Part shown: piece after piece, positions 1-64,000 of the stretch
How the letters are laid out: the number at the start of each line of letters is the position of its first letter
Numbering within the stretch: position 1 is the first letter of the stretch
Origin: Tepidiforma thermophila
Lineage (GTDB): Bacteria; Chloroflexota; Dehalococcoidia; Tepidiformales; Tepidiformaceae
Assembly (NCBI RefSeq): GCF_002563855.1
Contig: NZ_PDJQ01000001.1
Location: 744,001 to 808,000, forward strand
Reading direction: 5' to 3'
Length of the DNA stretch: 64,000 nucleotides
The notes under the pieces: generated by a model
The model's input: only the letters and a program-made list of their open reading frames with translations
Told to the model about the DNA's origin: nothing
Databases searched by the model: none
Position numbers and translations under genes: made by a program

Positions 1-619
1 GCACGGCCGCAACGCTCCCGCGCGTGAACCGGGCCAGTACCGCGCCCATCGAAAGCGCCAGGGTCCCTGCAGGGAGCACCAGCGTCCGCAGCCCGCCGAT
101 CGGGTCGCTCAGCACCGGCACCCGGCCCGAAGCCGGCAACCACCCCAGCTCAATCGCAAAAACCCAGAGCAGCACCGTCGCCACCACAAAACCGGGCACC
201 GAAAGCGCCAGCGACACCGCCGCCGAAACCCAGCCGTCCAGCCGCCCGCCCGCTGCGGCCTGGAGCGTCCCGAGCCCGATCCCGACCGTGATCCCCGCGG
301 CAGCTGCAGCCGCTGCCAGCTCTACGGTCGGCCCGAGCGCCCCGCGGATTAGCTCCCGCACCGGCATCCCCCGCGAGAGCGACGTCCCCAGGTCGCCCCG
401 GAGCAGCCCCGCGAGCCAATCGCCGTACCGCACCAGGAGCGGCCGGTCGAGCCCCAGCTCTTGCCGGATCTCCGCCACCCGCTGGGGAGTCGCATCCTCG
501 CCGGCCAGCAGCTCGGCCGGATCGCCGGGCACCAGCTCCAGCGTTACGAAGACCAGCAGCGTCGCCAGCACCAGCAGCGGAATGCTCGCCAGCAGCCGCC
601 GGATGACGAAAACCGCCAT
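1..619 (-). CDS. ABC transporter permease, DppB/OppB-like (partial, 3' end outside window)
   Basis: The start is ATG at 619 with a GGGAGG ribosome site a few bases upstream; the frame stays open to the window edge, so the C-terminus is missing. The N-terminus (MAVFVIRRLLASIPLLVL) is the first membrane helix typical of oligopeptide/nickel permeases. It is followed by the periplasmic stretch LVPGDPAELLAGEDAT and the region RQELGLDRPLLVRYGDWLAG, both characteristic of the DppB family. Further hydrophobic segments follow. It lies directly downstream of the binding-protein gene on the same strand, so the two probably form one operon importing peptides or a similar solute. The substrate cannot be told from sequence. 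Confidence 0.88.
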   Translation of the reverse strand, partial: MAVFVIRRLLASIPLLVLATLLVFVTLELVPGDPAELLAGEDATPQRVAEIRQELGLDRPLLVRYGDWLAGLLRGDLGTSLSRGMPVRELIRGALGPTVELAAAAAAAGITVGIGLGTLQAAAGGRLDGWVSAAVSLALSVPGFVVATVLLWVFAIELGWLPASGRVPVLSDPIGGLRTLVLPAGTLALSMGAVLARFTRGSVAAV

Positions 620-699
620 CGTGCACCTCCCTCGCTGGAAGGCCGCGCGGGGAGAGAGGGGGGAGGAGACCCGCGCGGCCCCCAGCACCGCTGGCCAGG

Positions 700-2346
700 C
701 TAGGCCTTCAGCCAGATGCGCCCGAAGTTGGGTGCCTGGAGCGGCACGATGAAGTACTCGTCGAACCCCTGCGCCCGGTCGGAGACCACATCGAGCGCGC
801 CCGATGGCTCCAGCACCGCGATCCAGGGGTCCTCAACCCACAACCGGTTAAACCGGCGGTACAGCTCCTTCGCCTCCTCGCCCAGCGGGTCCACCGTCCC
901 GATCTTCGCGAGGATCTCCTTCAGTTCCGGGCTCTCCTGGTACGCCTGGTTCGGAATCGCGATGTTGAAGTTGTTCAGCAGCGCCGAGGCTGGCGCCGGG
1001 TCGGAGAAGTTCATCCCGGCCACGTAGAAGTCGCCGTACTGCCGCTGCCGAAGTGTATTGATGAAGACTGCCGTCTCCGTCAGCTTCGGCGCGGTCTTGA
1101 TGCCGATCGCTTCCAGGTTCTCCTTCACGATCAGCACGCTCGCCTCACTGCGCTGGGTGTACGGGATCTCCAGCGGCCGGTCCTGGCTGAAGCCAGCCTG
1201 CTGCAGCAGCGACTTCGCCTTCGCCGGGTCGTAGTACGGCTTATCCAGCTCGGGGTCGTACGCCGGCGAGTACTCCGGCCAGATCTGCGCTGTCGCCGGG
1301 TAGAACCCTTCGCCGACCTCCTTCGCAATCCGTTCCCGGTCGATCGCCCAGAAGATGGCCTGCCGCACCCGCCGGTCCGCCAGCATCGGGTTCTTCACCA
1401 CCATGCCCAGGAACAGCCCGCCGATCCGCGGCGCCTTTCGCACGCGATCGCGGAACCGCCGCGCATCCGCACCCGGGAGCCGGAACGCCACGTCCAGCTC
1501 CTTGGCCTCGAACGCTGTCGCAACCGCCGTCTCGTCGGTGAAGATCCGCGCCTCGACCCGGTCGAGGTACGGCCCGCCTTCCTGCGCCGAGAGGTGCCAG
1601 TTCCGGTTCGGCACGAACGAGATGCCAACGCCCGGCGTGTACTTCTCCAGCATGTACGGGCCGGTCCCGTTCAGCGCTTCGCCCGCCAGCATCTTCGGCA
1701 GCGACGCCTCCCGGTGGATGTTCAGGGTGGCGAAGTACCCCGTCATGTCCCACCGTGGCCGGTCGAACGTGAACTCCATCGTCCGGTCGTCCACCTTCTT
1801 CCGCCCGGTGATCGACTTCGCCAGCTGGCTCGGTGTGCCGCTTACCGTCACGCCGTACGCCTTCGGATTCACCGAAAAGTCGATGCTGAAGAACACGTCT
1901 TCCGGCGTCAGCGGCGCCCCATCGTGGAACGTCACTCCCGGCTTCAGCCGTACCGTCAGCTTCGTCCGGTCGGCCGAGTACTCGAACTGGTCCACGAGCA
2001 GGAGCTCGGGATTCCGGACATCCTTCCGGTATCGGATGAGCGGCTCGTGCACCAGCCACGGCAGGATCCGGTTCGGTGGCGCCACCACGAACGGGTAGCC
2101 CGCGTTCAGCTGCAGGTCCCCCGTCTGGTTCATCCGCAGCGTGCCGCCCTTGCGCGGCGCCTGGGTGGTGGTTGCGGGCGCCGTGGCGCCCCCGGTCCCG
2201 GCGGTTGGCGGCGTCGACCCGCTCTCGTCATCGTCATCGCCGCAGCCGACTGCCCCGAAGGCAGCCGCCCCGGCCATCGCAGCCCCCGCACCGGCAAGGA
2301 GCCGGCGCCGCGTCAGTACGCGAGAAGTCAAAGTGTCGCGTTCCAT
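700..2346 (-). CDS. ABC transporter substrate-binding lipoprotein, SBP_bac_5 family
   Basis: This 548-residue extracytoplasmic binding protein has a twin-arginine-like N-terminus (TRRRLLAGAG) and a lipobox-like AFGAVGC with Cys about 34 residues in, then an acidic Gly/Ser/Thr linker. The mature part has the peptide/nickel-binding fold signatures: LTPEDVFFSIDF, a NGTGPYMLEKY-like segment and RQAIFWAIDRERIAKEV. I chose ATG at 2346, which puts the signal at the N-terminus; the open frame begins earlier at 2439 but the extra 31 residues are Arg/Pro-rich and unlike a signal. It is followed by the DppB-like permease and is the likely first gene of that transporter operon. Confidence 0.9.
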   Translation of the reverse strand: MERDTLTSRVLTRRRLLAGAGAAMAGAAAFGAVGCGDDDDESGSTPPTAGTGGATAPATTTQAPRKGGTLRMNQTGDLQLNAGYPFVVAPPNRILPWLVHEPLIRYRKDVRNPELLLVDQFEYSADRTKLTVRLKPGVTFHDGAPLTPEDVFFSIDFSVNPKAYGVTVSGTPSQLAKSITGRKKVDDRTMEFTFDRPRWDMTGYFATLNIHREASLPKMLAGEALNGTGPYMLEKYTPGVGISFVPNRNWHLSAQEGGPYLDRVEARIFTDETAVATAFEAKELDVAFRLPGADARRFRDRVRKAPRIGGLFLGMVVKNPMLADRRVRQAIFWAIDRERIAKEVGEGFYPATAQIWPEYSPAYDPELDKPYYDPAKAKSLLQQAGFSQDRPLEIPYTQRSEASVLIVKENLEAIGIKTAPKLTETAVFINTLRQRQYGDFYVAGMNFSDPAPASALLNNFNIAIPNQAYQESPELKEILAKIGTVDPLGEEAKELYRRFNRLWVEDPWIAVLEPSGALDVVSDRAQGFDEYFIVPLQAPNFGRIWLKA

Positions 2347-2435
2347 CCTGAGCAAGCTCTCCTGTCCCCGGCCGCCCTCCGCGGGCGGCCGGCGTCGTTG
2401 TGTGGTTCTGTGGTGCTCCAGTTGTGGAGGCCGGG

Positions 2436-2900
2436 TCACTCACGGACCGGGCGCATCGCGTAGATGCGCCGGACCGCAATCTCAACCTCGACTGTCTCCG
2501 ATTCGTGGCGGACGGCCTCCGTGCCCGGCACCGGCCGCGCCGTGCCGTAGACCATCGCCACGGCGCCGTCGTCCAGGTGCTTGGCGAGCGCCACCCGCGG
2601 ATTCTGGGCGATGTCGCGCGCCCGCACCGACCCGGTGAACATCCGCATCGTCAGCCGCCCATCCGGCTGGAAATCCGCATGGACAATGGCGATGTGCGGC
2701 TGGCCGTTCGGGCCCACCGAGGCCACGGTGCACCACCGCTGTGCGGTCCACATCGCGAGGAACTCGGCCGCCGAAAGCCGCCAGTCGGGGCGGGCGAACA
2801 CCCGCGCCACCTCCGGCCCGGCCGTCGCGGCCGTCCGGTCCAGGATCTCCTGGATGCGCGCCACCACCTCGGGCGGCCACGTCTCAGCAGTCTGCGTCAT
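2436..2900 (-). CDS. Pyridoxamine 5'-phosphate oxidase-like FMN-binding protein
   Basis: This 154-residue protein has the split-barrel layout of PNPOx-like flavoproteins: an N-terminal helix, then FLAMWTAQRWCTVASVGPNGQPHIAIVHADFQPDGRL, a pattern in which a short strand pair precedes the FMN phosphate-binding residues. The region ARDIAQNPRVAL is also typical. Members bind FMN, F420 or haem and reduce diverse substrates, so the exact reaction is unknown. ATG at 2900 has a GGGAGG site and overlaps the end of the upstream gene by 17 bases, suggesting translational coupling. Confidence 0.72.
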   Translation of the reverse strand: MTQTAETWPPEVVARIQEILDRTAATAGPEVARVFARPDWRLSAAEFLAMWTAQRWCTVASVGPNGQPHIAIVHADFQPDGRLTMRMFTGSVRARDIAQNPRVALAKHLDDGAVAMVYGTARPVPGTEAVRHESETVEVEIAVRRIYAMRPVRE

Positions 2901-3732
2901 CGTCACATCCTCCCTGCGCGGTGAGCGCCGCCGCCGCAGCACGCGCCAGCGCGGTTTCCGCATCGCGCGGTGTCACGCCCGGGTGGTTCCGTTCGCGCGC
3001 CACCGCCTCCGCGGCCTCCACCATTGGCAGCAGGTCCTCCCCGGTGTACCCGAGGCGCAGCATCATCCGGCTGAACAGGTGCGGCAGGTGGCTGCACCAG
3101 TGCAGCTCGCGCGAGGCAAGCAGGTCGTGCACCGGCGCCTCGAACGGCAGGGCGGCGCGGATCATCGCCGCGTTCCTCGCCGAGGCCGCCGGGTTCGCCC
3201 GGAATGCCTCCGAGCGCCGGCGTGCATCCGCCTTCCCCCGCGCGATCACCTCCAGCGGCTCCCCCGCAGCCTCCACCGCAGCCGTGAACTCCGGGTCAAT
3301 CTCCCCCGGGGGGATGTACCCGGCGTCGCGCGCCAGCCGCCCAATCGTCTCGGAGTAATCGAGCAGCGTGACCGCCTCGTGGCCGTTTGCCCGGGCTGTC
3401 TCCTCCACGGCCCGGATGACCGCCGCCAGCTCCTCGCGCCGGACGGTGCCGTCGCTCGCGCCGCCCGCGATCAGGTCCTCGGCCTTGAACTCCCACGGCA
3501 TCCCGAAGAGCGGCCGCACAAGGTCATGGCCGATGACGTTCATCGGCTTCTCTATAAACTGGCAGACCTGCGTCTGCTCCCGGGGGCAGGCGCGGCAGCC
3601 CTCCCGCATCATCCCCTGGAAGATCGGCATCAGTTCGCCCGGGGTAATCGTGGCCATGCGCTCCGCGTCGCGGATCAGCGCATCCCACGCCGGGCTGCAC
3701 CCGCCAGCGGCGGGCGAAACCTGGGATTGCAT
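2884..3732 (-). CDS. Conserved hypothetical protein with Cys cluster
   Basis: I do not recognise this 282-residue protein. The N-terminal third holds a cysteine group, CRACPREQTQVC, which could bind a metal or a cluster, followed by IEKPMNVIGHDLVRPLFGMP. The rest is mainly helical, with HWCSHLPHLFSRMMLRLGY near residue 215 offering more Cys and His. No signal peptide or membrane segment is visible. ATG at 3732 has a GAGGAG site. It overlaps the downstream FMN-binding protein gene, so a shared redox role is possible but is only inferred from context. Confidence 0.6.
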   Translation of the reverse strand: MQSQVSPAAGGCSPAWDALIRDAERMATITPGELMPIFQGMMREGCRACPREQTQVCQFIEKPMNVIGHDLVRPLFGMPWEFKAEDLIAGGASDGTVRREELAAVIRAVEETARANGHEAVTLLDYSETIGRLARDAGYIPPGEIDPEFTAAVEAAGEPLEVIARGKADARRRSEAFRANPAASARNAAMIRAALPFEAPVHDLLASRELHWCSHLPHLFSRMMLRLGYTGEDLLPMVEAAEAVARERNHPGVTPRDAETALARAAAAALTAQGGCDDDADC

Positions 3733-3791
3733 GATTCGTGCTCCTCAGCAGGTAATCCTGGCGCCGGGCCCTCGGCCCGGCAGCGTGCCTA

Positions 3792-4226
3792 TCAGGACGC
3801 GGCGATGAGGAGCGGGGTTCGCGGGGGAGGGTCGATGCCTGCCGGGTCGGCCGGCCGGGGCGCCAGGGCCGCGCAGGCCGCAAACGCCACCCACGCGCCT
3901 GCGCCCAGCAACTGCAAAACGGTCTCCAGCAGCACGGTGACTGGCGCCTGCCCGCCGACCTGCGTCTCGGCGCAGGTCGCCATCTCAGCGTGGCAGTGCG
4001 CTTCGTGGTCGCCCGGTGCGTGCGCGTGCCCGTCCGCGTGGTCGTGGGTGCCGCCGTCGCCGGGCACCGGCCCGCTGAACGGCAGCTGGAGTTCGATACC
4101 TGTCCCGGGAATTGGCACGGCGAGTGCCGGCCAGTGACCGAAGAAGCTCAGCATCGGCAGGAGGCTGACAAGCAGTACCCTGGCCACGCCCTGCAGCGGG
4201 AACCCGGCCATTGTGCGCACCGTCAC
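3792..4226 (-). CDS. Small membrane protein with His-rich loop
   Basis: This 144-residue hypothetical protein has two hydrophobic segments, VARVLLVSLLPMLSFFGHWPALAV near the N-terminus and VLLETVLQLLGAGAWVAFAACAALA near the C-terminus. Between them is a soluble stretch rich in His, Asp and Cys (THDHADGHAHAPGDHEAHCH), suggestive of metal binding outside the membrane. GTG at 4226 is preferred because a GGAGG site lies six bases upstream; ATG at 4211 is the alternative. No family is recognised. Confidence 0.6.
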   Translation of the reverse strand: MTVRTMAGFPLQGVARVLLVSLLPMLSFFGHWPALAVPIPGTGIELQLPFSGPVPGDGGTHDHADGHAHAPGDHEAHCHAEMATCAETQVGGQAPVTVLLETVLQLLGAGAWVAFAACAALAPRPADPAGIDPPPRTPLLIAAS

Positions 4227-4282
4227 AAACTGCCTCCGCCGGCATTCTGGTTTCGCGCCGGCGCGCTGTCAATACGTGCGCA

Positions 4283-5305
4283 TCAGCTCAAGGCGCCCCG
4301 CCGCCGCTTCCGCGCCCGCGAAGGCTGCACCCGCGGCGGCTCCCCCGGCGCCTTCGGGAAGTGCGGCGGATACGGCGCCTCGCCCAGCCCGGCGCGCGCC
4401 TGCTCCTCCGCCAGGGCCAGCAACGGCTCCAGCGAATATGCCCGCGCATCCATTCCCGCCATCGCATCGCCCCGCTCCGCCAGCAGGCCGGGCACCGTCG
4501 CCAGCGTGAACTGCCCCGGTTCGGCGCGCGGCAGCTCCTCCCACGTCAGCGGCATCGAAACCCGGGCGTCCGGCGTTGCCCGGACCGAGTAGGCCGAGGC
4601 CATCGCCCGGTCCCGCAGGTTCTGGTTGTAGTCGATGAACACCCCGTGCCGCTCCTCCTTCCACCACGCCGTCGTCACCAGCCCCGGCGCCCGCCGCTCC
4701 GCCTCCCGGCCCAGCGCCAGTGCCGCCCGCCGTACGTCCGCGAACTCCCACCGCCGCTCGATCCGCACAGAGATATGGATGCCCCGGCTGCCCGAGGTCT
4801 TCGGATAGCCCTCCAGCCCGAACTCCCGCAGCAGCCCGCCGATGAGCAGCGCTGCCTCCCGCACGGCCCCGAACCCCGCCTCCGGCGTCGGGTCCAGGTC
4901 GAACCGCAGCTCGTCGGGGTGGTCCGGGTCATCGGCGCGCACCGGCCACGGGTTCAGGTCGATGCACCCCAGGTTCGCCGCCCAGGCGAGCCCCGCCGCG
5001 CTGTCGATCACCGGCAGGCTGGCCGAACGCCCGCTCGGGTAGGTCACCCGCGCCGTCCGCACATACGGCGGCAGCCGCGCCGGCGCCCGCTTCTGGAAGA
5101 ACGGCGGCCCGCTCACGCCGTCCACATACCGCTTGAGCACCAGCGGGCGGTCCCGCACGCCCCGGAACGCCGCCTCCGCCACCGACAGGTAGTACCGCAC
5201 CAGGTCCAGCTTCGTGTGCCCCGCCGCCGGGAAGAACAGCTTGCCCGGGTTCGAAACCGGCACCTCCACGCCGCCGGCATCCACCAGCACGCGCTCGGTC
5301 GGCAT
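4283..5305 (-). CDS. LigD-type polymerase (AEP primase) domain protein
   Basis: This 340-residue stand-alone protein matches the polymerase domain of bacterial LigD, which fills gaps with nucleotides during non-homologous end joining. Visible motifs are the metal-binding FDLDPTPE (Asp136 and Asp138), the nucleotide-binding SGSRGIHI (171-178), and the N-terminal pattern VSNPGKLFFP followed by LDLVRYYLSVA. Neither ligase nor phosphoesterase domains are attached, and no ku gene is in the window. ATG at 5305 puts the conserved N-terminus close to the start; the open frame extends to 5395 but that stretch is not family-like. The divergent VOC gene begins 80 bases away. Confidence 0.85.
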   Translation of the reverse strand: MPTERVLVDAGGVEVPVSNPGKLFFPAAGHTKLDLVRYYLSVAEAAFRGVRDRPLVLKRYVDGVSGPPFFQKRAPARLPPYVRTARVTYPSGRSASLPVIDSAAGLAWAANLGCIDLNPWPVRADDPDHPDELRFDLDPTPEAGFGAVREAALLIGGLLREFGLEGYPKTSGSRGIHISVRIERRWEFADVRRAALALGREAERRAPGLVTTAWWKEERHGVFIDYNQNLRDRAMASAYSVRATPDARVSMPLTWEELPRAEPGQFTLATVPGLLAERGDAMAGMDARAYSLEPLLALAEEQARAGLGEAPYPPHFPKAPGEPPRVQPSRARKRRRGALS

Positions 5306-5385
5306 GGCGGCAGTATAGCCGCGCCCGGTTGACGGCAAAGGAGTGCTGCTATATTTTCCCTCAACTACCCGATGAGAAGGCTGCC

Positions 5386-5889
5386 ATGACCGCAAAGTTC
5401 GTCACCCACCTCTGGTTTGAACATGGCGCGCTCGAGGCCGCGGAGTTCTACACGCGGGTGTTCCCGAACTCCCGCATCACCGCCGTCACCCACTACAGCG
5501 AGGTCGGGCGCGAGATTCACGGCCAGGAGCCCGGCTCCGTCATGACCGTCTCCCTCGAACTCGACGGCCGCCCCTTCATGCTCCTCAACGGCGGCCCCGG
5601 GTTTCGCCTCAACCCGGCCTTCTCCATCCTGCTCGAATGTGACACCCAGGAAGAGATCGACCGCTACTGGGAGGCCCTCCTCGAAGGCGGAGAAGGCCAG
5701 CAGTGCGGCTGGCTTGTCGACCGCTTCGGCGTCAGCTGGCAGGTCTCGGGCCCCATGGACGCCTGGCTCACGACGCTCGACGCCGCCGCGCGCGACCGGG
5801 TCCTCGCCGCAATGTTCCAGATGACGAAAATTGACCTCGCCGCGCTCGAGGCCGCCGCCCGCGGCAAGCCCGCCCCGGCCGGCCAGTAA
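5386..5889 (+). CDS. VOC family protein (PhnB-like, 3-demethylubiquinone methyltransferase-type fold)
   Basis: This 167-residue protein has the PhnB-type glyoxalase/VOC pattern: FVTHLWFEHGALEAAEFYTRVFPNS, then MTVSLELDGRPFMLLNGG, then a C-terminal CGWLVDRFGVSWQV. The conserved Gly-Trp-x-x-Asp-x-(F/Y)-Gly-Val-x-Trp is seen across the family. Most members are uncharacterised, so no reaction is assigned. ATG at 5386 follows a GAGAAGG site. It is followed at 59 bases by the repeat protein gene on the same strand. Confidence 0.8.
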   Translation: MTAKFVTHLWFEHGALEAAEFYTRVFPNSRITAVTHYSEVGREIHGQEPGSVMTVSLELDGRPFMLLNGGPGFRLNPAFSILLECDTQEEIDRYWEALLEGGEGQQCGWLVDRFGVSWQVSGPMDAWLTTLDAAARDRVLAAMFQMTKIDLAALEAAARGKPAPAGQ

Positions 5890-5947
5890 CCAACCCCAGG
5901 GAACCCCGCAGCAGAACGCTGCGACAGGGCAGGAAGGAGAACCACAG

Positions 5948-7117
5948 ATGCCCGGCACCACCCTCCTCATCGGCACCCGCAAAGCCTTCTTCATCTACCG
6001 CTCCGATGCGGCCCGCGAACGGTGGGAGCTCTCACCCCCCATGCTCAAGGGCACCTCCGTCTACCAGGCCGCCGTCGATACCCGCCGCCGCCCGGCGCGC
6101 CTCCTCCTCGCCGCCAACCACTGGGCCTGGGGCCGCTCCGTCGCCCGCAGCGATGACGGCGGCCAGACATGGGAGCAGCGCTCCCCCGGCCTCGGCTTCC
6201 CCCAGGACATGGGCATCACCATCGACAACGTCTGGGGCATCGCCCCCGGCCACCCCGATGAGCCCGGCGTCGTCTGGGCCGGCACCCAGCCCGCCGGCCT
6301 CTTCCGCTCCACCGACTGGGGCGAAAGCTGGGAGCCAGTCGATACCCTCAACCGCCTGCCCGACCGGACGTTCTGGTACATGACCGGCGGCGGCCAGTCG
6401 GCCCTCACCGCCATCGAACTCGACCCCCGCACGCCGCGCCGCATCTACGTTTCTATCGCTACCGGCGGCGTCTACTGCTCCGAAGACGGCGGCCAAACCT
6501 GGGAGCCGCGCTGGCACACCGCCATCGCTACCACTCCCGAGGTCCGCGAAATGTTCGAAAAAATCGAGCAGATGTTCCCCGAGATGGCGGCCCAGTTCCC
6601 CATGCCCGAGGGCGTCGACCCCCTCGCCGCCAACGAGTTCCACAAGTTCCGGCTCGACCCCAAGAACCCCGACCGCGCCTGGGGCCAGGCCCACGTCGGC
6701 GTCTTCCGCTCCGACAACGGCGGCCGCAAGTGGGTCGATGTCACGAACGGCCTCCCCTCCTTCCACGGCTTCCCCCTCGCGGTCACCAGGCAGGGCCGCG
6801 ATGCCGTCTTCGTCGCGCCGCTCGAGATGGAGGCCGACAACTTCCGCGTCATGAACGGCCAGTTCGCTATCTACCGCACCACCGATGCCGGCGCCTCCTG
6901 GGAGCGGCTGACACGCGGCCTCCCGGGCCCGCACGACTACCAGAGCGTCTACCGCGACGCCATGGACACCGACGGCGTCGACCCCGAAGCCGTCTACGTC
7001 GGCACCACCAACGGCGAGGTCTACTACGGCCGCGAGTGGGGCGAATCGTGGGTCCGCCTCCCTGGCACCCTGCCGCCGATCCTCTCCGTCACCGCCGTTC
7101 CCAGCGACCTCCTCTAG
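5948..7117 (+). CDS. BNR/sialidase-like beta-propeller protein
   Basis: This 389-residue protein has repeated Asp-box-like units of the type SDDGGQTWE, STDWGESWE, SEDGGQTWE, SDNGGRKWV and TTDAGASWE, spaced as in six- or seven-bladed propellers of the sialidase/VPS10 type. No signal peptide is visible, so it probably works in the cytoplasm or is exported by another route. The catalytic Arg triad of true sialidases is not obvious, so a glycosidase function is not claimed. ATG at 5948 follows AGGAGA; the open frame upstream is shadow sequence. Confidence 0.82.
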   Translation: MPGTTLLIGTRKAFFIYRSDAARERWELSPPMLKGTSVYQAAVDTRRRPARLLLAANHWAWGRSVARSDDGGQTWEQRSPGLGFPQDMGITIDNVWGIAPGHPDEPGVVWAGTQPAGLFRSTDWGESWEPVDTLNRLPDRTFWYMTGGGQSALTAIELDPRTPRRIYVSIATGGVYCSEDGGQTWEPRWHTAIATTPEVREMFEKIEQMFPEMAAQFPMPEGVDPLAANEFHKFRLDPKNPDRAWGQAHVGVFRSDNGGRKWVDVTNGLPSFHGFPLAVTRQGRDAVFVAPLEMEADNFRVMNGQFAIYRTTDAGASWERLTRGLPGPHDYQSVYRDAMDTDGVDPEAVYVGTTNGEVYYGREWGESWVRLPGTLPPILSVTAVPSDLL

Positions 7118-7123
7118 CCGCCC

Positions 7124-7639
7124 TCAGCCGTCCCGCCGGATGTAGTCGATCAGGTCCACGCTCTCCGGCGGGCGGCCGATCGTGGTCAGGATCGCTGCCG
7201 CCTCCGCCCGGTGGTGGGTCGAATGGTTGAACACGTGCAGGATCAGCTGCCAGAGCGGCCGCGCATCCGGCACGGGCGGCTGATTCCGCCGGTAGCGGAC
7301 CGTGCCCCGCAGCCGTTCCTCGTCGAGCTCCGCGAAGAACCGCGCCAGCTCTCCCCGCCCGGCCTCCCACGCCTCCCGCACGGCCTCCAGCGTCGGCCAC
7401 GTCGCCGGGCCGTCCAGCTTCGCCTCAGCATCGCCCAGCCAGCGCCGCAGCCAGTGCCGCTCCGAGGCCACCACGTGCGCCAGCAGCGCATGGAGCGAAC
7501 CGTCGCCGTAGCTCCCCGGGATGCGTGCCGCCGCAGCCTCGGGCCCCGCCTCGACCGCTGCCCGCAGGATCCGTTCGTTCGCCCAGTCCTGGAACGCCGC
7601 CATAAAGCGGATCAGTTCAAGCGAAAACGGCGGCGCCAT
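7124..7639 (-). CDS. DinB family protein
   Basis: This 171-residue protein is a four-helix DinB/YfiT-like protein. It starts with FSLELIRFMAAFQDWANERIL and carries the family's metal-binding histidines in the patterns HALLAHVVASERHWLRRW and HVFNHSTHHRAEA. Members are metal-dependent thiol transferases or hydrolases, usually of unknown substrate. It converges with the propeller gene, whose stop is six bases away. Confidence 0.85.
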   Translation of the reverse strand: MAPPFSLELIRFMAAFQDWANERILRAAVEAGPEAAAARIPGSYGDGSLHALLAHVVASERHWLRRWLGDAEAKLDGPATWPTLEAVREAWEAGRGELARFFAELDEERLRGTVRYRRNQPPVPDARPLWQLILHVFNHSTHHRAEAAAILTTIGRPPESVDLIDYIRRDG

Positions 7640-7666
7640 GCCTCGCCCCCGCCCCGGCCGCGCCCG

Positions 7667-8101
7667 TTATGCCACCCCCGCCGGGAAGGTCGTCGGGATC
7701 TTCGCCGCCATGTCGAAAAACTCCTGGAACGTCTGGTTGAACCGGTAGAACGTATCGCGCCGGTGGTAGTCCTTCCCCCGCGCGAACTCCTCCGCGCTCC
7801 GCAGGTCCAGCGAGTTCAGCGTGTACTCGTGCGTCGCCCGTCCGTTCTTCTGGATGTCCTCGATCATCGCCCGCCACGCCTCCGGCGACTGCACCAGCAC
7901 AAAGTCGAGCTCCTCCGCCCGCTTCGCATCAATCTCCTTCACGTCCTTGACTTCGAACGCCTCGAAGTCGATCTCGAAGTACCGGTCGCCCACCTGCACA
8001 CCCATCTCAGCATCGCAGGTGCCCAGCCGCTTGAAGCTGTCCGAGGCGTTCAGCAGGTCGGCCGCGGCGCGGAACCATTCGACAGAGGGGAATTCGGGCA
8101 T
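7667..8101 (-). CDS. SCP2-like sterol-carrier-type protein
   Basis: This 144-residue protein opens with FPSVEWFRAAADLLNAS, an arrangement common in bacterial SCP2-like lipid-binding proteins, followed by alternating strands such as GVQVGDRYFEIDFEAFEV. No signal or membrane segment is present. The assignment is moderate because the family is divergent. ATG at 8101 follows a GGAGGT site, and the gene precedes the DinB gene on the same strand by 27 bases, so they may be co-transcribed. Confidence 0.6.
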   Translation of the reverse strand: MPEFPSVEWFRAAADLLNASDSFKRLGTCDAEMGVQVGDRYFEIDFEAFEVKDVKEIDAKRAEELDFVLVQSPEAWRAMIEDIQKNGRATHEYTLNSLDLRSAEEFARGKDYHRRDTFYRFNQTFQEFFDMAAKIPTTFPAGVA

Positions 8102-8259
8102 CGCGTCACCTCCAGGGACGGGACCGATGGCGCAGCATCGGCAATGTGGGCGGGAGTGTACCCGCTTACAGCCTGCCTGTCAGGCCGCCGGGCCGGCCGC
8201 TCCGGTATACTGCGCCCGTCCGCGCAGAAGCCCCGCCCCCGGCCCGCAGGAGGTGCGTT

Positions 8260-9006
8260 GTGTTCGAACTCGAAGGCAGCATCGCGGTCGTCACCGGCGC
8301 AGGCTCCGGCATCGGCCGCGCTATCGCCGAAACCCTTGCCGCCCAGGGCGCCCGCGTCGCCGTCGCCGATATCGACCTCGAGGCCGCCCGCGCTGCCGCA
8401 GCGGCCATCGGCCCCGCCCGCGCCGAGCCCTTCCCCGTCGACGTCGCCGACCAGGCCTCCGTCGATGCCCTCCGCGATGCGGTGCTCGGCCGCCTCGGCG
8501 TCCCCGATATCATCGTCAACAATGCCGGCTGGGACCGCGCCCAGCCCTTCCTCCAGACCGACCGCCCCTTCTGGGAGAAGGTTGTCGCTATCAATCTCCT
8601 CGGGCCCATCGCCGTCTGCCGCGCGTTCGTCCCGGCCATGGTCGAGCGCGGCGCCGGCGGGCGCGTCGTCAACATCGCCAGCGATGCCGGCCGCGTCGGC
8701 AGCACCGGCGAAACCGTCTACGCGGGCGCCAAGGGCGGCGTCATCGCCTTCACAAAATCGCTCGCCCGCGAAGTCGCCCGCGCCGGCATCACCGTCAACT
8801 GTGTCTGCCCGGGTCCGACCGATACCCCGCTCTTCCGCCAGCAGCCCGAGCGCATCCAGGAAGCCCTCGCCAATGCCATCCCCTTCAAGCGGATCGCACG
8901 CCCCGGCGAGATCGCTGCCGCCGTCGCCTTCTTCGCCTCGCCTGAGGCCGGCTACATCACCGGGCAGGTCCTCAGCGTCAGCGGCGGCCTCACCATGGCC
9001 GGCTGA
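8260..9006 (+). CDS. Short-chain dehydrogenase/reductase
   Basis: This 248-residue classical SDR oxidises or reduces a hydroxyl/keto group with NAD(P). It shows the cofactor motif TGAGSGIG (12-19), NNAG (87-90), the catalytic Ser141 and the YAGAK active-site pair Tyr154/Lys158, and ends in the family pattern GQVLSVSGG. Asp37 after the second strand suggests NAD preference. The overall pattern resembles hydroxyacyl-CoA-type SDRs, but the substrate is unknown. GTG at 8260 follows GGAGG at a good distance. It is followed by the phosphotriesterase-like gene. Confidence 0.88.
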   Translation: MFELEGSIAVVTGAGSGIGRAIAETLAAQGARVAVADIDLEAARAAAAAIGPARAEPFPVDVADQASVDALRDAVLGRLGVPDIIVNNAGWDRAQPFLQTDRPFWEKVVAINLLGPIAVCRAFVPAMVERGAGGRVVNIASDAGRVGSTGETVYAGAKGGVIAFTKSLAREVARAGITVNCVCPGPTDTPLFRQQPERIQEALANAIPFKRIARPGEIAAAVAFFASPEAGYITGQVLSVSGGLTMAG

Positions 9007-9047
9007 GCGCTCGACAGCCGCCCGTCCCCCGCGGCAGAATCCCGCCC

Positions 9048-9992
9048 ATGGCAACCGTCCAGACCGTCCTCGGCCCCGTCGATGCCGCAACCCTCGGCGT
9101 CACCCTCAGCCACGAGCACGTCCTCGTCGGCATGGGCGAAGACAACCACCACTACCCCTGGCGCTTCGACTGGGAGGCCACCCGCGCCGCCGTCATCCGC
9201 GAACTCCGCGAAGCCCGCGAGGGCGGCATCGGCACCATCATCGACCTCACCACCCCCGACCTCGGCCGCGACGTCGAATTCGTCCGCGATGTCGCCCGCG
9301 AGGCCGGCATCAACGTCGTCGTCGCCACCGGCATCTGGCGCGATATCCCCCGCTCCTTCTGGACCCGCGACCCCGACGAAATCGCCGATATCTTCGTGCA
9401 CGAAATCGAAGTCGGCATCGGCACAACCGGTATCCGCGCCGGCGTCATCAAAGTTGCTAACGACATGGGCGGCGTCACCCCCGAGGGCGAGCGCATCCTC
9501 CGCGGCGCCGCCCGCGCCTGCAAGCGCACCGACATCCCCATCAGCACCCACCAGTGGGCCCCCGAAGAGGTCGGCTGGCAGCAAGTGCAGATCTTCGAGG
9601 ACGAAGGCGTCCAGATGGACCGTGTCGCCATCGGCCACAGCGCCGATACCACCGACGTCGACTACCTCGAACGCCTCCTCCAGCGCGGCGTCTACCTCTC
9701 CATGGACCGCTACCCCGGCGCACCCGGCCGCCCCACCTGGGAGCAGCGCAACGCCACCGTCAAAGCCCTCATCGACCGCGGCTGGGCCCACCGACTGATG
9801 CTCGGGCACGACTACGCCCCGATGCCGATCCTCAAGGGCCAGCAGCCGCCCCCTCCCCAGGGCCCGACCCGCTACCTCTTCGTGTCGACCGTAGCGGTCC
9901 CCGCCCTCCTCCGTGACGGCGTCCCGCGGGAGACCATCGACCTCATGCTCCGCGAGGTGCCGCGCCGCTTCCTCACCGGCGAAGCCGCCTGA
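9048..9992 (+). CDS. Phosphotriesterase-family amidohydrolase
   Basis: This 314-residue TIM-barrel metal hydrolase has the metal ligands expected for the PTE family: HEH at 22-24, the bridging Lys135 (GVIKVANDMGG), His168 (ISTHQ), His197 (IGHSAD) and Asp255 (LGHDYAP). Family members include lactonases and phosphotriesterases; lactonase activity is the more common native role, but the substrate here is not determined. Spacing of 41 bases after the SDR gene suggests an operon acting on one compound. Confidence 0.88.
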   Translation: MATVQTVLGPVDAATLGVTLSHEHVLVGMGEDNHHYPWRFDWEATRAAVIRELREAREGGIGTIIDLTTPDLGRDVEFVRDVAREAGINVVVATGIWRDIPRSFWTRDPDEIADIFVHEIEVGIGTTGIRAGVIKVANDMGGVTPEGERILRGAARACKRTDIPISTHQWAPEEVGWQQVQIFEDEGVQMDRVAIGHSADTTDVDYLERLLQRGVYLSMDRYPGAPGRPTWEQRNATVKALIDRGWAHRLMLGHDYAPMPILKGQQPPPPQGPTRYLFVSTVAVPALLRDGVPRETIDLMLREVPRRFLTGEAA

Positions 9993-9998
9993 GCAGCC

Positions 9999-10496
9999 TC
10001 AGTTCACCCCATCGCTGGCAACCAGCGGCGCCGCCATCCGGAACGGCAGCACGGGCCCCAGCTCCACGTCGACCCGCTGGCCGCCCGGCGCGAAGACCGG
10101 CTCCTGCACCGCGAACCGCCGCGCAACCGGGAACCAGAGCCGGATGGCTGCGCCCGGCGTGCCGCACCCCGGCCGCTGGCCCGGCCGGCTCCCGTCGGCC
10201 AGCACGTCCACCACGTACACCGTCTTCCCGACGTCGGATGCCGGCGTCCCCGGCCCCGGCCCCGCCACCCGGGTGAGGTCCTCGCCGCAGGCCCGCCCGT
10301 TGACCAGCGCAATCACCGGCTGCACCGCCGGGTCGAGGTTCGCGCCATCCGCCTGCACAATCCCGTACGGCCAGGCGAAATCCGGCGGGCCGGGCGGCTC
10401 CTGCCCCCGTGCAGCCCCGGGAATGCACAGCGCCGCGGCGAGCAGGCCTGCCAGCAAACCCTGGCGGAGCGCGCTCCCGCGGCGCCGAATCTGCAT
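9999..10496 (-). CDS. Secreted hypothetical protein, tandem paralogue B
   Basis: This 165-residue protein has a cleavable signal peptide (LRQGLLAGLLAAALCIPGAARG). The mature part resembles the protein encoded just upstream at 10510-10950: both carry GKTVYVVDVLADG/GVVYVVDVIADS, a PGCGTPG/GCGAPG turn, an RLWF/QFYFV strand, and end with LVASDGVN/MVAKDGTN. Two cysteines in each are placed alike (CG in the first half, GCG in the second), which suggests a disulfide. The family is not recognised; it is probably a small beta-rich exported domain. Confidence 0.65.
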   Translation of the reverse strand: MQIRRRGSALRQGLLAGLLAAALCIPGAARGQEPPGPPDFAWPYGIVQADGANLDPAVQPVIALVNGRACGEDLTRVAGPGPGTPASDVGKTVYVVDVLADGSRPGQRPGCGTPGAAIRLWFPVARRFAVQEPVFAPGGQRVDVELGPVLPFRMAAPLVASDGVN

Positions 10497-10509
10497 GCCG
10501 GGAGTATGC

Positions 10510-10950
10510 CTAGTTCGTCCCGTCCTTTGCCACCATGGGCCCGTAGTTCCGCGGCGTCAGCTGCGGCCCCAGGCCGGTCAGGTTCCGCTGCGACGGCCCC
10601 GCGCCGCTCCACGTCGCCGTATCCGTCGCCAGCTGCCGGTTGCCCACGAAGTAGAATTGCACCGTCCGCCCCGGGGCGCCGCAGCCGGCCAGCTGGCTGT
10701 CAGCAATCACGTCGACCACGTAGACCACGCCGGAGCCGTCCGCGATGGTCTGGCCGACGCCGCACGTTTGCGAACTCCCGCCGCTCGTCACAATCGCCAG
10801 CACGGTCTGGCCCGGCCCCACGCCCGAAGGCACCGAGCCGTAGAAGGTCGCCGGGGGCGAAGGCGGCGCACCCTGCGCCATCACCAGCGCCGGGATCGAA
10901 GCCGTCGCCGCAGCGACAGACGCAATTGCAAGGAGGATCGCTCGTTTCAT
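10510..10950 (-). CDS. Secreted hypothetical protein, tandem paralogue A
   Basis: This 146-residue exported protein has a signal peptide (MKRAILLAIASVAAATASIP, cut near MAQG). It opens its mature part with a Pro-rich stretch and FYGSVPSGVGPGQTVLAIV, then shares the VYVVDVIADS core and the paired Cys-Gly motifs with its neighbour, from which it is separated by 13 bases. ATG at 10950 has a GGAAGG site; the open frame further upstream is not signal-like. Tandem duplication within one operon is the simplest origin. Confidence 0.68.
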   Translation of the reverse strand: MKRAILLAIASVAAATASIPALVMAQGAPPSPPATFYGSVPSGVGPGQTVLAIVTSGGSSQTCGVGQTIADGSGVVYVVDVIADSQLAGCGAPGRTVQFYFVGNRQLATDTATWSGAGPSQRNLTGLGPQLTPRNYGPMVAKDGTN

Positions 10951-11094
10951 TGCACCTTCCAATAGCGCGGGAACGCGCTCGCAGGTAGCAGCGTAGGCGG
11001 CGAAGATTATGCAGGCAAGCCGTTCCGGCACCCCCGCCGGGCGCCCGCCAGACTGTTTACGGACAGTTTACAGCCCGCCTGCGAGCCGCCCGCC

Positions 11095-11763
11095 ATGCCA
11101 GCCCTCGCCGCCCTCCGCGCTGCCCTCCGCCCGCTCGCCCGGCCCGCCCGGCAGGCGCTCGCTCCCCTCCGCCGCGCCCGCTGGCGCGCCCGCTACCTCC
11201 GCGACGGCATCGAAGGCATCGCCATGGAGCTGCGCTCCGCCACCCACCACCACGACGAGCTGCTCCGCATGTTCGGCGCCGCCGTCGGCCGCGACGTCTC
11301 CATCCACGGCCCCATCCACATCGTCAACGCCGGCACCGACTTCCGGAACCTCCGCATCGGCAGCCGCGTCCATCTCGGCACCGACGTCCTCATCGACCTC
11401 GCCGACCGCGTCACCATCGAGGACGAGGCCACCCTCTCCATGCGCGCCAGCATCGTCACGCACATCGATGTCGGCCCCGGCTCCCTCCGCGAACGCCGCC
11501 CCCGCGATCAGGGGCCCGTCCGCATCGGCCGCGGCGCCTACCTCGGCCTCGGCGCCACCGTCCTCCACGGTGTCACCATCGGCGAAGGCGCCACCATCGG
11601 CGCCCATGCCCTCGTCGACCGCGACGTCCCGCCCGGCGCCACCATCCTGGCCCCCGCGCCCGCCGCGCCCCGGAGCCGGCGGAGTGACTGCCCCGCCCCC
11701 CGGCGGCCGCGGCCGCGTCCTCGTCCTTGGGCTCCCCTACTTCGGCCGCCGGCTCGCCGCTGA
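11095..11763 (+). CDS. Hexapeptide-repeat (left-handed beta-helix) acyltransferase-like protein
   Basis: This 222-residue protein has an Arg-rich N-terminal helix and then a run of hexapeptide-type turns: VGRDVSIHGPIHIVNAG, LRIGSRVHLGTDVLIDLADRVTI, VRIGRGAYLGLGATVLHGVTIG and ATIGAHALVDRDVPPGA. This is the LbetaH pattern of O-acetyltransferases acting on sugars or envelope glycans. The C-terminal tail after about residue 190 is Arg/Pro-rich and overlaps the next gene by 80 bases. The acyl acceptor is not known; neighbouring glycosyltransferase and DegT genes point to sugar work. Confidence 0.78.
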   Translation: MPALAALRAALRPLARPARQALAPLRRARWRARYLRDGIEGIAMELRSATHHHDELLRMFGAAVGRDVSIHGPIHIVNAGTDFRNLRIGSRVHLGTDVLIDLADRVTIEDEATLSMRASIVTHIDVGPGSLRERRPRDQGPVRIGRGAYLGLGATVLHGVTIGEGATIGAHALVDRDVPPGATILAPAPAAPRSRRSDCPAPRRPRPRPRPWAPLLRPPARR

Positions 11764-12631
11764 TCTTGCCGGGCTCGGCTGGAAGGCGCGCTACCTTCCC
11801 CATCCGGGCCGCAGCCTCCCCGGCTGGGCCCGCGTTGCCGCCGCCGTCGCCCGCGCCGACATCGTCTATCTCATCGGCAGCCGCCTCGACCGCGGCTCCC
11901 CGCAGGACCGCCTCCTCCGCATCCGCCGCCGCCCCGTCGTCATCCACTGGGTCGGCACCGATGTCCAGATCGCGCTCGAGGAGCACCGCCGCCGCAACGC
12001 CTCGGCCCGCATCGCCGAGCGCGCCATCCACTGGGCCGATGCCCCCTGGCTCGCCGAGGAGCTCCGCCTCGCCGGCATCCGTGCCGAGTACGTTCCCCTC
12101 CCCATCCCCCTCCCTGCTGCCGACCCCCCGCCCCTCCCGGAGCAGTTCACCGTCCTCCTTTACTACCCGGTCGATGCCTTCGACCGCGAAGTCTTCGATA
12201 TCGACACCATGCTCCGGTTGCCCCCGGCCTTTCCTGCCGTCCGCTTCCTCATGATCCCCTCCCCGCCGGAGACGCTTCCCGCCCCGCTCCCGCCCAACCT
12301 CGAAGCTCGCGGCTGGGTCGACGATATGGACGCCCTCTACCGCGAGGTCACCGTCCTCGTCCGGCTCACCACCCACGACGGCCAGTCGTTCATGGCCGCC
12401 GAAGCCCTCGCCCGGGGCCGCTACCTCATCTGGACGCACCCCATGCCTGGCGGCATCCAGGCCGCCGGCTTCGAGGCCGTCAGCGCTGCCCTCCGCCGCC
12501 TCCTCGAACGGCACGAGGCCGGCACTCTGCCCCTCAACCTTGATGGCCGCCGCCAGGTGCTCGAACGGTTCGGCGGCGGCGCCCCCCTCCGCGACATCGA
12601 CGAGCGGCTGCAGGTCCTCCTCCCCCGCTGA
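11684..12631 (+). CDS. Glycosyltransferase-like protein
   Basis: This 315-residue protein begins with RVLVLGLPYFGRRLAADL, a nucleotide-binding-like Gly-rich turn, and contains HWVGTDVQIAL, EYVPLPIPLP and a C-terminal region (LYREVTVLVRLTTHDGQSFMAAEALARGRYLIWT) resembling the donor-binding half of GT-B enzymes. GTG at 11684 has GGCGGA just upstream and lies inside the end of the acyltransferase gene, so the two are probably translationally coupled. Donor and acceptor are unknown. Confidence 0.7.
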   Translation: MTAPPPGGRGRVLVLGLPYFGRRLAADLAGLGWKARYLPHPGRSLPGWARVAAAVARADIVYLIGSRLDRGSPQDRLLRIRRRPVVIHWVGTDVQIALEEHRRRNASARIAERAIHWADAPWLAEELRLAGIRAEYVPLPIPLPAADPPPLPEQFTVLLYYPVDAFDREVFDIDTMLRLPPAFPAVRFLMIPSPPETLPAPLPPNLEARGWVDDMDALYREVTVLVRLTTHDGQSFMAAEALARGRYLIWTHPMPGGIQAAGFEAVSAALRRLLERHEAGTLPLNLDGRRQVLERFGGGAPLRDIDERLQVLLPR

Positions 12632-12670
12632 GGGCTCCCCGCCATCGGGGAATTGCGATACGCTCGAGCC

Positions 12671-12994
12671 ATGAAGGCCATCCCGACCCTCACCACCGAC
12701 GAGGAGCGCGCCGCCGCCATCTTCCGCGCCCTCGGCAACCCCGCCCGCGTGGCGATCGTCAGCGAACTCGCCCGCCGCGCCGCCTGCGTCAGCGACCTCG
12801 TCGCGGCCCTGCCCCTCGCCCAGTCGACCGTCTCCCAGCACCTCAAAGTGCTCAAGGAAGCCGGCATCGTGCGCGGCGAAATCGAAGGCCCCGGCGCCTG
12901 CTACTGCCTCGACCCCGAGACCATCCGCTGGGTCGCAACGTTCTGCTACAACCTCTGCTGCCCGCCCGGCGCCGGCGAACCCGCCTGCCCCTGA
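12671..12994 (+). CDS. ArsR-family transcriptional regulator with Cys-rich tail
   Basis: This 107-residue winged-helix repressor has the ArsR pattern: AAIFRALGNPARVAIVSELARR, then a recognition helix in LAQSTVSQHLKVLKEAGIV. A Cys lies before the recognition helix (AACVSDL) and five more are clustered at the C-terminus (CYC, then FCYNLCCPP and a final CP), a layout suited to sensing arsenite or a soft metal. No arsenic or metal efflux gene sits directly beside it. ATG at 12671 gives the family-typical N-terminus. Confidence 0.85.
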   Translation: MKAIPTLTTDEERAAAIFRALGNPARVAIVSELARRAACVSDLVAALPLAQSTVSQHLKVLKEAGIVRGEIEGPGACYCLDPETIRWVATFCYNLCCPPGAGEPACP

Positions 12995-13077
12995 CCCATC
13001 GTGTGCCGGGCCCGTCACCTGCTGCTGCCCCGCCACCATAGGAACGGTGAAGCCCCTTGCCGCGAGGAGCGCTCGTC

Positions 13078-13164
13078 ATGTTCCGGTTCCTGTTTCCCTT
13101 CCGGCGGTGGCGCCGCCTGAAGCTCTTCCGCCGCCGGAGGTTCAGGGCCGGACCCCGCCTCTGA
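13078..13164 (+). CDS. Possible 28-residue Arg-rich microprotein
   Basis: ATG at 13078 follows a CGAGGAG site at the right distance and opens a 28-codon frame. The product begins MFRFLFPFRRWRRLKLF and is made almost only of Arg/Lys alternating with Phe, Leu and Trp, which would form an amphipathic cationic helix. It ends three bases before the stop of the convergent hydrolase gene. It could be a membrane-active or regulatory peptide, or a chance frame; the good ribosome site is the main argument for translation. Confidence 0.35.
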   Translation: MFRFLFPFRRWRRLKLFRRRRFRAGPRL

Positions 13165-13167
13165 CGC

Positions 13168-14130
13168 TCAGCCCTGCTGCAGCCCCAGCCCCGCAAGGAA
13201 GTCCAGCAAAAGCCGGTTCACCTCCTCCGGCCGCTCCTGCTGGGTCCAGTGCCCGCACCGCTCGAGGTGCTCCATCCGGATCCCCGGGATGAGCGCCGGC
13301 ATCGCCGCCGCCATCTCCGGCTTCAAGATCGTGTCGTTCGCCGCCGTGATCATCATCGCCGGCACGTGCAGCTGCGGCCCCTGCGGCGCCCCCTCCTCCT
13401 CCGCGTTCAGGTCGGCCGCCCGGTACCAGTTCAGCCCGCCGCGGAACCCCGTCTTCCGGTACGCCTCCACATAGACTGCGATCTCCTCGTCCGAAAGGAA
13501 CGAGCGCCGGTCATCCGGGATCCGCGCCAGCACTCCGCTCCCGTCGCCGCCCACCCGCATGAACGTGGTGAAGTCCTCCGCCCGCGTCCAGTCCATGAAC
13601 ATCTTGTGGAACGTCCGCTCGATGTCCGCCTCCAGCTCGGCTTCGGCCACCCCCGGCCGGAGGAAGTAGCGCATGTAGAACGTCTCGTCGGTCAGCCCGT
13701 GGTAGTCGCGCAGCGCCTCCGTCGTCCGCCGGTTCGATGGCGGCGCGTACGGCGTGTTCAATCCCACAATCGCGGCCACCCGCTCCGGGTAGCGCAGCCC
13801 CATCTGCCAGACGACCGCGCCGCCCCAGTCGTGCCCGACGAACACGGCCCGCTCCAGCCCGAGGGCATCGAGCAGGCCCGCCATGTCCGCGCAGAGCACC
13901 TTCATGGTGTACTGGCGCGGGTCTTCCGGCGCCTCGGTGCCGCCGTACCCCCGCATATCCGGCGCAATCGCCCGGTAGCCCGCCTCCGCGAGCGCCCGCA
14001 GCTGGTGCCGCCACGAATACCACAGCTCCGGGAACCCGTGGCAGAACACCACCGGGAAGCCGCTCCCGGCCTCCGCCACGTGCATCCGGATCCCGTTCGC
14101 CTGCACCTCGCGGTGCACAATCTCGCCCAC
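13168..14130 (-). CDS. Alpha/beta hydrolase, epoxide hydrolase-like
   Basis: This 320-residue protein shows the epoxide hydrolase signatures HGFPE (31-35, oxyanion), nucleophile Asp101 in GHDWGG, and a C-terminal His in RCGHWTQQE. The cap region contains Tyr residues (FYMRYFLRPG) usually needed for epoxide opening. GTG at 14130 with GGGAGG upstream is preferred over the ATG at 14178, which would add an unusual Arg/Ser stretch. It is divergent from the DegT gene, with a 62-base shared promoter region. Confidence 0.85.
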   Translation of the reverse strand: MGEIVHREVQANGIRMHVAEAGSGFPVVFCHGFPELWYSWRHQLRALAEAGYRAIAPDMRGYGGTEAPEDPRQYTMKVLCADMAGLLDALGLERAVFVGHDWGGAVVWQMGLRYPERVAAIVGLNTPYAPPSNRRTTEALRDYHGLTDETFYMRYFLRPGVAEAELEADIERTFHKMFMDWTRAEDFTTFMRVGGDGSGVLARIPDDRRSFLSDEEIAVYVEAYRKTGFRGGLNWYRAADLNAEEEGAPQGPQLHVPAMMITAANDTILKPEMAAAMPALIPGIRMEHLERCGHWTQQERPEEVNRLLLDFLAGLGLQQG

Positions 14131-14192
14131 GCTGCTGCCTCCCGCGCTGGTTGCTCGCTGTCTGCTACGGGGCCACATCCTACACTGTCCCC

Positions 14193-15347
14193 GTGGCCGA
14201 ACTGCGCATCCCTTTCTTCCGCCCCGCCATCGACGACGACGACATCGCCGCGGTGGCAGACACCCTGCGCAGCGGCTGGCTCACCAGCGGCCCCAACGTC
14301 CGCGAATTCGAGCGCGAACTCTCCGCCGTCTGCGGCGCCCCGTACGTCAACGCCGTCAACTCCTGCACCGCAGCCCTCCACCTCTGCCTCCGCGCGTGGG
14401 ATATCGGCCCCGGTGACGAGGTCATCGTCCCCGCCTACACCTTCTCCGCCACCGCCACGGTCGTCGTCCATACCGGTGCCCGGCCGGTCCTCGTCGACGT
14501 CCGCGAGCGCGACGCCAACCTCGACCCCGAGGCGTTCGAACGCGCCATCACCCCCCGCACGAAGGCCGTCATCCCCGTCCACTTCGCCGGCGAGCCCTGC
14601 GACATGGACGCCATCCTCGCGATCGCCCGGCCCCGCGGCATCCGCGTCCTCGAAGATGCCGCCCACGCCATCGGCGCCGCATACCGCGGCCGCCCCATCG
14701 GCTCGATCGGCGATGCGACCGCCTTCAGTTTTTACGCCACCAAGAACATCACCACCGGCGAAGGCGGCGCACTCGCCTCCTTCGACCAGGCCCTCAGCGA
14801 GCGCGTCCGTATCCTCACCCTCCACGGCATGACCCGCGACGCCTGGAACCGCTACGACGCCGGCGGCAGCTGGCGGTACGACATCGTCGAGTTCGGCTTC
14901 AAGGACAACCTCACCGACCTCGCCGCCGCCCTCGGCCGCCGCCAGCTCGCGAAGCTCGAGCGCCTCACCGAGGCCCGCACCCGCACCGCCATGCGCTACC
15001 TGGCAAACCTCCGCGATGAGCCCCTCCTCACCCTCCCCGCCTTCGATGAGGCGAACCACCACGCCTGGCACCTCTTCATGGTCCGCGTCGATAACGAGCG
15101 CTCTCCCGTCCACCGCGACGACGTCATCCGCCGCCTCGCCGAGCGCGGCATCGGCACCTCCGTCCACTTCATCCCGCTCCATTTCCACACCGCGTTCCGC
15201 AGGCTCGGCTACCAGCCCGGCGATTTCCCCGTCTCCGAACGGATTTTCGAGGGCGCCATCAGCCTGCCCCTGTTCCCCTCCATGACGGACGCCGACGTCG
15301 ATTTCGTCTGCGAAAATCTGCGCGAAATTCTTCACGCAAACGCTTGA
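14193..15347 (+). CDS. DegT/DnrJ/EryC1/StrS aminotransferase
   Basis: This 384-residue PLP enzyme transfers an amino group to a keto-sugar nucleotide. It has the family N-terminus (IPFFRPAIDDDDI, then GWLTSGPNVREFE), the NSCTAALHLCL cofactor region, EDAAHAIGA (Asp155), and the PLP Lys184 in SFYATKNITTGEGG. The C-terminal half has RYLANL and SVHFIPLHFH. Length is normal. With the nearby acyltransferase and glycosyltransferase-like genes it suggests synthesis of an amino-sugar-containing surface glycan, though no sugar dehydratase is in the window. Confidence 0.92.
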   Translation: MAELRIPFFRPAIDDDDIAAVADTLRSGWLTSGPNVREFERELSAVCGAPYVNAVNSCTAALHLCLRAWDIGPGDEVIVPAYTFSATATVVVHTGARPVLVDVRERDANLDPEAFERAITPRTKAVIPVHFAGEPCDMDAILAIARPRGIRVLEDAAHAIGAAYRGRPIGSIGDATAFSFYATKNITTGEGGALASFDQALSERVRILTLHGMTRDAWNRYDAGGSWRYDIVEFGFKDNLTDLAAALGRRQLAKLERLTEARTRTAMRYLANLRDEPLLTLPAFDEANHHAWHLFMVRVDNERSPVHRDDVIRRLAERGIGTSVHFIPLHFHTAFRRLGYQPGDFPVSERIFEGAISLPLFPSMTDADVDFVCENLREILHANA

Positions 15348-15410
15348 GCCCGGCAGTGCTCCTGCCGAACAATGAGGCGAACGGCCCAATTCGGCCCGAG
15401 GTGGCAGTCT

Positions 15411-16445
15411 GTGAACCCCGCGTACCGCCTGGCTGCCGCCCTGCTCCTTCCCCTCGCCTTCATCGCCTCCGCCTGCGGCGACTCCCCGAAAAAGACCCCG
15501 CTCGCTGACTGGGTCGACGGCCTCTGCCGCGCCGCCGCGGCGCTGGACCGCGACCGCGACGCCGTCGTCGAGGAGTTCTCCTCCACCGATTTCTCAAAAA
15601 CCGCCGAGGCCAAAAAAGCCTTCGCCGAAACCGTCGAGAAGCAGCGAGAGCTGGCGAAAACCTTCCGCGCCGCCGTCGACGACCTCGGCCAGCCCGATAT
15701 CGACGGCGGCAAAGAGGTCGTCAGGGCCTTCGAAGAGCAGTTCAAAGAAAACGACCAGCGGACCGACGACATCGCAAAGCGTGTCGCTGCCATCCCCGAC
15801 CGCGCCGACTTCCTCGCTGAGTTCCAGCGCATCGCCGACCAGGCCGGCGAGCCCGACTTCCGCGCAAAGCTTGTCCTCGTCGCCAAAGACCACCCGAAGG
15901 TCGAGGACCTCATCGCCGCCATCGACGATGACCCCGACTGCTCCCGCGTCATTTTCGCTGCCAGCCCGGCTACCAATCCCCAATCTGAGGCCTGGGTGAG
16001 CGGCGTCTGCACCGCCCTCGGGGCCTGGATCGAAGCGCTCAGCACCGGCGCCGATGCCATCAACCGCAAACTCGATGCCGCCCAGACGCCCGGCGAGGTC
16101 AAGCGCATCCTCGTCGACTTCTTCGAACAGGGCCTGGCCGATACCCGCGCCCTCGACCGCGCGCTCAAGCGGCTCGAGCCGCCCCCGGTCCGCGACGGCA
16201 AGGAGATCAACCGCGTCTTCACCGCCGCTGGCGAAGACCTCGTCGCGGCGATGGAGCGGCTCACCCGCGAAGTCCGCTCAGCCGACTTCTCCACCATCGA
16301 ACAGGCAGACGCCGAAGCCGCCCGCTTCGTGGCGCTCATCGACCAGCTCTTCGGCGACGTCGCCGCCAGCTTCGACGAACTCCAGCAGTACGACCCCGAG
16401 GGCCTCGACGTCCTCATCCAGGAACTCCCCGAGTGCCAGTTCTAA
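15411..16445 (+). CDS. Hypothetical helical lipoprotein
   Basis: This 344-residue protein starts with a lipoprotein signal, VNPAYRLAAALLLPLAFIASAC, with the lipidated Cys at residue 22. The mature part consists of long amphipathic helices rich in Glu, Lys and Ala in two similar halves (DWVDGLCRAAAALDRDRDAV and EAWVSGVCTALGAWIEALSTG), implying an internal duplication of a helical-bundle domain with a Cys in each copy. GTG at 15411 with GAGGTGG upstream is preferred; ATG at 15372 is the alternative. Function unknown. Confidence 0.7.
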   Translation: MNPAYRLAAALLLPLAFIASACGDSPKKTPLADWVDGLCRAAAALDRDRDAVVEEFSSTDFSKTAEAKKAFAETVEKQRELAKTFRAAVDDLGQPDIDGGKEVVRAFEEQFKENDQRTDDIAKRVAAIPDRADFLAEFQRIADQAGEPDFRAKLVLVAKDHPKVEDLIAAIDDDPDCSRVIFAASPATNPQSEAWVSGVCTALGAWIEALSTGADAINRKLDAAQTPGEVKRILVDFFEQGLADTRALDRALKRLEPPPVRDGKEINRVFTAAGEDLVAAMERLTREVRSADFSTIEQADAEAARFVALIDQLFGDVAASFDELQQYDPEGLDVLIQELPECQF

Positions 16446-16525
16446 CCGGCTGACGCCAGGCCCCGCCTGCGGCCCTTCGGCCGTCATCGCCTGTCGACGC
16501 AGCCGGGCAGCCGCCTCCTGGCGTT

Positions 16526-16555
16526 GGAGCACTCTCGCCCCCGCGGGAGTGCTCC
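16526..16555. terminator. Hairpin between convergent genes
   Basis: GGAGCACTC at 16526-16534 pairs perfectly with GAGTGCTCC at 16547-16555 across a 12-base loop. It sits in the 114-base gap between two convergent lipoprotein genes. No long T-run follows on either strand, so any termination would rely on the stem or on Rho. Confidence 0.5.
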
Positions 16556-16559
16556 GCCT

Positions 16560-17819
16560 TCACTCCGATGTCTTCACCACCCCAACGACCACGCCTGACG
16601 TCGCCCTCGCGACCGGCCGCCCTGCCACCGAAACCTCCCCGCCGCCGTAACACCACATCCCCCACGGCAGGTTGAGGCCGACGGCCGGCTCTGCCTGCCC
16701 CGGGCAGGAGACCGCCGGCACCGCCGGCAGCAGCCGTTCGCGCCAGCCCGCAACCACGGCCGCCGGGTCCGCCACCTGCTCGAACTTCCCGGTCGCCGGG
16801 TAGAACAGCCACGTCGCATTGCCTTCCCGCGTCCAGCAGCGGTCCCGGCTGCCCGGCGCACCCTGCAGCGGAGCCCCCCGGAGCAGGACCCCGGCGCCGC
16901 CCGGCTCAAAGATGAACGACACCAGCGCGTAACCATCGAGCCGCGCCCGCCCGGGCTCCCGGCCGCTCACCGGCTCGACGAACACCACCTCCTCCCCGCC
17001 CAGCCCGAGCCCTTCGCAGGCGAGCGACCAGCCCCCGGGGACCGTCGCCAGCATCTGACCACCGGGGTCGACTGCGGCCACCGTCGCCCCGCGCTTCGTC
17101 ACCTCACCGTCGAGCCGCACCGCCGCGAAGACCCCCGGCCCGTCGCGGTGCGCGTACCCCATCACCTCCAGCCCGCCGTCATCCGCGTGCCAGGCGATCG
17201 GTGCAGGCCACGCCCCGAGCGCGCCCCCGAGGATGTCCATCCCCCACCGGCGCAGCACCCGCCCTGTGGCTGCTTCGAGGACGATGAGTTCGCCCCGGTC
17301 ACGGTCCCGCAGGTCGGCGCTCTCCCAGCCCACCGCAAGCAACCGCCCGTCGTGCGAAAGCACCGCCGTCGTCGGCCGCTGCGTCGGTTCGAACCGCAGC
17401 AGCGTCGCCAGCTCCTGACCGTCGAGGCTCCACCGCACCACCCGCCGCTCGCTCACCGTCACCACCTCGCGCCCGGTCGCAAACACCCACTCCGGAAGGA
17501 TGAATTCGTCCGCTGAACCAACCCGGAACGATGCAACGACCCGTCCGCTCGCCGGGTCAATGCTTGCGATTTCCACTACCGGGTAGCTCCGCGTGCCGGT
17601 TTCCGCGCTCCCCACCTCGAGGGCAAGCACGAGCAGGTCTGTCCCCGGCGGCACAACCTGCGGCGGCCCCGGTGACTCGGTTGCCGCCGGCGTCGCGGTT
17701 GGAGCGGGTGTTGCGCTCCTGTCCCCATCCGCGTCGCTGCACGCGCCTGCCAGCGCCAGGCCCGCCAGCGCGGCAGCCAGCGCCAGCGTCCCGCCCCGCA
17801 ATTGTGCTTTCCCGGTCAT
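16560..17819 (-). CDS. Hypothetical lipoprotein with propeller-like repeats
   Basis: This 419-residue protein has a lipoprotein signal ending ALAGLALAGAC, a Thr/Pro linker, and then strands of the WD40/quinoprotein type (VVEIASIDPASGRVVASF, RRVVRWSLDGQELATL, LIVLEAATGRVLRRWG). These suggest a surface-anchored beta-propeller. Several Cys residues in the C-terminal third may form disulfides. ATG at 17819 follows GGAGGG. The function is not recognised. Confidence 0.7.
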   Translation of the reverse strand: MTGKAQLRGGTLALAAALAGLALAGACSDADGDRSATPAPTATPAATESPGPPQVVPPGTDLLVLALEVGSAETGTRSYPVVEIASIDPASGRVVASFRVGSADEFILPEWVFATGREVVTVSERRVVRWSLDGQELATLLRFEPTQRPTTAVLSHDGRLLAVGWESADLRDRDRGELIVLEAATGRVLRRWGMDILGGALGAWPAPIAWHADDGGLEVMGYAHRDGPGVFAAVRLDGEVTKRGATVAAVDPGGQMLATVPGGWSLACEGLGLGGEEVVFVEPVSGREPGRARLDGYALVSFIFEPGGAGVLLRGAPLQGAPGSRDRCWTREGNATWLFYPATGKFEQVADPAAVVAGWRERLLPAVPAVSCPGQAEPAVGLNLPWGMWCYGGGEVSVAGRPVARATSGVVVGVVKTSE

Positions 17820-17927
17820 GCGTTCCCTCCTGCCAACCCTGCACGGTACAACGCCCGCGCCGCCCCGGGTGTTCCCGCCCGGTGCAGGCATCCCCCACCC
17901 CGCTTCCGCCGCGTACTATTCCCCTCC

Positions 17928-19208
17928 GTGGCTGCCGCTGCACCCTCCTCCCGCGTCGAACGCCCCGCCGCGACCGCCGTCCTCGTCGGCATCGCGGCCC
18001 TCGCCCCGATCGCCGTCGACGTCTTCCTCCCCTCGATGCCGGCGATGGCCCGCGAGTTCGAAACGTCCACCGGCACCCTCTCCCTCGCCGTGACCCTGTT
18101 CATCGTCGCCTTCGCCGGCGCCCAGCTCTTCTGGGGCCCCCTCTCCGACCGCGCCGGGCGCCGGCCCGCGCTCCTCGGCGGGCTGGCGCTCTTCGTCGCC
18201 GGGAGCATCCTTTGCCTCGCCGCTACCAGCATCCCCCTGCTGCTCGCCGGCCGCGTCCTCCAGGGCCTCGGCGGCGGCGCCGGGCCCGCAATCGCCAACG
18301 CCGTCGTCATCGATACCTACCGCCGCGAGCGAGCCGTCGGCGTCCTCGCCCTCATCACCCTCTCCATCGCCCTCGCGCCGATGATTGCGCCGGTCTTCGG
18401 CGGCCTTGTCCAGGAGTACGCCACCTGGCGCGTCGTCTTCGTCATCCAGGGCGGCGTCGGGGTCCTGCTCGGCGTCGCGTTCTTCGCGCTCATCCCCGAG
18501 ACGAACCGCGCCCCCGACCCCGCCGCCCTCCGGCCATCCCGGCTGGCCGCCAACTACCGCCGCCTGTTCCGCTCCCGCACCTTCACCACGGCCGCCGTCC
18601 TCATGGGCCTCCTCTTCGCCGGCCAGCTCATCTTCATCTCCACCAGCTCCTTCGTCCTCGTCGACGACCTCGGCGCCAGCCCCGTCGTCTACGGGCTCAG
18701 CTTCGGCTTCGTCTCCTTCGGCATCATGACCGGCGCAACCATCTGCCGCCGCTTCAGCCGCCGGTGGCCGCCGGGGCGCATCGTCTTCGTTGCGGCCGCC
18801 ACGGGCTGGGCCGCCGCCCTCGCCATGGCCGCGCTGGCCGGGCTCGGGTTCGCCAGCCTTCCCGCCACGGTCCTGCCCGCCTTCGTCATCCTCGCCGGCA
18901 ACGGCATGGCCCGCCCTGCGGCCACCGCCACCGCCCTCGCCGACTTCCCCGAGACCGCCGGGCTCGCCTCCGCTGTCCTCGGCTTTACCCAGATGGCGGT
19001 CGCCTCCGGCTGCAGCATCCTCTTCAGCGCCTTCGTCGAACCGGGGCCCGGCACCCTCGCCGGCGGCATGGCCCTCGCCTCTACCGCTGCCTTCGCGCTC
19101 TTCACCCTTGCCCGGCCTCCCGCCTTCAGCCTCCGCCAGCCTGCGCCGGGAACGGGTGCTGCCGCCGCCACAGGTACGCCAGCGCCCCCGTCGCCACGGC
19201 CACATTGA
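17928..19208 (+). CDS. MFS transporter, Bcr/CflA drug-exporter type
   Basis: This 426-residue protein has twelve predicted membrane helices. It shows the drug:H+ antiporter signature of the 12-helix group: DVFLPSMPAMAREF in helix 1, FWGPLSDRAGRRPALLGG between helices 2 and 3 (motif A), RVLQGLGGGAGPAIANAVV in helix 4, and a helix-5 antiporter-like stretch (LSIALAPMIAPVFGG). Bcr/CflA proteins expel bicyclomycin, chloramphenicol or similar compounds; the substrate here is unknown. GTG at 17928 is chosen because helix 1 starts soon after. Its end overlaps the convergent RNA methyltransferase gene by 83 bases. Confidence 0.88.
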   Translation: MAAAAPSSRVERPAATAVLVGIAALAPIAVDVFLPSMPAMAREFETSTGTLSLAVTLFIVAFAGAQLFWGPLSDRAGRRPALLGGLALFVAGSILCLAATSIPLLLAGRVLQGLGGGAGPAIANAVVIDTYRRERAVGVLALITLSIALAPMIAPVFGGLVQEYATWRVVFVIQGGVGVLLGVAFFALIPETNRAPDPAALRPSRLAANYRRLFRSRTFTTAAVLMGLLFAGQLIFISTSSFVLVDDLGASPVVYGLSFGFVSFGIMTGATICRRFSRRWPPGRIVFVAAATGWAAALAMAALAGLGFASLPATVLPAFVILAGNGMARPAATATALADFPETAGLASAVLGFTQMAVASGCSILFSAFVEPGPGTLAGGMALASTAAFALFTLARPPAFSLRQPAPGTGAAAATGTPAPPSPRPH

Positions 19209-19905
19209 GCGACTCCACCCGCGGATCCATCGGCAGCGCCACCCGGAAGTCGCTCTCCCGCAGCAGCAGCTGCCCCACCCCCTCGCCCTCGCTCCCCACG
19301 ATCAGCGCCGTCCGCCCCGGCCAGTCGAATTCCGTCGCTGCGGCGCTCCCCTCGCCCGCATCCGCCGCAACCACCCAGTAGTTCGCCTCTTTCAGCGTCC
19401 GCACGGCCATCGCGAGGTTCTGGGGCGCCGCAACCGGCGCGACGAAGCTCAGCCCCGCGCTCGCCCGGTGCACCCCCGGCGTGATCAGCGCGCCCCGCCG
19501 CAGCGGCAGCACCACCGCATCGACCCCGACCGCCACCGCCGTCCGCAGGATCGCCCCAACGTTCTGCGGGTCGGTCACCCGGTCGAGCAGCAGCACCAGC
19601 GACCGCTGCCCGGCCTTTCGGGCCGCCGCCTTCAGGTCGACCGGCTCCACCGGCCGCACCCGCGCGAGGATCCCCTGGTGCACCCCGTCGCCGGTCAGCT
19701 CATCGAGCCGCCGCGCCTCCACCCCCTCCACCCGCAGGCCTGCCTCCCGCGCCGCCTCCGCCAGCGCCAGCACCCGCTCGTTCGAGGTCTCCCGGTAGTA
19801 GAGCACCGACTTTGCGTGCCCCGTCGCGAGCGCCATCGCCACGGGGTTGATGCCGAAGGCGATATCGTCCGGCGTGCTGTTCGGCTTGGGGCGGAGGCGC
19901 GCCAT
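19126..19905 (-). CDS. TrmH/SpoU-family 23S rRNA 2'-O-methyltransferase (RlmB-like)
   Basis: This 259-residue SPOUT enzyme methylates a ribose 2'-OH in RNA using SAM. An N-terminal substrate-binding domain (FGINPVAMAL) is followed by the three SpoU motifs: LLDRVTDPQNVGAILRTA, ALIVGSEGEGV and ALPMDPRVESLNVAVATGAL, which form the knotted SAM site. The arrangement matches RlmB, which modifies G2251 in 23S rRNA, though other TrmH members look alike. It is divergent from mtaB. Confidence 0.88.
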   Translation of the reverse strand: MARLRPKPNSTPDDIAFGINPVAMALATGHAKSVLYYRETSNERVLALAEAAREAGLRVEGVEARRLDELTGDGVHQGILARVRPVEPVDLKAAARKAGQRSLVLLLDRVTDPQNVGAILRTAVAVGVDAVVLPLRRGALITPGVHRASAGLSFVAPVAAPQNLAMAVRTLKEANYWVVAADAGEGSAAATEFDWPGRTALIVGSEGEGVGQLLLRESDFRVALPMDPRVESLNVAVATGALAYLWRRQHPFPAQAGGG

Positions 19906-19970
19906 GCACGGAGTTTCGCACGCCCGCCCCGGAGGCGCGCCGCTGCTCCCATGCCGTACCCTGTTTCGTG

Positions 19971-21263
19971 ATGGCTTCCCGAACCGGCCGCCCCGTCGCC
20001 GCTGTCCTCACGCTCGGCTGCAAGCTCAACCTCGCCGACTCCGGCGAGATCGCGGCCGGGCTGCGCCGCGCCGGCTTCGACGTCGTCGACCAGGTCTGCG
20101 AGGCCGACGCCTACGTCATCAACACCTGCTCAGTCACCCACGTCGCGGACGCAAAGTCGCGCAAGCTGATCCGGTCGATGCGCCGGCTCGCGCCACAGGC
20201 CCGCGTCGCCGTCACCGGCTGCTATCCCCAATCGGCCGGGTTCGACGCCGTGCGTGAACTCGGCGCCGACTTCGTGGCCGGCACCCGCGACGCCGACAAG
20301 GCCGAGCTCGTCCGCTTCCTCGCCGACGGCGCCGCTGCCCCGGCCGCGCCGGGCGAATCCCCGCCGGCTCCGCTCGCGCCCGGGCTGACCCGCGCCTTCG
20401 TCAAGGCCCAGGAGGGCTGCAACGACGTCTGCGCCTTCTGCATCGTGCCCCGGACCCGCGGCCGCGAGGAGAGCCGCCCGGTTGAGGCCGTCGCCGCCGA
20501 GGTCCAGCGCGCCGTCGAGGCCGGCGCCCGCGAAGTGGTCATCACCGGCACCCAGCTCGGCGCCTGGGGCCGCGACCTCGACCCGCCCCTCCGCCCGCAC
20601 CACCTCATCTCCGGCATCCTCGAACGCACCGAAGTCCTCCGCCTCCGCTTCAGCTCGCTCCAGCCCCAGGACATCACCCCCGAGTTGCTCGCCCTCTGGC
20701 AGGACCCTCGCCTCATGCCCCACTTCCACCTCGCCCTCCAGTCCGGCTCCGAAACGATCCTCGCCGCCATGCGCCGCCGCTACACCGCCGCCGAATTCCT
20801 CCGGGCCGCCGAGCGGATTCGCGCTGTCGTCCCGGGCGTCGCCATCACCACCGACGTCATCGCCGGCTTCCCGGGGGAAACCGAGGCCGACTTCGCCGCC
20901 ACCCTCGACCTCTGCCGCGAGGTCGGCTTCGCCCGCATCCACGCCTTCCCCTACTCGCCGCGCAGCCGCACCGCCGCCGCCCGGATGCCGGGCCAGCTCC
21001 CGCCCGAGGTGAAGAAGGAGCGGATGGCCCGCCTCCTCGCCCTCGCCGAAGAGCTCTCCCTCGCCTTCCGCCGCGCCCACCGCGGCACCGTCCGCCCCGT
21101 CCTCTGGGAGGAGGAAAAAGAGGGCGGCTGGTTCGGCCACACCGACAATTACATCCCCGTCTACGCGGCCGGGGCCAACCTCCGCAACCGCGTGACGCCC
21201 GTTCACCTGGGCGAGGTGTACCATGACGGCGTCCGGGGAACCCTCCCCGCGGAGGCACCGTGA
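19971..21263 (+). CDS. mtaB: tRNA t6A37 methylthiotransferase MtaB
   Basis: This 430-residue radical-SAM enzyme adds a methylthio group to N6-threonylcarbamoyladenosine at tRNA position 37. The N-terminal UPF0004 domain opens with AAVLTLGCKLNLADS and holds the auxiliary-cluster Cys residues (LGC, INTCSVTHVAD, VTGCYPQ). The radical-SAM cluster ligands are Cys150, Cys154 and Cys157 (CNDVCAFC). The Gly-rich FPGETEADF follows, and a TRAM-like domain ends the protein. ATG at 19971 is used; the GTG three bases before it is equally possible. The next gene overlaps its stop by four bases. Confidence 0.9.
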   Translation: MASRTGRPVAAVLTLGCKLNLADSGEIAAGLRRAGFDVVDQVCEADAYVINTCSVTHVADAKSRKLIRSMRRLAPQARVAVTGCYPQSAGFDAVRELGADFVAGTRDADKAELVRFLADGAAAPAAPGESPPAPLAPGLTRAFVKAQEGCNDVCAFCIVPRTRGREESRPVEAVAAEVQRAVEAGAREVVITGTQLGAWGRDLDPPLRPHHLISGILERTEVLRLRFSSLQPQDITPELLALWQDPRLMPHFHLALQSGSETILAAMRRRYTAAEFLRAAERIRAVVPGVAITTDVIAGFPGETEADFAATLDLCREVGFARIHAFPYSPRSRTAAARMPGQLPPEVKKERMARLLALAEELSLAFRRAHRGTVRPVLWEEEKEGGWFGHTDNYIPVYAAGANLRNRVTPVHLGEVYHDGVRGTLPAEAP

Positions 21264-22519
21264 ACGCCCTGCGCCGCATCCTCCTCGCCCTCTACAGCAT
21301 CCTCCTCCTCGCCGCCTGCGGCGGGCTCTTCGCCCTCGCCTGGAACCAGGACAAGAAGCTCGACATCCAGGTCCGCTCCTTCAACCTCCAGGCCTTCATC
21401 GTCTCCAGCGATACCGCCCGCATCGTCTTCGCCGTCATCGTCGGCGCCGTCGCGCTGCTCGGCTTCCTCTCGCTCCTGGCCGCCGTTTGGCGCAGCGGCC
21501 CGGCCCGCTCCCGCGGCGTCCTCAGCCTCCGCCAGGAGGACGGCGGCACCGTCGAGGTCTCTGCCCAGACCCTCGAGGCGCTCCTCCGCGATGCCCTCCA
21601 GGCCCTGCCCGAAATCCGCCGCGCCGAACCGCGCGTCGACGTCCGCGCCGGCGCCGTCGACTGCCATATCGACGCCACCATCGAAGGCAGCGTCAGCATC
21701 GCTGCCGCCACGAAGCTCATGGTCGACGCCGTCCACGCCGTCCTCCGCGAGCAGGTCGGCGTCACGAACGTCCGCCGCCCGGCGATCCGCATCACCTACG
21801 ACGAACTGGCGGCGCGCCCGGCCGGGTTCGCACCGCAGCGCCCGGCCTACCCGCCGGCCTCGCCGCCGCCCGGCCCCGCCGCCCCGCCGGCCCCATCTTC
21901 CCGGCCGCCCGCGGCGTCGACGAGCCCGAGCAGCCTCCATCTGGAGCCCGGGACGATGGCTGACCAGCGCGCATCCCGGCCCCCGGCCGCACACGAGCTC
22001 CCGTGGGTGCTCGAGGCGCTCCTCTTCGTCGCCGATGAGCCGCAGCCCCTCGGCGCGCTCGCCCGCGCCGCCGGCGTCAGCGAAGCCGCCGCCCGCCGCG
22101 CCCTCGCCCAGCTCGCCGCCGACTACCAGGCTCGCGGCCTCCGCCTCATCGAAGACGGCCAGAAGTACCAGCTCGGCGCGGCCCCCGAGTACGCCCCTTA
22201 CATCGAACAGCTCCTCGGCGGCGGCCCCGGGCAGCGCCTCAGCCGCGCCGCCCTCGAAACGCTCACCATCATCGCCTACCGCCAGCCCTGCACCCGCGCT
22301 GAGATCGAAGCGATCCGCGGCGTCAACAGCGACCGCCACGTCGCCATCCTCGAGCAGCGCGGCCTCATCGAGCAGGCCGGCGTCGGCGACGGCCCCGGCC
22401 GCCCGAAGCTCTACCGCACCACCATCCGCTTCCTCGAGCACTTCGGCATCAGCAGCCCGAAGGAGCTCCCCCCGCTCCCCGAGGTGCCCGAGGAGGAGGT
22501 CGTGCAGGCCGAAATCTAA
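21260..22519 (+). CDS. scpB: AmaP/Asp23-like membrane domain fused to ScpB (condensin subunit)
   Basis: One uninterrupted 419-codon frame. Residues 1-80 hold two membrane helices (RILLALYSILLLAACGGLF and ARIVFAVIVGAVALLGFLSLL), and 85-190 form an Asp23/AmaP-like domain (GTVEVSAQTLEALLRDAL, VRRPAIRITYDEL). A Pro/Ala/Ser linker runs to about 232. From Met233 the sequence is ScpB: LPWVLEALLFVADEPQPLG, then LETLTIIAYRQPCTRAEIEAIRGV. That ATG (21956) has GGAGC upstream, so ScpB may also start internally. ScpB works with Smc and ScpA in chromosome segregation; scpA is not in the window. Confidence 0.85.
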   Translation: MNALRRILLALYSILLLAACGGLFALAWNQDKKLDIQVRSFNLQAFIVSSDTARIVFAVIVGAVALLGFLSLLAAVWRSGPARSRGVLSLRQEDGGTVEVSAQTLEALLRDALQALPEIRRAEPRVDVRAGAVDCHIDATIEGSVSIAAATKLMVDAVHAVLREQVGVTNVRRPAIRITYDELAARPAGFAPQRPAYPPASPPPGPAAPPAPSSRPPAASTSPSSLHLEPGTMADQRASRPPAAHELPWVLEALLFVADEPQPLGALARAAGVSEAAARRALAQLAADYQARGLRLIEDGQKYQLGAAPEYAPYIEQLLGGGPGQRLSRAALETLTIIAYRQPCTRAEIEAIRGVNSDRHVAILEQRGLIEQAGVGDGPGRPKLYRTTIRFLEHFGISSPKELPPLPEVPEEEVVQAEI

Positions 22520-22622
22520 CCCGCCTGCCCGGCCCGCATGGTACGGTAGAACAAGCAAAGTATCGCTGCCCGGCCCCGCAGGGCAGCAGCGGGCGCCCCC
22601 GGCCCCGCGAAAGGTCCCTCCC

Positions 22623-22868
22623 CTGCATCTCTATCTCGGCAACCTCAGCTACCTCACCACGGCCGAGGAGCTGGCCTCCCTCCTCGCCCCCTTCGGCCCC
22701 GTCGCCGCGCCGTACCTCGTCCTCGACCCTGCCACCGGCCTCTCCCGCGGCTACGCCCTCGCCGAATTCGATGACCCGGCCGCCGCCGCAGCTGCCGCCG
22801 CGGCCCTCAACGGCAGCTTCCTTCACGGGCGGGTGCTCATCGTCCGGCCCGCCGAAACCGGCGAATAG
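22623..22868 (+). CDS. RRM-type RNA-binding protein, probable CTG start
   Basis: This 81-residue protein is a single RNA recognition motif. RNP2 is LYLGNLSYL at the very N-terminus and RNP1 is SRGYALAEF, with the usual helix EELASLLAPFGPV and a final LHGRVLIVRPAE. The protein resembles the cyanobacterial-type short RNA-binding proteins. No ATG, GTG or TTG lies in frame in a suitable place; CTG at 22623, seven bases after AAAGGT, fits the family start. It lies about 100 bases after scpB. Confidence 0.72.
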   Translation: MHLYLGNLSYLTTAEELASLLAPFGPVAAPYLVLDPATGLSRGYALAEFDDPAAAAAAAAALNGSFLHGRVLIVRPAETGE

Positions 22869-22908
22869 CCGCACCCCCTCGGCCCGCGAACCCTGCTACC
22901 CTCTCCCT

Positions 22909-23655
22909 GTGGAACTTCGCGTCGCCCACCTCTACCCCGAGGTCATGAACCTCTACGGCGACCGCGGCAACGCCATCGCCCTCCGCGCCCGCTGCCAGCG
23001 GCGCGGCATCGCCTGCACCATCCTCCCCGTCAACGTCGGCGACCCGCTCGACCCCGCCGAGGTTGACATCGTCCTCGTCGGCGGCGGGCAGGACCGCGAG
23101 CAGCGGCGCATCGCCCCCGACCTCCTCCGGCGCGGCCCCGCCCTCCGCGAAGCGGTCGATGCGGGCCTCCCCGTGCTCGCCGTCTGCGGCGGCTACCAGC
23201 TCTTCGGCCACCGCTACGTCGACCACGACGGCAGCGTCATCCCCGGCATCGGCGTCTTCGACGCCGAAACACGCCACCCCGGCCCCGTCGCCGACCGCTG
23301 CATCGGCGACATCGTCGTCGAAACCCCGTTCGGCGAAATCGTCGGCTTCGAAAACCACGGCGGCCGCACCTACCTTGCCCCCGGGCAGGAGCCCCTCGGC
23401 ACCGTCCGCCTCGGCCGCGGCAACAACGCCGAAGACCGCACCGAAGGCGCCCGCCGGGAGAACGCGATCGGCACCTACCTCCACGGCAGCGTCCTCCCGA
23501 AGAATCCCGCCCTCGCCGATGCGCTCATCCTCGCCGCCCTCCGCCGCCGCTACGGCCCCTCGGTCGAACTCCCCCCGCTCGACGATGCCGCCGAACGCCG
23601 CGCCCACGACGCCGCCCTCCGCACTGCCCTCGCCCGCGCCCGCCGCCCCGCCTGA
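22909..23655 (+). CDS. gatD: Class I glutamine amidotransferase, GatD-like (lipid II isoglutaminyl synthase subunit)
   Basis: This 248-residue CobB/CobQ-type amidotransferase supplies ammonia from glutamine. The nucleophile is Cys93 (LAVCGGYQLFG) and the His is 192 (TYLHGSVLPKNP), followed by a C-terminal acidic helix. The N-terminus LRVAHLYPEVMNLYGDRGN is characteristic of GatD, partner of the Mur-ligase-like MurT, which amidates D-Glu in peptidoglycan lipid II. MurT is not next to it, so the pair must be split or the gene has another partner. GTG at 22909 is chosen. Confidence 0.82.
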   Translation: MELRVAHLYPEVMNLYGDRGNAIALRARCQRRGIACTILPVNVGDPLDPAEVDIVLVGGGQDREQRRIAPDLLRRGPALREAVDAGLPVLAVCGGYQLFGHRYVDHDGSVIPGIGVFDAETRHPGPVADRCIGDIVVETPFGEIVGFENHGGRTYLAPGQEPLGTVRLGRGNNAEDRTEGARRENAIGTYLHGSVLPKNPALADALILAALRRRYGPSVELPPLDDAAERRAHDAALRTALARARRPA

Positions 23656-23736
23656 ACCGCCGCTTTCCCCCGGTCCCCCGGCCTGCGCCGGCGAACTATC
23701 GCGTCGGGCCCCGCGGCGCTACCCTTTCCCCCAGCT

Positions 23737-24687
23737 ATGGGCGCTATCTCCACCCTCTTCCTCGCCATCACCATCGATATCAACCCGGTCATGGCCGAAT
23801 TCGGGCCCTTCACCCTCACCTGGCACGGGCTCTTCACCGCACTCGGCATCCTCGCCGGCGTCACCCTCTCCGTCTGGCTCGCGAAGCGCGACGGCATCCC
23901 CGTCGAAGTCGCCCAGGAGATCGCCCTCGTCGGCGTCCCCTGCGCCATCGTCGGCGCCCGCCTCTTCTACGTCGTGGAGCACTGGGACCGCTTCCAAAAC
24001 GACCTCCCGAGCATCGTCTTCGGCATCACCGAAGGCGGCATCACCCTCTATGGCGGCCTCCTCGGCGGGGTCCTCGGCGGCCTCATCTACGCCATCTGGC
24101 ACAAGTGGCCCATCGGTATCGGCCTCGATGCCGCAGCCCCCGGCATGATCCTCGGCCAGGGCATCGGCCGCATCGGCGACCTCATCAACGGCGAGCACAT
24201 CGCAAAGCGCACCGACCTCCCCTGGGGCGTCAAGTACCTCCACCCCGATAGCCCCCAGTACCAGTACAACCTCCTTAACCAGGACCCGGAGAACCCCCTC
24301 CGCCCCCTCGACACCTACGCCGTCCACCCTGTCGCCGGCGGCTACGAACTGATCGGCGACTTCATCATCCTCGGCATCCTCCTCTTCGTCTGCTACCGCT
24401 ACATCAAAGTCCCCGGCTGGGTCTTCTGCTCCTACGTCGCCATGTACGGCATCATGCGCTTCTTCCTCTCCTACTTCCGCATCGATGAGCAGACCTTCGC
24501 CGGCGTCCCCGTACCCCAGCTGACCGCGGCCGTTACCCTCGGCATCGCCGTCATCGCCGCCGGCATCCTCTACAAAAAGCCCGGCCCCATCACCCCCGAG
24601 TACGCCCTCCGCGTCTGGGGCCGCCTCCCCGACGACATCGCCCCGCCGAAGGACGGCGCCGCCGAAGCCGAACCGACCCGGGCCTGA
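23737..24687 (+). CDS. lgt: Prolipoprotein diacylglyceryl transferase
   Basis: This 316-residue integral membrane enzyme transfers diacylglycerol from phosphatidylglycerol to the lipobox Cys of prelipoproteins. It has seven or so hydrophobic segments and the signature GQGIGRIGDLINGEH (140-154) containing the key Arg and Asn. The N-terminal LTWHGLFTALGILAG and the C-terminal YGIMRFFLSYFR, where His/Arg residues take part in catalysis, are also family-typical. An Asp/Glu/Pro-rich tail closes it. The window has several lipoproteins that would use it. It is followed one base later by the glutaredoxin-like gene. Confidence 0.93.
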   Translation: MGAISTLFLAITIDINPVMAEFGPFTLTWHGLFTALGILAGVTLSVWLAKRDGIPVEVAQEIALVGVPCAIVGARLFYVVEHWDRFQNDLPSIVFGITEGGITLYGGLLGGVLGGLIYAIWHKWPIGIGLDAAAPGMILGQGIGRIGDLINGEHIAKRTDLPWGVKYLHPDSPQYQYNLLNQDPENPLRPLDTYAVHPVAGGYELIGDFIILGILLFVCYRYIKVPGWVFCSYVAMYGIMRFFLSYFRIDEQTFAGVPVPQLTAAVTLGIAVIAAGILYKKPGPITPEYALRVWGRLPDDIAPPKDGAAEAEPTRA

Positions 24688-24688
24688 G

Positions 24689-24949
24689 ATGCCCCGTCCC
24701 CTCGCGGTCACCCTCTACCGCGCAAAAGGCTGCGGCCTCTGCGACCGTGCCGAAGCCCTCCTCGCCCGCCTCGCCCGCGACCTCCCGATCGCCGTCAGCG
24801 CCGTCGACATCGCCGGCGACCCCGCCCTCGAAGCCCGCTACTTCCTCGAGATCCCCGTCATCGAAGCCGGCGGCCGCATCATCGCCCGGGCGCCCATCGC
24901 CGAGGCGGCCCTCCGCGCCGAGCTGGAGGCGCTCCTCGCCGCCCCCTGA
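24689..24949 (+). CDS. Glutaredoxin-like protein (DUF836 type)
   Basis: This 86-residue thioredoxin-fold protein has a redox CGLC motif (Cys15, Cys18) after the first strand (VTLYRAKGCGLCDRAEALLARL), and the conserved cis-Pro in YFLEIPVIEAGG. It is the short glutaredoxin-like DUF836 form that ends soon after the last helix. Its physiological partner is unknown. It starts one base after lgt, so it is co-transcribed with it. Confidence 0.82.
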   Translation: MPRPLAVTLYRAKGCGLCDRAEALLARLARDLPIAVSAVDIAGDPALEARYFLEIPVIEAGGRIIARAPIAEAALRAELEALLAAP

Positions 24950-25025
24950 CCCCGGCCGCCAGCCCGCCCGGTCGACACCCCGCCCCCGCCCTGCCACCAT
25001 GGAGCCACCATCCCGGGGTGCACCC

Positions 25026-25784
25026 ATGGCCGGCAACGTCCAGGACCAGTTCGGGCCCGCTGCCCGCGCCTACGCCGTCTTCTCCTACCACGCCGCCGGC
25101 CCCGACCTCCCCGTCATCGTCGAGGCCGCCGGGCTCACCGGTGCCGAGGCCGTGCTCGATCTCGGCACTGGCGCTGGTCACACCGCCATGGCGTGCGCCC
25201 GCCACGCCGCGGCCGTCGTCGCCCTCGATATCACCCCCGAGATGCTCGCCACCGCCGCTGAACTCGCCGCCAGCCGCCGCATCGACAACATCACCTTCGA
25301 ACTCGGCGACGCCGCCCGCCTCCCCTTCCCCGGTGCCGCCTTCGACGTCGTGACCTGCCGTGTGGCCGCGCACCACTTCCCCGACCTCCCCCGCGTCATC
25401 CGCGAAGCGTGGCGCGTGCTCCGCCCCGGGGGCCGGTTCGTCATCGCCGATACCATCGCGCCCGAAGACGCCGCCGCCGATACCTTCCTCAACACGATCG
25501 AGTTCCTCCGCGACCCCTCCCACGTGCGCGACTGCCGCGGCTCTGAGTGGATTCGCCTCCTCCAGACCGCCGGCTTCGAGGCAGAGATGGTCTTCCGGAT
25601 GGTCCTCGCCCTCGACGGTGCCGACTGGGTCGCACGCCAGCGCACCCCGGCCGAGAAAGTCGGCATCATCCGCCGCCTCCTCGCCGAGGCGCCGCCCGCC
25701 ATCCGCGCCCAGTTCGACATCCGCGATGACCCGTGGGGCTTCTCCCAGCCAATCGCCGTCATCCGCGCCCTCCGTCCCGCCTGA
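25026..25784 (+). CDS. SAM-dependent methyltransferase (UbiE/class I)
   Basis: This 252-residue class I methyltransferase begins VQDQFGPAARAYAVFSYHAAG, the entry typical of UbiE/COQ5-like enzymes. SAM motif I is VLDLGTGAGHTAMACARH, the acidic residue ending strand 2 is in VVALDITPEML, and motif II follows as FDVVTCRVAAHHFPDL. The last motif is LRPGGRFVIADTIAPED. ATG at 25026 is used; ATG at 24999 is possible. The methyl acceptor is unknown. Confidence 0.85.
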   Translation: MAGNVQDQFGPAARAYAVFSYHAAGPDLPVIVEAAGLTGAEAVLDLGTGAGHTAMACARHAAAVVALDITPEMLATAAELAASRRIDNITFELGDAARLPFPGAAFDVVTCRVAAHHFPDLPRVIREAWRVLRPGGRFVIADTIAPEDAAADTFLNTIEFLRDPSHVRDCRGSEWIRLLQTAGFEAEMVFRMVLALDGADWVARQRTPAEKVGIIRRLLAEAPPAIRAQFDIRDDPWGFSQPIAVIRALRPA

Positions 25785-25787
25785 GCC

Positions 25788-26804
25788 CTACCGCCCCGCC
25801 CGGTCCTCCAGCCGCAGGCGCAGCACCTCGCGGGGAGCCCCGCCGAGCCGCCGCTTGTACTCCTCGCTCCCCCGCAGGAAGTCGAACCGCCGCAGCCCCC
25901 GCTCCAGCGCGTCGCGCAGCGCCCACGCTTTGCTCACCAGCCCCGCCGCCAGCGCCGCAAAGGCCGGGTCGTAGCCGCTGTTGTACAGGTAGGCCGTCTC
26001 ACCGTCTTCGAAGGTCAGCGTCACCGCCGCCGGCCGGCCGTCCAGCCGCGTCACGCCCAGCGACAGCATCCCCCGCCCGCCGAACTCCGCCGCGAGCGCG
26101 CCGAAGAACGCCTCCATCTCCGCCGTCAGGAACGCCGCCTTGTCCTCCCGGCTCGCCCGCATCAGTGCGAACAGGAGCGGCAGCGCCTCCGCGGCATCGG
26201 CCCCGGTGAGCCGCTCGAAGCCGGCCTCACCCGCCGCCGCGAAGTTCCGCAGCTTCCGGCGCAGCTCGTGGCGGTCGTGCTTGCCCAGCCCCGCGAGGTA
26301 CTCCTCGAACGTCCCCGGCAGGTCGACCCCCGGGCAGACCGCCTCCGGCTCGGCCGCGAACGACCAGCCGTACAGCTCGGCTGCCCGCGCGAACGCCGCC
26401 GGCCACGGCCCGTCGGCCGCGATGCCCCACAGCTCGAGCCGTCCCGTAAAGTCCTCTCGCAGCCACTCGAGGATGCCGGCCGCGACGGCATCCTCCTCGC
26501 CCGGCAGGGCCAGCGGCCCGGCGTAGTCTCGCACCTCCGGGTCGCCCAGCTCCCGCGCGCCGGCAGGCGAAAGGTCGAGCGCCGCCGCCCCGATCAGCCG
26601 CTCCTCGCGCCGGATCGAGAGGAACACCGCCTCCCCAGCCGGCCGGAACACCCGCAGCCACGCCCGGTGCCAGCCCGGCAGGTGGAACGGCGTCGCCCCC
26701 GGCGCCTCCCGCGCCAGCGCCTCCCACTCCGGAGCCAGCGCCTCGAACTCCTCCGCCGTAATCAGCGGCAGCGGCGCGGGCCCTGCAGCCTCCGACTCGT
26801 CCAT
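25788..26804 (-). CDS. GNAT-family acetyltransferase (BioF2-like/FemAB-like double GNAT)
   Basis: This 338-residue protein has two GNAT-like halves: an N-terminal one (LAPEWEALAREAPGATPFHLPGWHRAWLRVF, then LIGAAALDLSP) and a C-terminal one with MLSLGVTRLDGRPAAVTLTF, YLYNSGYDPAFAALAAGL, and FDFLRGSEEYKRRLG. This layout is that of the BioF2-like domain found near cellulose or envelope synthesis genes. It converges with the methyltransferase gene by three bases and starts two bases after a small upstream gene. Confidence 0.8.
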   Translation of the reverse strand: MDESEAAGPAPLPLITAEEFEALAPEWEALAREAPGATPFHLPGWHRAWLRVFRPAGEAVFLSIRREERLIGAAALDLSPAGARELGDPEVRDYAGPLALPGEEDAVAAGILEWLREDFTGRLELWGIAADGPWPAAFARAAELYGWSFAAEPEAVCPGVDLPGTFEEYLAGLGKHDRHELRRKLRNFAAAGEAGFERLTGADAAEALPLLFALMRASREDKAAFLTAEMEAFFGALAAEFGGRGMLSLGVTRLDGRPAAVTLTFEDGETAYLYNSGYDPAFAALAAGLVSKAWALRDALERGLRRFDFLRGSEEYKRRLGGAPREVLRLRLEDRAGR

Positions 26805-26806
26805 CC

Positions 26807-27028
26807 TCACAACCCGCGCAGCCCGGGAGCGCCCGGCCGCGGCCGCTCCTCCCACAGCCCGCACGTCGTCTCGGTCTCATCGAGGAACGGCCCCACGCAC
26901 TCCCGGCCGTCCCGGACGATGTGCCGGCAGATGTTGATCAGCCCCTGCCCCCGGCGGTGGTCCCCCATCGTCATCTGCAGGTACAGGCAGCGGGCAGCAA
27001 GCCGCAGCGGTTCGCCGTGTTCAATCAT
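26807..27028 (-). CDS. Small conserved-looking hypothetical protein (73 aa)
   Basis: This 73-residue protein starts MIEHGEPLRLAARCLYLQMT and contains four Cys (near 15, 34, 44 and 60) with His residues, in LINICRHIVRDGRECVGPF and TTCGLWEERP, so zinc binding is possible. Its stop lies two bases before the start of the GNAT gene, which argues that it is a real coupled gene. Its 5' end faces the flavoprotein gene, giving a shared divergent promoter region of about 75 bases. Family unknown. Confidence 0.55.
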   Translation of the reverse strand: MIEHGEPLRLAARCLYLQMTMGDHRRGQGLINICRHIVRDGRECVGPFLDETETTCGLWEERPRPGAPGLRGL

Positions 27029-27103
27029 CGCCGTCAACTGTACCGCCCCGGCCCGCCGTGCGCCCCCTTGGCGCGCGCCACGGAGCGCGCTACCCTCCCG
27101 CCC

Positions 27104-28534
27104 ATGCCGCTCCCGGCCGGGTCGCCCGGCGCCGCCGCAACCTACGAAACCGATGTCCTCGTCGTCGGCGGGGGCATCGCCGGCCTCTCCGCCGCCGTCG
27201 AAGCCCGCCAGCACGGCGCCGACGTCATCCTCATCGAAAAGGCCCCGCGCGAACACCGCGGCGGCAACACCCGCTTCGCCGATGCCCAGATGCGCTTCCC
27301 CCACGAGGCCGACGCCTACGGCCCGCGCGACTACACCGCCGACGACATGTTCGACGACCTCATGCGCATCTCCCGCGGCCGCGCCAACCGCGACCTCGTC
27401 CGTACCCTCTGCGACAACGCCCGCGCCGCCGCCGAATGGCTCACCGCCCTCGGCCTCGAATGGGAGGCCGGCTACCCGCACACTGCCGGCTACCGCCGCA
27501 GCCCGAAAGCCGGCGGGCAGGGCCTCGTCGACCTCCTCTACCGCCGCCTCGAAGGCCTCGGTGGCATCGTCAGCTACGAAACCGCCGCCGTCGACCTCCT
27601 CCTTGCGTCCGGCGGCGGCATCGCCGGCGTCCGCGCCCGTGGCCCCGAAGGCCTCATCGACCTCCACGCCCGCGGCGGCACCATCCTCGCCTGCGGCGGC
27701 TTCCAGGCCAGCGTCGAAATGCGCGTCCGCTACCTTGGCCGCTTCAGCGACGCCCTCATCCTCCGCGGCAGCCGCTACAACACCGGCGAGGGCCTCATGA
27801 TGGCCATCGCCGCCGGCGCCCAGCCCGCCGGCCAGTGGGGCGATTACCACTCCGCCGTCCTCGATGCCCGCTCGCCACGCATCGAATGCGGCGTCACCGC
27901 CCTCTACAACTACCAGATGGGCATCTTCGTCAACCGCGAGGGCCGCCGCTTCCTCGACGAAGGCGAAGACTTCCGCGACCACACCTACGTCAGGTTCTCC
28001 AAGCACATCGTCGAACAGGCCGGCGGCCAGGCCTGGTGCATCTTCGACCAGAAAGCCTTCCAGCGGGAGGAGTTCGCCCGCGCATGGCGCCCCGTCGGCC
28101 CGCCGCTCCAGTCCGATACCCTCGAGGGCCTCGCACGGCAGATGGACGTCCCGGCCGAGAACTTCCTCGAAACCGTCGCCGCCTTTAATGCCGCCGTCCA
28201 GCCCGGCGACTACGACCTCGACCGGCTCGACGGCAAGCGCACCCTCGGCATCTACCCGCCCAAGAGCAACTGGGCCCTCCCCATCGACACGCCGCCCTAC
28301 CTCGCCATCCCCGTCACCGGCGGCATCACCTTCACCTTCGGCGGACTCAAGTGCGATACCTCCGCTCGCGTCATCGACACCCGCGGCCAGCCCCTGCCCG
28401 GCCTCTACGCCGCCGGCGAACCGATGGGCGAGTTCTTCTACGACAATTACCCCGGCGCCACGTCCGTCATCCGCGGCTGCGTCTTCGGACGCATCGCCGG
28501 CGCCCACGCCGCTTCCCGCGCCCGCGGCGGCTGA
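27104..28534 (+). CDS. FAD-dependent dehydrogenase/fumarate reductase flavoprotein, tricarballylate dehydrogenase-like
   Basis: This 476-residue flavoprotein begins with the FAD dinucleotide fold DVLVVGGGIAGLSAAVEA and the acidic-ended LIEKAPREHRGGNTRFADAQ, a pattern seen in tricarballylate dehydrogenase TcuA. Later regions are TILACGGFQAS, RGSRYNTGEGLMMAIAAGAQ and the C-terminal FAD cap GLYAAGEPMGEFFYDNYPGATS. The substrate is likely a dicarboxylate or tricarboxylate, inferred from family. ATG at 27104 fits the start of the Rossmann fold. Confidence 0.85.
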   Translation: MPLPAGSPGAAATYETDVLVVGGGIAGLSAAVEARQHGADVILIEKAPREHRGGNTRFADAQMRFPHEADAYGPRDYTADDMFDDLMRISRGRANRDLVRTLCDNARAAAEWLTALGLEWEAGYPHTAGYRRSPKAGGQGLVDLLYRRLEGLGGIVSYETAAVDLLLASGGGIAGVRARGPEGLIDLHARGGTILACGGFQASVEMRVRYLGRFSDALILRGSRYNTGEGLMMAIAAGAQPAGQWGDYHSAVLDARSPRIECGVTALYNYQMGIFVNREGRRFLDEGEDFRDHTYVRFSKHIVEQAGGQAWCIFDQKAFQREEFARAWRPVGPPLQSDTLEGLARQMDVPAENFLETVAAFNAAVQPGDYDLDRLDGKRTLGIYPPKSNWALPIDTPPYLAIPVTGGITFTFGGLKCDTSARVIDTRGQPLPGLYAAGEPMGEFFYDNYPGATSVIRGCVFGRIAGAHAASRARGG

Positions 28535-28576
28535 CCCCGGCCTGTTCGCGGCCCCTCACCCGCCGATATTCGAGAC

Positions 28577-28843
28577 ATGAGGCACTTCTGGAACTGGGCC
28601 GTCTGCGCACCCGCCCTCCTGCTCGCCCTGGCCTGCGCCGCTGCCGGCTGGCAGGACGTCGCCGAGCCGCCCATCGCCTGGACGGGCGCCGCCTTCTTTG
28701 CCGTCATCGCCGAGATTGCCTCCCGCCTCGGCCGCCGGGCCCGCCGCCGCGCCGAAAAGAAGCAGGCCGCCCTCGAGGCCCTCGCCGCCACTGCGCTCCT
28801 CCGCGAGCAGCTGCGCGCCGTCCACCACCGCCGCGCCGCCTGA
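28577..28843 (+). CDS. Small membrane protein, unknown
   Basis: This 88-residue protein has two hydrophobic segments (WAVCAPALLLALACAAAGW and IAWTGAAFFAVIAEIASRL) followed by a basic helix rich in Arg, Lys and Ala (RARRRAEKKQAALEAL). It may be a membrane-anchored helical protein. It lies between the flavoprotein and a small winged-helix regulator on the same strand. Function not recognised. Confidence 0.55.
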   Translation: MRHFWNWAVCAPALLLALACAAAGWQDVAEPPIAWTGAAFFAVIAEIASRLGRRARRRAEKKQAALEALAATALLREQLRAVHHRRAA

Positions 28844-28881
28844 CTTCCCCCCCGCCCCGCGCCCGGCTACGCTACGCCCGA

Positions 28882-29184
28882 ATGGGCAGCCCGGGCTGGA
28901 CCTTCCTCACCAATCACGGCCACGTGCTCCTCTGCATCGCCAGGGACCCGGGCATCCGCCTCCGCGACATCGCCGAGCGCGTCGGCATCACCGAGCGCGC
29001 CGCCCAGCGCATCGTCGCCGACCTCATCGAAGCCGGCTACATCACCCGCAGGCGCGTCGGCCGCCGCAACAGCTACCAGGTCCACCCCGAAATGCCCCTC
29101 CGCCACCCCGTTGAACAGGCGCACTCCGTCGGCGAACTCTTCCGCCTGATCGAGCCCCCGCGCAATCCCGCCGGGCGCAGCTGA
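28882..29184 (+). CDS. Small winged-helix transcriptional regulator
   Basis: This 100-residue protein is a short winged helix: NHGHVLLCIARDPGIRLRDIAERVGITERAAQRIVADLIEAGYITRRRVGRRNSYQV. The recognition helix is followed by a basic wing, then HPEMPLRHPVEQ. It resembles MarR-like or helix-turn-helix-24 regulators that control nearby genes. ATG at 28882 begins close to the domain. Targets unknown. Confidence 0.8.
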   Translation: MGSPGWTFLTNHGHVLLCIARDPGIRLRDIAERVGITERAAQRIVADLIEAGYITRRRVGRRNSYQVHPEMPLRHPVEQAHSVGELFRLIEPPRNPAGRS

Positions 29185-29288
29185 GAGCCCCCCGGCCCAG
29201 GCCTACGCAGTCCGGGCAGCGCAAACCCGGGCCGCGGAGGCACCCGCAGCCCGGGTCGCGGTGCGCACCGCTGCCGCGCCCGGCAGCC

Positions 29289-30314
29289 TCAGGGCGTGAT
29301 CACAATCCGCCCGCCGACCCTGCCGTGTTCGAGCTCCTCTTTCGCCTGGTTGATCTCGTCCAGCGGCCGGTACACCACGTCGATCGGCGTCAGCCGCCCC
29401 GATTCCGCCAGCGCAACCACCTCCCGCAGCTCCTTCACGGTTCCCCAGAGCGTCGCTTCGAACGCCACTTCGAAACCGACCGTCTGGAGCACCCGCAGCT
29501 TCGCCGTCCCCCCGGCCAGCCCGATCTGCGAAACCTTCCCCCGCGGCCGCGTCGCCGCCAGCGACAGCTCCAGCGTCGCGTCGCTGCCCACGAAGTCGAA
29601 CGCAGCCGTCACACCCCCGCCGCTCAGCGACTGGACCTGCGCCAGCACCTCGGGGTCGCGCCCGTCCAGCACGTGGTCCGCGCCGCACTCCCGCGCCACC
29701 GCCCGCTTCGTTTCATCGATATCGACAGCGATCACCGGCACGCCTGCCAGCAGCTTCAGCAGCTTGATGCCGTACTGCCCCAGCCCGCCGACCCCGATCA
29801 CCAGCGCCGCATGGTCCGGCTGCAGGTACGGCCGGGCCAGCCGGATCGCCCGGTAGGGCGTCAGCGCGGCATCCGCCAGCGGCGCGGCCGCCCGCGGCTC
29901 CAGCTTCGCGAGCTTCACCAGGTACCGCTCCTGCGGCACCAGCAGGTACTCGGCATAGCCGCCGTCGTAATTCGAAAGTCCGACCCACCCGGGCGTCGCG
30001 CAGAGCTGCTCCGCACCCTCGACACACGAATCGCAGAACCCGCAGCCCCATCCGCCGAACACCACCACCGGGTCCCCGGGAGCGACCGCCCGGACGCCGG
30101 GCCCAACGGCCTCGACCACCCCGGCGTTCTCGTGCCCCAGGATGAGCGGCATCCTCGGCAGCACCGGGAGCTCCCCGCTGATCACGTGCAGGTCGCTGTG
30201 GCAAAACCCTGCACCCTGCACCCGGACCAGGATCTGCCCCGGCCCGGGCTCCGGCGTCGGAACCTCCTCGACCACCAGCGGCTGACCATACGCATGCAAC
30301 CGCGCAGCCCGCAT
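29289..30314 (-). CDS. Zinc-containing alcohol dehydrogenase
   Basis: This 341-residue MDR-family enzyme has catalytic zinc ligands Cys38 and His61-Glu62 (GFCHSD, GHENAG), the structural zinc Cys at 91, 94, 97 and 105 (CGFCDSCVEG, QLC), and the Rossmann signature ALVIGVGGLGQYGIKLLK followed by VIAVDID, where Asp indicates NAD. Length is normal. Substrate is an alcohol or aldehyde, not predictable further. ATG at 30314 follows AAGGAGG. Confidence 0.92.
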   Translation of the reverse strand: MRAARLHAYGQPLVVEEVPTPEPGPGQILVRVQGAGFCHSDLHVISGELPVLPRMPLILGHENAGVVEAVGPGVRAVAPGDPVVVFGGWGCGFCDSCVEGAEQLCATPGWVGLSNYDGGYAEYLLVPQERYLVKLAKLEPRAAAPLADAALTPYRAIRLARPYLQPDHAALVIGVGGLGQYGIKLLKLLAGVPVIAVDIDETKRAVARECGADHVLDGRDPEVLAQVQSLSGGGVTAAFDFVGSDATLELSLAATRPRGKVSQIGLAGGTAKLRVLQTVGFEVAFEATLWGTVKELREVVALAESGRLTPIDVVYRPLDEINQAKEELEHGRVGGRIVITP

Positions 30315-30417
30315 ACCGTTTCCTCCTTCTTCGATGCGATGCGCTTCGCGATACCTCTAAATTCTTGAAGCCCGGCACAGGCGGCTGTGTTAACGCCGGC
30401 CCCGACCCGGCCGGCAC

Positions 30418-30452
30418 GCCCGGGAGCACCCTGCGAGGGCCCGCTCCCGGGC
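30418..30452. terminator. Strong GC hairpin
   Basis: GCCCGGGAGC at 30418-30427 pairs with GCTCCCGGGC at 30443-30452 over a 15-base loop. It is downstream of the Ala-rich protein gene on the minus strand and upstream of the alcohol dehydrogenase gene, so it could terminate the former. No T-run follows. Confidence 0.4.
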
Positions 30453-30500
30453 CCCCGGTCCTTGCCCGGGCCTCACCCCCCGGGCGCCGCCGGGCGCAGC

Positions 30501-31163
30501 TCAGTTGCCCTGCTGCTCGCCGCCGGGCTTCTCGCTCCCTTCGCGGCCGACGGCCGTCTTCACGACCACCTTCACGCCCTGGATCGTGCCCTCGACAGCC
30601 CGGCGCACCCGGATGGCAGCCGCCTCGCTGACCTCCCCGGCGGCCTCCACCGCACCCGTCGCCGCCGCGCTGGCGGCTTCCTCGGCGGTGATCGTCGCGC
30701 TCTTCGCCGCCTCGATCGCCCCCTCCACAGCGCCCACCGCCGCCGCGGTCAGGTCCGCACCGATCTTCGAGGCCTCGCTCACCGCACTCCGCGCCGAGAG
30801 CGAAATCGCAGAGAGCGTCTCGGTCCCGGTCTCGGCGGTTCCCCGCACCGTCCCGATCACAGCAGCCTTCGCCGCGTTCCCAATCGACGCCGCCGTCACG
30901 CTCGCCGCCTCGACGGTCGCCGTCAGCGTCTCCGCCGTCGTGCTCATCGCCTTCCCCACGACCTCCCCGACCGCGTCGATCGCACCCTTGGTCGCGTTGA
31001 TCGCCAGGTTCGCCACCGCGCCGCCCGTCTCGCCCGCCTCTTTCACGACCACCTGCACCGTGTCGGCCACCGTCTCGACCGCCGCGGCCGTGACTTCGCC
31101 GGTCCCCCGGATCACGCCGATGATCCCTTCCTTCACGCGCCGTCCGATATCACGTTCGTCCAT
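30501..31163 (-). CDS. Ala-rich helical repeat protein (LEA/phasin-like)
   Basis: This 220-residue protein is made of long amphipathic helices with quasi-repeats, such as VTAAAVETVADTVQVVVKEA, ETLTATVEAASVTAASIG and ATITAEEAASAAATGAVEAA. Ala, Thr, Val and Glu dominate; there is no Cys, Trp or Phe core. It looks like a late-embryogenesis-abundant-like or phasin-like stress protein, but no single family can be named. The C-terminus is charged (REGSEKPGGEQQ). ATG at 31163 follows AGGAGG. Confidence 0.65.
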   Translation of the reverse strand: MDERDIGRRVKEGIIGVIRGTGEVTAAAVETVADTVQVVVKEAGETGGAVANLAINATKGAIDAVGEVVGKAMSTTAETLTATVEAASVTAASIGNAAKAAVIGTVRGTAETGTETLSAISLSARSAVSEASKIGADLTAAAVGAVEGAIEAAKSATITAEEAASAAATGAVEAAGEVSEAAAIRVRRAVEGTIQGVKVVVKTAVGREGSEKPGGEQQGN

Positions 31164-31294
31164 GCTGAGCCTCCTGTTCTCAGGATGCACGGAGTATGCC
31201 CAACGCGTGTGAACGCCGGTGCGGTCCGAACGCCCCAATTTCCCCTGCCGAATGGCCCGGTCGCGGGACCTCCGCGGCACCCGTCGCTCTGCGC

Positions 31295-32383
31295 TCAGCT
31301 CCGCCAGGCGCGCTCGATCGTCCCCCCGCCGAGCACCTCATCGCCGCGGTAGAACGCGATCGCCTGCCCCGGCGTGAGCGCCCGCTGCCGCCGCTCGAAC
31401 CGCACCACCGCCCGGCCCGGGCCGGCCTCCACGAGCACCGCCGGGGCCGGCTCCGCCCGGTAGCGCGCCTTCGCCTCCAGCCGTTCGCCCGGCGCCGGCG
31501 CCTCCCCCGCCACCCACGTCACCTCCACCGCCTCGGCCATATCGGCGAAGAGCGCCTCCTCCGGGCCGATCATCACGATGTTCCGCTCCGCGTCGATCTC
31601 CGTCACATACCGCGGCTCCCCGGCCGCCACGCCCAGCCCCCGCCGCTGCCCGATGGTGTAGGCCGCAATTCCGCGGTGCTGCCCGATGACCGCGCCGCTC
31701 TCGTCGACCAGTGCGCCCGGCTCCTGCTGCACCCGCGCCTCCACGAACGCCCGGTAGTCGTTCCCCGGCACGAAGCAGATCTCCACGCTGTCCGGCTTCG
31801 CCGCCACGTCCAGCCCCAGTCGTGCTGCATGGGCCCGCACCTCCGCCTTTGTCAGCCCTCCGATGGGCAGCAGCAGCCGCCGCAGCTGCTCCTGCCCCAG
31901 CATGTACAGCACGTACGACTGGTCCTTCGCCGGGTCGATCCCCCGCAGCAGCCGGTACCGCCCGCTCGCCGCATCAAACGCCACCCGCGCGTAGTGCCCC
32001 GTCGCCACGTACTCGGCGTCAAGCGCCGGCAGCCGCTCCATCAGCGCCCGGTACTTGATGTGCTCATTGCAGCGCACGCACGGGTTCGGCGTCCGCCCCT
32101 GCGCATACTCCTGCACGAACCGGTCCACCACGTGCTCGCGGAACTCCCGCTCGAAGTTCATCACGTAGTGCCGGATCCCCAGCTGCCCGGCCACCCGCCG
32201 CGCATCATCGATATCCTCGATGCTGCAGCACTGCTGGTGGCCCCGGTACTCCTCCGGCCGCTCCTCCGTCCACAGCCGCATCGTCACGCCCACCACCTCG
32301 TAGCCCTGCTCGGCGAGCAGCGCCGCCGCCACGGAGCTGTCCACTCCGCCCGACATCCCGACCACGACCCGGGGACGTGCCAT
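31295..32383 (-). CDS. mnmA: tRNA-specific 2-thiouridylase MnmA
   Basis: This 362-residue enzyme thiolates U34 of tRNA for Lys, Glu and Gln. It shows the PP-loop ATP site SGGVDSS (11-17), the conserved Cys102 in PNPCVRCN and Cys203 in SVEICFVP, which form the sulfur-relay pair, and the central TKAEVRAHA region. The C-terminal domain ends with GQAIAFYRGDEVLGGGTIERA. ATG at 32383 fits the family start; an ATG at 32398 is in frame but lies directly on an AAAGGA. It is divergent from rsfS. Confidence 0.93.
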   Translation of the reverse strand: MARPRVVVGMSGGVDSSVAAALLAEQGYEVVGVTMRLWTEERPEEYRGHQQCCSIEDIDDARRVAGQLGIRHYVMNFEREFREHVVDRFVQEYAQGRTPNPCVRCNEHIKYRALMERLPALDAEYVATGHYARVAFDAASGRYRLLRGIDPAKDQSYVLYMLGQEQLRRLLLPIGGLTKAEVRAHAARLGLDVAAKPDSVEICFVPGNDYRAFVEARVQQEPGALVDESGAVIGQHRGIAAYTIGQRRGLGVAAGEPRYVTEIDAERNIVMIGPEEALFADMAEAVEVTWVAGEAPAPGERLEAKARYRAEPAPAVLVEAGPGRAVVRFERRQRALTPGQAIAFYRGDEVLGGGTIERAWRS

Positions 32384-32433
32384 CGGCTGTGATACCATTC
32401 CTTTCGCCCGCAGCGGCGGGCAGGAGTTCGCGT

Positions 32434-32781
32434 CTGAGTCCCGAGACCCTCGCGCAACGCGCCGTCGATGTCCTCTCCGAGCACAAGGCGCTCGATATCG
32501 CGCTCATCGACATCTCGCGGACCGCGACGTTCACCTACTACTTTGTCATCGCCACGGCCCAGTCGCCACTCCAGTTCGACGCCCTCGTCGAATACCTCGA
32601 ACGCGACCTCGGCCCGCAGGGCGTCGTCCTCCGCCACCGCGAAGGCTCACCGGAAAGCGGCTGGGTCCTCCTCGATTTCGGCGACATCATCGTCCACCTC
32701 TTCACCGCCGACCAGCGCGCCTACTATCGCCTCGAAGAGCTCTGGGGCCGAACCTCCCCGGTCGTCCGCTTCGCCGATTGA
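32434..32781 (+). CDS. rsfS: Ribosomal silencing factor RsfS, probable CTG start
   Basis: This 115-residue protein matches RsfS, which binds ribosomal protein L14 and blocks subunit joining: KALDIALIDISRTATFTYYFVIATAQS, then WVLLDFGDIIVHLF and YYRLEELW. CTG at 32434 is preceded by GGCAGGAG at seven bases and gives the family-normal N-terminus. GTG codons at 32377 and 32389 are in frame but lack ribosome sites and would overlap the mnmA start on the other strand. Confidence 0.88.
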   Translation: MSPETLAQRAVDVLSEHKALDIALIDISRTATFTYYFVIATAQSPLQFDALVEYLERDLGPQGVVLRHREGSPESGWVLLDFGDIIVHLFTADQRAYYRLEELWGRTSPVVRFAD

Positions 32782-32799
32782 GCCTGCCGCGGGCGTCGC

Positions 32800-33678
32800 T
32801 CAGCGCTGCCCCTCGCGCGGCCGCTCCCCGTAATCGCCGAAGGGCGCATCCCGCCGCCGGATCGTCTCCCGGAACCCCACCTCCCGGAAGCTCTCGACCC
32901 ACCGCAGCGCCTCCTCGGTGTGCCGCGTGATGCCGTCGAACAGCGTCCCCAAAAGCTGCGTTGTCCGCAGCCCCATATTTTCGAACGCCTGGTTGATGAG
33001 CAGCTTGTTCAGCGCCAGCTGGTTCGCCGGGATGTTCCGGAACCGCCGCGCGTACGCCTCCGTCCGCTCGCTCAGCTCCTCCGCCGGGTAGACGTGCGAA
33101 ACGAGCCCAATCCGGTAGGCCGTCGGCGCATCGATCTGGTCGCCCGAAAGCAGGAACTGCTTTGCATGCTCCAGCCCCAGCCGGTACACCCACAGCATCG
33201 TCGTCGGCGTCCCGTAGATGCGCGACGGCGGGTAGCCGATGATCGCGTCCTCCGCCATGAAGATCAGGTCGGCGCAGAGCAGCAGGTCCGTGGCCCCGCC
33301 GAGCGCATAGCCGTGCACCTGGGCGATAACCGGCTTCGGGCACTCCCACAGCGTCATGAACCGCCGCATGTTGTGGCCCATGAACTGCAAATCGCGGACC
33401 GGGTCCCACGCCCCGGGGCGCGGCTCCGGGTGCGGCGCATCGAACCGCCGCGGCCAGGGCACCCCGTCGGCGCCCGGGTCCAGGTCGTACCCCGCCGAGA
33501 ATGCCCGCCCGGCCCCGCGCAGCACGACCGCCGAAACCGCCGCCGACGCCGTCGCCCGCTCGATCGCGTCCGCAATCCCCTGGATCACCGCCTCGTTCAG
33601 CGTGTTCAGCTTCCCAGGCCGGTTCAGCGTCACGACGGCGATGCCATCCCGTTCCTCGTAGAGCACCGGTTCAGCCAT
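32800..33678 (-). CDS. Enoyl-CoA hydratase/isomerase family protein
   Basis: This 292-residue crotonase-fold protein has the CoA-binding and oxyanion patterns: GIAVVTLNRPGKLNTLNEAV, LRGAGRAFSAGYDLD, and KPVIAQVHGYALGGATDLLLCADLIFM. The position of the usual catalytic Glu in GGA(x)(x)L holds Thr-Asp, and the later Glu is replaced by PSRIYGTP, so the exact reaction is unclear. ATG at 33678 is used. It is convergent with rsfS. Confidence 0.82.
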   Translation of the reverse strand: MAEPVLYEERDGIAVVTLNRPGKLNTLNEAVIQGIADAIERATASAAVSAVVLRGAGRAFSAGYDLDPGADGVPWPRRFDAPHPEPRPGAWDPVRDLQFMGHNMRRFMTLWECPKPVIAQVHGYALGGATDLLLCADLIFMAEDAIIGYPPSRIYGTPTTMLWVYRLGLEHAKQFLLSGDQIDAPTAYRIGLVSHVYPAEELSERTEAYARRFRNIPANQLALNKLLINQAFENMGLRTTQLLGTLFDGITRHTEEALRWVESFREVGFRETIRRRDAPFGDYGERPREGQR

Positions 33679-33812
33679 CCCCGCGAGCATACACCGATGA
33701 GGGAGGATGGAGCCCCTCACCCCCTGCTCCCCACCCCGAGGGAGGAGCCTGGGGCTGTTCCAAGCCTGCCCGCCTCGGCACCCCGGGGCTGGATCCTGGC
33801 AGGCGGACCCGC

Positions 33813-33868
33813 GCTCCCTGCTCCCCGCTCCCTGCTCCCCGTTCCCTGCTCCCCGCTCCCTACTCCCC
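33813..33868. repeat. Heptameric tandem repeat GCTCCCY x8
   Basis: Eight consecutive seven-base units, mostly alternating GCTCCCT and GCTCCCC, with single-base variants in units five and eight. It overlaps the last nine bases of the alpha/beta hydrolase gene. The minus strand is G-rich with regular G-tracts. Confidence 0.9.
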
Positions 33869-34723
33869 CAGGAACTCGTTCACCAGCTGCATAAACCGCT
33901 CGAACTGGTCGTGGTGCACCCAGTGCCCCGCACCCTCCACCTCCACCGCCCGGTAGTTGTGGAACGCCGACAGGTCTGGCGGCCCGCCCGGGCGTGTCCC
34001 CCAGCTCTCCCGCCCCCAGATGATCAGCATCGGACACCGGATCTGGTTCCAGAGGTCCCGCGCATCCTCCATGTTGAATTCGTACGGCGACCCCGCGTGC
34101 GTGTAGTTGTCGAACTTCCACGTGTAGCCCGCCTGCGTCGCCCGCACCCCGTGCTCCGTCAGGTGCCGCGCCAGCTCCGGCGAGAGGTGCCGGTTCGCCT
34201 CCTGCATTCGCCGGGTCGCATCCTCCAGCGTCAGGTACGTCCGCAGCTGGCGCCGCTCCAGCTCGCGCATGCTCTCCACCCACTGCCGCATCCGCTGGTG
34301 CGCCGGCCGCCGCTCCCGCTGCCAGCCGAGCCCGCCCAGCCCCTCGATCGTCACCAGCTTTTGCACCTTCTCCGGGAACGCCCCCGCGTACTGCAGCGCC
34401 ACCCCGCCCCCGAGACTGTGCCCGATGATCACGTACGGCGCCCGCCCGATCGCCTCCCCCAGCGCGTGGATATCCAGCGCGTAGTCGATAATCGAATAGT
34501 TCCCCCCGATCGCCCAGTCCGAATCGCCGTGCCCGCGCAGGTCCGGCGCATACACGCAGAAACGGTCAATGAGCGCCTGCGCCACCCGGTCCCACGAGCG
34601 CGCATGGTCCCGCGTCCCGTGGACCAGGATGAGCGGCGGCTTCGCCTCGTCACCCCAGGTCAGGTAGTGCAGCTTCAGCCGCTGCGACGTGTACCAGCGG
34701 GATTCCGGCTCCATGCGCGCCAT
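33860..34723 (-). CDS. Alpha/beta hydrolase
   Basis: This 287-residue protein shows the hydrolase pattern LILVHGTRDHARSWD (oxyanion), DLRGHGDSD, the nucleophile Ser103 in GHSLGGG, an Asp-bearing region IIWGRESWG, and the C-terminal His in VEGAGHWVHHDQFERF. Esterase or lactonase-like activity is expected, substrate unknown. Its stop lies at the edge of the heptameric repeat. Confidence 0.87.
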   Translation of the reverse strand: MARMEPESRWYTSQRLKLHYLTWGDEAKPPLILVHGTRDHARSWDRVAQALIDRFCVYAPDLRGHGDSDWAIGGNYSIIDYALDIHALGEAIGRAPYVIIGHSLGGGVALQYAGAFPEKVQKLVTIEGLGGLGWQRERRPAHQRMRQWVESMRELERRQLRTYLTLEDATRRMQEANRHLSPELARHLTEHGVRATQAGYTWKFDNYTHAGSPYEFNMEDARDLWNQIRCPMLIIWGRESWGTRPGGPPDLSAFHNYRAVEVEGAGHWVHHDQFERFMQLVNEFLGE

Positions 34724-34752
34724 CCTACCCGCATCCCGCCTTCGAGGCCCGG

Positions 34753-35388
34753 CTACAGCCGCGGCAGCGGAATGCCAAGCGCCTCCTCCAGCTCATCGAT
34801 CGCCCGCGTCGTCTCATCAACCTTGATCGTGTGCATCCCCAGCGCCTTCGCCCCCTTCAGGTTCGCGCCGAGGTCGTCGAGGAAGACCGCCTCCGGCGGC
34901 TCGATGCCCAGCTGCTCGCACGCGATCTGGTAAATCCGCGGCTCCGGCTTCCGCACCCCCACAATCGCCGATTCAACCACCACATCGAACAGGCTGTGCA
35001 CGTCGATGCCGCTCGTCCGCCGGTGGGCCGGCTCGTCGCGCGCCACGTTGTTCGTGATGCTGCCGAGCTTCACCCTGCCCCGCAGGTGGCGCACCACCGC
35101 CACCATCTCCGGCCGCTCGCCGAATCCCTGGAAGAACCACTCGAGGAAGTACTTCCCGGTTGCCCGCGTGTCGATCCCGGCGATGTGCCGGTCGAACAGC
35201 TCCGCGAACCCCTCCGGCGGGATTTCGCTCCGCTCGAACCGCGACCACGGCCCATCCTCCGGCGCGAAGATCGCCACGCGCACCTCATCGGGAATCCCGT
35301 GCTCCCGGCAGAACTCCTTGATGCGGGTCACCGGCGAGTGCGTCAGCACCCCGCCGATATCGAAAATCGCTGCACGAAACCGGCTCAT
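34753..35388 (-). CDS. HAD-superfamily hydrolase lacking the second motif I Asp
   Basis: This 211-residue HAD protein has motif I as AIFDIGGVLTH: nucleophile Asp10 is present but the position two residues later is Gly rather than Asp, as in the epoxide-hydrolase-N-terminal-like subgroup. Motif II is GSITNN, motif III Lys is in GVRKPEPRIY, and motif IV is VFLDDLGANLKGA. Because the acid/base Asp is missing, phosphatase activity may be weak or the chemistry different. ATG at 35388. Confidence 0.85.
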   Translation of the reverse strand: MSRFRAAIFDIGGVLTHSPVTRIKEFCREHGIPDEVRVAIFAPEDGPWSRFERSEIPPEGFAELFDRHIAGIDTRATGKYFLEWFFQGFGERPEMVAVVRHLRGRVKLGSITNNVARDEPAHRRTSGIDVHSLFDVVVESAIVGVRKPEPRIYQIACEQLGIEPPEAVFLDDLGANLKGAKALGMHTIKVDETTRAIDELEEALGIPLPRL

Positions 35389-35480
35389 AGCCGAATTGTA
35401 CGGAGCCCGGCCGCAAGGAGCCCTTCCCGGCGATCCCTGCTATACTGTCGCGGCCGCGAATCGCGGCGAAGGAGATTCGA

Positions 35481-36383
35481 TTGCGACAGCCGTTCGATAT
35501 CGTCTTCCTCGGCACCGGCAGCCCGCTCCCCAGCCCCGACCGCTGCGGCTGCGGCCACGTCATCGTCGCCGGCAGCCAGCACATCCTCGTCGACTGCGGC
35601 TGGGGCGCCGCCCGCCGCATCCTCGCCTCCGGCATCCTGCCCTCCGCCATCGACACGGCCATCTTCACCCACATGCACACCGACCACATCACCGACTTCC
35701 CGGACTTCCTCTTCCTCCGCTGGACGTCCGGCGCACGTGTGCCGCTCCGCGTCTACGGCCCCGAAGGAACCGGCGACATGGTCGAAGGCTTCCTTCACGC
35801 CCTCCGGCGCGATATCGGCTTCCGCCTCGCCCACCACGGCGACAAGCTCCACCCCGACGGCATCGTCGTCGAAGTCACTGAGCTCTCCCCCTCGGCCCGC
35901 CCTGCGCCCTTCTTCGAACGCGACGGCCTCGTCCTCGAACGGTTCGAAGTCGACCACTTCCCGGTCGTCCCGGCCTTCGGCTACCGCGTCCGCTTCGACG
36001 GCCGCACCGCCGTCCTGTCCGGCGATACCTCCTTCTGCGAAAGCCTCCTCCACGCCGCCGCGGGCGCCGACATGCTCGTTTGCGAGGCGCTCAATACCGC
36101 CATGCTCAGGGAGCGGATCGCCGCCCTCCGTGCGATGGGCCGCGACCTGCAGGCGTCCCTTTTCGAAGACATCCCCAGCTACCACATCGACGTGAGCGAT
36201 GTCGCCCGGCTCGCGCAGCAGGCCGGTGTCCGCCAGCTCGTCCTGGACCACCTCATCCCGCCCGTCCCCAACAGCGGCCCCGAAGTCGACCGCTTCATCG
36301 CCGGCATGGCCGAGCGCTTCCGCGGCCCCATCCGCGTGGCCCGCGATACCGAACGCATCCCCGTCCCCGGAGCCCCCGCATGA
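35481..36383 (+). CDS. MBL-fold metallohydrolase, RNase Z/arylsulfatase-like
   Basis: This 300-residue metallo-beta-lactamase fold protein has the metal motif THMHTDHITD (His64, His66, Asp68, His69). It opens with DIVFLGTGSPLPSPDRCGCG, typical of RNase Z-like and ElaC-like hydrolases, and has a later SGDTSFCESL Asp and VLDHLIPP His. The substrate is not known. TTG at 35481 after AAGGAG is the start. It overlaps the DinB-like gene by four bases (ATGA). Confidence 0.87.
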   Translation: MRQPFDIVFLGTGSPLPSPDRCGCGHVIVAGSQHILVDCGWGAARRILASGILPSAIDTAIFTHMHTDHITDFPDFLFLRWTSGARVPLRVYGPEGTGDMVEGFLHALRRDIGFRLAHHGDKLHPDGIVVEVTELSPSARPAPFFERDGLVLERFEVDHFPVVPAFGYRVRFDGRTAVLSGDTSFCESLLHAAAGADMLVCEALNTAMLRERIAALRAMGRDLQASLFEDIPSYHIDVSDVARLAQQAGVRQLVLDHLIPPVPNSGPEVDRFIAGMAERFRGPIRVARDTERIPVPGAPA

Positions 36384-36958
36384 GCCATGAGGAGATGTTC
36401 GTCGCCTCCCTGCGCAACCGCATCCGCGCTATGAACACCCTCTGGGAGCGCGCCATCAGCGATATGACCCTCGAACAGCTCAACCACCACGAGCGCGCCG
36501 GCGTCCTCCCCATCGCCTTCAGCTTCAGCCACTACATCCGCTCGCAGGACCAGTCCATCAGCGCCATCTTCCTCGGCGAGCCCCCGCTCTGGCAGCAGGG
36601 CGGCTGGGCCGCCAAAGTCGGCGTCGCCGTCGATGCCCTCGGCCGCGAAGAGTCCGTCGAGCAGATGGAACACCAGCGCTTCGGCGACCTCGACGCATGG
36701 AAGGCCTACCAGGCCGAAGTCATCGCCCGCACCAGCCGCGTCCTCGACACGCTCACCGCCGACCGCCTCGCCGAGGTCGTCCTCCCGCAGCTTCCACCCA
36801 ACATGCAGAACATCTTCTGCGCCCTCGTCATCGGCCCCGGCGCGCCCCTGCGCCGCCTCGACGTGCTCGAATGCTTCGTCTACCAGCACGGCCTCCGCCA
36901 CATGGGCGAAGTCGAGCACGGCCGCGCCCTCGTCGGCCTCGGCGGCATGACCTCCTGA
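36380..36958 (+). CDS. DinB-like helical bundle protein
   Basis: This 192-residue protein resembles the DinB/YfiT superfamily: NRIRAMNTLWERAISDMTLEQLNHH, SFSHYIRSQDQSISAIF, and a C-terminal YQHGLRHMGEVE supply the metal-binding His set. The four-base overlap with the MBL gene shows translational coupling, so the two may act on one substrate. Confidence 0.75.
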   Translation: MSHEEMFVASLRNRIRAMNTLWERAISDMTLEQLNHHERAGVLPIAFSFSHYIRSQDQSISAIFLGEPPLWQQGGWAAKVGVAVDALGREESVEQMEHQRFGDLDAWKAYQAEVIARTSRVLDTLTADRLAEVVLPQLPPNMQNIFCALVIGPGAPLRRLDVLECFVYQHGLRHMGEVEHGRALVGLGGMTS

Positions 36959-37025
36959 CGCAAGACGTAAGAATTTACCTAAACGCATCTGGAAATCCCT
37001 CCACGCCGGGTTTACCATCGAAGAT

Positions 37026-37394
37026 GTGACCGGCGCAGATACGCCTGCCCGCCGCATCCTGGTCATCGACGACGAACCCAGCGTCCGCAGCATGCTCACC
37101 CGCGCGCTCGCCGTCTGGCAGTTCGAGGCCGTCGCCGTTCCCACCGCCGAGGAGGCCCTTGCCCGCCTCCGTTCCGGCGAACAGTTCGCCTGCATCCTCC
37201 TCGACCTCACCATGCCCGGTATGGGCGGCGAGGCAGCGCTCCGCGAAATCGAGGCCCTCGCACCCGGTACCCCTGTCGTCCTCATGAGCGGCTATCCCCG
37301 CGACGACCTCGCCCGGCAGGGTCGCCACTTCCTCGCCAAGCCGTTCGACCTAGAGACCCTCCGCACCCTCCTCGACCGGGTCGGCGCGGCCTGA
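37026..37394 (+). CDS. Single-domain response regulator
   Basis: This 122-residue receiver domain has the acidic pair Asp15/Asp16 (LVIDDEP), phosphoacceptor Asp60 (ILLDLTMPGMGG), the Ser in LMSGYP and Lys105 in FLAKPF. No output domain or histidine kinase is nearby, so it acts on a partner elsewhere. GTG at 37026. The 67 bases upstream are unusually A/T-rich for this window and probably hold its promoter. Confidence 0.88.
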   Translation: MTGADTPARRILVIDDEPSVRSMLTRALAVWQFEAVAVPTAEEALARLRSGEQFACILLDLTMPGMGGEAALREIEALAPGTPVVLMSGYPRDDLARQGRHFLAKPFDLETLRTLLDRVGAA

Positions 37395-37437
37395 CCCCCT
37401 GCGCCAGCGGCCTTCCGCCCGGTGGTATCCTGAGAAC

Positions 37438-37812
37438 GTGAGCACCGAAGCGCACGACGTTGTCGACGTCAGCCCCTACTGCCCCGCCTTCCAGCACACC
37501 GTCGAGCTGATCGGCCGCCGATGGACCGGCGCCATCATCCGCTCGCTCCTCGCAGGCTCCTGCCGCTTCTCCGCAATCCTCGCCGCCATCCCCGGCCTCT
37601 CCGACCGGCTCCTCGCCGAACGGCTCCGCGAACTCGAAGCCGAAGGCATCATCACACGCACCGTCTACCCCGAGCACCCCGTCCGCATCGAATACCGCCT
37701 CACCGAGAAGGGGCGCGAACTGGAGCGGATTGTCGCCGCCATCGACGCCTGGACCGCCCGCTGGTTCGACCCGGCAGCCCACGGCATCGAACCCCGCGGA
37801 CCAGTCGGCTAA
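37438..37812 (+). CDS. HxlR-family transcriptional regulator
   Basis: This 124-residue winged helix has the HxlR pattern: PYCPAFQHTVELIGRRWTGAIIRSLLAG with the family Cys at residue 15, CRFSAILAAIPGLSDRLLAERLRELEAEGIITRTVY, and RIEYRLTEKGRELE. The N-terminal Cys can make HxlR proteins redox- or aldehyde-responsive. GTG at 37438. Targets unknown. Confidence 0.87.
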   Translation: MSTEAHDVVDVSPYCPAFQHTVELIGRRWTGAIIRSLLAGSCRFSAILAAIPGLSDRLLAERLRELEAEGIITRTVYPEHPVRIEYRLTEKGRELERIVAAIDAWTARWFDPAAHGIEPRGPVG

Positions 37813-37879
37813 ACGCCCGGTTTACAGCCCATCACACGATTGCGTAGGCTTCACCGCAGGGGCCCCGCAGGAGGCTTCG

Positions 37880-38257
37880 ATGCGCACCATGCTTGCCGGC
37901 GTCGTCCTGGCCGCCTTCCTGGCGGCCGCATGCGGCGGAGGCGGTGGGCCCGGCGGCAACCCCTTCGGCGAACCAACCGCGACCGGCACCGCACCCGCAG
38001 GCACCCCGGCGGGTGGATCATCTCCCACCGCGTCGCCGGCCCCCGCTTCGGCGGCCAGCCCGACCCCAACGCCGAACCCCGATACCTACACCGTCCAGGA
38101 GGGCGACACCCTCGGCGCCATCGCCGAGCGGTTCGGCATCACCATCGCCGATCTCGTCGCCGCCAACGCCCTCGCCGACCCCGACCTCATCTTCCCCGGC
38201 CAGGAGCTCCGCATCCCCAAACCCACCGCCGCACCCGCCCCAACCCCCACCCCCTGA
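37880..38257 (+). CDS. LysM-domain lipoprotein
   Basis: This 125-residue protein has a lipobox (FLAAAC), a Gly/Pro/Thr/Ala linker, and one LysM domain (YTVQEGDTLGAIAERFGITIADLVAANAL, then FPGQELRIP) that binds peptidoglycan or chitin-like glycans. A Pro/Thr tail closes it. ATG at 37880 follows CAGGAGG. TTTACA at 37821 and TAGGCT at 37845, 18 bases apart, are a possible promoter. Confidence 0.85.
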   Translation: MRTMLAGVVLAAFLAAACGGGGGPGGNPFGEPTATGTAPAGTPAGGSSPTASPAPASAASPTPTPNPDTYTVQEGDTLGAIAERFGITIADLVAANALADPDLIFPGQELRIPKPTAAPAPTPTP

Positions 38258-38336
38258 CCCCGCCCCGCCCTCCCCCTCCCCAGCATGGAGGTTGGAGCTT
38301 GCCCCGCCCCTGCCGGCCACCCGTCCCCCAGCTGGA

Positions 38337-38357
38337 AGCTTGGAGCTTGGAGCTTGG
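38337..38357. repeat. Heptameric tandem repeat AGCTTGG x3
   Basis: Three exact copies of AGCTTGG, just before the longer heptamer array in the same gap. It is a different seven-base unit from the GCTCCCN array. Confidence 0.85.
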
Positions 38358-38385
38358 CAGAACAGGCATGCCCATCACCCTCCCC

Positions 38386-38490
38386 GCTCCCCGCTCCCCG
38401 CTCCCGGCTCCCCGCTCCCAGCTCCCCGCTCCCCGCTCCCAGCTCCCAGCTCCCGGCTCCCCGCTCCCCGCTCCCTCCTCCCTCCTCCCT
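38386..38490. repeat. Heptameric tandem repeat GCTCCCN x15
   Basis: Fifteen contiguous seven-base units, GCTCCC followed by C, A, G or T, degrading to CCTCCCT in the last two. It ends 16 bases before the start of the DUF318 permease gene. The complementary strand is a regular series of GGG tracts, capable of forming G-quadruplexes. Confidence 0.92.
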
Positions 38491-38506
38491 CAACTACCAT
38501 GACCCC

Positions 38507-39361
38507 GTGAGCGACTTCGCCAACATCTTCCTCGCCCTCCTGCTCGAGGCCACGCCCTTCCTCCTCGCCGGCGTCATCATCTCCGTCGTCGCCGGCCCGG
38601 CCGTCGAGCGCATCCTTGGTGCCGCCGCCTTCCGCAGCCCTGCAGCCAGCATCGCTGCCGGCGCCGGCGCCGGCCTCGTCCTCCCCATGTGCGACTGCGG
38701 CAACCGCCCCCTTGCCCACCGCCTCGCCCTCGCCGGCCGCCGCGAATTCGCCCTCGCCTTCCTTGTCGCCGCCCCCGTCATCAACCCCATCGTCATCGTC
38801 ACCACCTGGCTCGCCTTCCGCGATGCCGAGCTCGTCGCCCTCCGGCTCGGCCTCACCCTCCTCGCCGCCGTCGCTGTCGCCCTTGTCGTCTCCCGCTTCC
38901 GCCGCGACATCGCCCTCCCCCTCGACATCGAGCCCGCCGCGGCCGATGCCCCGCCGCCCGCCGGCCCCGCGAGCTGGGCGCCCCGCATCCTCGAGGAGTT
39001 CTTCGAACTCTTCCAGTTCCTCGTCATCGGCGCCGCCCTCGCCGCCGCCATCCAGGTCTTCGCCAACCAGGAGGACTTCCTCTCCGCCAGCGGCGTCTTC
39101 CTCTCGATCGCGGCCCTCATGTTCCTCGCCTTCCTCCTGAGCATCTGCTCCAGCGTCGATGCCTTCGTCGTCGCCGGCCTGGGAGGCGCCGTCGGCCTCG
39201 GACCCGCCCTCGCGTTCCTCGTCTTCGGGCCCCTGGTCAACCTCAAATCGGTCCCCATGTACCTGCGCCTCTTCTCCGGGCCTGCCGTCGCCGTCCTCGT
39301 CGTCATCTGCGCCCAGGTCGCCTTCGTCGGCGCCGCCGTCGCGGAGCTGCGCGCATGGTGA
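38507..39361 (+). CDS. DUF318/YraQ-like membrane permease
   Basis: This 284-residue integral membrane protein has eight or so hydrophobic segments and the DUF318 signature region AGLVLPMCDCGNRPLAHRLALAG, with the family Cys pair, and the second half repeat LSICSSVDAFVVAGLGG. The protein belongs to the group with ArsP-like and predicted permeases whose substrates are debated (organoarsenicals in ArsP). GTG at 38507. Its stop overlaps the next gene's start by seven bases. Confidence 0.88.
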   Translation: MSDFANIFLALLLEATPFLLAGVIISVVAGPAVERILGAAAFRSPAASIAAGAGAGLVLPMCDCGNRPLAHRLALAGRREFALAFLVAAPVINPIVIVTTWLAFRDAELVALRLGLTLLAAVAVALVVSRFRRDIALPLDIEPAAADAPPPAGPASWAPRILEEFFELFQFLVIGAALAAAIQVFANQEDFLSASGVFLSIAALMFLAFLLSICSSVDAFVVAGLGGAVGLGPALAFLVFGPLVNLKSVPMYLRLFSGPAVAVLVVICAQVAFVGAAVAELRAW

Positions 39362-40044
39362 GAGACGCCGGCTACGCCCTCGCTGCCGCCGCGCTCGGCC
39401 TCCTCATCGCCTGGCGCCTCTTCGATGGCACCGCCCGCAACCTCGTCCAGGGCTGGTACGTCCCCATCCTCGCCGCAACCGCGCTCCTCCTGCTGGCTGC
39501 CGCCGCGGTTGCCCTCGCCGCCGCCGTACGCGAAGGCCCGCCGCGCTGGCGCCGCCCCACTGCCGCCGGGGCCGTCGCCGCCGCCGCCATCAGCCTGCCG
39601 CTCATCGTCGCAGCCGCCTTCGAGCCGCGCCCCCTCGCCTCCTCCAATCTCAACCTCTCCGCCGCCTCGGCCCGCCAGTTCAGCGCCTCCGCCAGCGCCG
39701 CCGACCCCGCCCGCCGCAACATCTACCAGTGGGCCTACGAATTCGAAACCGCCGACCCCGCGGCCATCGCCGGCCAGCCCGTCGAGGTCATCGGCTTCGT
39801 CTTCCGCCGCGACGGCGACCCGCCCGAACGGTTCCGCGTCGCCCGCTTCGTCGTCGCCTGCTGCATCGCCGATGCCCAGGGCTTCACCCTCCCCGTCCTC
39901 TGGAAGGACGCCAGCACGCTCGCCAACGACCAGTGGGTCCGCGTCACCGGCCGCGTCGGCATCGGCCCCGGCGGCGAACCCATCGTCCTCGCCGCGAGCG
40001 TAGACCCCATCGAGGCGCCCCAAAATCCGTACATTTATCCGTGA
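39355..40044 (+). CDS. TIGR03943-type permease-associated protein
   Basis: This 229-residue protein has two N-terminal membrane helices (YALAAAALGLLIAWRLF and ATALLLLAAAAVALAAAV) and a third hydrophobic segment, then an outside domain with VEVIGFVFRRDGDPPERFRVARFVVACCIADAQG and DQWVRVTGRVGIGP. This is the layout of the TIGR03943 family, always adjacent to a DUF318 permease. The paired Cys in VACCIAD are conserved in the family. Coupled to the permease gene. Confidence 0.85.
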   Translation: MVRDAGYALAAAALGLLIAWRLFDGTARNLVQGWYVPILAATALLLLAAAAVALAAAVREGPPRWRRPTAAGAVAAAAISLPLIVAAAFEPRPLASSNLNLSAASARQFSASASAADPARRNIYQWAYEFETADPAAIAGQPVEVIGFVFRRDGDPPERFRVARFVVACCIADAQGFTLPVLWKDASTLANDQWVRVTGRVGIGPGGEPIVLAASVDPIEAPQNPYIYP

Positions 40045-40548
40045 ACGTCGGCGAGGTTCATTATGGTATGTCACAGATTCGGACCAGGCCGCGAAAGTAC
40101 GCCGAGGACCATGCCTGCGCGCCGTGAATAGGTGCCAAATAGGTGCCATGCATAATATGTGAACTATCCGTTTAGGTCATAACCGAACCGACGGCGGTCA
40201 CGCCCCTCGGCCCCGGCCTGTCCGGCCCGCAGCACACACGGCTGCCGTCCGCGTCCGCGTTGCCCCGCAGCGGGCTGCGGGCGTCGACCTCCCGGTGCCG
40301 GGCCTCGGCTGCGTGCCCGGGTCTGCTCCAGCCAAAGCCGGGCTCCAGCCTATCGCGTGCTCCCTCGGCCGGGACGGATCCGCTGCGTCCGCCGGCTCCC
40401 CCGCGCACGCAGCGGTTCTCGCTGCCCTGGAGCAGGCCGGTCACCGGCGGCTGGCGGTTGCAGCCCGTGCTGCGGCGCGGCGGCTGCCTCGCGAGCGGTG
40501 CCTCCCGGTCCCCTCGGCCGGGGTCGACGCAAAAACGTCCGGGAGGTC
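40045..40548. other. Gene-poor stretch before CRISPR array 1
   Basis: No convincing gene is seen. Positions 40127-40190 are A/T-richer than the surroundings and contain a tandem 11-base repeat. The rest is GC-rich with short frames on all strands and no coding signature. It marks the border between the backbone and the defence island. Confidence 0.6.
40127..40148. repeat. Tandem 11-base direct repeat AATAGGTGCCA
   Basis: Two exact, contiguous copies of AATAGGTGCCA in a locally A/T-rich segment 82 bases after the last backbone gene. It could be an operator or a scar from an insertion. Confidence 0.7.
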
Positions 40549-40648
40549 TTGCAAGGCCAGCCCGGGTTCGGCATACTGCGAGGCGATGCAGCGCCCGGTT
40601 CGGACGTGGCCCGGCCCCATACCACACCGGCGGGCAGAAGTCAATAGA
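40549..40648 (+). promoter_or_regulatory. CRISPR array 1 leader with probable promoter
   Basis: TTGCAA at 40549-40554 and CATACT at 40572-40577 are separated by 17 bases, a sigma70-like layout. The leader then runs 71 bases to the first repeat and ends AAGTCAATAGA, which also ends the array 2 leader. Before it, both leaders share a TACCACA-like element. Confidence 0.6.
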
Positions 40649-42594
40649 GTTGCAACCCTCAAATCCCCGCTAGGGGACTGAAACGGAGATATCCCTCGTA
40701 GAACTCCTCGTCCCGAGGATGAGGTTGCAACCCTCAAATCCCCGCTAGGGGACTGAAACGCCCCCGTCCCAGGCCGCACCGACGGCACGAACCCGTTGAC
40801 GTTGCAACCCTCAAATCCCCGCTAGGGGACTGAAACCGCGGATGTGGCACAGGATATCGAATGCGTTGGCCATGGTTGCAACCCTCAAATCCCCGCTAGG
40901 GGACTGAAACTCCTCGTAGATGAGGACATACCCGGGCCGGCCCCGGGAGTCGTTGCAACCCTCAAATCCCCGCTAGGGGACTGAAACTGTACTTTGAGCG
41001 CTCGCCCTTGCGCGTGAGCGCGTTGCGGTCAGGTTGCAACCCTCAAATCCCCGCTAGGGGACTGAAACCGCCACGAATGGGCGGCGAGGTCAGCGGCCTC
41101 GTCGAGGTTGCAACCCTCAAATCCCCGCTAGGGGACTGAAACGCTGAGTACTCGGCATCGATGAGTGCATCCGCAATGCGGCGCGGTTGCAACCCTCAAA
41201 TCCCCGCTAGGGGACTGAAACAACTGGAAAACTTCCTCCGCGCGGCCGCAGAGTTCCCCGAAGTTGCAACCCTCAAATCCCCGCTAGGGGACTGAAACAG
41301 CGCCCGGCTTCCCATGCCCCCAGACCGAGTAGTCGTACCCGGTTGCAACCCTCAAATCCCCGCTAGGGGACTGAAACTCGAATTCTTTTCCAATCTCCTT
41401 TTCCAGCATTGTTGTCTTGTTGCAACCCTCAAATCCCCGCTAGGGGACTGAAACGATGAAGGGCTTATCCTTGGTCCAGTCGGTCGGCTCATCAGACGTT
41501 GCAACCCTCAAATCCCCGCTAGGGGACTGAAACTTTACCGGTCCCTGTTTTCGGCTTTACGCTTTCGGCGTTGCAACCCTCAAATCCCCGCTAGGGGACT
41601 GAAACTTCCGGCCGATGTGGTGGCAGTAGTATGCCCGGCCATAGACGTTGCAACCCTCAAATCCCCGCTAGGGGACTGAAACCGCTCGTACGACCGCATG
41701 AACCGCTGCACGTCAGCGATGTTGCAACCCTCAAATCCCCGCTAGGGGACTGAAACGTCGGGATCGCCCGGTCACCCGGCTCGGTGAGGCCGTCGAGTTG
41801 CAACCCTCAAATCCCCGCTAGGGGACTGAAACTCCAGGACCTCGCCCGGCACCCCCTCGATATCCTCGATGTTGCAACCCTCAAATCCCCGCTAGGGGAC
41901 TGAAACGTAGCGGAGCGGGAGTCCGAGCTCCCGCCCGAGGCCGTCGAGTTGCAACCCTCAAATCCCCGCTAGGGGACTGAAACACCAGGATCCCTGGCCG
42001 ACCGCGCCGATCGTTCGTGGGGAGTTGCAACCCTCAAATCCCCGCTAGGGGACTGAAACAGCACGATATCGCGGCGGGGGAGGCACCCGCCGACGATGTT
42101 GCAACCCTCAAATCCCCGCTAGGGGACTGAAACTTTTGCGATGCGGCGCGCCCAATCCTGGGCGCCCTCATCGTTGCAACCCTCAAATCCCCGCTAGGGG
42201 ACTGAAACTCCAGTCGCGCTTGTTGAAGTTCTGGACGGCAGCCTGGAGTTGCAACCCTCAAATCCCCGCTAGGGGACTGAAACCCCCGCTCCTCCCTAAA
42301 GGAGTACTGGATGGCCGTCGGAAACTGTTGCAACCCTCAAATCCCCGCTAGGGGACTGAAACTCCATGAGCTGGGCCTTGGTCCAGCTCAGGTCAGGAGG
42401 TTGCAACCCTCAAATCCCCGCTAGGGGACTGAAACCTCTGGGTGATGCGGACGTCATTGGCGCCCGCGCCATTAACCTCGTTGCAACCCTCAAATCCCCG
42501 CTAGGGGACTGAAACAGGGAGAGCGTCCGCCTGGTCGGCAGACCCTCGATGTACCGGTGTTGCAACCCTCAAATCCCCGCTGGGGGACTGAAAC
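40649..42594 (+). CRISPR. CRISPR array 1: 26 repeats of 36 bases, 25 spacers
   Basis: The repeat starts GTTGCAACCCTCAAATCC and ends CTAGGGGACTGAAAC, with an inner TCCCC/GGGGA inverted repeat for the crRNA hairpin; the final ACTGAAAC is the expected 5' handle. Spacers are 36-45 bases, mostly 38-43. All repeats are identical except the last (starting 42559), where TAGGGG has become TGGGGG; a degenerate distal end places the leader on the left. No cas1-cas2 adjoin this array, so it probably relies on the type III-A genes further right. Confidence 0.98.
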
Positions 42595-42668
42595 CGTCGC
42601 TCCGCCTCAGCCTCCAGCCCCGGTGCCCCCCTTCGTAACCCTCCGCCCCGCGCAGCCCAGCGTTCCAC

Positions 42669-42974
42669 ATGGCCCAACGCCACGACCTCCGTCCCGGCAC
42701 CGCAGACGCGATAAGGCGTTCCCCCCGCGAAATCTGCCGCGTGTACATCCTCCACCATGCGGGACTGGAACCCCCGGGCGACGATGCCGCCGACGCCGTG
42801 ATCTTCAGCGACGGCGGCTGTCAAACCCCCGCCCTGTTCTGGTCAGACTGGCGCTCTTGGGCGGTCCAGTGTGATTGCCCCATCGAGAGCTTCGTTGTCC
42901 TCGTCTACCCGGCTCCTGGCTACGAGGCGTTCGCCCTCGAGGTCCGCGAATGGTGCAACGGCCTCCCGCCATAG
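42669..42974 (+). CDS. Hypothetical protein next to CRISPR array 1
   Basis: This 101-residue protein begins 74 bases after the last repeat. It has a credible folded composition, with Cys and Trp (CRVYILHHAG, ALFWSDWRSWAVQCDCPIES, VREWCNGLPP) and an acidic loop DDAADAV. The C-terminal half alternates strands and a helix. No family is recognised. Third-position GC is high, as in real genes here. Confidence 0.5.
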   Translation: MAQRHDLRPGTADAIRRSPREICRVYILHHAGLEPPGDDAADAVIFSDGGCQTPALFWSDWRSWAVQCDCPIESFVVLVYPAPGYEAFALEVREWCNGLPP

Positions 42975-43757
42975 GTGGCGGGCCCCTCCCCGTTCCCGGG
43001 ACGTCGGCCGGAGGCTCTGACCGCCCCCCCCCGCCGCGAAACAACACGGCACGCGTTGCTCCATGCTGCAGTCGCGGCAAGCCTCGCGTCGGTGGCGCCG
43101 AATTCCCGTTCCCGTCCTGCCATGCCCGGCCAGCCAGGCGCGCCGGGATGTCCGCTGCCTGGCGAGGTGGCTCGCTGGCTGACCGCAGGCTTTCGCTCGG
43201 CCTTCCCCGCAGTCCACCGGTTCCGGCCCGGTCACCCGGGCACGCGAACGCAGTGCGGTAACCTGGTCCCCGGCCTCGGCGTTTCCGGTTGTTGGCCTTC
43301 AGATGATATGGCGCAGACAACGAGCCACCGGCACCGCCCGGGAAGATCCCGGCCGGGAAGACGAGTTCCGCGAAGGGAAAGAGACCGCCGGGGCCTGGGA
43401 ACTGGCGCCCGCCTGCGCCCCCCTCCAGCCGCCCGGCCCCCAAATTTCCGCGCGTTCACGCCGGGGCCGTTAACTTTCCCCAGGTGATCGCGTTTGTATG
43501 TGAGGGCCCGCGCGATGGCACGCCCAAAAGGTCTCTTCACTGAGGCGCCTGCCCCCGGCCGCGAAAAATTTTTGTGGAAAACCCTTGTGCGCGAGGTGGA
43601 AGCCACATAGAATCAGCCGCCGTTTCGTTCGTCACGTCCGGTCCGCCCGGTCCCAGCAGTGAACCACTCCGAACCGCACCAGTCCGACACCACCGAGCCT
43701 CGCCCAGCCCTTGCGCTCCAGCCGCACGAGACCGCTTCCGCCAGGAGGGTGTGACGT
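42975..43757. other. Gene-poor stretch with a promoter-like element
   Basis: Only unconvincing frames are seen on both strands. A possible sigma70 promoter facing right lies at 43585-43613 (TTGTGC, 17 bases, TAGAAT), just after an A/T-rich run at 43564-43580. A transcript from here would reach the paralogue gene at 44207 after a leader of roughly 600 bases. Confidence 0.5.
43585..43613 (+). promoter_or_regulatory. Possible sigma70-type promoter
   Basis: TTGTGC (43585-43590), a 17-base spacer, and TAGAAT (43608-43613, five of six bases to consensus). It is preceded by an A/T tract that stands out in this GC-rich DNA. It points towards the unrecognised genes before cas6. Confidence 0.4.
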
Positions 43758-43919
43758 ATGGCCTTCCCGCGAAACCGGGCGTCGCGTTCGCGCCCGGCCG
43801 CTCGCGGTAACGTCGCCGTCCGGCAATCCGCCCGCGCAGTGTCGCTGACCCGCCCCGCGATGGCCCGGCCGGGACGCTGCCCGCAGTTTCCCCGTCCGGC
43901 TCGCCGGGCGCCCGCCTAG
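43758..43919 (+). CDS. Possible small basic protein (53 aa)
   Basis: ATG at 43758 follows AGGAGGG with ideal spacing. The product is 53 residues, starting MAFPRNRASRSRPAARG, with many Arg, Ala and Pro and little hydrophobic core. It may be a short leader peptide for the downstream genes or a chance frame. No family is seen. Confidence 0.3.
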   Translation: MAFPRNRASRSRPAARGNVAVRQSARAVSLTRPAMARPGRCPQFPRPARRAPA

Positions 43920-44206
43920 CGCCCGCATCCCCCGTGTGCTCGCCGGCGCGCACCCGCGCGGTGTCCGGCGCCTGTCCGTCGTTCCGTCCATCCCGGCCGA
44001 GAAGCGCCGGGACCCGTTCCGCAGCACCGACCTCGCCCGCCGCCGCTTCGTGCTCCACACCAGTCGCTGCTTGCACAGCGCCGACCCGGGTTCCGGAGGA
44101 AACGCCACAAAGCGATATGCACCTCTCCAGGTCTCCGCCTGCGTCCGTTGCCCGTCTGCCTTCGAAACCGTCCGCATCGCCGTGCAAACCAGGAAAGGAG
44201 GGAAGA

Positions 44207-44806
44207 TTGCAGGCTCCGCCCGAAGGTGTCTCCGGGCTTGTGGACGCCTGGGAGCAGACCGATCTGCCCCGCAACCATCCGCCGTTCGTCCTCGTCATCA
44301 ACCAGGACGCCGGCGAACGCCTCCTCGTCTGGCCCTGCGGCCAGCACTACGCCGTCAGCGAAGGGCAGCGCCCCCGCCGGCGCTTCCACCGCATCCGCTC
44401 GGTGCTCGAGCGGCAGTACGCGAGGTGGTTCGGCCGGGTCCCGGGGTCGCGCCGCGTATCCCGGTTACCCACCACCTGCACGGCCTGCCAGGTCCTGGGG
44501 TCCGACGAGCTCTTGCCCTGGGCTGCCATCTTCGCGGCCATGCCCGACAGCTACTTGCAGCAAATCGCCTACCGGTACGCTCTCGCGCTCGACCCCGGTC
44601 TCCGGTCAGCACTAATGGAGAAGAGCACAAAGTTCATCCGTCTGCCCCAGGCGGGGCCGCTCAGCGTCGCCGTGCATTCCCGGGGTGTCCGGTACGCCGG
44701 GACGCACGCCGGCCAGTTCTACCTCACAGCCTTCGATCCGACCGTCTATGGGCCAGACCTGGTCGACCAGTTCCTGGCTGCTGCCGAAGAATCGCCGCTC
44801 GACTGA
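44207..44806 (+). CDS. Unrecognised CRISPR-adjacent protein, paralogue 1
   Basis: This 199-residue protein starts at TTG 44207 after AAAGGAGGG. It shares a pattern with the protein at 45358-45924: a leading region with TDLPRNHPPFVL, a strand with LLVWPCGQHYAV (the other has LYWHCGARYVV), a Cys pair in LPTTCTACQ (the other GYTTCRQC), and a C-terminal QFYLTAFDP followed by DLVDQFL (the other HLYLTPTHPDLVD). A basic helix region lies between. The two are divergent copies of one family, which I do not recognise. No signal or membrane segments. Context suggests a defence role. Confidence 0.6.
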   Translation: MQAPPEGVSGLVDAWEQTDLPRNHPPFVLVINQDAGERLLVWPCGQHYAVSEGQRPRRRFHRIRSVLERQYARWFGRVPGSRRVSRLPTTCTACQVLGSDELLPWAAIFAAMPDSYLQQIAYRYALALDPGLRSALMEKSTKFIRLPQAGPLSVAVHSRGVRYAGTHAGQFYLTAFDPTVYGPDLVDQFLAAAEESPLD

Positions 44807-44808
44807 GG

Positions 44809-45189
44809 ATGAACAGGAGGGCCGAACTGATTCGCGACCACCACGCTGAGCAGCTTGCTACCCCGCTCGACGTCCTGCGCCGGCTCGCCAGGGTCAAAGC
44901 CGAACTCGAACGCCTGGAGGCCGAGGAGCAGGAACTGAGAGAGCGGCTCATGGTCTTCCTGCAGGACCTGCCCACCCCGGTGCTCGTCGACGACGCCGCG
45001 GGGCTGGAAGCCCGCTTGCTTGCCATCCGGCGCCGCACCATCGATGCCGGCAAAGTCCCGGCCGATCTCCTCGCCATCCTGGCCCGGCGCGACCTGGTGA
45101 CCGTCAAAGCCGCGGCAGCGCCGGTCGTCCCGCCGGAGGCCGTCACCGTCACGACCCGGCCCCAGCTCCGGGTGAGGCGCCGCTACTGA
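44809..45189 (+). CDS. Coiled-coil hypothetical protein
   Basis: This 126-residue protein starts two bases after the stop of paralogue 1 (ATG 44809). Residues 20-55 form a heptad coiled coil (LARVKAELERLEAEEQEL), followed by a mixed domain and a basic C-terminus (RPQLRVRRRY). The tight spacing implies one operon with paralogue 1, perhaps a partner. Not recognised. Confidence 0.55.
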   Translation: MNRRAELIRDHHAEQLATPLDVLRRLARVKAELERLEAEEQELRERLMVFLQDLPTPVLVDDAAGLEARLLAIRRRTIDAGKVPADLLAILARRDLVTVKAAAAPVVPPEAVTVTTRPQLRVRRRY

Positions 45190-45357
45190 GGTGGCGGTCT
45201 CCGCGGCGGTTGCCCGGTCGCCCTGGGCGCAACGGCGTACTCTGGCTCCGCTCCTGGCCCGGGACTTCGCCTGCCCCTTCCGGGGCTCGTCATCCCTCCG
45301 CACTGGGCCGACCCGTCTCCCGGGTCGCCCGCACGCATTCTGGGAGGTAGCTCAGAC

Positions 45358-45924
45358 ATGAGGGAAATCGAAATCGGAGGCAAAAAATACCGAGGCGTCT
45401 CCACAACGGAGGTCTTTGAAACAACGCGGCTCAGCCGTGCCCATCCCGCGGCCTTCGTGTTCCCCGGGCCGAGTGACGATGAATGGGTCCTCTACTGGCA
45501 CTGCGGCGCACGCTACGTCGTCGACATTTCCCGCGTCAGGACCCATTCCCGCCTCGACCGTCTCCGCTTCCGCCTCCAGCTGCTGCAGGCGCGGCTGCTG
45601 GGCAGGCGCCTCCAGAGCGGAGGCGGGTACACCACCTGCCGGCAGTGCTGGTACTGGAGCCATCCCGAGCTCCAAAACCTCACCCTCCTCCTCATCGGCT
45701 GGTCCGAGGACCAGGTGGCTGAATTCCTCTTCGAATGGATGAAGATGCGGCACCAGCGAGACATCTACCGGGGGGACGCCGACTTCGTCGTTCCAATCCC
45801 CGATTGGCCGTTCGGTCCCGTCAAGGCGCTCGAGGGGTATCGGTACTTCTGCCGGAAGGGCGGCCACCTCTACCTCACTCCAACCCACCCCGACCTCGTC
45901 GACCCCGCAGCTGAATTCGAATAG
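45358..45924 (+). CDS. Unrecognised CRISPR-adjacent protein, paralogue 2
   Basis: This 188-residue protein begins MREIEIGGKKYRG, after a GGGAGGT site. It shares with paralogue 1 the leading T-x-L-x-R-x-HP-x-x-FV, the W-x-CG-x-x-Y-x-V strand, an Arg-rich helix, the TTC-x-x-C pair (TTCRQCWYW), a middle region, and the terminal YLTPTHPDLVD. The best guess is a zinc-binding fold with a basic helix, possibly nucleic-acid binding. It converges with cas6, 15 bases away. No family is known to me. Confidence 0.62.
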   Translation: MREIEIGGKKYRGVSTTEVFETTRLSRAHPAAFVFPGPSDDEWVLYWHCGARYVVDISRVRTHSRLDRLRFRLQLLQARLLGRRLQSGGGYTTCRQCWYWSHPELQNLTLLLIGWSEDQVAEFLFEWMKMRHQRDIYRGDADFVVPIPDWPFGPVKALEGYRYFCRKGGHLYLTPTHPDLVDPAAEFE

Positions 45925-45939
45925 TCCCCGCAGGCGACG

Positions 45940-46740
45940 TCAGTTTCCCCGCCCTGGCCTGGCGCCCGTCTCGCCCTGGGCCTGGCTGGCCGGTCGCCCC
46001 GCCACAGTCGTCACGTCCACGCATCCGAAACCTGTGCTGACCTTCGCCCCCACGCCGGCGAACCGCGCAAACCGCGCCAGCACCCCAAGCAGCCCGCCGT
46101 ACGGCCCCCCGGCAGACCGGAGTTCGAATTCTGCCGCTCCCACGAAGCCCGGGACCAGCCCCTTTAATTGCACGGCTACGCTCGCCAGCCGGTGGCGGCG
46201 CACCACAATCCCCTCCAGCGCCGCCCCGGCCCCGGCGCCGAGGTCGACCGGCGCCCAGGTCTGCCACCGTTCCAGCAGCCCCCCGAATACCAGCTGCGGC
46301 ACGGGCAGCGGCAGGTAGTTCCCTTTCGATCGGAAGGTCGTCGGCGTCACGAAGTTCAGGGTCGTCCGCGTCTCCGGCGCCGGCGCAAGCAGCCCGGCAG
46401 CCAGCTCCGGCCACGTCGCCCGCTCCACCGCCGCCTCGCCTTCCCGTCGCCACCACCGCGCGTTGAGGAGCAGCCGGTCTGGCATGGTTCGGCTCAGGTC
46501 CAGCACGAACGGCGCAAGGATGCCGTAGGCCGTAACCACCAGCCGTTCATCCGGCTGCCGCCGCAGCGCAATCGAAAACGGCTTCTCCGCCGACATGTCG
46601 TGCAGGGCCGTCGCCAGCCCCTCGTCCCGCGTTGCGAGCTCCCGGTAGAACCACGCTTGCAGCGCCCGGCCGACAAACGCCGTCTCCTCGGCCTCGCCCT
46701 CCCACCTGCCGGGAACCTCGACGCGAACCAGCTCGTTCAC
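45940..46740 (-). CDS. cas6: CRISPR-associated endoribonuclease Cas6
   Basis: This 266-residue protein has the Cas6 layout: an N-terminal ferredoxin-like domain with LHDMSAEKPFSIAL (His47 a candidate catalytic residue) and a C-terminal one ending in LLGVLARFARFAGVGAKVSTGFG, the Gly-rich loop typical of the family, with LVPGFVGAAEFEL before it. It cuts the pre-crRNA within repeats to free the ACTGAAAC handle. GTG at 46740 overlaps the csm5 stop by four bases. It is the last gene of the effector operon. Confidence 0.88.
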   Translation of the reverse strand: MNELVRVEVPGRWEGEAEETAFVGRALQAWFYRELATRDEGLATALHDMSAEKPFSIALRRQPDERLVVTAYGILAPFVLDLSRTMPDRLLLNARWWRREGEAAVERATWPELAAGLLAPAPETRTTLNFVTPTTFRSKGNYLPLPVPQLVFGGLLERWQTWAPVDLGAGAGAALEGIVVRRHRLASVAVQLKGLVPGFVGAAEFELRSAGGPYGGLLGVLARFARFAGVGAKVSTGFGCVDVTTVAGRPASQAQGETGARPGRGN

Positions 46741-47831
46741 TGGACCGGCTGCGCCTCCGACACCATCACCCACCCCATCGGCAGCCAGCCGCCGGGGCCA
46801 TCAACCACCCGGTGCCCAACCGGGAAGTTCCCCGGGTCAGGCGACTTCGAACGCGAAAGGCGGTAGCGGTTGAGGAGCAGCTGCATCAGGTTGCGGTCGT
46901 CCCGCAGGTGGCGGCCGATCGTCTTGGCTACCCAGCCCGTGCCGAAGCCGACCGGGAAGACAATTTCACCAGCCGGCACCTTTCCTTCGAAGTTCGTGGC
47001 CACGTCCGGGTCATGTCGTCGCCAGTGCTCAAGCTCGATCTCCCGCAGCGCTGCCCCCCAGGTCTGCAGCACGCCAAGGAGGTTGCTCCCGAACAGCTCT
47101 TTCCGCCCTTTATCCAGTTCCCTCCACGGCGACCACTCGACGGGTGTAATCGTCAGCGTGGTCGAGAACTCGGCCCCCGGGCTGACCGCCTCGACCCACA
47201 CCGGGATCGCCTGTCGCCCCCGTGGCGAATCCGACCGCACCTGCACCTCCGAGGCCACCATCTTCGGCTCATTGGCCGGGAAGGCGTCGGCCAGCCGCAA
47301 CCAGCGGTTAATGTCCCGGTTAGGGAAATCGCCGCCCGGCCGGGTGCGCTCAACATCGACGTCGAACGCCCGTTGCTCAACGCCCCGGGCTGCCTGTTCC
47401 CGGGGCCCTCCCCCGGAGCGAACCAGCTCCCGCACCGTATCCCGGTTCTGCTGGACGAAGGCGTCGAGCAACGCCGACCGGAACGCACCCTTCAGCGTGG
47501 ACCCCGGGAGGTAGACCCTGCCCATCCCATCCCGGATGAACCCCAGCAGGTCCTGCCCCACGGCGCGCGTCCCATAAACCGGCAGCACCGCACGCGTCGC
47601 CCGCCCCAGGAGTTCCCCGGAGAGGGCGGCCGCAATCCGGCCGTCGGCAATGCGCGGGATAAGCTGGTCCGGCAGCAGCTCCAGCGCCCGGTCCACGTCG
47701 ACCAGGCGGACCTGCGTGCCGCCCTCGTCGCGAAAATCGTAGTCCCGGTGGTACCGAATTCCTGAACCGATATGCAGCGGGGTCAGGACCCGTACGGTGA
47801 GGCGGAACCGGAGCAATCGCGGCTGGGTCAC
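46737..47831 (-). CDS. csm5: Type III-A Csm5 (RAMP)
   Basis: This 364-residue RAMP protein has the Csm5 pattern: RLTVRVLTPLHIGSG near the start, VYLPGSTLKGAFRSALLDAF, and the later LLNRYRLSRSK. It caps the 3' end of the crRNA complex and guides maturation. GTG at 47831 overlaps the csm4 stop by four bases, and its own stop overlaps the cas6 start likewise, so translation is coupled. Confidence 0.9.
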   Translation of the reverse strand: MTQPRLLRFRLTVRVLTPLHIGSGIRYHRDYDFRDEGGTQVRLVDVDRALELLPDQLIPRIADGRIAAALSGELLGRATRAVLPVYGTRAVGQDLLGFIRDGMGRVYLPGSTLKGAFRSALLDAFVQQNRDTVRELVRSGGGPREQAARGVEQRAFDVDVERTRPGGDFPNRDINRWLRLADAFPANEPKMVASEVQVRSDSPRGRQAIPVWVEAVSPGAEFSTTLTITPVEWSPWRELDKGRKELFGSNLLGVLQTWGAALREIELEHWRRHDPDVATNFEGKVPAGEIVFPVGFGTGWVAKTIGRHLRDDRNLMQLLLNRYRLSRSKSPDPGNFPVGHRVVDGPGGWLPMGWVMVSEAQPVQ

Positions 47832-48853
47832 AGGCGCACCTCGTCGAGAAAGAGTCCGAGGCCGTACCGGTAAACCGGGTGCCCCCGCCCCGCCTCCGGA
47901 GTCACATCCGCGAGCCCGCCCCCGGGCCCCTTTCCCCCCAGGTACGACCCTTCGGCCAGCATGCCGACCCGTTTCGAGCGCCACCCGCTCCACTCCTCCG
48001 AGGAAATCCACCCTCCCCGCTCCACTACCCGGTAGCCGCGGTCGGGGTCGAGCTGCAGCGCGCCGGCAGCGAGGTCGGCCTGCGTTGGCCAGCAGAGCGA
48101 GAGGGTCGGACCAGCCGCCGGGTCCGGGGTGACCGGCAGATCGCACGCCTCAGGTCCCAGCAGCTCGAAGCGGCCCAGCCCGCTCGAACGCTCCCCGCCG
48201 ATACCGGCCTCCCCAAGCAGCCTGAGGCACGTCGTCAGGCCTTCCAGCGCTGCCTCGTCGGCCACCCACGCCACGACTCCCGGCACGAATTGCCCGGCTC
48301 GCCGGTTCCCGTCGCCGTTCAGTGAGAAGTGGGTCGCCGCTGATTCGTAGAGCGCCGAGGCCCCCGAGAGCCGGTCGACCGTGACCCTCGGCCGGGACTG
48401 CACCGCCCACGATGCCTCTTCCTGTCGGGTCTCCAGTCCGAAGCCCAGCAGCTCGCCCGCACGCCTTGGAGTCCCGCTGGGTGCCCCTTCCCGGAACAGC
48501 CAGCGGTAGGCGCCCCGGTCGATGAATGACACCGGCCGCAGGAACTTGCGGTCTTCAAACTGCCGGACCGGTCTGCGAACCGGCAGCGGAAAGAACACCT
48601 CGGCCAGTTTCCCGTCTGTCCACCGGACCGGCAGCATGCTCGAGATGCGAATCGGTGGTTCTGCGGACCGCATCTCGTTGAGCCATGCTTCGAGCACCCC
48701 GGTGCCGAAAAGTGCTCGCATCGCCCAGCAGAGCGCCCCGAAGAGCGTGTCCGAGGCAGCCAGCGCACGAGCCCGGTCGAGGTCCTCGGCGTGCGACCCG
48801 AGCCGGAGCGGCGACCGCGGCTGGAGCCCGAAGACCCAGGCGGAGGGCGGCAT
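47828..48853 (-). CDS. csm4: Type III-A Csm4 (RAMP)
   Basis: This 341-residue RAMP protein holds the 5' handle of the crRNA and contacts Cas10. Features: VFGLQPRSPLRLGSHAEDLDRARALAASDTLFGALCWAM, the SDTLFGAL pattern characteristic of Csm4, a mid FLRPVSFIDR, and GEAGIGGERSSGLGRFELL, the Gly-rich C-terminal loop. It lies between csm3 (two-base gap) and csm5 (four-base overlap). Confidence 0.9.
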   Translation of the reverse strand: MPPSAWVFGLQPRSPLRLGSHAEDLDRARALAASDTLFGALCWAMRALFGTGVLEAWLNEMRSAEPPIRISSMLPVRWTDGKLAEVFFPLPVRRPVRQFEDRKFLRPVSFIDRGAYRWLFREGAPSGTPRRAGELLGFGLETRQEEASWAVQSRPRVTVDRLSGASALYESAATHFSLNGDGNRRAGQFVPGVVAWVADEAALEGLTTCLRLLGEAGIGGERSSGLGRFELLGPEACDLPVTPDPAAGPTLSLCWPTQADLAAGALQLDPDRGYRVVERGGWISSEEWSGWRSKRVGMLAEGSYLGGKGPGGGLADVTPEAGRGHPVYRYGLGLFLDEVRL

Positions 48854-48855
48854 TG

Positions 48856-49647
48856 CTACGCCGCCGCCCAGGCAGCGAGGTCATCGAGCGCCCGCCGGAG
48901 CTCGGCAACCGTCGGGTAGGTCGCCGGCCCCTGCCTCGGGACCAGCCGCTGCCCATCGACCTTCAGCTGGCGCACGGAGATGTTGGTGAACGCCACTCTC
49001 CCGGAACCGCGTGCCCCCGAGGAGCCCAGCGCATCGGCCTCCAGCAGGTCCAGCCCGTCGGTCAGCCACTGCAGGCCTGTCGCGATGCGATCGCCCTCGT
49101 AGACGAACAGCCCGATATCGCATGGGCCGAACTCCGCACCCGCCGGGACTCGCTCCATCGTCCGGGGAACCGCCGCCGACGTGACCCGGTCGATCGCCGC
49201 CTCCGACTTGAGCTCGGTGAACGGCAGGTCGGTAGCGGCATCCATCAGGCGTTTTACCGACGCTTCCGTGAGAAAGACATCCGAGAACCGCAGCCGTGTC
49301 TGGCAGAGCCACCGCTCCCGTTGCGGCGCCGGCGCGCCGAACAGCTGGCAGAGCGTGCACTTCGAATACTCCTCCTCCTGCTCGCACACATGCACGTGGA
49401 CCCGGTTGCGCTGGATGGCCCAGTTCTGGTCGAGCCCATGAACCCGCTCCAGGAGCGACCGCATCTTTCCTTTTATAGAAGACCCCGGAATGTAGGGCTG
49501 CCGCGTGAGCGGGTCTCGCACCACCGGGTTATCGACACCCCCGATCGTGAGAGATGCCTCCTGGGCGCCGATCCGCAGGCCGGTCCTTGCAACGACCGTC
49601 GAACTCAGGGTCAGGATGCTTGTTATCGTGGCAGGGTTATCAGCCAA
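48856..49647 (-). CDS. csm3: Type III-A Csm3, backbone RNase subunit
   Basis: This 263-residue RAMP protein forms the filament and cleaves target RNA every six bases. The catalytic Asp is probably Asp39 in IGGVDNPVVRDP, followed by PYIPGSSIKGKMRSLLE. A zinc-binding group is made by VHVHVC plus KCTLC (Cys88, Cys97, Cys100). Later come ELKSEAAIDRVTSAAVPR and MERVPAG, the diagnostic Csm3 stretch, and SSGARGSGRVAF. The start is TTG at 49647 after AAGGGGG. Confidence 0.94.
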   Translation of the reverse strand: MADNPATITSILTLSSTVVARTGLRIGAQEASLTIGGVDNPVVRDPLTRQPYIPGSSIKGKMRSLLERVHGLDQNWAIQRNRVHVHVCEQEEEYSKCTLCQLFGAPAPQRERWLCQTRLRFSDVFLTEASVKRLMDAATDLPFTELKSEAAIDRVTSAAVPRTMERVPAGAEFGPCDIGLFVYEGDRIATGLQWLTDGLDLLEADALGSSGARGSGRVAFTNISVRQLKVDGQRLVPRQGPATYPTVAELRRALDDLAAWAAA

Positions 49648-49674
49648 AGTCGTCCCCCTTCAATCTGCCAGCAC

Positions 49675-50133
49675 TTACTTCTCAGGAAGGTAGGCCACGA
49701 CGGCCTCGAAGAAATCCGTGAGTCGCCGATATCGCGCCTTCCCCTCGTCTTCGTTCTGCGCTTTTCCAACCTGCTGGACCATCGCTGCCAGGACCGCCCC
49801 GAGGTCCCTCAGCTTCTCGTCGCGCTTCACCTGGTAGTTCAGCCTCGGTTCCAGCAGTCGCGCCCGCCGCAGCGCGCGCTGCGGGTCTTGGTCGAGCAGG
49901 AAATCGATCCTCCGCGCTTCACCATAGAGGCGCCGCACCGAGGTCCGCGTCGCGCCAGAGGTCGCCAGCCGCTCCGCCAGGCCGATCAGGGCCTCCACAT
50001 CGTCGCGCACAATGATCCGCTCGGCCTCCGACGCATACCTCGTCGCATCGACTGCAGCCGCCCGGCCTTGCTGCTCTGGCGGCCGGCGGTTGCCCTGGTA
50101 GCCTCCCTGGCCTGGCCGTTGAAACTGCGTCAT
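49675..50133 (-). CDS. csm2: Type III-A Csm2, small subunit
   Basis: This 152-residue protein has a disordered Gly/Gln N-terminus (FQRPGQGGYQGNRR) and then a helical bundle, SEAERIIVRDDVEALIGLAERLA, with RARLLEPRLNYQVKRDEKLRDLG and a final RRLTDFFEAVVAYLPE typical of Csm2. It bridges Cas10 and Csm5 along the filament. ATG at 50133 overlaps the cas10 stop by four bases. Confidence 0.88.
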   Translation of the reverse strand: MTQFQRPGQGGYQGNRRPPEQQGRAAAVDATRYASEAERIIVRDDVEALIGLAERLATSGATRTSVRRLYGEARRIDFLLDQDPQRALRRARLLEPRLNYQVKRDEKLRDLGAVLAAMVQQVGKAQNEDEGKARYRRLTDFFEAVVAYLPEK

Positions 50134-52532
50134 ACCTGAGCACCTCCTGCCCGTCGTCTCTGGTCGGTGTTGCCATCGCTGGCCGTCCGCAGCTCGGCAA
50201 GCCGGGCCGCGAGCGCTACCCGCCGGCCCCCCGGCTCGCCGCCAATCTCCGTCTCGAACGCCTCCTTGCGCAGGGCCTTCAGCACCTGCTCAGCCTCAGG
50301 GTGGTCCCGCGCCACCCGGTTCAGCTGGTAGTACGAGCGCCAGACCAGCGGCTCATACCGTCCCGGTGCCGCGTGCTCCAGCAGTTGCAGGTGCTGGAGT
50401 GCCCGCCGGGCGAGCTGCTTCCTGCCGTTCTGCCCCCGCACCAGCGAGACCAGCGTCTGCGTATGCCGGAGCACGTCCTCGAATCCCGCCCACGTCAGCC
50501 ACACGTCGAGCGCCACCACGGCATCCTTCGGACGAGTCTTGTCCGGCCGCTCCCCCTTGGCCTTGCCCAGCGCTCCCTCCGCAGCCTCGATGCCGGCCTG
50601 CACCGGCCGTTGCGCGTGGGCGACCGTCACGCCCGCGGAAAAATGCAGCGCAGGGTTGCCTGCTGTCCAGCGCCGGAACTCCTCCCTGAGCTCCCGCGCG
50701 AAGTCCAGCACGTCGAACAGCGGGCCCGCCAGCGCCGTGTCGTCCCCTCCGCTGAAAATGAGATAGATGTTCGGGTACTTCCTGGCAGCGAACTCCGGGA
50801 GGTACGCCTCGAAAAACAGCGATAGCGCCGTGCTGATCGCCAGGAAGCGCGAAGGCGACGGCCGCTTGCGCTCGAAGTACCGCTGCAGGAAGAGGCCGAG
50901 ATCGTCGACGTCAGCTTTCATCGTCGCGATCAGCTTTCGACCTTCGCTGCGCTCCGCAATTTCCCCAAAATCCAGCAGCCCCTCCTCCGAACGCGGCGCA
51001 TACCGGCCCGTCGCCACAAGGCGTGCACACGGCAGCCTCCGCAGCCCGTCTGAATCCAGCGCGATGACTGCCCCCCGGACCACCCGCTCCGGCGGCTTAC
51101 TTGCAAGCTCGACCCGGTGCCCCAGCGCGGCCATCACCCTCCGCCACCCCGTCGCACGCTCCCCGGGCTCCGTGGGCTCCAGCACCACGAACTCCGAATC
51201 GAGCAGCTCCCGCCCGAGCTCCTCCAGCGAGGCGCACATGCCGCAAACGCGCCGCTCCACACCGTCGTCGTCCTCCGTCCGGCCTTCAATCGCCTCACGC
51301 CCGCACGTCCGGCACGCCCGCCCCATCGACGCCACCGCCTGCGGCTCAAAGAGCGCCCCGCTCCGGGCCAGCCCCGCGAACTTCCGCGATTTCCGTGCGG
51401 AAAGCTCCTCCCGCAGCCGGCGGTGCACGTCCCGAAATTCCTGGATTTCTTTTCCGGAGAACACCATCGCCGCCAGGTTCAGCGAAAGGACCGGCCCGTG
51501 CGCCCGGAACAGCACCCGGTCCAGCTCCTCCTGCAGCTGCTCCACCATCCCGACACGGCTCGCAGGCACGGCAACCTGGAACTGGCCCCCAACCACGGAG
51601 AACGCGCACCAGGGCGGCACCCCGCAGCGGATTGCCACCCACCGGGCTGCCACCAGGCTCAGCAGCTGAATATAAAAGGAACGAGCCCGCAGAGCCCGGG
51701 CCGCCCTCCGGCTCCCGGTGTCGTGAATGAACTCTTGGATCCCGGAGACATCCCCGGCGACAATCCCTACCGTCGTTTCCTCGGCCGTCCGTGCCGGGCT
51801 GCCGTCAGCCGCCAGCGCCGCCGCAAACACCCCCGCAAGATGCAGGTGCGTCGCCAGCGGAATATCCGCCACCGTGTTCATGAACGCCGACGGCACCCCC
51901 ATCGCACCCCGGTACACCGCCCCCGTCAGGTGCTCGCTGAGCGCCAGCCAGTCTCCTCCCGAAAGCGCCGCCGCCGCTTCCAGCCCCGAGCGCAGCCCGT
52001 CGAACACGCCGCCGAACGCCGCCTTTGCCCGGTCACCCTCACTGCTCCTCAGCTGCCCGAACAGCAGCTCCGAATCCAGCAGCCGCGGCAAGACGTACAC
52101 GTCCCTGTCCAGGCTGGCCAGCGGATTCAGCAGCGCCGGGACTGGCGTCCCTGCGTCGCGCTCGCCCCGGTCGTAGCGGTCATCCCGCTCGCCCGCCGAA
52201 AGGTGGTCCCCCAGCACCACCCACCGCACCAGGTCGCCCAGCTCCTCCGCGTCTGGCGCATGGTGCAGCGCCGCCGCATCCGCCAGCCCCCGGAACTCCG
52301 GCAGCGTCTCCCGCGCCAGCGTCCCGCTCATCGCCGCGTGGGCGTACCGGTACCGCCGCTTGCAGCTCTCGCAATCAGCGAACCTCACCTGGTGCTGGTC
52401 CGGTGTCTCGCAATCAAACCGCGAAGGTTCCGTCCCCCGCCCCTGCACCTGCGCCCACACCTTCCCCAGGTCATGGAACAGACCCGCGCAGTATGTCCGC
52501 AGGACCTCCTCCGAAATCTCCCAGGACATCAT
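50130..52532 (-). CDS. cas10: Cas10/Csm1, cyclic-oligoadenylate-producing large subunit
   Basis: This 800-residue protein carries an N-terminal HD nuclease motif (LFHDLGKV, around residue 20), with LHHAPD and GDHLSAGERDD further on, as in type III-A Csm1. A zinc ribbon lies near residues 404-430 (CRTCG, then CGMC). The palm polymerase has IFSGGDD at about 595-598, which makes cyclic oligoadenylates from ATP on target RNA binding. Both HD and GGDD appear intact. It heads the operon; Met1 (52532) and Met2 are both possible starts, after a GGAG. Confidence 0.94.
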   Translation of the reverse strand: MMSWEISEEVLRTYCAGLFHDLGKVWAQVQGRGTEPSRFDCETPDQHQVRFADCESCKRRYRYAHAAMSGTLARETLPEFRGLADAAALHHAPDAEELGDLVRWVVLGDHLSAGERDDRYDRGERDAGTPVPALLNPLASLDRDVYVLPRLLDSELLFGQLRSSEGDRAKAAFGGVFDGLRSGLEAAAALSGGDWLALSEHLTGAVYRGAMGVPSAFMNTVADIPLATHLHLAGVFAAALAADGSPARTAEETTVGIVAGDVSGIQEFIHDTGSRRAARALRARSFYIQLLSLVAARWVAIRCGVPPWCAFSVVGGQFQVAVPASRVGMVEQLQEELDRVLFRAHGPVLSLNLAAMVFSGKEIQEFRDVHRRLREELSARKSRKFAGLARSGALFEPQAVASMGRACRTCGREAIEGRTEDDDGVERRVCGMCASLEELGRELLDSEFVVLEPTEPGERATGWRRVMAALGHRVELASKPPERVVRGAVIALDSDGLRRLPCARLVATGRYAPRSEEGLLDFGEIAERSEGRKLIATMKADVDDLGLFLQRYFERKRPSPSRFLAISTALSLFFEAYLPEFAARKYPNIYLIFSGGDDTALAGPLFDVLDFARELREEFRRWTAGNPALHFSAGVTVAHAQRPVQAGIEAAEGALGKAKGERPDKTRPKDAVVALDVWLTWAGFEDVLRHTQTLVSLVRGQNGRKQLARRALQHLQLLEHAAPGRYEPLVWRSYYQLNRVARDHPEAEQVLKALRKEAFETEIGGEPGGRRVALAARLAELRTASDGNTDQRRRAGGAQV

Positions 52533-52599
52533 CGCGCTCCAGGCACCGCAGGAGCCCGCATACTAGCACGTCCATGTGAAACCGGTGAACCCCCTTTTG

Positions 52600-52619
52600 G
52601 CGACAATTCCGCGACAATT
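52600..52619. promoter_or_regulatory. Direct repeat GCGACAATT in the cas10/CARF intergenic region
   Basis: GCGACAATT occurs at 52600-52608 and again at 52611-52619, start-to-start 11 bases, about one helical turn. It lies in the 121-base gap between the divergent cas10 and CARF-HEPN genes, so it could be an operator for either. On the minus strand a TAGTAT box lies nearer the cas10 start. Confidence 0.4.
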
Positions 52620-52653
52620 GCATCCACCCGCTGGCGCTCTCCATACTTCCCCC

Positions 52654-53889
52654 GTGCCGACAATCCTCCTCGCCACCATTGGCAAACGAGACCCCTTCGA
52701 CAGGGGCGAACCAACCGGGCCACTCCGCCTCGCGCGTGAAACGAAGCCCGACCGCGCGCTCCTGGTCGCCACCGCCGCCGTGCGCGCCCAGGCCGAGGCA
52801 ACCGCCGCCGAACTCCAGGCCCTCGGCATCGAGATCGCCATCGACATCCTCGACGACCTTCGCCGGAACGTGCCCGACCTCGCAGTCAGCGTCTCCGACC
52901 TCCTCCTCGCCGGCCGCGACCTCATCCGCCGCCGCCCCGAGCTCAAAGAGGCCGAGGTCATCACCTGCTTCACCTCCGGCACCCCCCAGATGTCGATCGC
53001 CTTCACCCTCGTCGTCCGCTCCCTCCTCCCCCGCGCCCGCCACTTCCAGGCCCTCAACCCCGCCGAGGCCCAGGGCAATCCCCTGCGCGAGTTCGACCCC
53101 GACGCCCTCGTTCACCTCGACGCCCGCGACCGCACCCTCGAGGCCCTCGCCGCCGGCAACGCCGCCGCTGCCCTCGCCGCCGGCGAACCGCTCCTCAACC
53201 TGCCCGCCGGCACCCCGCCGCCCTGGGACCAGAAAGCCCTCAAAGCCGCCGTCACCATCGCCCGCGCACTCGTCGCCGTCGAAAACTACCAGCGGCAATG
53301 GCTCCGGCAGGTCGCCGCCAACATCCCGGCCAGGGCCGGCGGCGCCGACCTCTCCCACCTCAAATCCTGGCTCGAACGGTGCAGCAGCGACGACCTCGCC
53401 TGGGGCGCCGAGCTCGCCGCCTGCTCCCTCCGCCTCCAGGCCGCCGACCGTCCCGCCCAGGCGATCCTCGTGGCAGCCACCGCCGCCGAAGTCATCATTT
53501 CCGCCGGCCTCCGCCGCGCCGGCATCGACCCCGACGACATCCGCGACCCCGCCCGGTTGCCGTCCGGCTTCACCGAAAAGGACCGCGTGAGCATCGACGG
53601 CGGCCGCTGGCGCATCGAAGGCCTCCAGCGCCGCGCAAAGCTCCTCGAAGCCCTCTCACCCGCCTACCGCCGCGCCGTCGAAGAACAGGACGCCGAAACA
53701 CTTCGCGCCCGCCTCGCCGGCGCCCGCAACGAAGCCGTCCACCAGGGCCGCCAGGTGACCGGGGAGGCCCTCGAAGCCGCCGCAGCCTACCTTCGGATCC
53801 TCGCCGAGGCCGTCGGCGCCCCCGCCCCCTCCAGCCTTCCCACAATTCCCTCGAGTCTCAGCGCTCTTGTCCAGCTATGGCGCACCTGA
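52654..53889 (+). CDS. CARF-HEPN ribonuclease, Csm6-like (TIGR02710-type)
   Basis: This 411-residue protein starts with a CARF Rossmann-like domain (VPTILLATIG, then TKPDRALLVATAAV-like strand) and has the nucleotide-sensing TSGTPQM at 107-113. The C-terminal helical part has the HEPN active motif R-x4-H at Arg358 to His363 (ARNEAVHQG). CARF domains bind cyclic oligoadenylate and switch on the HEPN RNase during type III immunity. GTG at 52654 has no strong ribosome site. It is divergent from cas10 and upstream of cas1. Confidence 0.87.
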   Translation: MPTILLATIGKRDPFDRGEPTGPLRLARETKPDRALLVATAAVRAQAEATAAELQALGIEIAIDILDDLRRNVPDLAVSVSDLLLAGRDLIRRRPELKEAEVITCFTSGTPQMSIAFTLVVRSLLPRARHFQALNPAEAQGNPLREFDPDALVHLDARDRTLEALAAGNAAAALAAGEPLLNLPAGTPPPWDQKALKAAVTIARALVAVENYQRQWLRQVAANIPARAGGADLSHLKSWLERCSSDDLAWGAELAACSLRLQAADRPAQAILVAATAAEVIISAGLRRAGIDPDDIRDPARLPSGFTEKDRVSIDGGRWRIEGLQRRAKLLEALSPAYRRAVEEQDAETLRARLAGARNEAVHQGRQVTGEALEAAAAYLRILAEAVGAPAPSSLPTIPSSLSALVQLWRT

Positions 53890-53964
53890 CCAGGACCCCG
53901 GTCATTTCTCCTGCGCAGGCCCTGCGTCCCGCCGCTGCCTCTAACGAACATAACAGCAGAGGAC

Positions 53965-54921
53965 ATGCGAATCCTTCACGTCACGGAACAGGGCAGCACC
54001 ATCCGGACCACCGGCGAATGTCTTGAAATCTTCGTCGATGGACTTCCCGTGCTTACCGCAGGGCTCCACACCCTTGAAGCACTCGTCCTCCACGGTGCCG
54101 TCCAGCTCACCGCTCCCGCCGCCAGCCGGCTCCTTGCAGCCGGCATTCCCTCCGTCTACGTCGGGCTCGACGGCAGGCTCAAAGGTCGCCTCGAGCCCAT
54201 CGGACATCCTGCCGCGAGGCTCCGCTCGGCCCAGGCCCTCGCTGCCGCGGACCCTGTCCGCCGTCTCGCCATCGCGCGCGAGATCGTCCGCAACAAACTG
54301 ACCGCCCAGGCGCGGCTCCTCCGGGCCCTTCGCCGGCCCGAGACCTCCGCCCTCCTCGCGCTAATTCCCCGGGTCCGTGCAGCAGAGACCCTCGATGAAC
54401 TCCGCGGAACCGAGGGCTGGGCAGGCCGAATCTATTTTTCCGCGCTCCGCGCACACCTCAGCCTCGCCGGCTGGCGCCGGGCACGCCGCCCCGCTCGCGA
54501 CCCGCTCAATGCCCTCTTCAACTACGGCTACGCCCTCCTCATGCGCCCTGCCATCCTCGCCGTCGCCGCTGTCGGTCTCGACCCCTACCAGGGCTTCCTT
54601 CATCACGCCACCCGCGGCCAACCAGCTTTTGTCCTCGACCTCATCGAAGAGTTTCGCGCACCCCTGGTCGATCTTCTGGTTGTTCGGCTCTATCCCACCC
54701 TCTCCCGAGATACGGGATGGTTTGAACAGACGGAAGCCGGCACCCGGCTTGCACTCGACGTGCGCAAGCGGCTCATCGCCGCCTTCGAATCACGCCTCTC
54801 ACGCGCCACCCGCTACCGCCCGACAGGCCGCCGGGAGGAGGTCGGCCGCCTCTTCGAACTCCAGGCCAGGGCCTTCGCCCGCGCCATCCGCACCGGCGGA
54901 CCGGTCCGCCCCGCATGGTGA
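53965..54921 (+). CDS. cas1: CRISPR integrase Cas1
   Basis: This 318-residue protein has an N-terminal beta domain (VTEQGSTIRTTGECLEIF) and a helical C-terminal domain. Metal ligands are Glu150 in RGTEGWAGRIYF, His213 or His214 in GFLHHATRGQ, and the Asp/Glu cluster near 225-229 in VLDLIEEFR, all present. It joins new spacers to the leader end with Cas2. Cas2 starts six bases after its stop. Confidence 0.95.
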   Translation: MRILHVTEQGSTIRTTGECLEIFVDGLPVLTAGLHTLEALVLHGAVQLTAPAASRLLAAGIPSVYVGLDGRLKGRLEPIGHPAARLRSAQALAAADPVRRLAIAREIVRNKLTAQARLLRALRRPETSALLALIPRVRAAETLDELRGTEGWAGRIYFSALRAHLSLAGWRRARRPARDPLNALFNYGYALLMRPAILAVAAVGLDPYQGFLHHATRGQPAFVLDLIEEFRAPLVDLLVVRLYPTLSRDTGWFEQTEAGTRLALDVRKRLIAAFESRLSRATRYRPTGRREEVGRLFELQARAFARAIRTGGPVRPAW

Positions 54922-54927
54922 CGCCCG

Positions 54928-55212
54928 ATGGACGAACGCTGGTACGCCATCGCGTACGACATCCCCGACAACCGCAGGCGCGAAGCCCTCGCAACCTGGC
55001 TGGAGGGTTGGGGTGAGCGCGTTCAGCGCAGCGTGTTCGAATTCCAGCTCCGGCCGTCCGAATTCGCCCGCATGCTCGCCGGCATCCGCGCCCGCATCGA
55101 CCCGGCAGTCGACCAGGTCCGGGTCTACCACCTCGGCGCCCGCGGCTATCGGTCGATCGAAGTCCCGGCTGGCCCGCCGGCCCGGCCGCGGCCCAGGTGG
55201 TTCATCGTGTGA
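54928..55212 (+). CDS. cas2: CRISPR adaptation protein Cas2
   Basis: This 94-residue ferredoxin-like protein has AIAYDIPDNRRREALATWL with the metal Asp11, then VQRSVFEFQL, typical of Cas2. It is the structural core of the Cas1-Cas2 complex. It ends 102 bases before array 2, whose leader follows at once. Confidence 0.94.
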   Translation: MDERWYAIAYDIPDNRRREALATWLEGWGERVQRSVFEFQLRPSEFARMLAGIRARIDPAVDQVRVYHLGARGYRSIEVPAGPPARPRPRWFIV

Positions 55213-55314
55213 ACGGCCGCCCCCTTGTCATACCGCGCGTGGCGTGGCATAGTACCCGCATGGCCGGATGGGAGAGCCCCGCGCTTACCACAAGGAGGGA
55301 AGAAAGTCAATAGA
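55213..55314 (+). promoter_or_regulatory. CRISPR array 2 leader with probable promoter
   Basis: TTGTCA at 55225-55230 and CATAGT at 55248-55253 are 17 bases apart. The leader ends AAAGTCAATAGA at the first repeat, as in array 1, and carries TACCACA and an A/G-rich AAGGAGGGAAGA. Its similarity to the array 1 leader suggests both are served by the same Cas1-Cas2. Confidence 0.62.
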
Positions 55315-56681
55315 GTTGCAACCCTCGAATCCCCGCTAGGGGACTGAAACCAGCCGTCCGGATCGAGCAGGCTCCCGTCCTCGTAGACGAGCAGTTGCAA
55401 CCCTCGAATCCCCGCTAGGGGACTGAAACCTGTGGCCTGCCATCTTCAGCGCCGGGAGGCCATCCCCGGCGGAGTTGCAACCCTCGAATCCCCGCTAGGG
55501 GACTGAAACGACAACTGCCGTGAAATTGCCGCCCGCCCGCGGCGACGCGCCGTTGCAACCCTCGAATCCCCGCTAGGAGACTGAAACCCTACCGGGACGG
55601 GAACGTGTTACCATCTGCGTGCAGCCTCGTTGCAACCCTCGAATCCCCGCTAGGGGACTGAAACGCCGTTCTCCACCAGCACGGCACGCACGGCACGGCG
55701 AAGAGTTGCAACCCTCGAATCCCCGCTAGGGGACTGAAACCCGACGGGAACTCAGCCGCCAGTTCCAGCACCAGCTGCGGCAGTTGCAACCCTCGAATCC
55801 CCGCTAGGGGACTGAAACTCGGATTTCCCTCCTCGGGGGTTGGGCTCCCCGCCCAGCGTTGCAACCCTCGAATCCCCGCTAGGGGACTGAAACCCCCGGC
55901 GATCCTCGGTCGGGATCGCCCGGTCGCCGACCTGTTGCCACCCTCGAATCCCCGCTAGGGGACTGAAACTGGGGAGATCGTAGCCGGCGTACAGTTCGCG
56001 AATAAGATCGCGTTGCAACCCTCGAATCCCCGCTAGGGGACTGAAACCCCGCAGGGATGATCGCGACGGCCCGCTGGCCGTCAATCGTTCCAGTTGCAAC
56101 CCTCGAATCCCCGCTAGGGGACTGAAACTGGCCCTTCTGCCGCGCGAACTGCGCAGCAAGGGCCCAAGTTGCAACCCTCGAATCCCCGCTAGGGGACTGA
56201 AACGCTTACGCTTGGCCAGCATTTTCACGGCCAGAATAAAAAGGTCGGTTGCAACCCTCGAATCCCCGCTAGGGGACTGAAACCTCACGGAGCGCTCCCT
56301 ACGACCGCCGACCCGATCGGCAAGGGTTGCAACCCTCGAATCCCCGCTAGGGGACTGAAACTCATAGTCGGTGCTGACCGGCATGGTCAGGAGAACGCGC
56401 CGGGAGTTGCAACCCTCGAATCCCCGCTAGGGGACTGAAACCCAGTAGTCAGCATCACTAGCGTAGGACTGCCAGTTTGCGCGCGGTTGCAACCCTCGAA
56501 TCCCCGCTAGGGGACTGAAACCCCGGCTTCAAGCCGGACTGGCAGCACCGTGACCGAATCGCCATTGTTGCAATCCTCGAATCCCCGCTAGGGGACTGAA
56601 ACGGCCGATCGGCAGGCACCCAACCCTCAACGTACGCCGGTCCGGGTTGCAATCCTCGAATCCCCGCTAGGGGACTGAAAC
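55315..56681 (+). CRISPR. CRISPR array 2: 18 repeats of 36 bases, 17 spacers
   Basis: The repeat is identical to array 1 except at base 13: CCCTCGAATCC here and CCCTCAAATCC in array 1. Spacers are 39-45 bases. Variants are in repeat 4 (TAGGAG for TAGGGG), repeat 9 (TTGCCA for TTGCAA) and the last two repeats (CAATCC for CAACCC), so the distal end on the right has decayed and the leader is on the left. It adjoins cas1-cas2. Confidence 0.98.
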
Positions 56682-56857
56682 CACTCCCTCCCGTGGTCGC
56701 CTGTCCGTCGTACTGCTCGATACCTTCAGCGGGTGGGTGTACGCCCCCCGCCGCGGGTCAGCCGGCATGGTCGCCCGGCCGGCGAAGTGGCTGAAGCCGC
56801 GGCAACGGGCATTTGGCAATCGGCTCCCGGTCATCGCCCCATTCGGGCAGGGGCCAG

Positions 56858-57392
56858 GTTCGAGAACGTACCGGACAGCCCTACCGCACCGACTGCATGG
56901 TCGCCCTCAATGCGCAGCCGTGCTGCTCAACCCGGATTCCCGCCACCCCGCAGTTCCTCGCCTGCGACAACAACCCAGCGGTGCCTTGCCCGGCCGCCGC
57001 GGCCGGGTGCTCGTTCGCGACACACCGGAGCCGGATCGCATGGTCGACCGCACCCGCCCCGCGTTCACCGGCGAGGACATCCAGCGCAGCGTCGATACGT
57101 GCCACGCCTGGCGCGTCGAACGGGAGTCCTGCCCGGCGGCGGGGATATGCCCGGCCTTTGCAAATCAGCTACGCTCAACCGGGAGCCCAGGCACGGCAAC
57201 GTGCCAGCACCGGGCCGCTGCGTCGGACCTGAAGTAGTCATCGAAGTAGTAATTAAGGAAGGTGACGCCGGGCCGTTCGAGGAGACGATGCAGCGCCTTG
57301 TGGCGCAACTCGACGAGCAGAAGGCAGAAGCCGCCAGTCTCGGCGCCGCAATCGCCGGGAGCCCGGAGGAGCGTGGATATGTCGGGAGCTGA
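56858..57392 (+). pseudogene. Decayed type I restriction methylase HsdM C-terminus
   Basis: Three frames carry successive stretches of an HsdM-like N6-adenine methylase. One frame reads TDCMVALNAQPCCSTRIPAT and PQFLACDNNP; the next reads RRGRVLVRDTPEPDRMVDR and FTGEDIQRSVDTCHAWR; the third reads [19 protein letters not shown]-like [20 protein letters not shown] and ends GYVGS. Intact homologues have these in this order (VDCMVALPGQLFYSTQIP, ARKLGRMVDRTHRE, EDIQRIADTYHAWR, GFCKSATL, PFEEKMQRL). At least two frameshifts separate them, and the catalytic domain is absent. It lies right after array 2. Confidence 0.75.
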
Positions 57393-57669
57393 CCCCATCA
57401 GCGAGAAGCGCGAGGCAATTCTCCGGCTCTGTGCCCGTTACGGCGCCCGCAACCCCCGGCTGTTCGGTTCCAGGGCCCGCGGTGAGGCAGACGAACAAAG
57501 CGACATCGACCTCCTCGTCGAACTTGAGCCCGGGCGTACCCTCCTCGACCTCGGCGGCCTGCAATACGAACTCGAGCAGCTGCTCGGCCGGCCGGTCGAC
57601 GTCGTGACCGAGCGCGGCCTCAAGGCACGGCTCCGTGAACGGGTGCTGCGCGAGGCAGTTCCCCTGTGA
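57379..57669 (+). CDS. mntA: MntA-type nucleotidyltransferase antitoxin
   Basis: This 96-residue minimal nucleotidyltransferase has GSRARG (30-35), the metal pair Asp42/Asp44 ([10 protein letters not shown]) and the third Asp74 (GRPVDVV). MntA adds AMP to a Tyr of the HepT toxin to neutralise it. ATG at 57379 follows GGAGGAG within the end of the hsdM remnant. It overlaps hepT by four bases (GTGA). Confidence 0.88.
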
Positions 57670-58019
57670 GAGACCCCAGGGAGCGACTGCGCGACATGCT
57701 CGAAGCCATCGCGGCCATCGAGCGGTACCTCGGGCGCGGGCAGGCAGCCTTCGAGCAGGACGAGCTGCTCCAGGGCTGGTTTGTCCGCAACCTCCAGGTC
57801 ATCGGCGAGGCCGCCCGGGCCCTGCCGCAGGAGACACGGGACCTCGCCCCCGATGTCCCGTGGCCCGCCATCATCGGCATGCGGAACGTCCTTGTGCACG
57901 GATATTTCGATATCGACACCGCCATCGTCTGGGAAGCGGCCAGCCGCGACCTCCCCGCGCTCAGGCCGCGGCTCGAAGCGCTGCTGCAGCGGCTGGAGGA
58001 GCAGGCGGAGCGAGAATGA
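57666..58019 (+). CDS. hepT: HepT-like HEPN RNase toxin (DUF86)
   Basis: This 117-residue HEPN protein has the RNase motif R-x4-H-x-Y at Arg73, His78 and Tyr80 ([11 protein letters not shown]); the Tyr is the residue AMPylated by MntA in characterised systems. The preceding [16 protein letters not shown] is a DUF86 mark. GTG at 57666 overlaps mntA. The pair is intact and probably functional as a toxin-antitoxin module. Confidence 0.88.
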
Positions 58020-58129
58020 CACCCTCACGGTCGCCGCGAGGCGGCGGCAATGCCAGCATCGGCTGGAACGAAATCCCGCCCGAGTTTCACGAACGCCTCG
58101 GCCTGAAGCCGGGGCTGGTGCGAATATGA
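58016..58129 (+). CDS. Possible short ORF coupled to hepT (37 aa)
   Basis: ATG at 58016 overlaps the hepT stop (ATGA), and its stop overlaps the start of the next frame at 58126 in the same way. The 37 residues include NASIGWNEIPPEFHERLG. It could be a coupled peptide or a remnant. Not recognised. Confidence 0.3.
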   Translation: MTPSRSPRGGGNASIGWNEIPPEFHERLGLKPGLVRI

Positions 58130-58512
58130 GCGCCGCGCTCTCCGAGTCCGACCTCGAAGTGCCCTCCTGGCTGGACGTCTGCCCGGTCTGCCGCTCTTTG
58201 CTCTCGTACACCGAGCACGCCGGAGACGGACTCCGCCACTGGGCAGGGGTATCGAAACCGACATCGCTGGCCACGTCCCTCCACCAGAGGAGGATTGACC
58301 CAGTGCATGCCGGAGCATGACAGTTTCTGTCGGCTCTGGTCGATAACCCCATCGACCCGAGCAACGTTGTCCGGGTCCACATGTCCAGGCTTACCGTGTC
58401 CGGCTGCGTGGTGAGGGGGCACTTGGGAGACCGCTACTTGCTGGCCCTCCACACCAGAAGCGGAATCCGGTGGTATGTGGTCACGACCGAAGAAACAAAG
58501 GAAAATAGATAG
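58126..58512 (+). pseudogene. ORF split by an in-frame TGA
   Basis: A frame from ATG 58126 reads 64 codons with a Cys pair (DVCPVCRSLL) and then TGA at 58318. The same frame continues open to TAG at 58510, reading FLSALVDNPIDPSNVVRVH, then MSRLTVSGCVVRGHLGDRY and GIRWYVVTTEE. The second part looks protein-like but has no good start codon of its own, so one gene broken by a stop is likely. Family unknown. Confidence 0.4.
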
Positions 58513-58848
58513 CGGGAAGCGATAGGCGCCAGCTCGTTTCCATTCCCTCCCCGGGAAGTCTCCCGGCCAGTGAAGCAGAGACGTCAAGTTTGGGGCAGGG
58601 AGCTCGTTCATCATTGCCGTGACATTGGGAGGCTGTCATCAGGGCGCTCGGCGTCGGACGGGCCATCACGGAGCGCACGCTCCGTATCCGGGCGTACCGT
58701 TCCGGGCGCACACTGGCTGAACTTGTGCTGACGAGCGATGTGGTACGGGAAGCGAGAGCGCACCTGGCAAGCAAGGTCATCTCAAGCGACCGCCGTGCCA
58801 GTCGCGGAAGCTCGCGCCGGGCGCCCATCACGCCGAGGAGGGTAAAAC
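58513..58848. other. Stretch with fragmentary frames only
   Basis: No firm gene. One plus-strand frame from 58623 onwards reads ALGVGRAITERTLRIRAYR and AELVLTSDVVREARAHLAS, which looks protein-like, but lacks a standard start codon and overlaps the next gene. It may be another remnant in this decayed zone. Confidence 0.4.
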
Positions 58849-59133
58849 GTGAGCCAGCAGGAGACCCCGCCCAACAGGGTTGACGATTTCAGGCAGGACC
58901 TTGCCGACATCATCGAAGCCGTCCGCTCCAAAACCTGCGCGCTCGAGGTGGCAGAGGCTGACGGGGCGCTGCTCATCGACCTCTCTCGTCCCGGCATCGA
59001 ATGCCGGCGCCGTATACGGCTGCGCGTCGTGGTCGATTCATCCCGGGTCGGCACCATTGAACTTGTTAGGCCGCTCGGGAACAGGAAGGAGCGCCGCTTC
59101 GGTGCGAAATTCCAGTTTTGGTGGAGGTACTGA
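58849..59133 (+). CDS. Hypothetical protein (94 aa)
   Basis: GTG at 58849 follows GAGGAGGG. The 94 residues have an acidic helix (VDDFRQDLADIIEAVRS) and then strands (ALLIDLSRPGIECRRRIRLRVVVDSS) ending in a basic, aromatic tail (KFQFWWRY). Possibly a small beta protein; no family recognised. It ends 76 bases before the relict CRISPR repeats. Confidence 0.5.
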   Translation: MSQQETPPNRVDDFRQDLADIIEAVRSKTCALEVAEADGALLIDLSRPGIECRRRIRLRVVVDSSRVGTIELVRPLGNRKERRFGAKFQFWWRY

Positions 59134-59209
59134 GCGACGACGACTCGGCTACGGTCGGGGGCCAGCGCATCGCATACGTAAGTTTCGTACGTCATCAGCG
59201 GCAGGCCGC
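59134..59209. other. Short gap before relict repeats
   Basis: No gene seen. It contains an inverted CGTACG-like A/T-richer segment (ACGTAAGTTTCGTACGTC) just before the relict repeats. Confidence 0.4.
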
Positions 59210-59321
59210 GTTGCAACCATCGAGTCACCACTAGGGGACCGAATCTTGTCGGAACCTCACCGCGGTAATTACACCGGTTTCAGACGTTGTAACCCTCGAA
59301 TCCCCGCCAGGAAACTCAACG
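59210..59321 (+). CRISPR. Relict two-repeat CRISPR remnant
   Basis: Two degenerate copies of the array 2 repeat flank a 40-base spacer-sized stretch (59246-59285). The first (59210-59245) starts GTTGCAACCATCGAGTC and retains ACTAGGGGACCGAA; the second (59286-59321) starts GTTGTAACCCTCGAATCC and ends with a damaged GGAAACTCAAC. The G at repeat base 13 ties both to array 2 rather than array 1. Confidence 0.8.
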
Positions 59322-59927
59322 GTCAGGCTGCATTCGGCGTACCGGTGCCCCGGGAATCGTGACGGCGAACCGCTATCGCGCCATGCGCGAACGCGGCGCT
59401 CAAGGCTACCCCCACCCGCGACTGCACCGGCACCCGTGAATCTCCGCGAATCCGCCTCGGTCACGTGCGGCGCGGCGACGCTGCTCGCCACCGTGGCACG
59501 GGCGCCCAACTCCGCAGCTCGCCCCGCGGCCGTCTCGTAGCCGTCGTTGGCGTCCAGAGGGGGGATTGATGCCGTCCCGGAGTCGCACAGGCTGCCGAAG
59601 AATTCCTGGCCCCCTTCGCTGCGCAGGGCAGGCCGCGCGTCGGCCCTTTCGGGGCCGGCCGCCGGGGGCCCGGCTTTCTCCCTTCATATCGTCCGCCCCC
59701 AACCACTCACCTACCGCCTCCTGCCGTTGGCCCGGCAGATGCCCCGGCCCGTCCGCCCGGCGGGGCGGCGGCATCTCACGCCGCGAAGCGGCTACAATCA
59801 CGCCCCAGGCGCCGGCCAAACCGTGTCCTGCAGCTCCGTCAGCGACCCGTGCGGCCGAACGCCATCCCCTGCGTTGCGCGGAGTCGCGCCTTCAGTCCAG
59901 CCCGGTTGCCCCGCAAAGGAGACGAGC
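59322..59927. other. Gene-poor stretch before the helicase
   Basis: No convincing gene on either strand over about 600 bases; the open frames present are Arg/Pro/Gly-rich shadows. The final part carries the AAAGGAG ribosome site of the helicase gene. No repeat or promoter was clear. Confidence 0.5.
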
Positions 59928-62900
59928 GTGAAACTCGAGGACATCACCCCCGACGCGGTCATCCGCGGTGTCTTACCCGACGGACTTGTCACGGTCGTCA
60001 GCGTGCAGTGGCACGGTTCCGATGCCCTCACCCTCGTGTACCGCACCGGCGATGGCAAAGTCGCCGACCGCCTCCTCTACCGCGAGGACGAACCGACCAT
60101 CGAGCTCGTCGAGGCCGGCCGGCCCTGGAGCTTCGACGGCGACGGCGCAACCTACCGCCTCGCTGCGGAGGCGCACCGCATCCGCCTCGCGCACCTCTTC
60201 GACCCCGTACTCGCCGTCCACACCTCGCTCGTCGAGCCGCTGCCCCACCAGATCACCGCCGTCTACGAAGCGATGCTGCCCCGTCAGCCGCTCAGGTTCC
60301 TCCTCGCCGACGACCCCGGCGCCGGCAAAACCATCATGGCCGGCCTCCTGATTAAAGAATTGATGGTCCGTGGCGACCTCCAGCGCTGCCTTATCGTCTG
60401 CCCCGGCAGCCTCGTCGAGCAGTGGCAGGACGAACTCTCGCGACGCTTCAACCTCCCCTTCGAAATCCTCACCAACGACAAGCTCGAAGCAGCCCGCACC
60501 GGCAACTGGTTCCTCGAAAACGACCTCGCCATCGCCCGCCTCGACAAGCTCTCCCGGAACGAAGACGTCCAGCAGAAGCTCTTCGCCCAGGACAACCGCT
60601 ACGACCTCGTCGTCTGCGATGAGGCCCACAAGCTCTCGGCTACCTACTTCGGCGGCGAAGTCCAGTACACCAAGCGGTACCGGCTCGGGCAGCGCCTCTC
60701 CGAGATCACGCGTCACTTCCTGCTCATGACAGCCACGCCCCACAACGGCCGTGAGGAGGACTTCCAGCTCTTCATGGCCCTCCTCGATGGCGACCGCTTC
60801 GAAGGCCGGTTCCGCGACGGCGTCCACCAGGTCGACGTCTCCGACCTCATGCGCCGCATGGTCAAAGAGGACCTGCTCACCTTCGAGGGCAAGCCGCTCT
60901 TCCCCGAGCGCGTTGCCTACACCGTCCCTTACCAGCTCTCCGACGACGAGGCGTTCCTCTACCAGCAGGTCACCGAGTACGTCCGCGGCGAATTCAATCG
61001 CGCCGAGGCGCTGAAGAACAACAAACGCGCGGGGACCGTCGGCTTCGCCCTCACCATCCTCCAGCGGCGCCTGGCGTCCTCGCCCGAAGCCATCTACCAG
61101 TCGCTCAGGCGCCGGCGCGAACGGCTCGAGGATGAACTCCGGGAACAGCAGTTGCTCCACCGGGGCGCGAACGCTGCGCCGGCCGTCTCCACGCTGCTCC
61201 TGGACAAAGATGAAATCGAAGACCTCGAGGATGCCCCGGACAATGAGGTCGAAACCTTCGAGGAGCAGGTCCTCGACCAGGCCACCGCGGCCACGACGGT
61301 CGACGAGCTCAAGCGCGAAATCGAGACCCTCAAGCGCCTCGAAGGCCTGGCGGCCCGGGTCCGCCGGAGCGGAAGAGACACCAAATGGCGCCAGCTCTCC
61401 GACCTCCTCCACGAAATCTTCACGGACCGCGCCTTCAACGGCGCAGCACGCGAAGAGGCCGCCGCCTACGACGGGCGGCCGCTCCCGAAGCCCGTCGCTT
61501 CGCCGCACCAGAAACTCGTCATCTTCACCGAGCACCGCGACACCGTGCGGTACCTCGAGGAACGGATTGGCACGCTCTTTGGTCGCCCGGATGCCATCGC
61601 CGTCATCCACGGCGGCATGGGCCGCGAAGAGCGGCGCAAAGCCCAGGAACGCTTCCTCCACGACCCGGACGTCCGCGTCCTGCTGGCCACCGACGCCGCC
61701 GGCGAAGGCATCAACCTCCAGCGCGCCCACCTGATGGTGAACTACGACCTCCCATGGAACCCGAACCGCCTCGAGCAGCGCTTCGGGCGCATCCACCGCA
61801 TCGGGCAAACCGAGGTCTGCCATCTCTGGAACCTCGTCGCCGCCGAAACCCGTGAAGGCACCGTCTACCAGCGCCTGCTCGAAAAGCTCGATGAAGCCCG
61901 CAAGGCCCTCGGCGGCAAGGTGTTCGATGTCCTCGGCAAATTGCAGTTCGAAGGCCGGCCGTTGCGCGACCTCCTGATCGAGGCCATCCGCTACGGCGAC
62001 CAGCCCGAGGTGCGCGCCCGGCTCGAAACAGTCATCGAGAACGCCGTCGATGCCGACCACCTCCGCGAACTGCTCGAGGAGCGCGCCCTCGCCCACGACT
62101 CCATGGACTCCAGCCGGGTCGCCCGCATCCGGGAGGAGATGGAGCGCGCCGAAGCCCGCCGCCTCCAGCCGCACTACATCGAATCCTTCTTCCTCGAAGC
62201 CTTCCGCCGGCTCGGCGGCGTCATCCGCGAACGGGAGCCGCGCCGCTACGAAATCACCCACGTACCGGCCCAGGTCCGCAACCGCGATCGCCTCATCGGC
62301 CGCGGCGAACCGGTCCTCCCGCGCTACGAACGGATCACCTTCGAAAAGGAGCTCATCGCCCAGCCCGGCAAACCGCTCGCTGCGTTCGTCTGCCCCGGCC
62401 ATCCCCTCCTCGATGCCACCCTCGACCTCGTGCTCGAACGCTACCGCGACCTCCTCAGGCGCGGCACCGTCCTTGTCGACGAGCGCGACCACGGCACCAG
62501 CCCCCGCGTGCTCACCGTCCTCGAGCACGCCATCCAGGACGCGAGTCTCCTGCCCTCCGGCGAGCACCGCACCATCTCCCGGCGCCTCCTCTACGTCGAA
62601 ATGGACGCCGGGGGCCAAACGCGCCACCTCCAGTACGCCCCATACCTCGACTACCGCCCGCTCGCCCCCGGCGAGCCTCCAGCCGACGAGATCCTTGCCC
62701 GTCCCGAATGCGCCTGGATCGGCGCCCACATCGAGACCCTCGCCCGGGACCACGCCATCGCCACCGTCGTCCCTGAGCACGTCAAAGAGGTCCGCGACCG
62801 CCGCCTCGAACTGATCGAAAAGACCCGTGCCGCCGTCTACGACCGGCTGACCAAGGAGATTGCGTACTGGGACTACCGCGCCGAGCAGCTCGCCCTCGAG

Positions 62901-63509
62901 GAGCAGGCCGGTAAACCGGCCGCGCGGATGAACTCCATCGAGGCCCGCCGCCGGGCTGACGACCTTCGCGCCCGGCTCAAGCGCCGCCTCGAGGAGCTCG
63001 ACCGCGAGGCAAAGGTCTCGGCGCTGCCCCCGGTCGTCCTCGGCGGCCTCGTCGTGGTGCCCATCGGCCTCCTCGCCGCCATGACCGGCCGCTCCCTCCC
63101 CCAGCCCGCAGCCGCCGTCGATACCCAGGCCGCTGCCGCCCTTGGACGCCAGCTTGTCATGGAGATCGAACGGCAGCTCGGGTACGACCCCATCGACCGC
63201 GAGGCCGACAAACTCGGCTACGACATCGAGAGCCGGGTCGTCTCCGGGCCGCAGCGAGGCCGAATCCGATTCATCGAGGTCAAGGCCCGCGTCGCCGGCG
63301 CCGACACCGTCACCGTCACCCGCAACGAAATCCTCACCAGCCTCAACAAACCCGACGACTATATCCTCGCACTCGTCGAACTCCACACCGATGGCGGCCA
63401 TCGCGTACGCTACCTCCGCCGCCCCTTCCGACGCGAGCCCGACTTCGGCGTCACCAGCGTGAACTACGACTTTGCCGAACTCCTCGCCCGCGCCGGAGAA
63501 CCCGGATGA
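59928..63509 (+). CDS. SNF2-family helicase with C-terminal DUF3883-like domain (DrmD-like)
   Basis: This 1193-residue SNF2 ATPase has Walker A GAGKT at 131-135, DEAH at 231-234, the TATPHNGREEDF motif III, and the motif VI region QRFGRIHRIGQ near 617-627. Two long helical inserts lie between. The C-terminal 120 residues (MEIERQLGYDPIDREADKLGYDIES, then RFIEVKAR) resemble DUF3883, a nuclease-like fold. This matches DrmD of DISARM defence systems and related solitary helicases; other DISARM genes are not in the window. GTG at 59928 after AAAGGAG. Confidence 0.87.
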   Translation: MKLEDITPDAVIRGVLPDGLVTVVSVQWHGSDALTLVYRTGDGKVADRLLYREDEPTIELVEAGRPWSFDGDGATYRLAAEAHRIRLAHLFDPVLAVHTSLVEPLPHQITAVYEAMLPRQPLRFLLADDPGAGKTIMAGLLIKELMVRGDLQRCLIVCPGSLVEQWQDELSRRFNLPFEILTNDKLEAARTGNWFLENDLAIARLDKLSRNEDVQQKLFAQDNRYDLVVCDEAHKLSATYFGGEVQYTKRYRLGQRLSEITRHFLLMTATPHNGREEDFQLFMALLDGDRFEGRFRDGVHQVDVSDLMRRMVKEDLLTFEGKPLFPERVAYTVPYQLSDDEAFLYQQVTEYVRGEFNRAEALKNNKRAGTVGFALTILQRRLASSPEAIYQSLRRRRERLEDELREQQLLHRGANAAPAVSTLLLDKDEIEDLEDAPDNEVETFEEQVLDQATAATTVDELKREIETLKRLEGLAARVRRSGRDTKWRQLSDLLHEIFTDRAFNGAAREEAAAYDGRPLPKPVASPHQKLVIFTEHRDTVRYLEERIGTLFGRPDAIAVIHGGMGREERRKAQERFLHDPDVRVLLATDAAGEGINLQRAHLMVNYDLPWNPNRLEQRFGRIHRIGQTEVCHLWNLVAAETREGTVYQRLLEKLDEARKALGGKVFDVLGKLQFEGRPLRDLLIEAIRYGDQPEVRARLETVIENAVDADHLRELLEERALAHDSMDSSRVARIREEMERAEARRLQPHYIESFFLEAFRRLGGVIREREPRRYEITHVPAQVRNRDRLIGRGEPVLPRYERITFEKELIAQPGKPLAAFVCPGHPLLDATLDLVLERYRDLLRRGTVLVDERDHGTSPRVLTVLEHAIQDASLLPSGEHRTISRRLLYVEMDAGGQTRHLQYAPYLDYRPLAPGEPPADEILARPECAWIGAHIETLARDHAIATVVPEHVKEVRDRRLELIEKTRAAVYDRLTKEIAYWDYRAEQLALEEQAGKPAARMNSIEARRRADDLRARLKRRLEELDREAKVSALPPVVLGGLVVVPIGLLAAMTGRSLPQPAAAVDTQAAAALGRQLVMEIERQLGYDPIDREADKLGYDIESRVVSGPQRGRIRFIEVKARVAGADTVTVTRNEILTSLNKPDDYILALVELHTDGGHRVRYLRRPFRREPDFGVTSVNYDFAELLARAGEPG

Positions 63510-63600
63510 CATCGCATGGGGGTCAGCTCCCGCCATGTAACGAATCTGTCGCCACCGCTGCGGGTGCCATGGGGTTGCCGCGTCGGCAGGGAGGCCGGAA

Positions 63601-64000
63601 TTGCTGACCAGGCTTGCAATCCGTAACTTCAAGCTTTTTGAGAGCGTCGAGATTGAACTTGGCGAGCGCGTCGTTTTCGTCGGCCCAAACAATTCGGGCA
63701 AAACCTCTGCACTTCAGGCGCTTGCGCTCTGGCATGCAGGTGTCAGGCGCTGGGTCGAAAAACGTGGTGCCGGCAACGTCCCGAAAGAGCGAGCTGGCGT
63801 CACCATCAACCGCAAAGACTTGATTGCGCTCCCGGTCCCCGCAGCAAACCTCCTCTGGCGTGACCTCCACGTGCGCGAAGGCTACCGCGACGCAGGCCGG
63901 CAGAAGACGCGCAACGTCCTGATCGAAATTGACGTCGACGGCATGACCTCGGGCGCAATCTGGACGACCCGCCTCGAGTTCGATTACGCGAACGAAGAAT
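63601..64000 (+). CDS. AAA/OLD-type ATPase (partial, 3' end outside window)
   Basis: TTG at 63601 follows GGGAGG. The visible 133 residues begin LTRLAIRNFKLFESVEIELGERVVFVGPNNSGKT, an ABC-like ATPase start with Walker A at 28-35, as in OLD nucleases and RecF/SMC-like defence ATPases. LIEIDVDGMTSG follows. The remainder lies beyond the window. It follows the helicase gene by 91 bases on the same strand, so a joint defence function is likely but unproven. Confidence 0.82.
   Translation, partial: MLTRLAIRNFKLFESVEIELGERVVFVGPNNSGKTSALQALALWHAGVRRWVEKRGAGNVPKERAGVTINRKDLIALPVPAANLLWRDLHVREGYRDAGRQKTRNVLIEIDVDGMTSGAIWTTRLEFDYANEE

Follow-up and report, generated by a model that had tools for sequence, protein, structure and literature searches.

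A single open frame in Tepidiforma thermophila seems at first to join a membrane anchor to a subunit of the bacterial condensin. In the window (the whole stretch of 64,000 nucleotides that was analysed), positions 21260-22519 of the forward strand form one open frame of 419 aa, with a GTG start and a TAA stop, that runs from a membrane protein of the AmaP type into the condensin subunit ScpB. The original prediction described this frame correctly and proposed that it encodes a membrane-tethered condensin subunit, or two products from one gene. The features needed to judge that proposal are as follows.

19968-21263, + strand: upstream gene, presumably an MtaB-like tRNA methylthiotransferase (open reading frame list and sequence)
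21260-21963, + strand: amaP, with two membrane helices, an Asp23-like domain and a Pro/Ala-rich tail; ancestral stop TGA at 21961-21963, met by the alternative frame downstream of the missing base (NF033218 and the AmaP ends of congeners)
21278-21334, + strand: first membrane helix, residues ~7-25 (hydropathy; model helix 2-28)
21422-21478, + strand: second membrane helix, residues ~55-73 (hydropathy; model helix 51-78)
21518-21799, + strand: Asp23-like alpha/beta domain, residues ~87-180 (inside the NF033218 match; strands and helices in the structure model)
21891-21894, + strand: run of four C, one shorter than the five of the nearest congener (pairwise and five-genome alignments)
21943-21946, + strand: GGAG, a possible but weakly indicated ribosome-binding site for scpB, 9 nt before the ATG (sequence)
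21956-21963, + strand: ATGGCTGA, the scpB start overlapping the ancestral amaP stop (18 of 23 family loci overlap by the same 8 nt)
21956-22519, + strand: scpB, encoding a complete ScpB of 187 aa (TIGR00281, PF04079, 3w6j)

Domains of the open frame

The N-terminal half is AmaP by model score: residues 1-170 match positions 1-159 of the 166 in NF033218 with 66.1 bits against a cut-off of 55, which supplies the N-terminal domain search that had been suggested as a check. Hydropathy peaks at residues ~7-25 and ~55-73 bear out the two membrane helices, the number found in AmaP proteins. The Asp23-like domain proposed from the sequence lies within the AmaP match and stands in that form, but the Asp23 family itself (PF03780) is not matched; a Pfam search of the N-terminal half gave no family above cut-off, and the matches that it did give were at chance level. 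The C-terminal half is a full ScpB, as had been predicted. Residues 250-418 match TIGR00281 with 123.7 bits, and 21956-22516 taken alone scores 126.7 bits (cut-off 89.2 in both cases). PF04079 (SMC_ScpB) is matched with 176.1 bits (E 3.9e-51 in the Pfam search of the frame), and the best solved-structure match of this part is the ScpAB core complex 3w6j, at E 7.7e-38.

Between the two domains lies a stretch rich in proline and alanine (of the 46 residues 187-232, 16 are Pro, 9 are Ala and 7 are Ser). A structure model of the frame, of low confidence (mean pLDDT 60, pTM 0.36, 7 sequences), places helices at residues 2-28 and 51-78, alternating strands and helices in the Asp23-like region, and a disordered linker at residues 185-238, where pLDDT falls below 50. 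A fold search with this model recovers ScpB; the other matches near the top are mostly MamM C-terminal domains (TMt ~0.68, ~10% identity), a generic resemblance on which no claim about the fold of the AmaP domain is based. A type III effector deubiquitinase was also considered for the N-terminal half and set aside as a chance match (NF011421, 14.9 bits against a cut-off of 624; PDB 5haf, E 0.27).

One named class of ScpB also has an N-terminal extension, of ~200 residues, namely NF001106, a 377-aa model. The frame matches only positions 204-365 of that model, with 88.8 bits against a cut-off of 300. The match is confined to the ScpB part, and the AmaP half does not match the extension, so that a long-form ScpB was rejected as the source of the N-terminal domain.

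Two overlapping genes in relatives

The related whole genomes searched numbered 61, including the window's own, and matches were found in 45; among those without a match was a further member of the genus (G005, 72% complete). From these genomes 30 loci were taken, 24 with both genes (one of them the window) and 6 with ScpB only. None of the 23 family relatives with both genes has amaP and scpB in one frame (the displacement is one base in 21 and two bases in 2). The six ScpB-only loci (L025-L030) belong to one genus (g13) of the same family and show no AmaP match at E 1e-3; the whole genome of G017, from that genus, is likewise without a match to the AmaP model.

A broader sample consisted of 148 Dehalococcoidia genomes, of which 54 match the AmaP model and 51 the ScpB model at E <= 0.001; many of these AmaP matches fall below the model's own cut-off, and 19 of the 148 genomes exceed it. 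Among the 30 genomes matching both models, amaP and scpB lie on one strand within 1.5 kb of each other in 27, and in the other 3 the matches are on different contigs. (The class and family loci behind the pair are 21260-22519, L002-L024 and L115-L134.) One open frame covers both genes in the window's genome and in none of the other 26 adjacent pairs; as the family set also has none (0 of 23), a single AmaP-ScpB frame is absent from both samples of relatives, which overlap. The two genes are in the same phase in 7 of the 27 pairs including the window, and when the other 6 were fetched, each had an in-frame stop between the domains. In a phylum sample of 201 genomes, two tables read by eye give the pair within 1 kb in at least nine genomes outside the class (G176, G185, G209, G255, G283, G296, G311, G341 and G349), and no open frame at these nine has room for both genes.

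The junction itself is conserved. The amaP stop is TGA in all 23 family loci with both genes, and in 18 of them the overlap is 8 bases, from the scpB start (ATG or GTG) to this TGA; in the remainder it is 4 bases (2 loci) or longer or unclear (3 loci). In overlapping, translationally coupled gene pairs the stop of the first gene lies within the first codons of the second, and the family amaP-scpB pair is built in the same way. The window differs from such pairs in that it retains the overlap sequence, yet the absence of one base puts both genes into a single frame. Because the conserved junction is kept, what had been called a possible internal start, the ATG at 21956 with GGAG upstream, reads simply as scpB's own start: it is genuine, and it is the conserved scpB start of the relatives. 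GGAG also lies 9-10 nt from the scpB start in three of four congeners, which lends slight support to a ribosome-binding site.

The missing base

The nearest congener (G004) is 93% identical to the window in the AmaP part and 96% in the ScpB part at the protein level, and its two halves are in different frames. At 21891-21894 a pairwise DNA alignment sets five C in G004 against four in the window, a difference of exactly one base. When the window was aligned with G004, KatS3mg064, an uncultured Dehalococcoidia bin and Tepidiforma flava, the gap at that column occurred only in the window; none of the four congeners lacks the base, and the three other than G004 read GCGCCCA at the site. The single frame at 21260-22519 thus exists because one base is missing relative to four congeners. 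Such a loss is enough to fuse the genes on paper: in G001-G004 no stop interrupts the frame of scpB for 56 codons or more ahead of the gene's start (these uninterrupted frames hold 243-422 codons, compared with 187 for ScpB), and therefore a one-base loss in the linker would join the two.

The old reading frame can still be followed in the window. AmaP of congeners is 234-238 aa long and ends at the conserved TGA; its final stretch is PIFPAARRADQPDQ.. in G004, and the other three congeners have PIFPAARG(V/T)EPPE.. there. The ancestral AmaP tail of the window can be read in the other frame as GPIFPAARGVDEPEQPPSGARDDG, followed by a stop; the same frame gives PIFPAARGVDEPEQPPSGARDDG, after which comes the conserved TGA. 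T. flava and KatS3mg064 have the same PIFPAARGV as the window. An old fusion would probably have let this tail decay, and since the tail is still readable and undecayed, the loss of the base is likely to be either an error or a very recent event. The PIFPAAR motif of the AmaP C-terminal tail (21891-21963 in the other frame; L002-L005) is kept in four of four congeners.

These observations make it very probable that the locus is an ordinary two-gene amaP-scpB pair with a one-base loss private to this sequence, whether that loss is an error or real, and the fused frame most likely reflects a gap of one base in an ordinary overlapping pair rather than any feature of the biology. AmaP would be a small membrane protein whose Asp23-like domain lies in the cytoplasm, and ScpB, starting at ATG 21956, would be the kleisin-associated subunit normally found in the SMC-ScpAB condensin. 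With the amaP stop inside the first codons of scpB, as in relatives, translation of the two would normally be coupled. One C would then have been lost from 21891-21894, in the Pro/Ala-rich tail of AmaP, and as the other frame is open across this tail, that single loss would merge both genes on paper.

Whether the loss is an artefact of sequencing or assembly or a real, very recent deletion is more evenly balanced, with some lean towards error. It had been suggested that separate genes with a stop between them in relatives would imply a sequencing error; separate genes with such a stop are what was found, and error is modestly favoured over deletion. Changes of a single base in a C run are a common kind of long-read error, which counts against a real deletion, as do the undecayed ancestral tail and the lack of any relative that shares the loss. 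In favour of a real deletion, such indels have a low background in this assembly. In ~567,000 aligned columns between the window's genome and G004, lengths disagree at only 8 of 3055 C/G runs of at least 4 in clean alignment, the window's genome having the shorter run at 5 of them and the longer at 3. When 772 coding-like G004 frames were read in the window's genome, a frameshift filter returned 17 entries; the reverse comparison, of 766 frames of the window's genome read in G004, returned 22, the window locus included. Both counts still include over-extended starts, and in each direction one frame contributes two entries. No excess of frameshifts in the window's genome was found by this filter in either direction; two earlier, looser comparisons of the same genomes had yielded mostly start-codon over-extension and intergenic noise. 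The window's genome is thus not a poor assembly, which weakens the reading as an error and leaves the two-gene reading intact. The assembly of T. thermophila G233, a type strain of the genus, used no reads other than PacBio (PMC10284905), which would favour error if the window came from G233. The G+C content reported is 69.4%; partial samples give 69.2% for the window's genome and 69.6% for G004.

The deletion, if real, would be private and recent and would imply no new function: an accidental AmaP-ScpB fusion, with the last ~20 residues of AmaP replaced, would be made beside free ScpB, which would probably still arise from its own retained start at 21956 and the nearby GGAG. Both domains are intact, so the fusion could be tolerated. 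We regard this course of events as a credible minority reading. An adaptive fusion, in which a flexible linker lets AmaP hold ScpB, and hence SMC-ScpAB, at the membrane, is very improbable. One frame with intact domains, the disordered linker 185-238 of the low-confidence model and the functional link suggested by the adjacency of the genes (27 of 30 genomes) would all suit it. Against it, the fusion is found in no relative, separate scpB genes are the rule in the samples examined, and the stretch that the frame change replaces is conserved in congeners as the tail of AmaP. The tethered subunit of the original prediction is accordingly unsupported, with separate frames in 23 of 23 family loci and no shared open frame in 26 of 27 class pairs. 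Programmed frameshifting, by which relatives would make some fusion protein that the window has hard-wired, can be given hardly any credence. It is true that scpB keeps the same frame relative to amaP in 21 of 23 family loci, but the 8-nt overlap accounts for this constancy, as coupling would lead one to expect, and in place of the C run the three other aligned congeners have GCGCCCA.

AmaP, condensin and the neighbouring gene

The ordinary pair thus remains to be considered in its own right. AmaP of Staphylococcus aureus tethers Asp23 to the membrane (PMC6954212). The window's AmaP scores above the family cut-off and resembles it in layout, with an Asp23-like domain after two membrane helices. 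Unlike in S. aureus, the Asp23 partner seems to be absent, with no match to PF03780 in the whole of the window's genome, and amaP adjoins scpB. The absence of PF03780 speaks against a partnership of the staphylococcal kind, not against membership in the AmaP family by model score. The window's ScpB, for its part, is like the ScpB subunit of SMC-ScpAB in its complete domain (TIGR00281, PF04079) and its best solved match, 3w6j, and unlike the usual ScpB in forming the C-terminal half of a longer frame, in the window sequence only. The genome also contains scpA (PF02616), at G000:C1:1325913-1326563, not adjacent to scpB, which lies at 766007.

A fusion would have hinted at a membrane-tethered condensin subunit, but that hint hinges on one base absent in the window alone, and the frame should not enter databases as a fused protein. 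The pair is mildly interesting and may deserve attention, since amaP directly precedes scpB in most of the sampled class genomes that match both models. This conserved and often overlapping arrangement points to a putative tie between a membrane anchor and chromosome condensation, and the fused frame, if real, would be a natural tether by which such a tie could be tested. A working AmaP-ScpB tie is possible, but shared operons often mean only shared expression. It is rather unlikely, on present evidence, that AmaP without an Asp23 partner works together with ScpB in Chloroflexota and places SMC-ScpAB at the membrane. No paper naming both AmaP and ScpB was found in the literature searched.

The gene upstream of the pair, at 19968-21263, is one that we take from its sequence to be an MtaB-like tRNA methylthiotransferase. 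A same-strand MtaB-like homologue precedes amaP-scpB in 10 of 20 fetched loci outside the genus at 42% identity or more. An eleventh locus has a weaker one at 36%, and the remaining 9 have the pair without this gene, one of them (L126) being cut by a contig end. Because the pair stands without mtaB in several loci, it is not merely carried along with that gene. In the window the TGA of the upstream gene overlaps the GTG start of amaP by 4 nt (GTGA, 21260-21263). The same 4-nt overlap reads ATGA in three congeners, and the three genes are chained by overlaps.

Follow-up and report, generated by a model that had tools for sequence, protein, structure and literature searches.

Between a CRISPR array and a type III operon of Tepidiforma thermophila lie two small genes that the initial annotation did not recognise. 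It read them as an undescribed paralogous family and possibly as a new ancillary module of type III systems. Are they a family, and how are they tied to CRISPR? The window analyzed is a stretch of 64,000 nucleotides, and positions given alone refer to it.

Two paralogous genes under purifying selection

Both open reading frames were present on the + strand. Protein A (A-type; 44207..44806) has 199 aa and a TTG start. It consists of an N-terminal putative zinc domain of the form H-C-CxxC with an Arg-rich helix, followed by a C-terminal domain. Protein B (B-type; 45358..45924) has 188 aa, and its gene stands tail to tail with cas6. BLASTP aligned A with B over 182 columns at 26% identity (E 7e-7). 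In searches of the genome, A as query retrieved B at E 1.3e-5, and B retrieved A at E 2.5e-6. The Smith–Waterman scores of four A–B pairs, compared with 1000 shuffles, ranged from +13.6 SD (A and B within the window) to +28.6 SD (A and the B of a sister species). By sequence, A and B are true paralogues. The initial annotation had named a lack of significant alignment between the two proteins as evidence against a family; the pairwise BLASTP E-value and the shuffle test of 13.6–28.6 SD both bore the family out.

The motif order common to A and B was L-x-R-x-HP, W-x-C-x-x-x-Y-x-V, an Arg-rich stretch, TTC-x-x-C, YL...P, and (D/E)L. The order of the motif series described before was thus confirmed, but two of its elements were not. 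A has HP-P-FV, one residue short of HP-x-x-FV, and the Gly of the CG motif is not invariant, being Arg in the B protein of the sister species.

The orthologue of B, which occupies the corresponding position in the sister species, is 59% identical to it, and the A of the window shared 56–57% identity with the A-type copies linked to type I-G loci, which are described below. Between the genome of the window and the sister species, dN/dS was 0.39 for the orthologous I-G copies of A and 0.31 for B. These values fall inside the range of the adjoining cas genes (0.15–0.46). A dN/dS of about 0.3–0.4 between orthologues indicates that A and B are real genes under purifying selection.

The type III locus

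The type III arrays of the window are read on the + strand. Array 1 (40649..42594, 26 repeats) lies before the family genes, and array 2 (55315..56681) belongs to the same type III system. A conserved stretch ending in GTCAATAGA was found 5' of the first repeat of the arrays in both species, and decayed repeats were found at the opposite end. The leader of array 1 is therefore placed at its low-coordinate side, with the family genes beyond the leader-distal end. On the other side of the family genes, the − strand carries cas6 (45940..46773, PF10040), csm5 (46737..47831, a RAMP protein and PADLOC Csm5), csm4 (47828..48853, PF17953), csm3 (48856..49647, a RAMP protein), and cas10/csm1 (50130..52532). 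A gene for a CARF-type Csx1/Csm6-like protein follows on the + strand (52654..53889).

The family genes abut cas6, as had been noted: 15 nt separate the end of B from the end of the convergent cas6, and this tail-to-tail placement occurs in both species. In the sister species, B starts about 60 nt or less from the last decayed repeat, so co-transcription of B with the array is possible there, judging from this spacing. A search for a sigma-70-like promoter in 42500–46000 of the window found none.

An ORF for a coiled-coil protein of 126 aa (44809..45189, + strand) lies between A and B. It starts 2 nt past the stop codon of A, in agreement with the coupling proposed by the initial annotation, but it is not a conserved part of a module. 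The sister species contains no relative of it, and it was rejected as a core partner.

A toxin–antitoxin pair of the MntA-HepT type (PF01909 and PF01934) was observed at 57379–58019. It follows array 2, which ends at 56681, and precedes two decayed repeats at 59210–59321. The pair is absent at the corresponding place in the sister species (L031).

Copies at type I-G loci and distribution of the family

The genome of the window (G000, one contig of 2.74 Mb) contains a third copy at C1:277795-278373, 500 kb from the window copies and 57% identical to A. It is located directly upstream of a complete type I-G operon, on the same strand. The operon comprises csb1 (PF09617), csb2 (PF09609), cas3, cas8g, a cas4-cas1 fusion, and cas2; past cas2 follows an array with over 90 repeats. 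A and the I-G operon are arranged alike in the sister species G004 (L012), where B lies beside the same type III operon as in the window (L013). In both genomes, the stretch between A and csb1 contains a conserved palindrome, TTTGCGCAAA (L011:9678 and L012:9855), which was not found at the type III locus.

In total, five intact members of the family and a B-type remnant were recovered, none of them outside the two sister species. The survey of genomic context, suggested with the initial annotation, found all five intact copies and the remnant next to CRISPR-Cas genes or arrays, and these belong to two unrelated types, I-G and III. Homologues lying mostly far from defence genes, which would have spoken against the proposal, were not seen, as neither genome has a copy away from its CRISPR loci. 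A weak match of the family profile in the sister species proved to be the B-type remnant (L031:9156-9434). This decayed or truncated copy follows array 2 at a distance of about 120 nt. The profile E-value was 7e-5, and a stretch of 31 nt had 94% DNA identity to B.

Among the six genomes of the genus, csb1 occurs in only two, and both have A 5' of it. Three have a clear type III cas10, and B accompanies two of these. The third, G001, has no B. Its type III operon (L035 7751-14169) is broken into many short frames, and its second array contains Ns; the locus is either decayed or poorly assembled.

No relative of the family was found in 400 genomes of the phylum. At 17 other csb1 loci of the phylum, no A was present in the sequence upstream of csb1, which in some cases was truncated by the end of the contig. 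An association with CRISPR across distant taxa was thus not seen in these two sets. IMG/VR, GTDB contigs, phages, and plasmids gave no relative either; the scans of IMG/VR and GTDB contigs used short peptide patterns, which reach close relatives only. Among the weak profile matches in the phylum, the best one followed (L016) was an ORF rich in Arg and Ser; its alignment spanned just 48 residues, and it was dismissed as a chance match.

Scans of A and B against Pfam, NCBIfam, PHROGs, and PADLOC gave nothing significant, and PADLOC-DB 2.0 had no family at E ≤ 0.1 for either protein. The absence of a match in all four profile libraries agrees with the description of the family as new. The family is narrow, lineage-specific, and tied to type I-G as well as type III. 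The idea of a type III-associated module was therefore right in part: the family stands at the type III locus in both species, but it is not confined to type III, since each genome also has a copy at the head of a type I-G operon, and the coiled-coil gene is not conserved with it. All evidence for the association was gathered in two sister species, and the copies therefore do not count as independent events. The lack of B in G001 with its type III locus and of A at the 17 other csb1 loci indicates that the protein is not essential to either system.

A putative zinc domain around an Arg-rich helix

The only invariant His and Cys residues in the five proteins are H24, C44, C91, and C94 (A numbering). 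W, Y, and many Arg residues are also invariant. The Arg-rich helix lies between C44 and the CxxC, and further invariant residues (F, P, RY, G, YL, and P) belong to the C-terminal part. The Cys pairs, suspected earlier of forming a zinc site, amount to one CxxC; the rest of the invariant set is one His and one Cys. The arrangement of H, C, and CxxC around an Arg-rich helix suggests a zinc nucleic-acid-binding domain.

3D structures of A and B were modeled using AlphaFold2. The alignment was shallow and the models were weak, with mean pLDDT of 66 and 69 and pTM of 0.51 and 0.58, and the CxxC of A is located in the least certain stretch of its model. Both weak models have, in order, a helix, three strands, the Arg-rich helix, the CxxC region, and a helix. 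A sequence search of the PDB with the family found nothing. VIA-align found no PDB match at Z ≥ 5 for the model of A or B, and a search of a viral structure library gave nothing significant.

A possible resemblance to the PylSn domain

The order of conserved residues recalls PylSn, the N-terminal tRNA-binding domain of pyrrolysyl-tRNA synthetase. PylSn (TIGR03912; 5ud5 and 5v6x) and the family share a His, then C(G) about 18–20 residues later, a Val 5–6 residues on, an Arg-rich helix, T-C-x-x-C, and a helix. M. mazei PylSn reads IYIEMACGDHLVV...RALR...KTCKRCRVSDEDL, and an A-type member reads LVLIWPCGQHYAV...RLR...TTCKACQVLGADDL. The zinc ligands of PylSn are His24, Cys42, Cys71, and Cys74. 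The only invariant His and Cys residues of the family fall at these presumed ligand positions, and all five proteins have the order His-Cys-Cys-x2-Cys. Unlike PylSn, the family has a long insertion between the Arg-rich helix and the CxxC and an extra C-terminal domain of about 90 residues, and it has no pyl genes or tRNA nearby. PylSn is an RNA-binding domain that binds one zinc ion, and its fold is reported to occur in no other known synthetase (PMC11467909).

Foldseek was run against 350,542 PDB chains. For the A model, PylSn (5v6x/5ud5) ranked first and second with E of 0.25 and 0.36; for the B model, it ranked second and sixth with E of 0.39 and 1.8. All these matches are below significance (E 0.25–1.8, TM 0.36–0.40 of the target, rmsd 6–12 Å, query models with pLDDT 66–69). 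The tests are not independent, because both models were built from a single alignment and residue identity is also taken into account by Foldseek. With VIA-align, neither model matched PylSn at Z ≥ 2. Using hhalign, we compared the family with an alignment of about 50 archaeal PylSn sequences. The E-values of 0.03–0.04 are not significant alone, the best part was the W-x-CG segment, and 1–4 of 150 shuffled profiles reached these scores. When 52 PylSn sequences were searched with the family model, E was about 1 or worse.

None of the five members matched TIGR03912 (PylS_Nterm) at its cut-off of 51.15 bits. The model had no match in either of the two genomes, and the phylum survey gave sub-threshold matches only. 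PylSn has the C-terminal part of pylS, pylBCD, and tRNA-Pyl as its genomic partners, and it binds this tRNA at the T-loop and variable loop. No tRNA was found in the family loci, where the neighbours are cas genes and no pyl genes. A search for known RNAs and tRNAs near the loci found CRISPR repeats only, apart from sub-threshold chance matches. We regard the resemblance as a lead pointing to RNA binding; the family is not assigned to PylSn.

Possible functions

The sequences and their surroundings suggest a hitherto undescribed protein that assists CRISPR systems and perhaps binds RNA. Our tentative reading, possible though short of probable, is that A and B are a narrow, lineage-specific accessory family of CRISPR-Cas, with zinc- and RNA-binding ability, that acts on the maturation, stability, or loading of crRNA. 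One paralogue type would be kept for each CRISPR type, A with I-G and B with III-A, and the A of the window would be an additional copy of the I-G type that stands at the III locus. The basic N-terminal domain probably holds zinc through its invariant His, Cys, and CxxC, and the Arg-rich helix may bind nucleic acid, most likely a structured RNA. The ligand could be CRISPR-derived RNA, such as the hairpin that the repeat forms in pre-crRNA or crRNA, or else a different structured RNA. Once bound, the protein would help crRNA maturation, stability, or loading. The repeats of both CRISPR types fold into hairpins. A shared RNA-handling step is the simplest guess, since all copies are at CRISPR loci of two unrelated types with such repeats. 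A more specific proposal, which we consider unlikely, is that a PylSn-like zinc RNA-binding domain was recruited to CRISPR-Cas immunity, its paralogues being specialised for I-G and III and binding crRNA repeats or tRNA-like RNA.

The same narrow distribution would also fit a passenger, that is, a lineage-specific gene (e.g. counter-defence, toxin-like, or mobile-element cargo) that settled repeatedly in insertion-collecting CRISPR loci and has no role in CRISPR immunity. The decayed copy at array 2 of the sister species, the MntA-HepT cargo inserted at array 2 in the window, and the lack of the family in G001 are consistent with this. However, the place beside csb1 and cas6 that is retained between species, together with purifying selection, speaks against it; the absence of copies off CRISPR loci in either genome and of any phage, plasmid, or IMG/VR relative also argues against it, and we regard it as somewhat doubtful. 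The basic zinc-type domain could instead bind DNA, in which case the protein would locally regulate the transcription of cas operons or arrays or take part in spacer acquisition. The position of A just 5' of the csb1 operon, with the TTTGCGCAAA palindrome conserved between them in both genomes, favours such a role, as does the position of B at an array end. Yet the palindrome is missing from the III locus, the array end next to B is the leader-distal one, away from the usual entry of new spacers, and no known DNA-binding family was matched, so that this role seems distinctly improbable to us.

Type III loci often encode small ancillary proteins, and the Csx-type ancillary proteins of type III and I-G systems are likewise encoded by small genes beside cas operons. 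A and B might then be very diverged members of such a family, beyond recognition by profile libraries. Unlike these proteins, they matched none of the ancillary models tested, and their family is found with two unrelated CRISPR types within a single genome. PADLOC, Pfam, and NCBIfam gave no match to a Cas family, and solved Cas proteins were matched neither in sequence nor in fold; we consider this origin very unlikely.

If the reading as an RNA-binding CRISPR accessory is true, two unrelated CRISPR types in one cell have an accessory family in common, with one copy type per system. Such sharing would be a natural starting point for the study of cross-talk or of a step that both have in common, e.g. 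crRNA handling. If the resemblance to PylSn holds, that domain would have had a second career.

Other genes beside the type I-G loci

In both genomes, the family gene at the I-G locus is preceded on its strand by genes for two more conserved proteins of 159 and 152 aa (L012:11134-12232 and L011:11075-12076). They had no Pfam match. Beside the I-G locus of the sister species, we also observed a helicase pair with the MrfA zinc-binding domain (MZB) at L012:12532-17189, which is perhaps part of a defence island.
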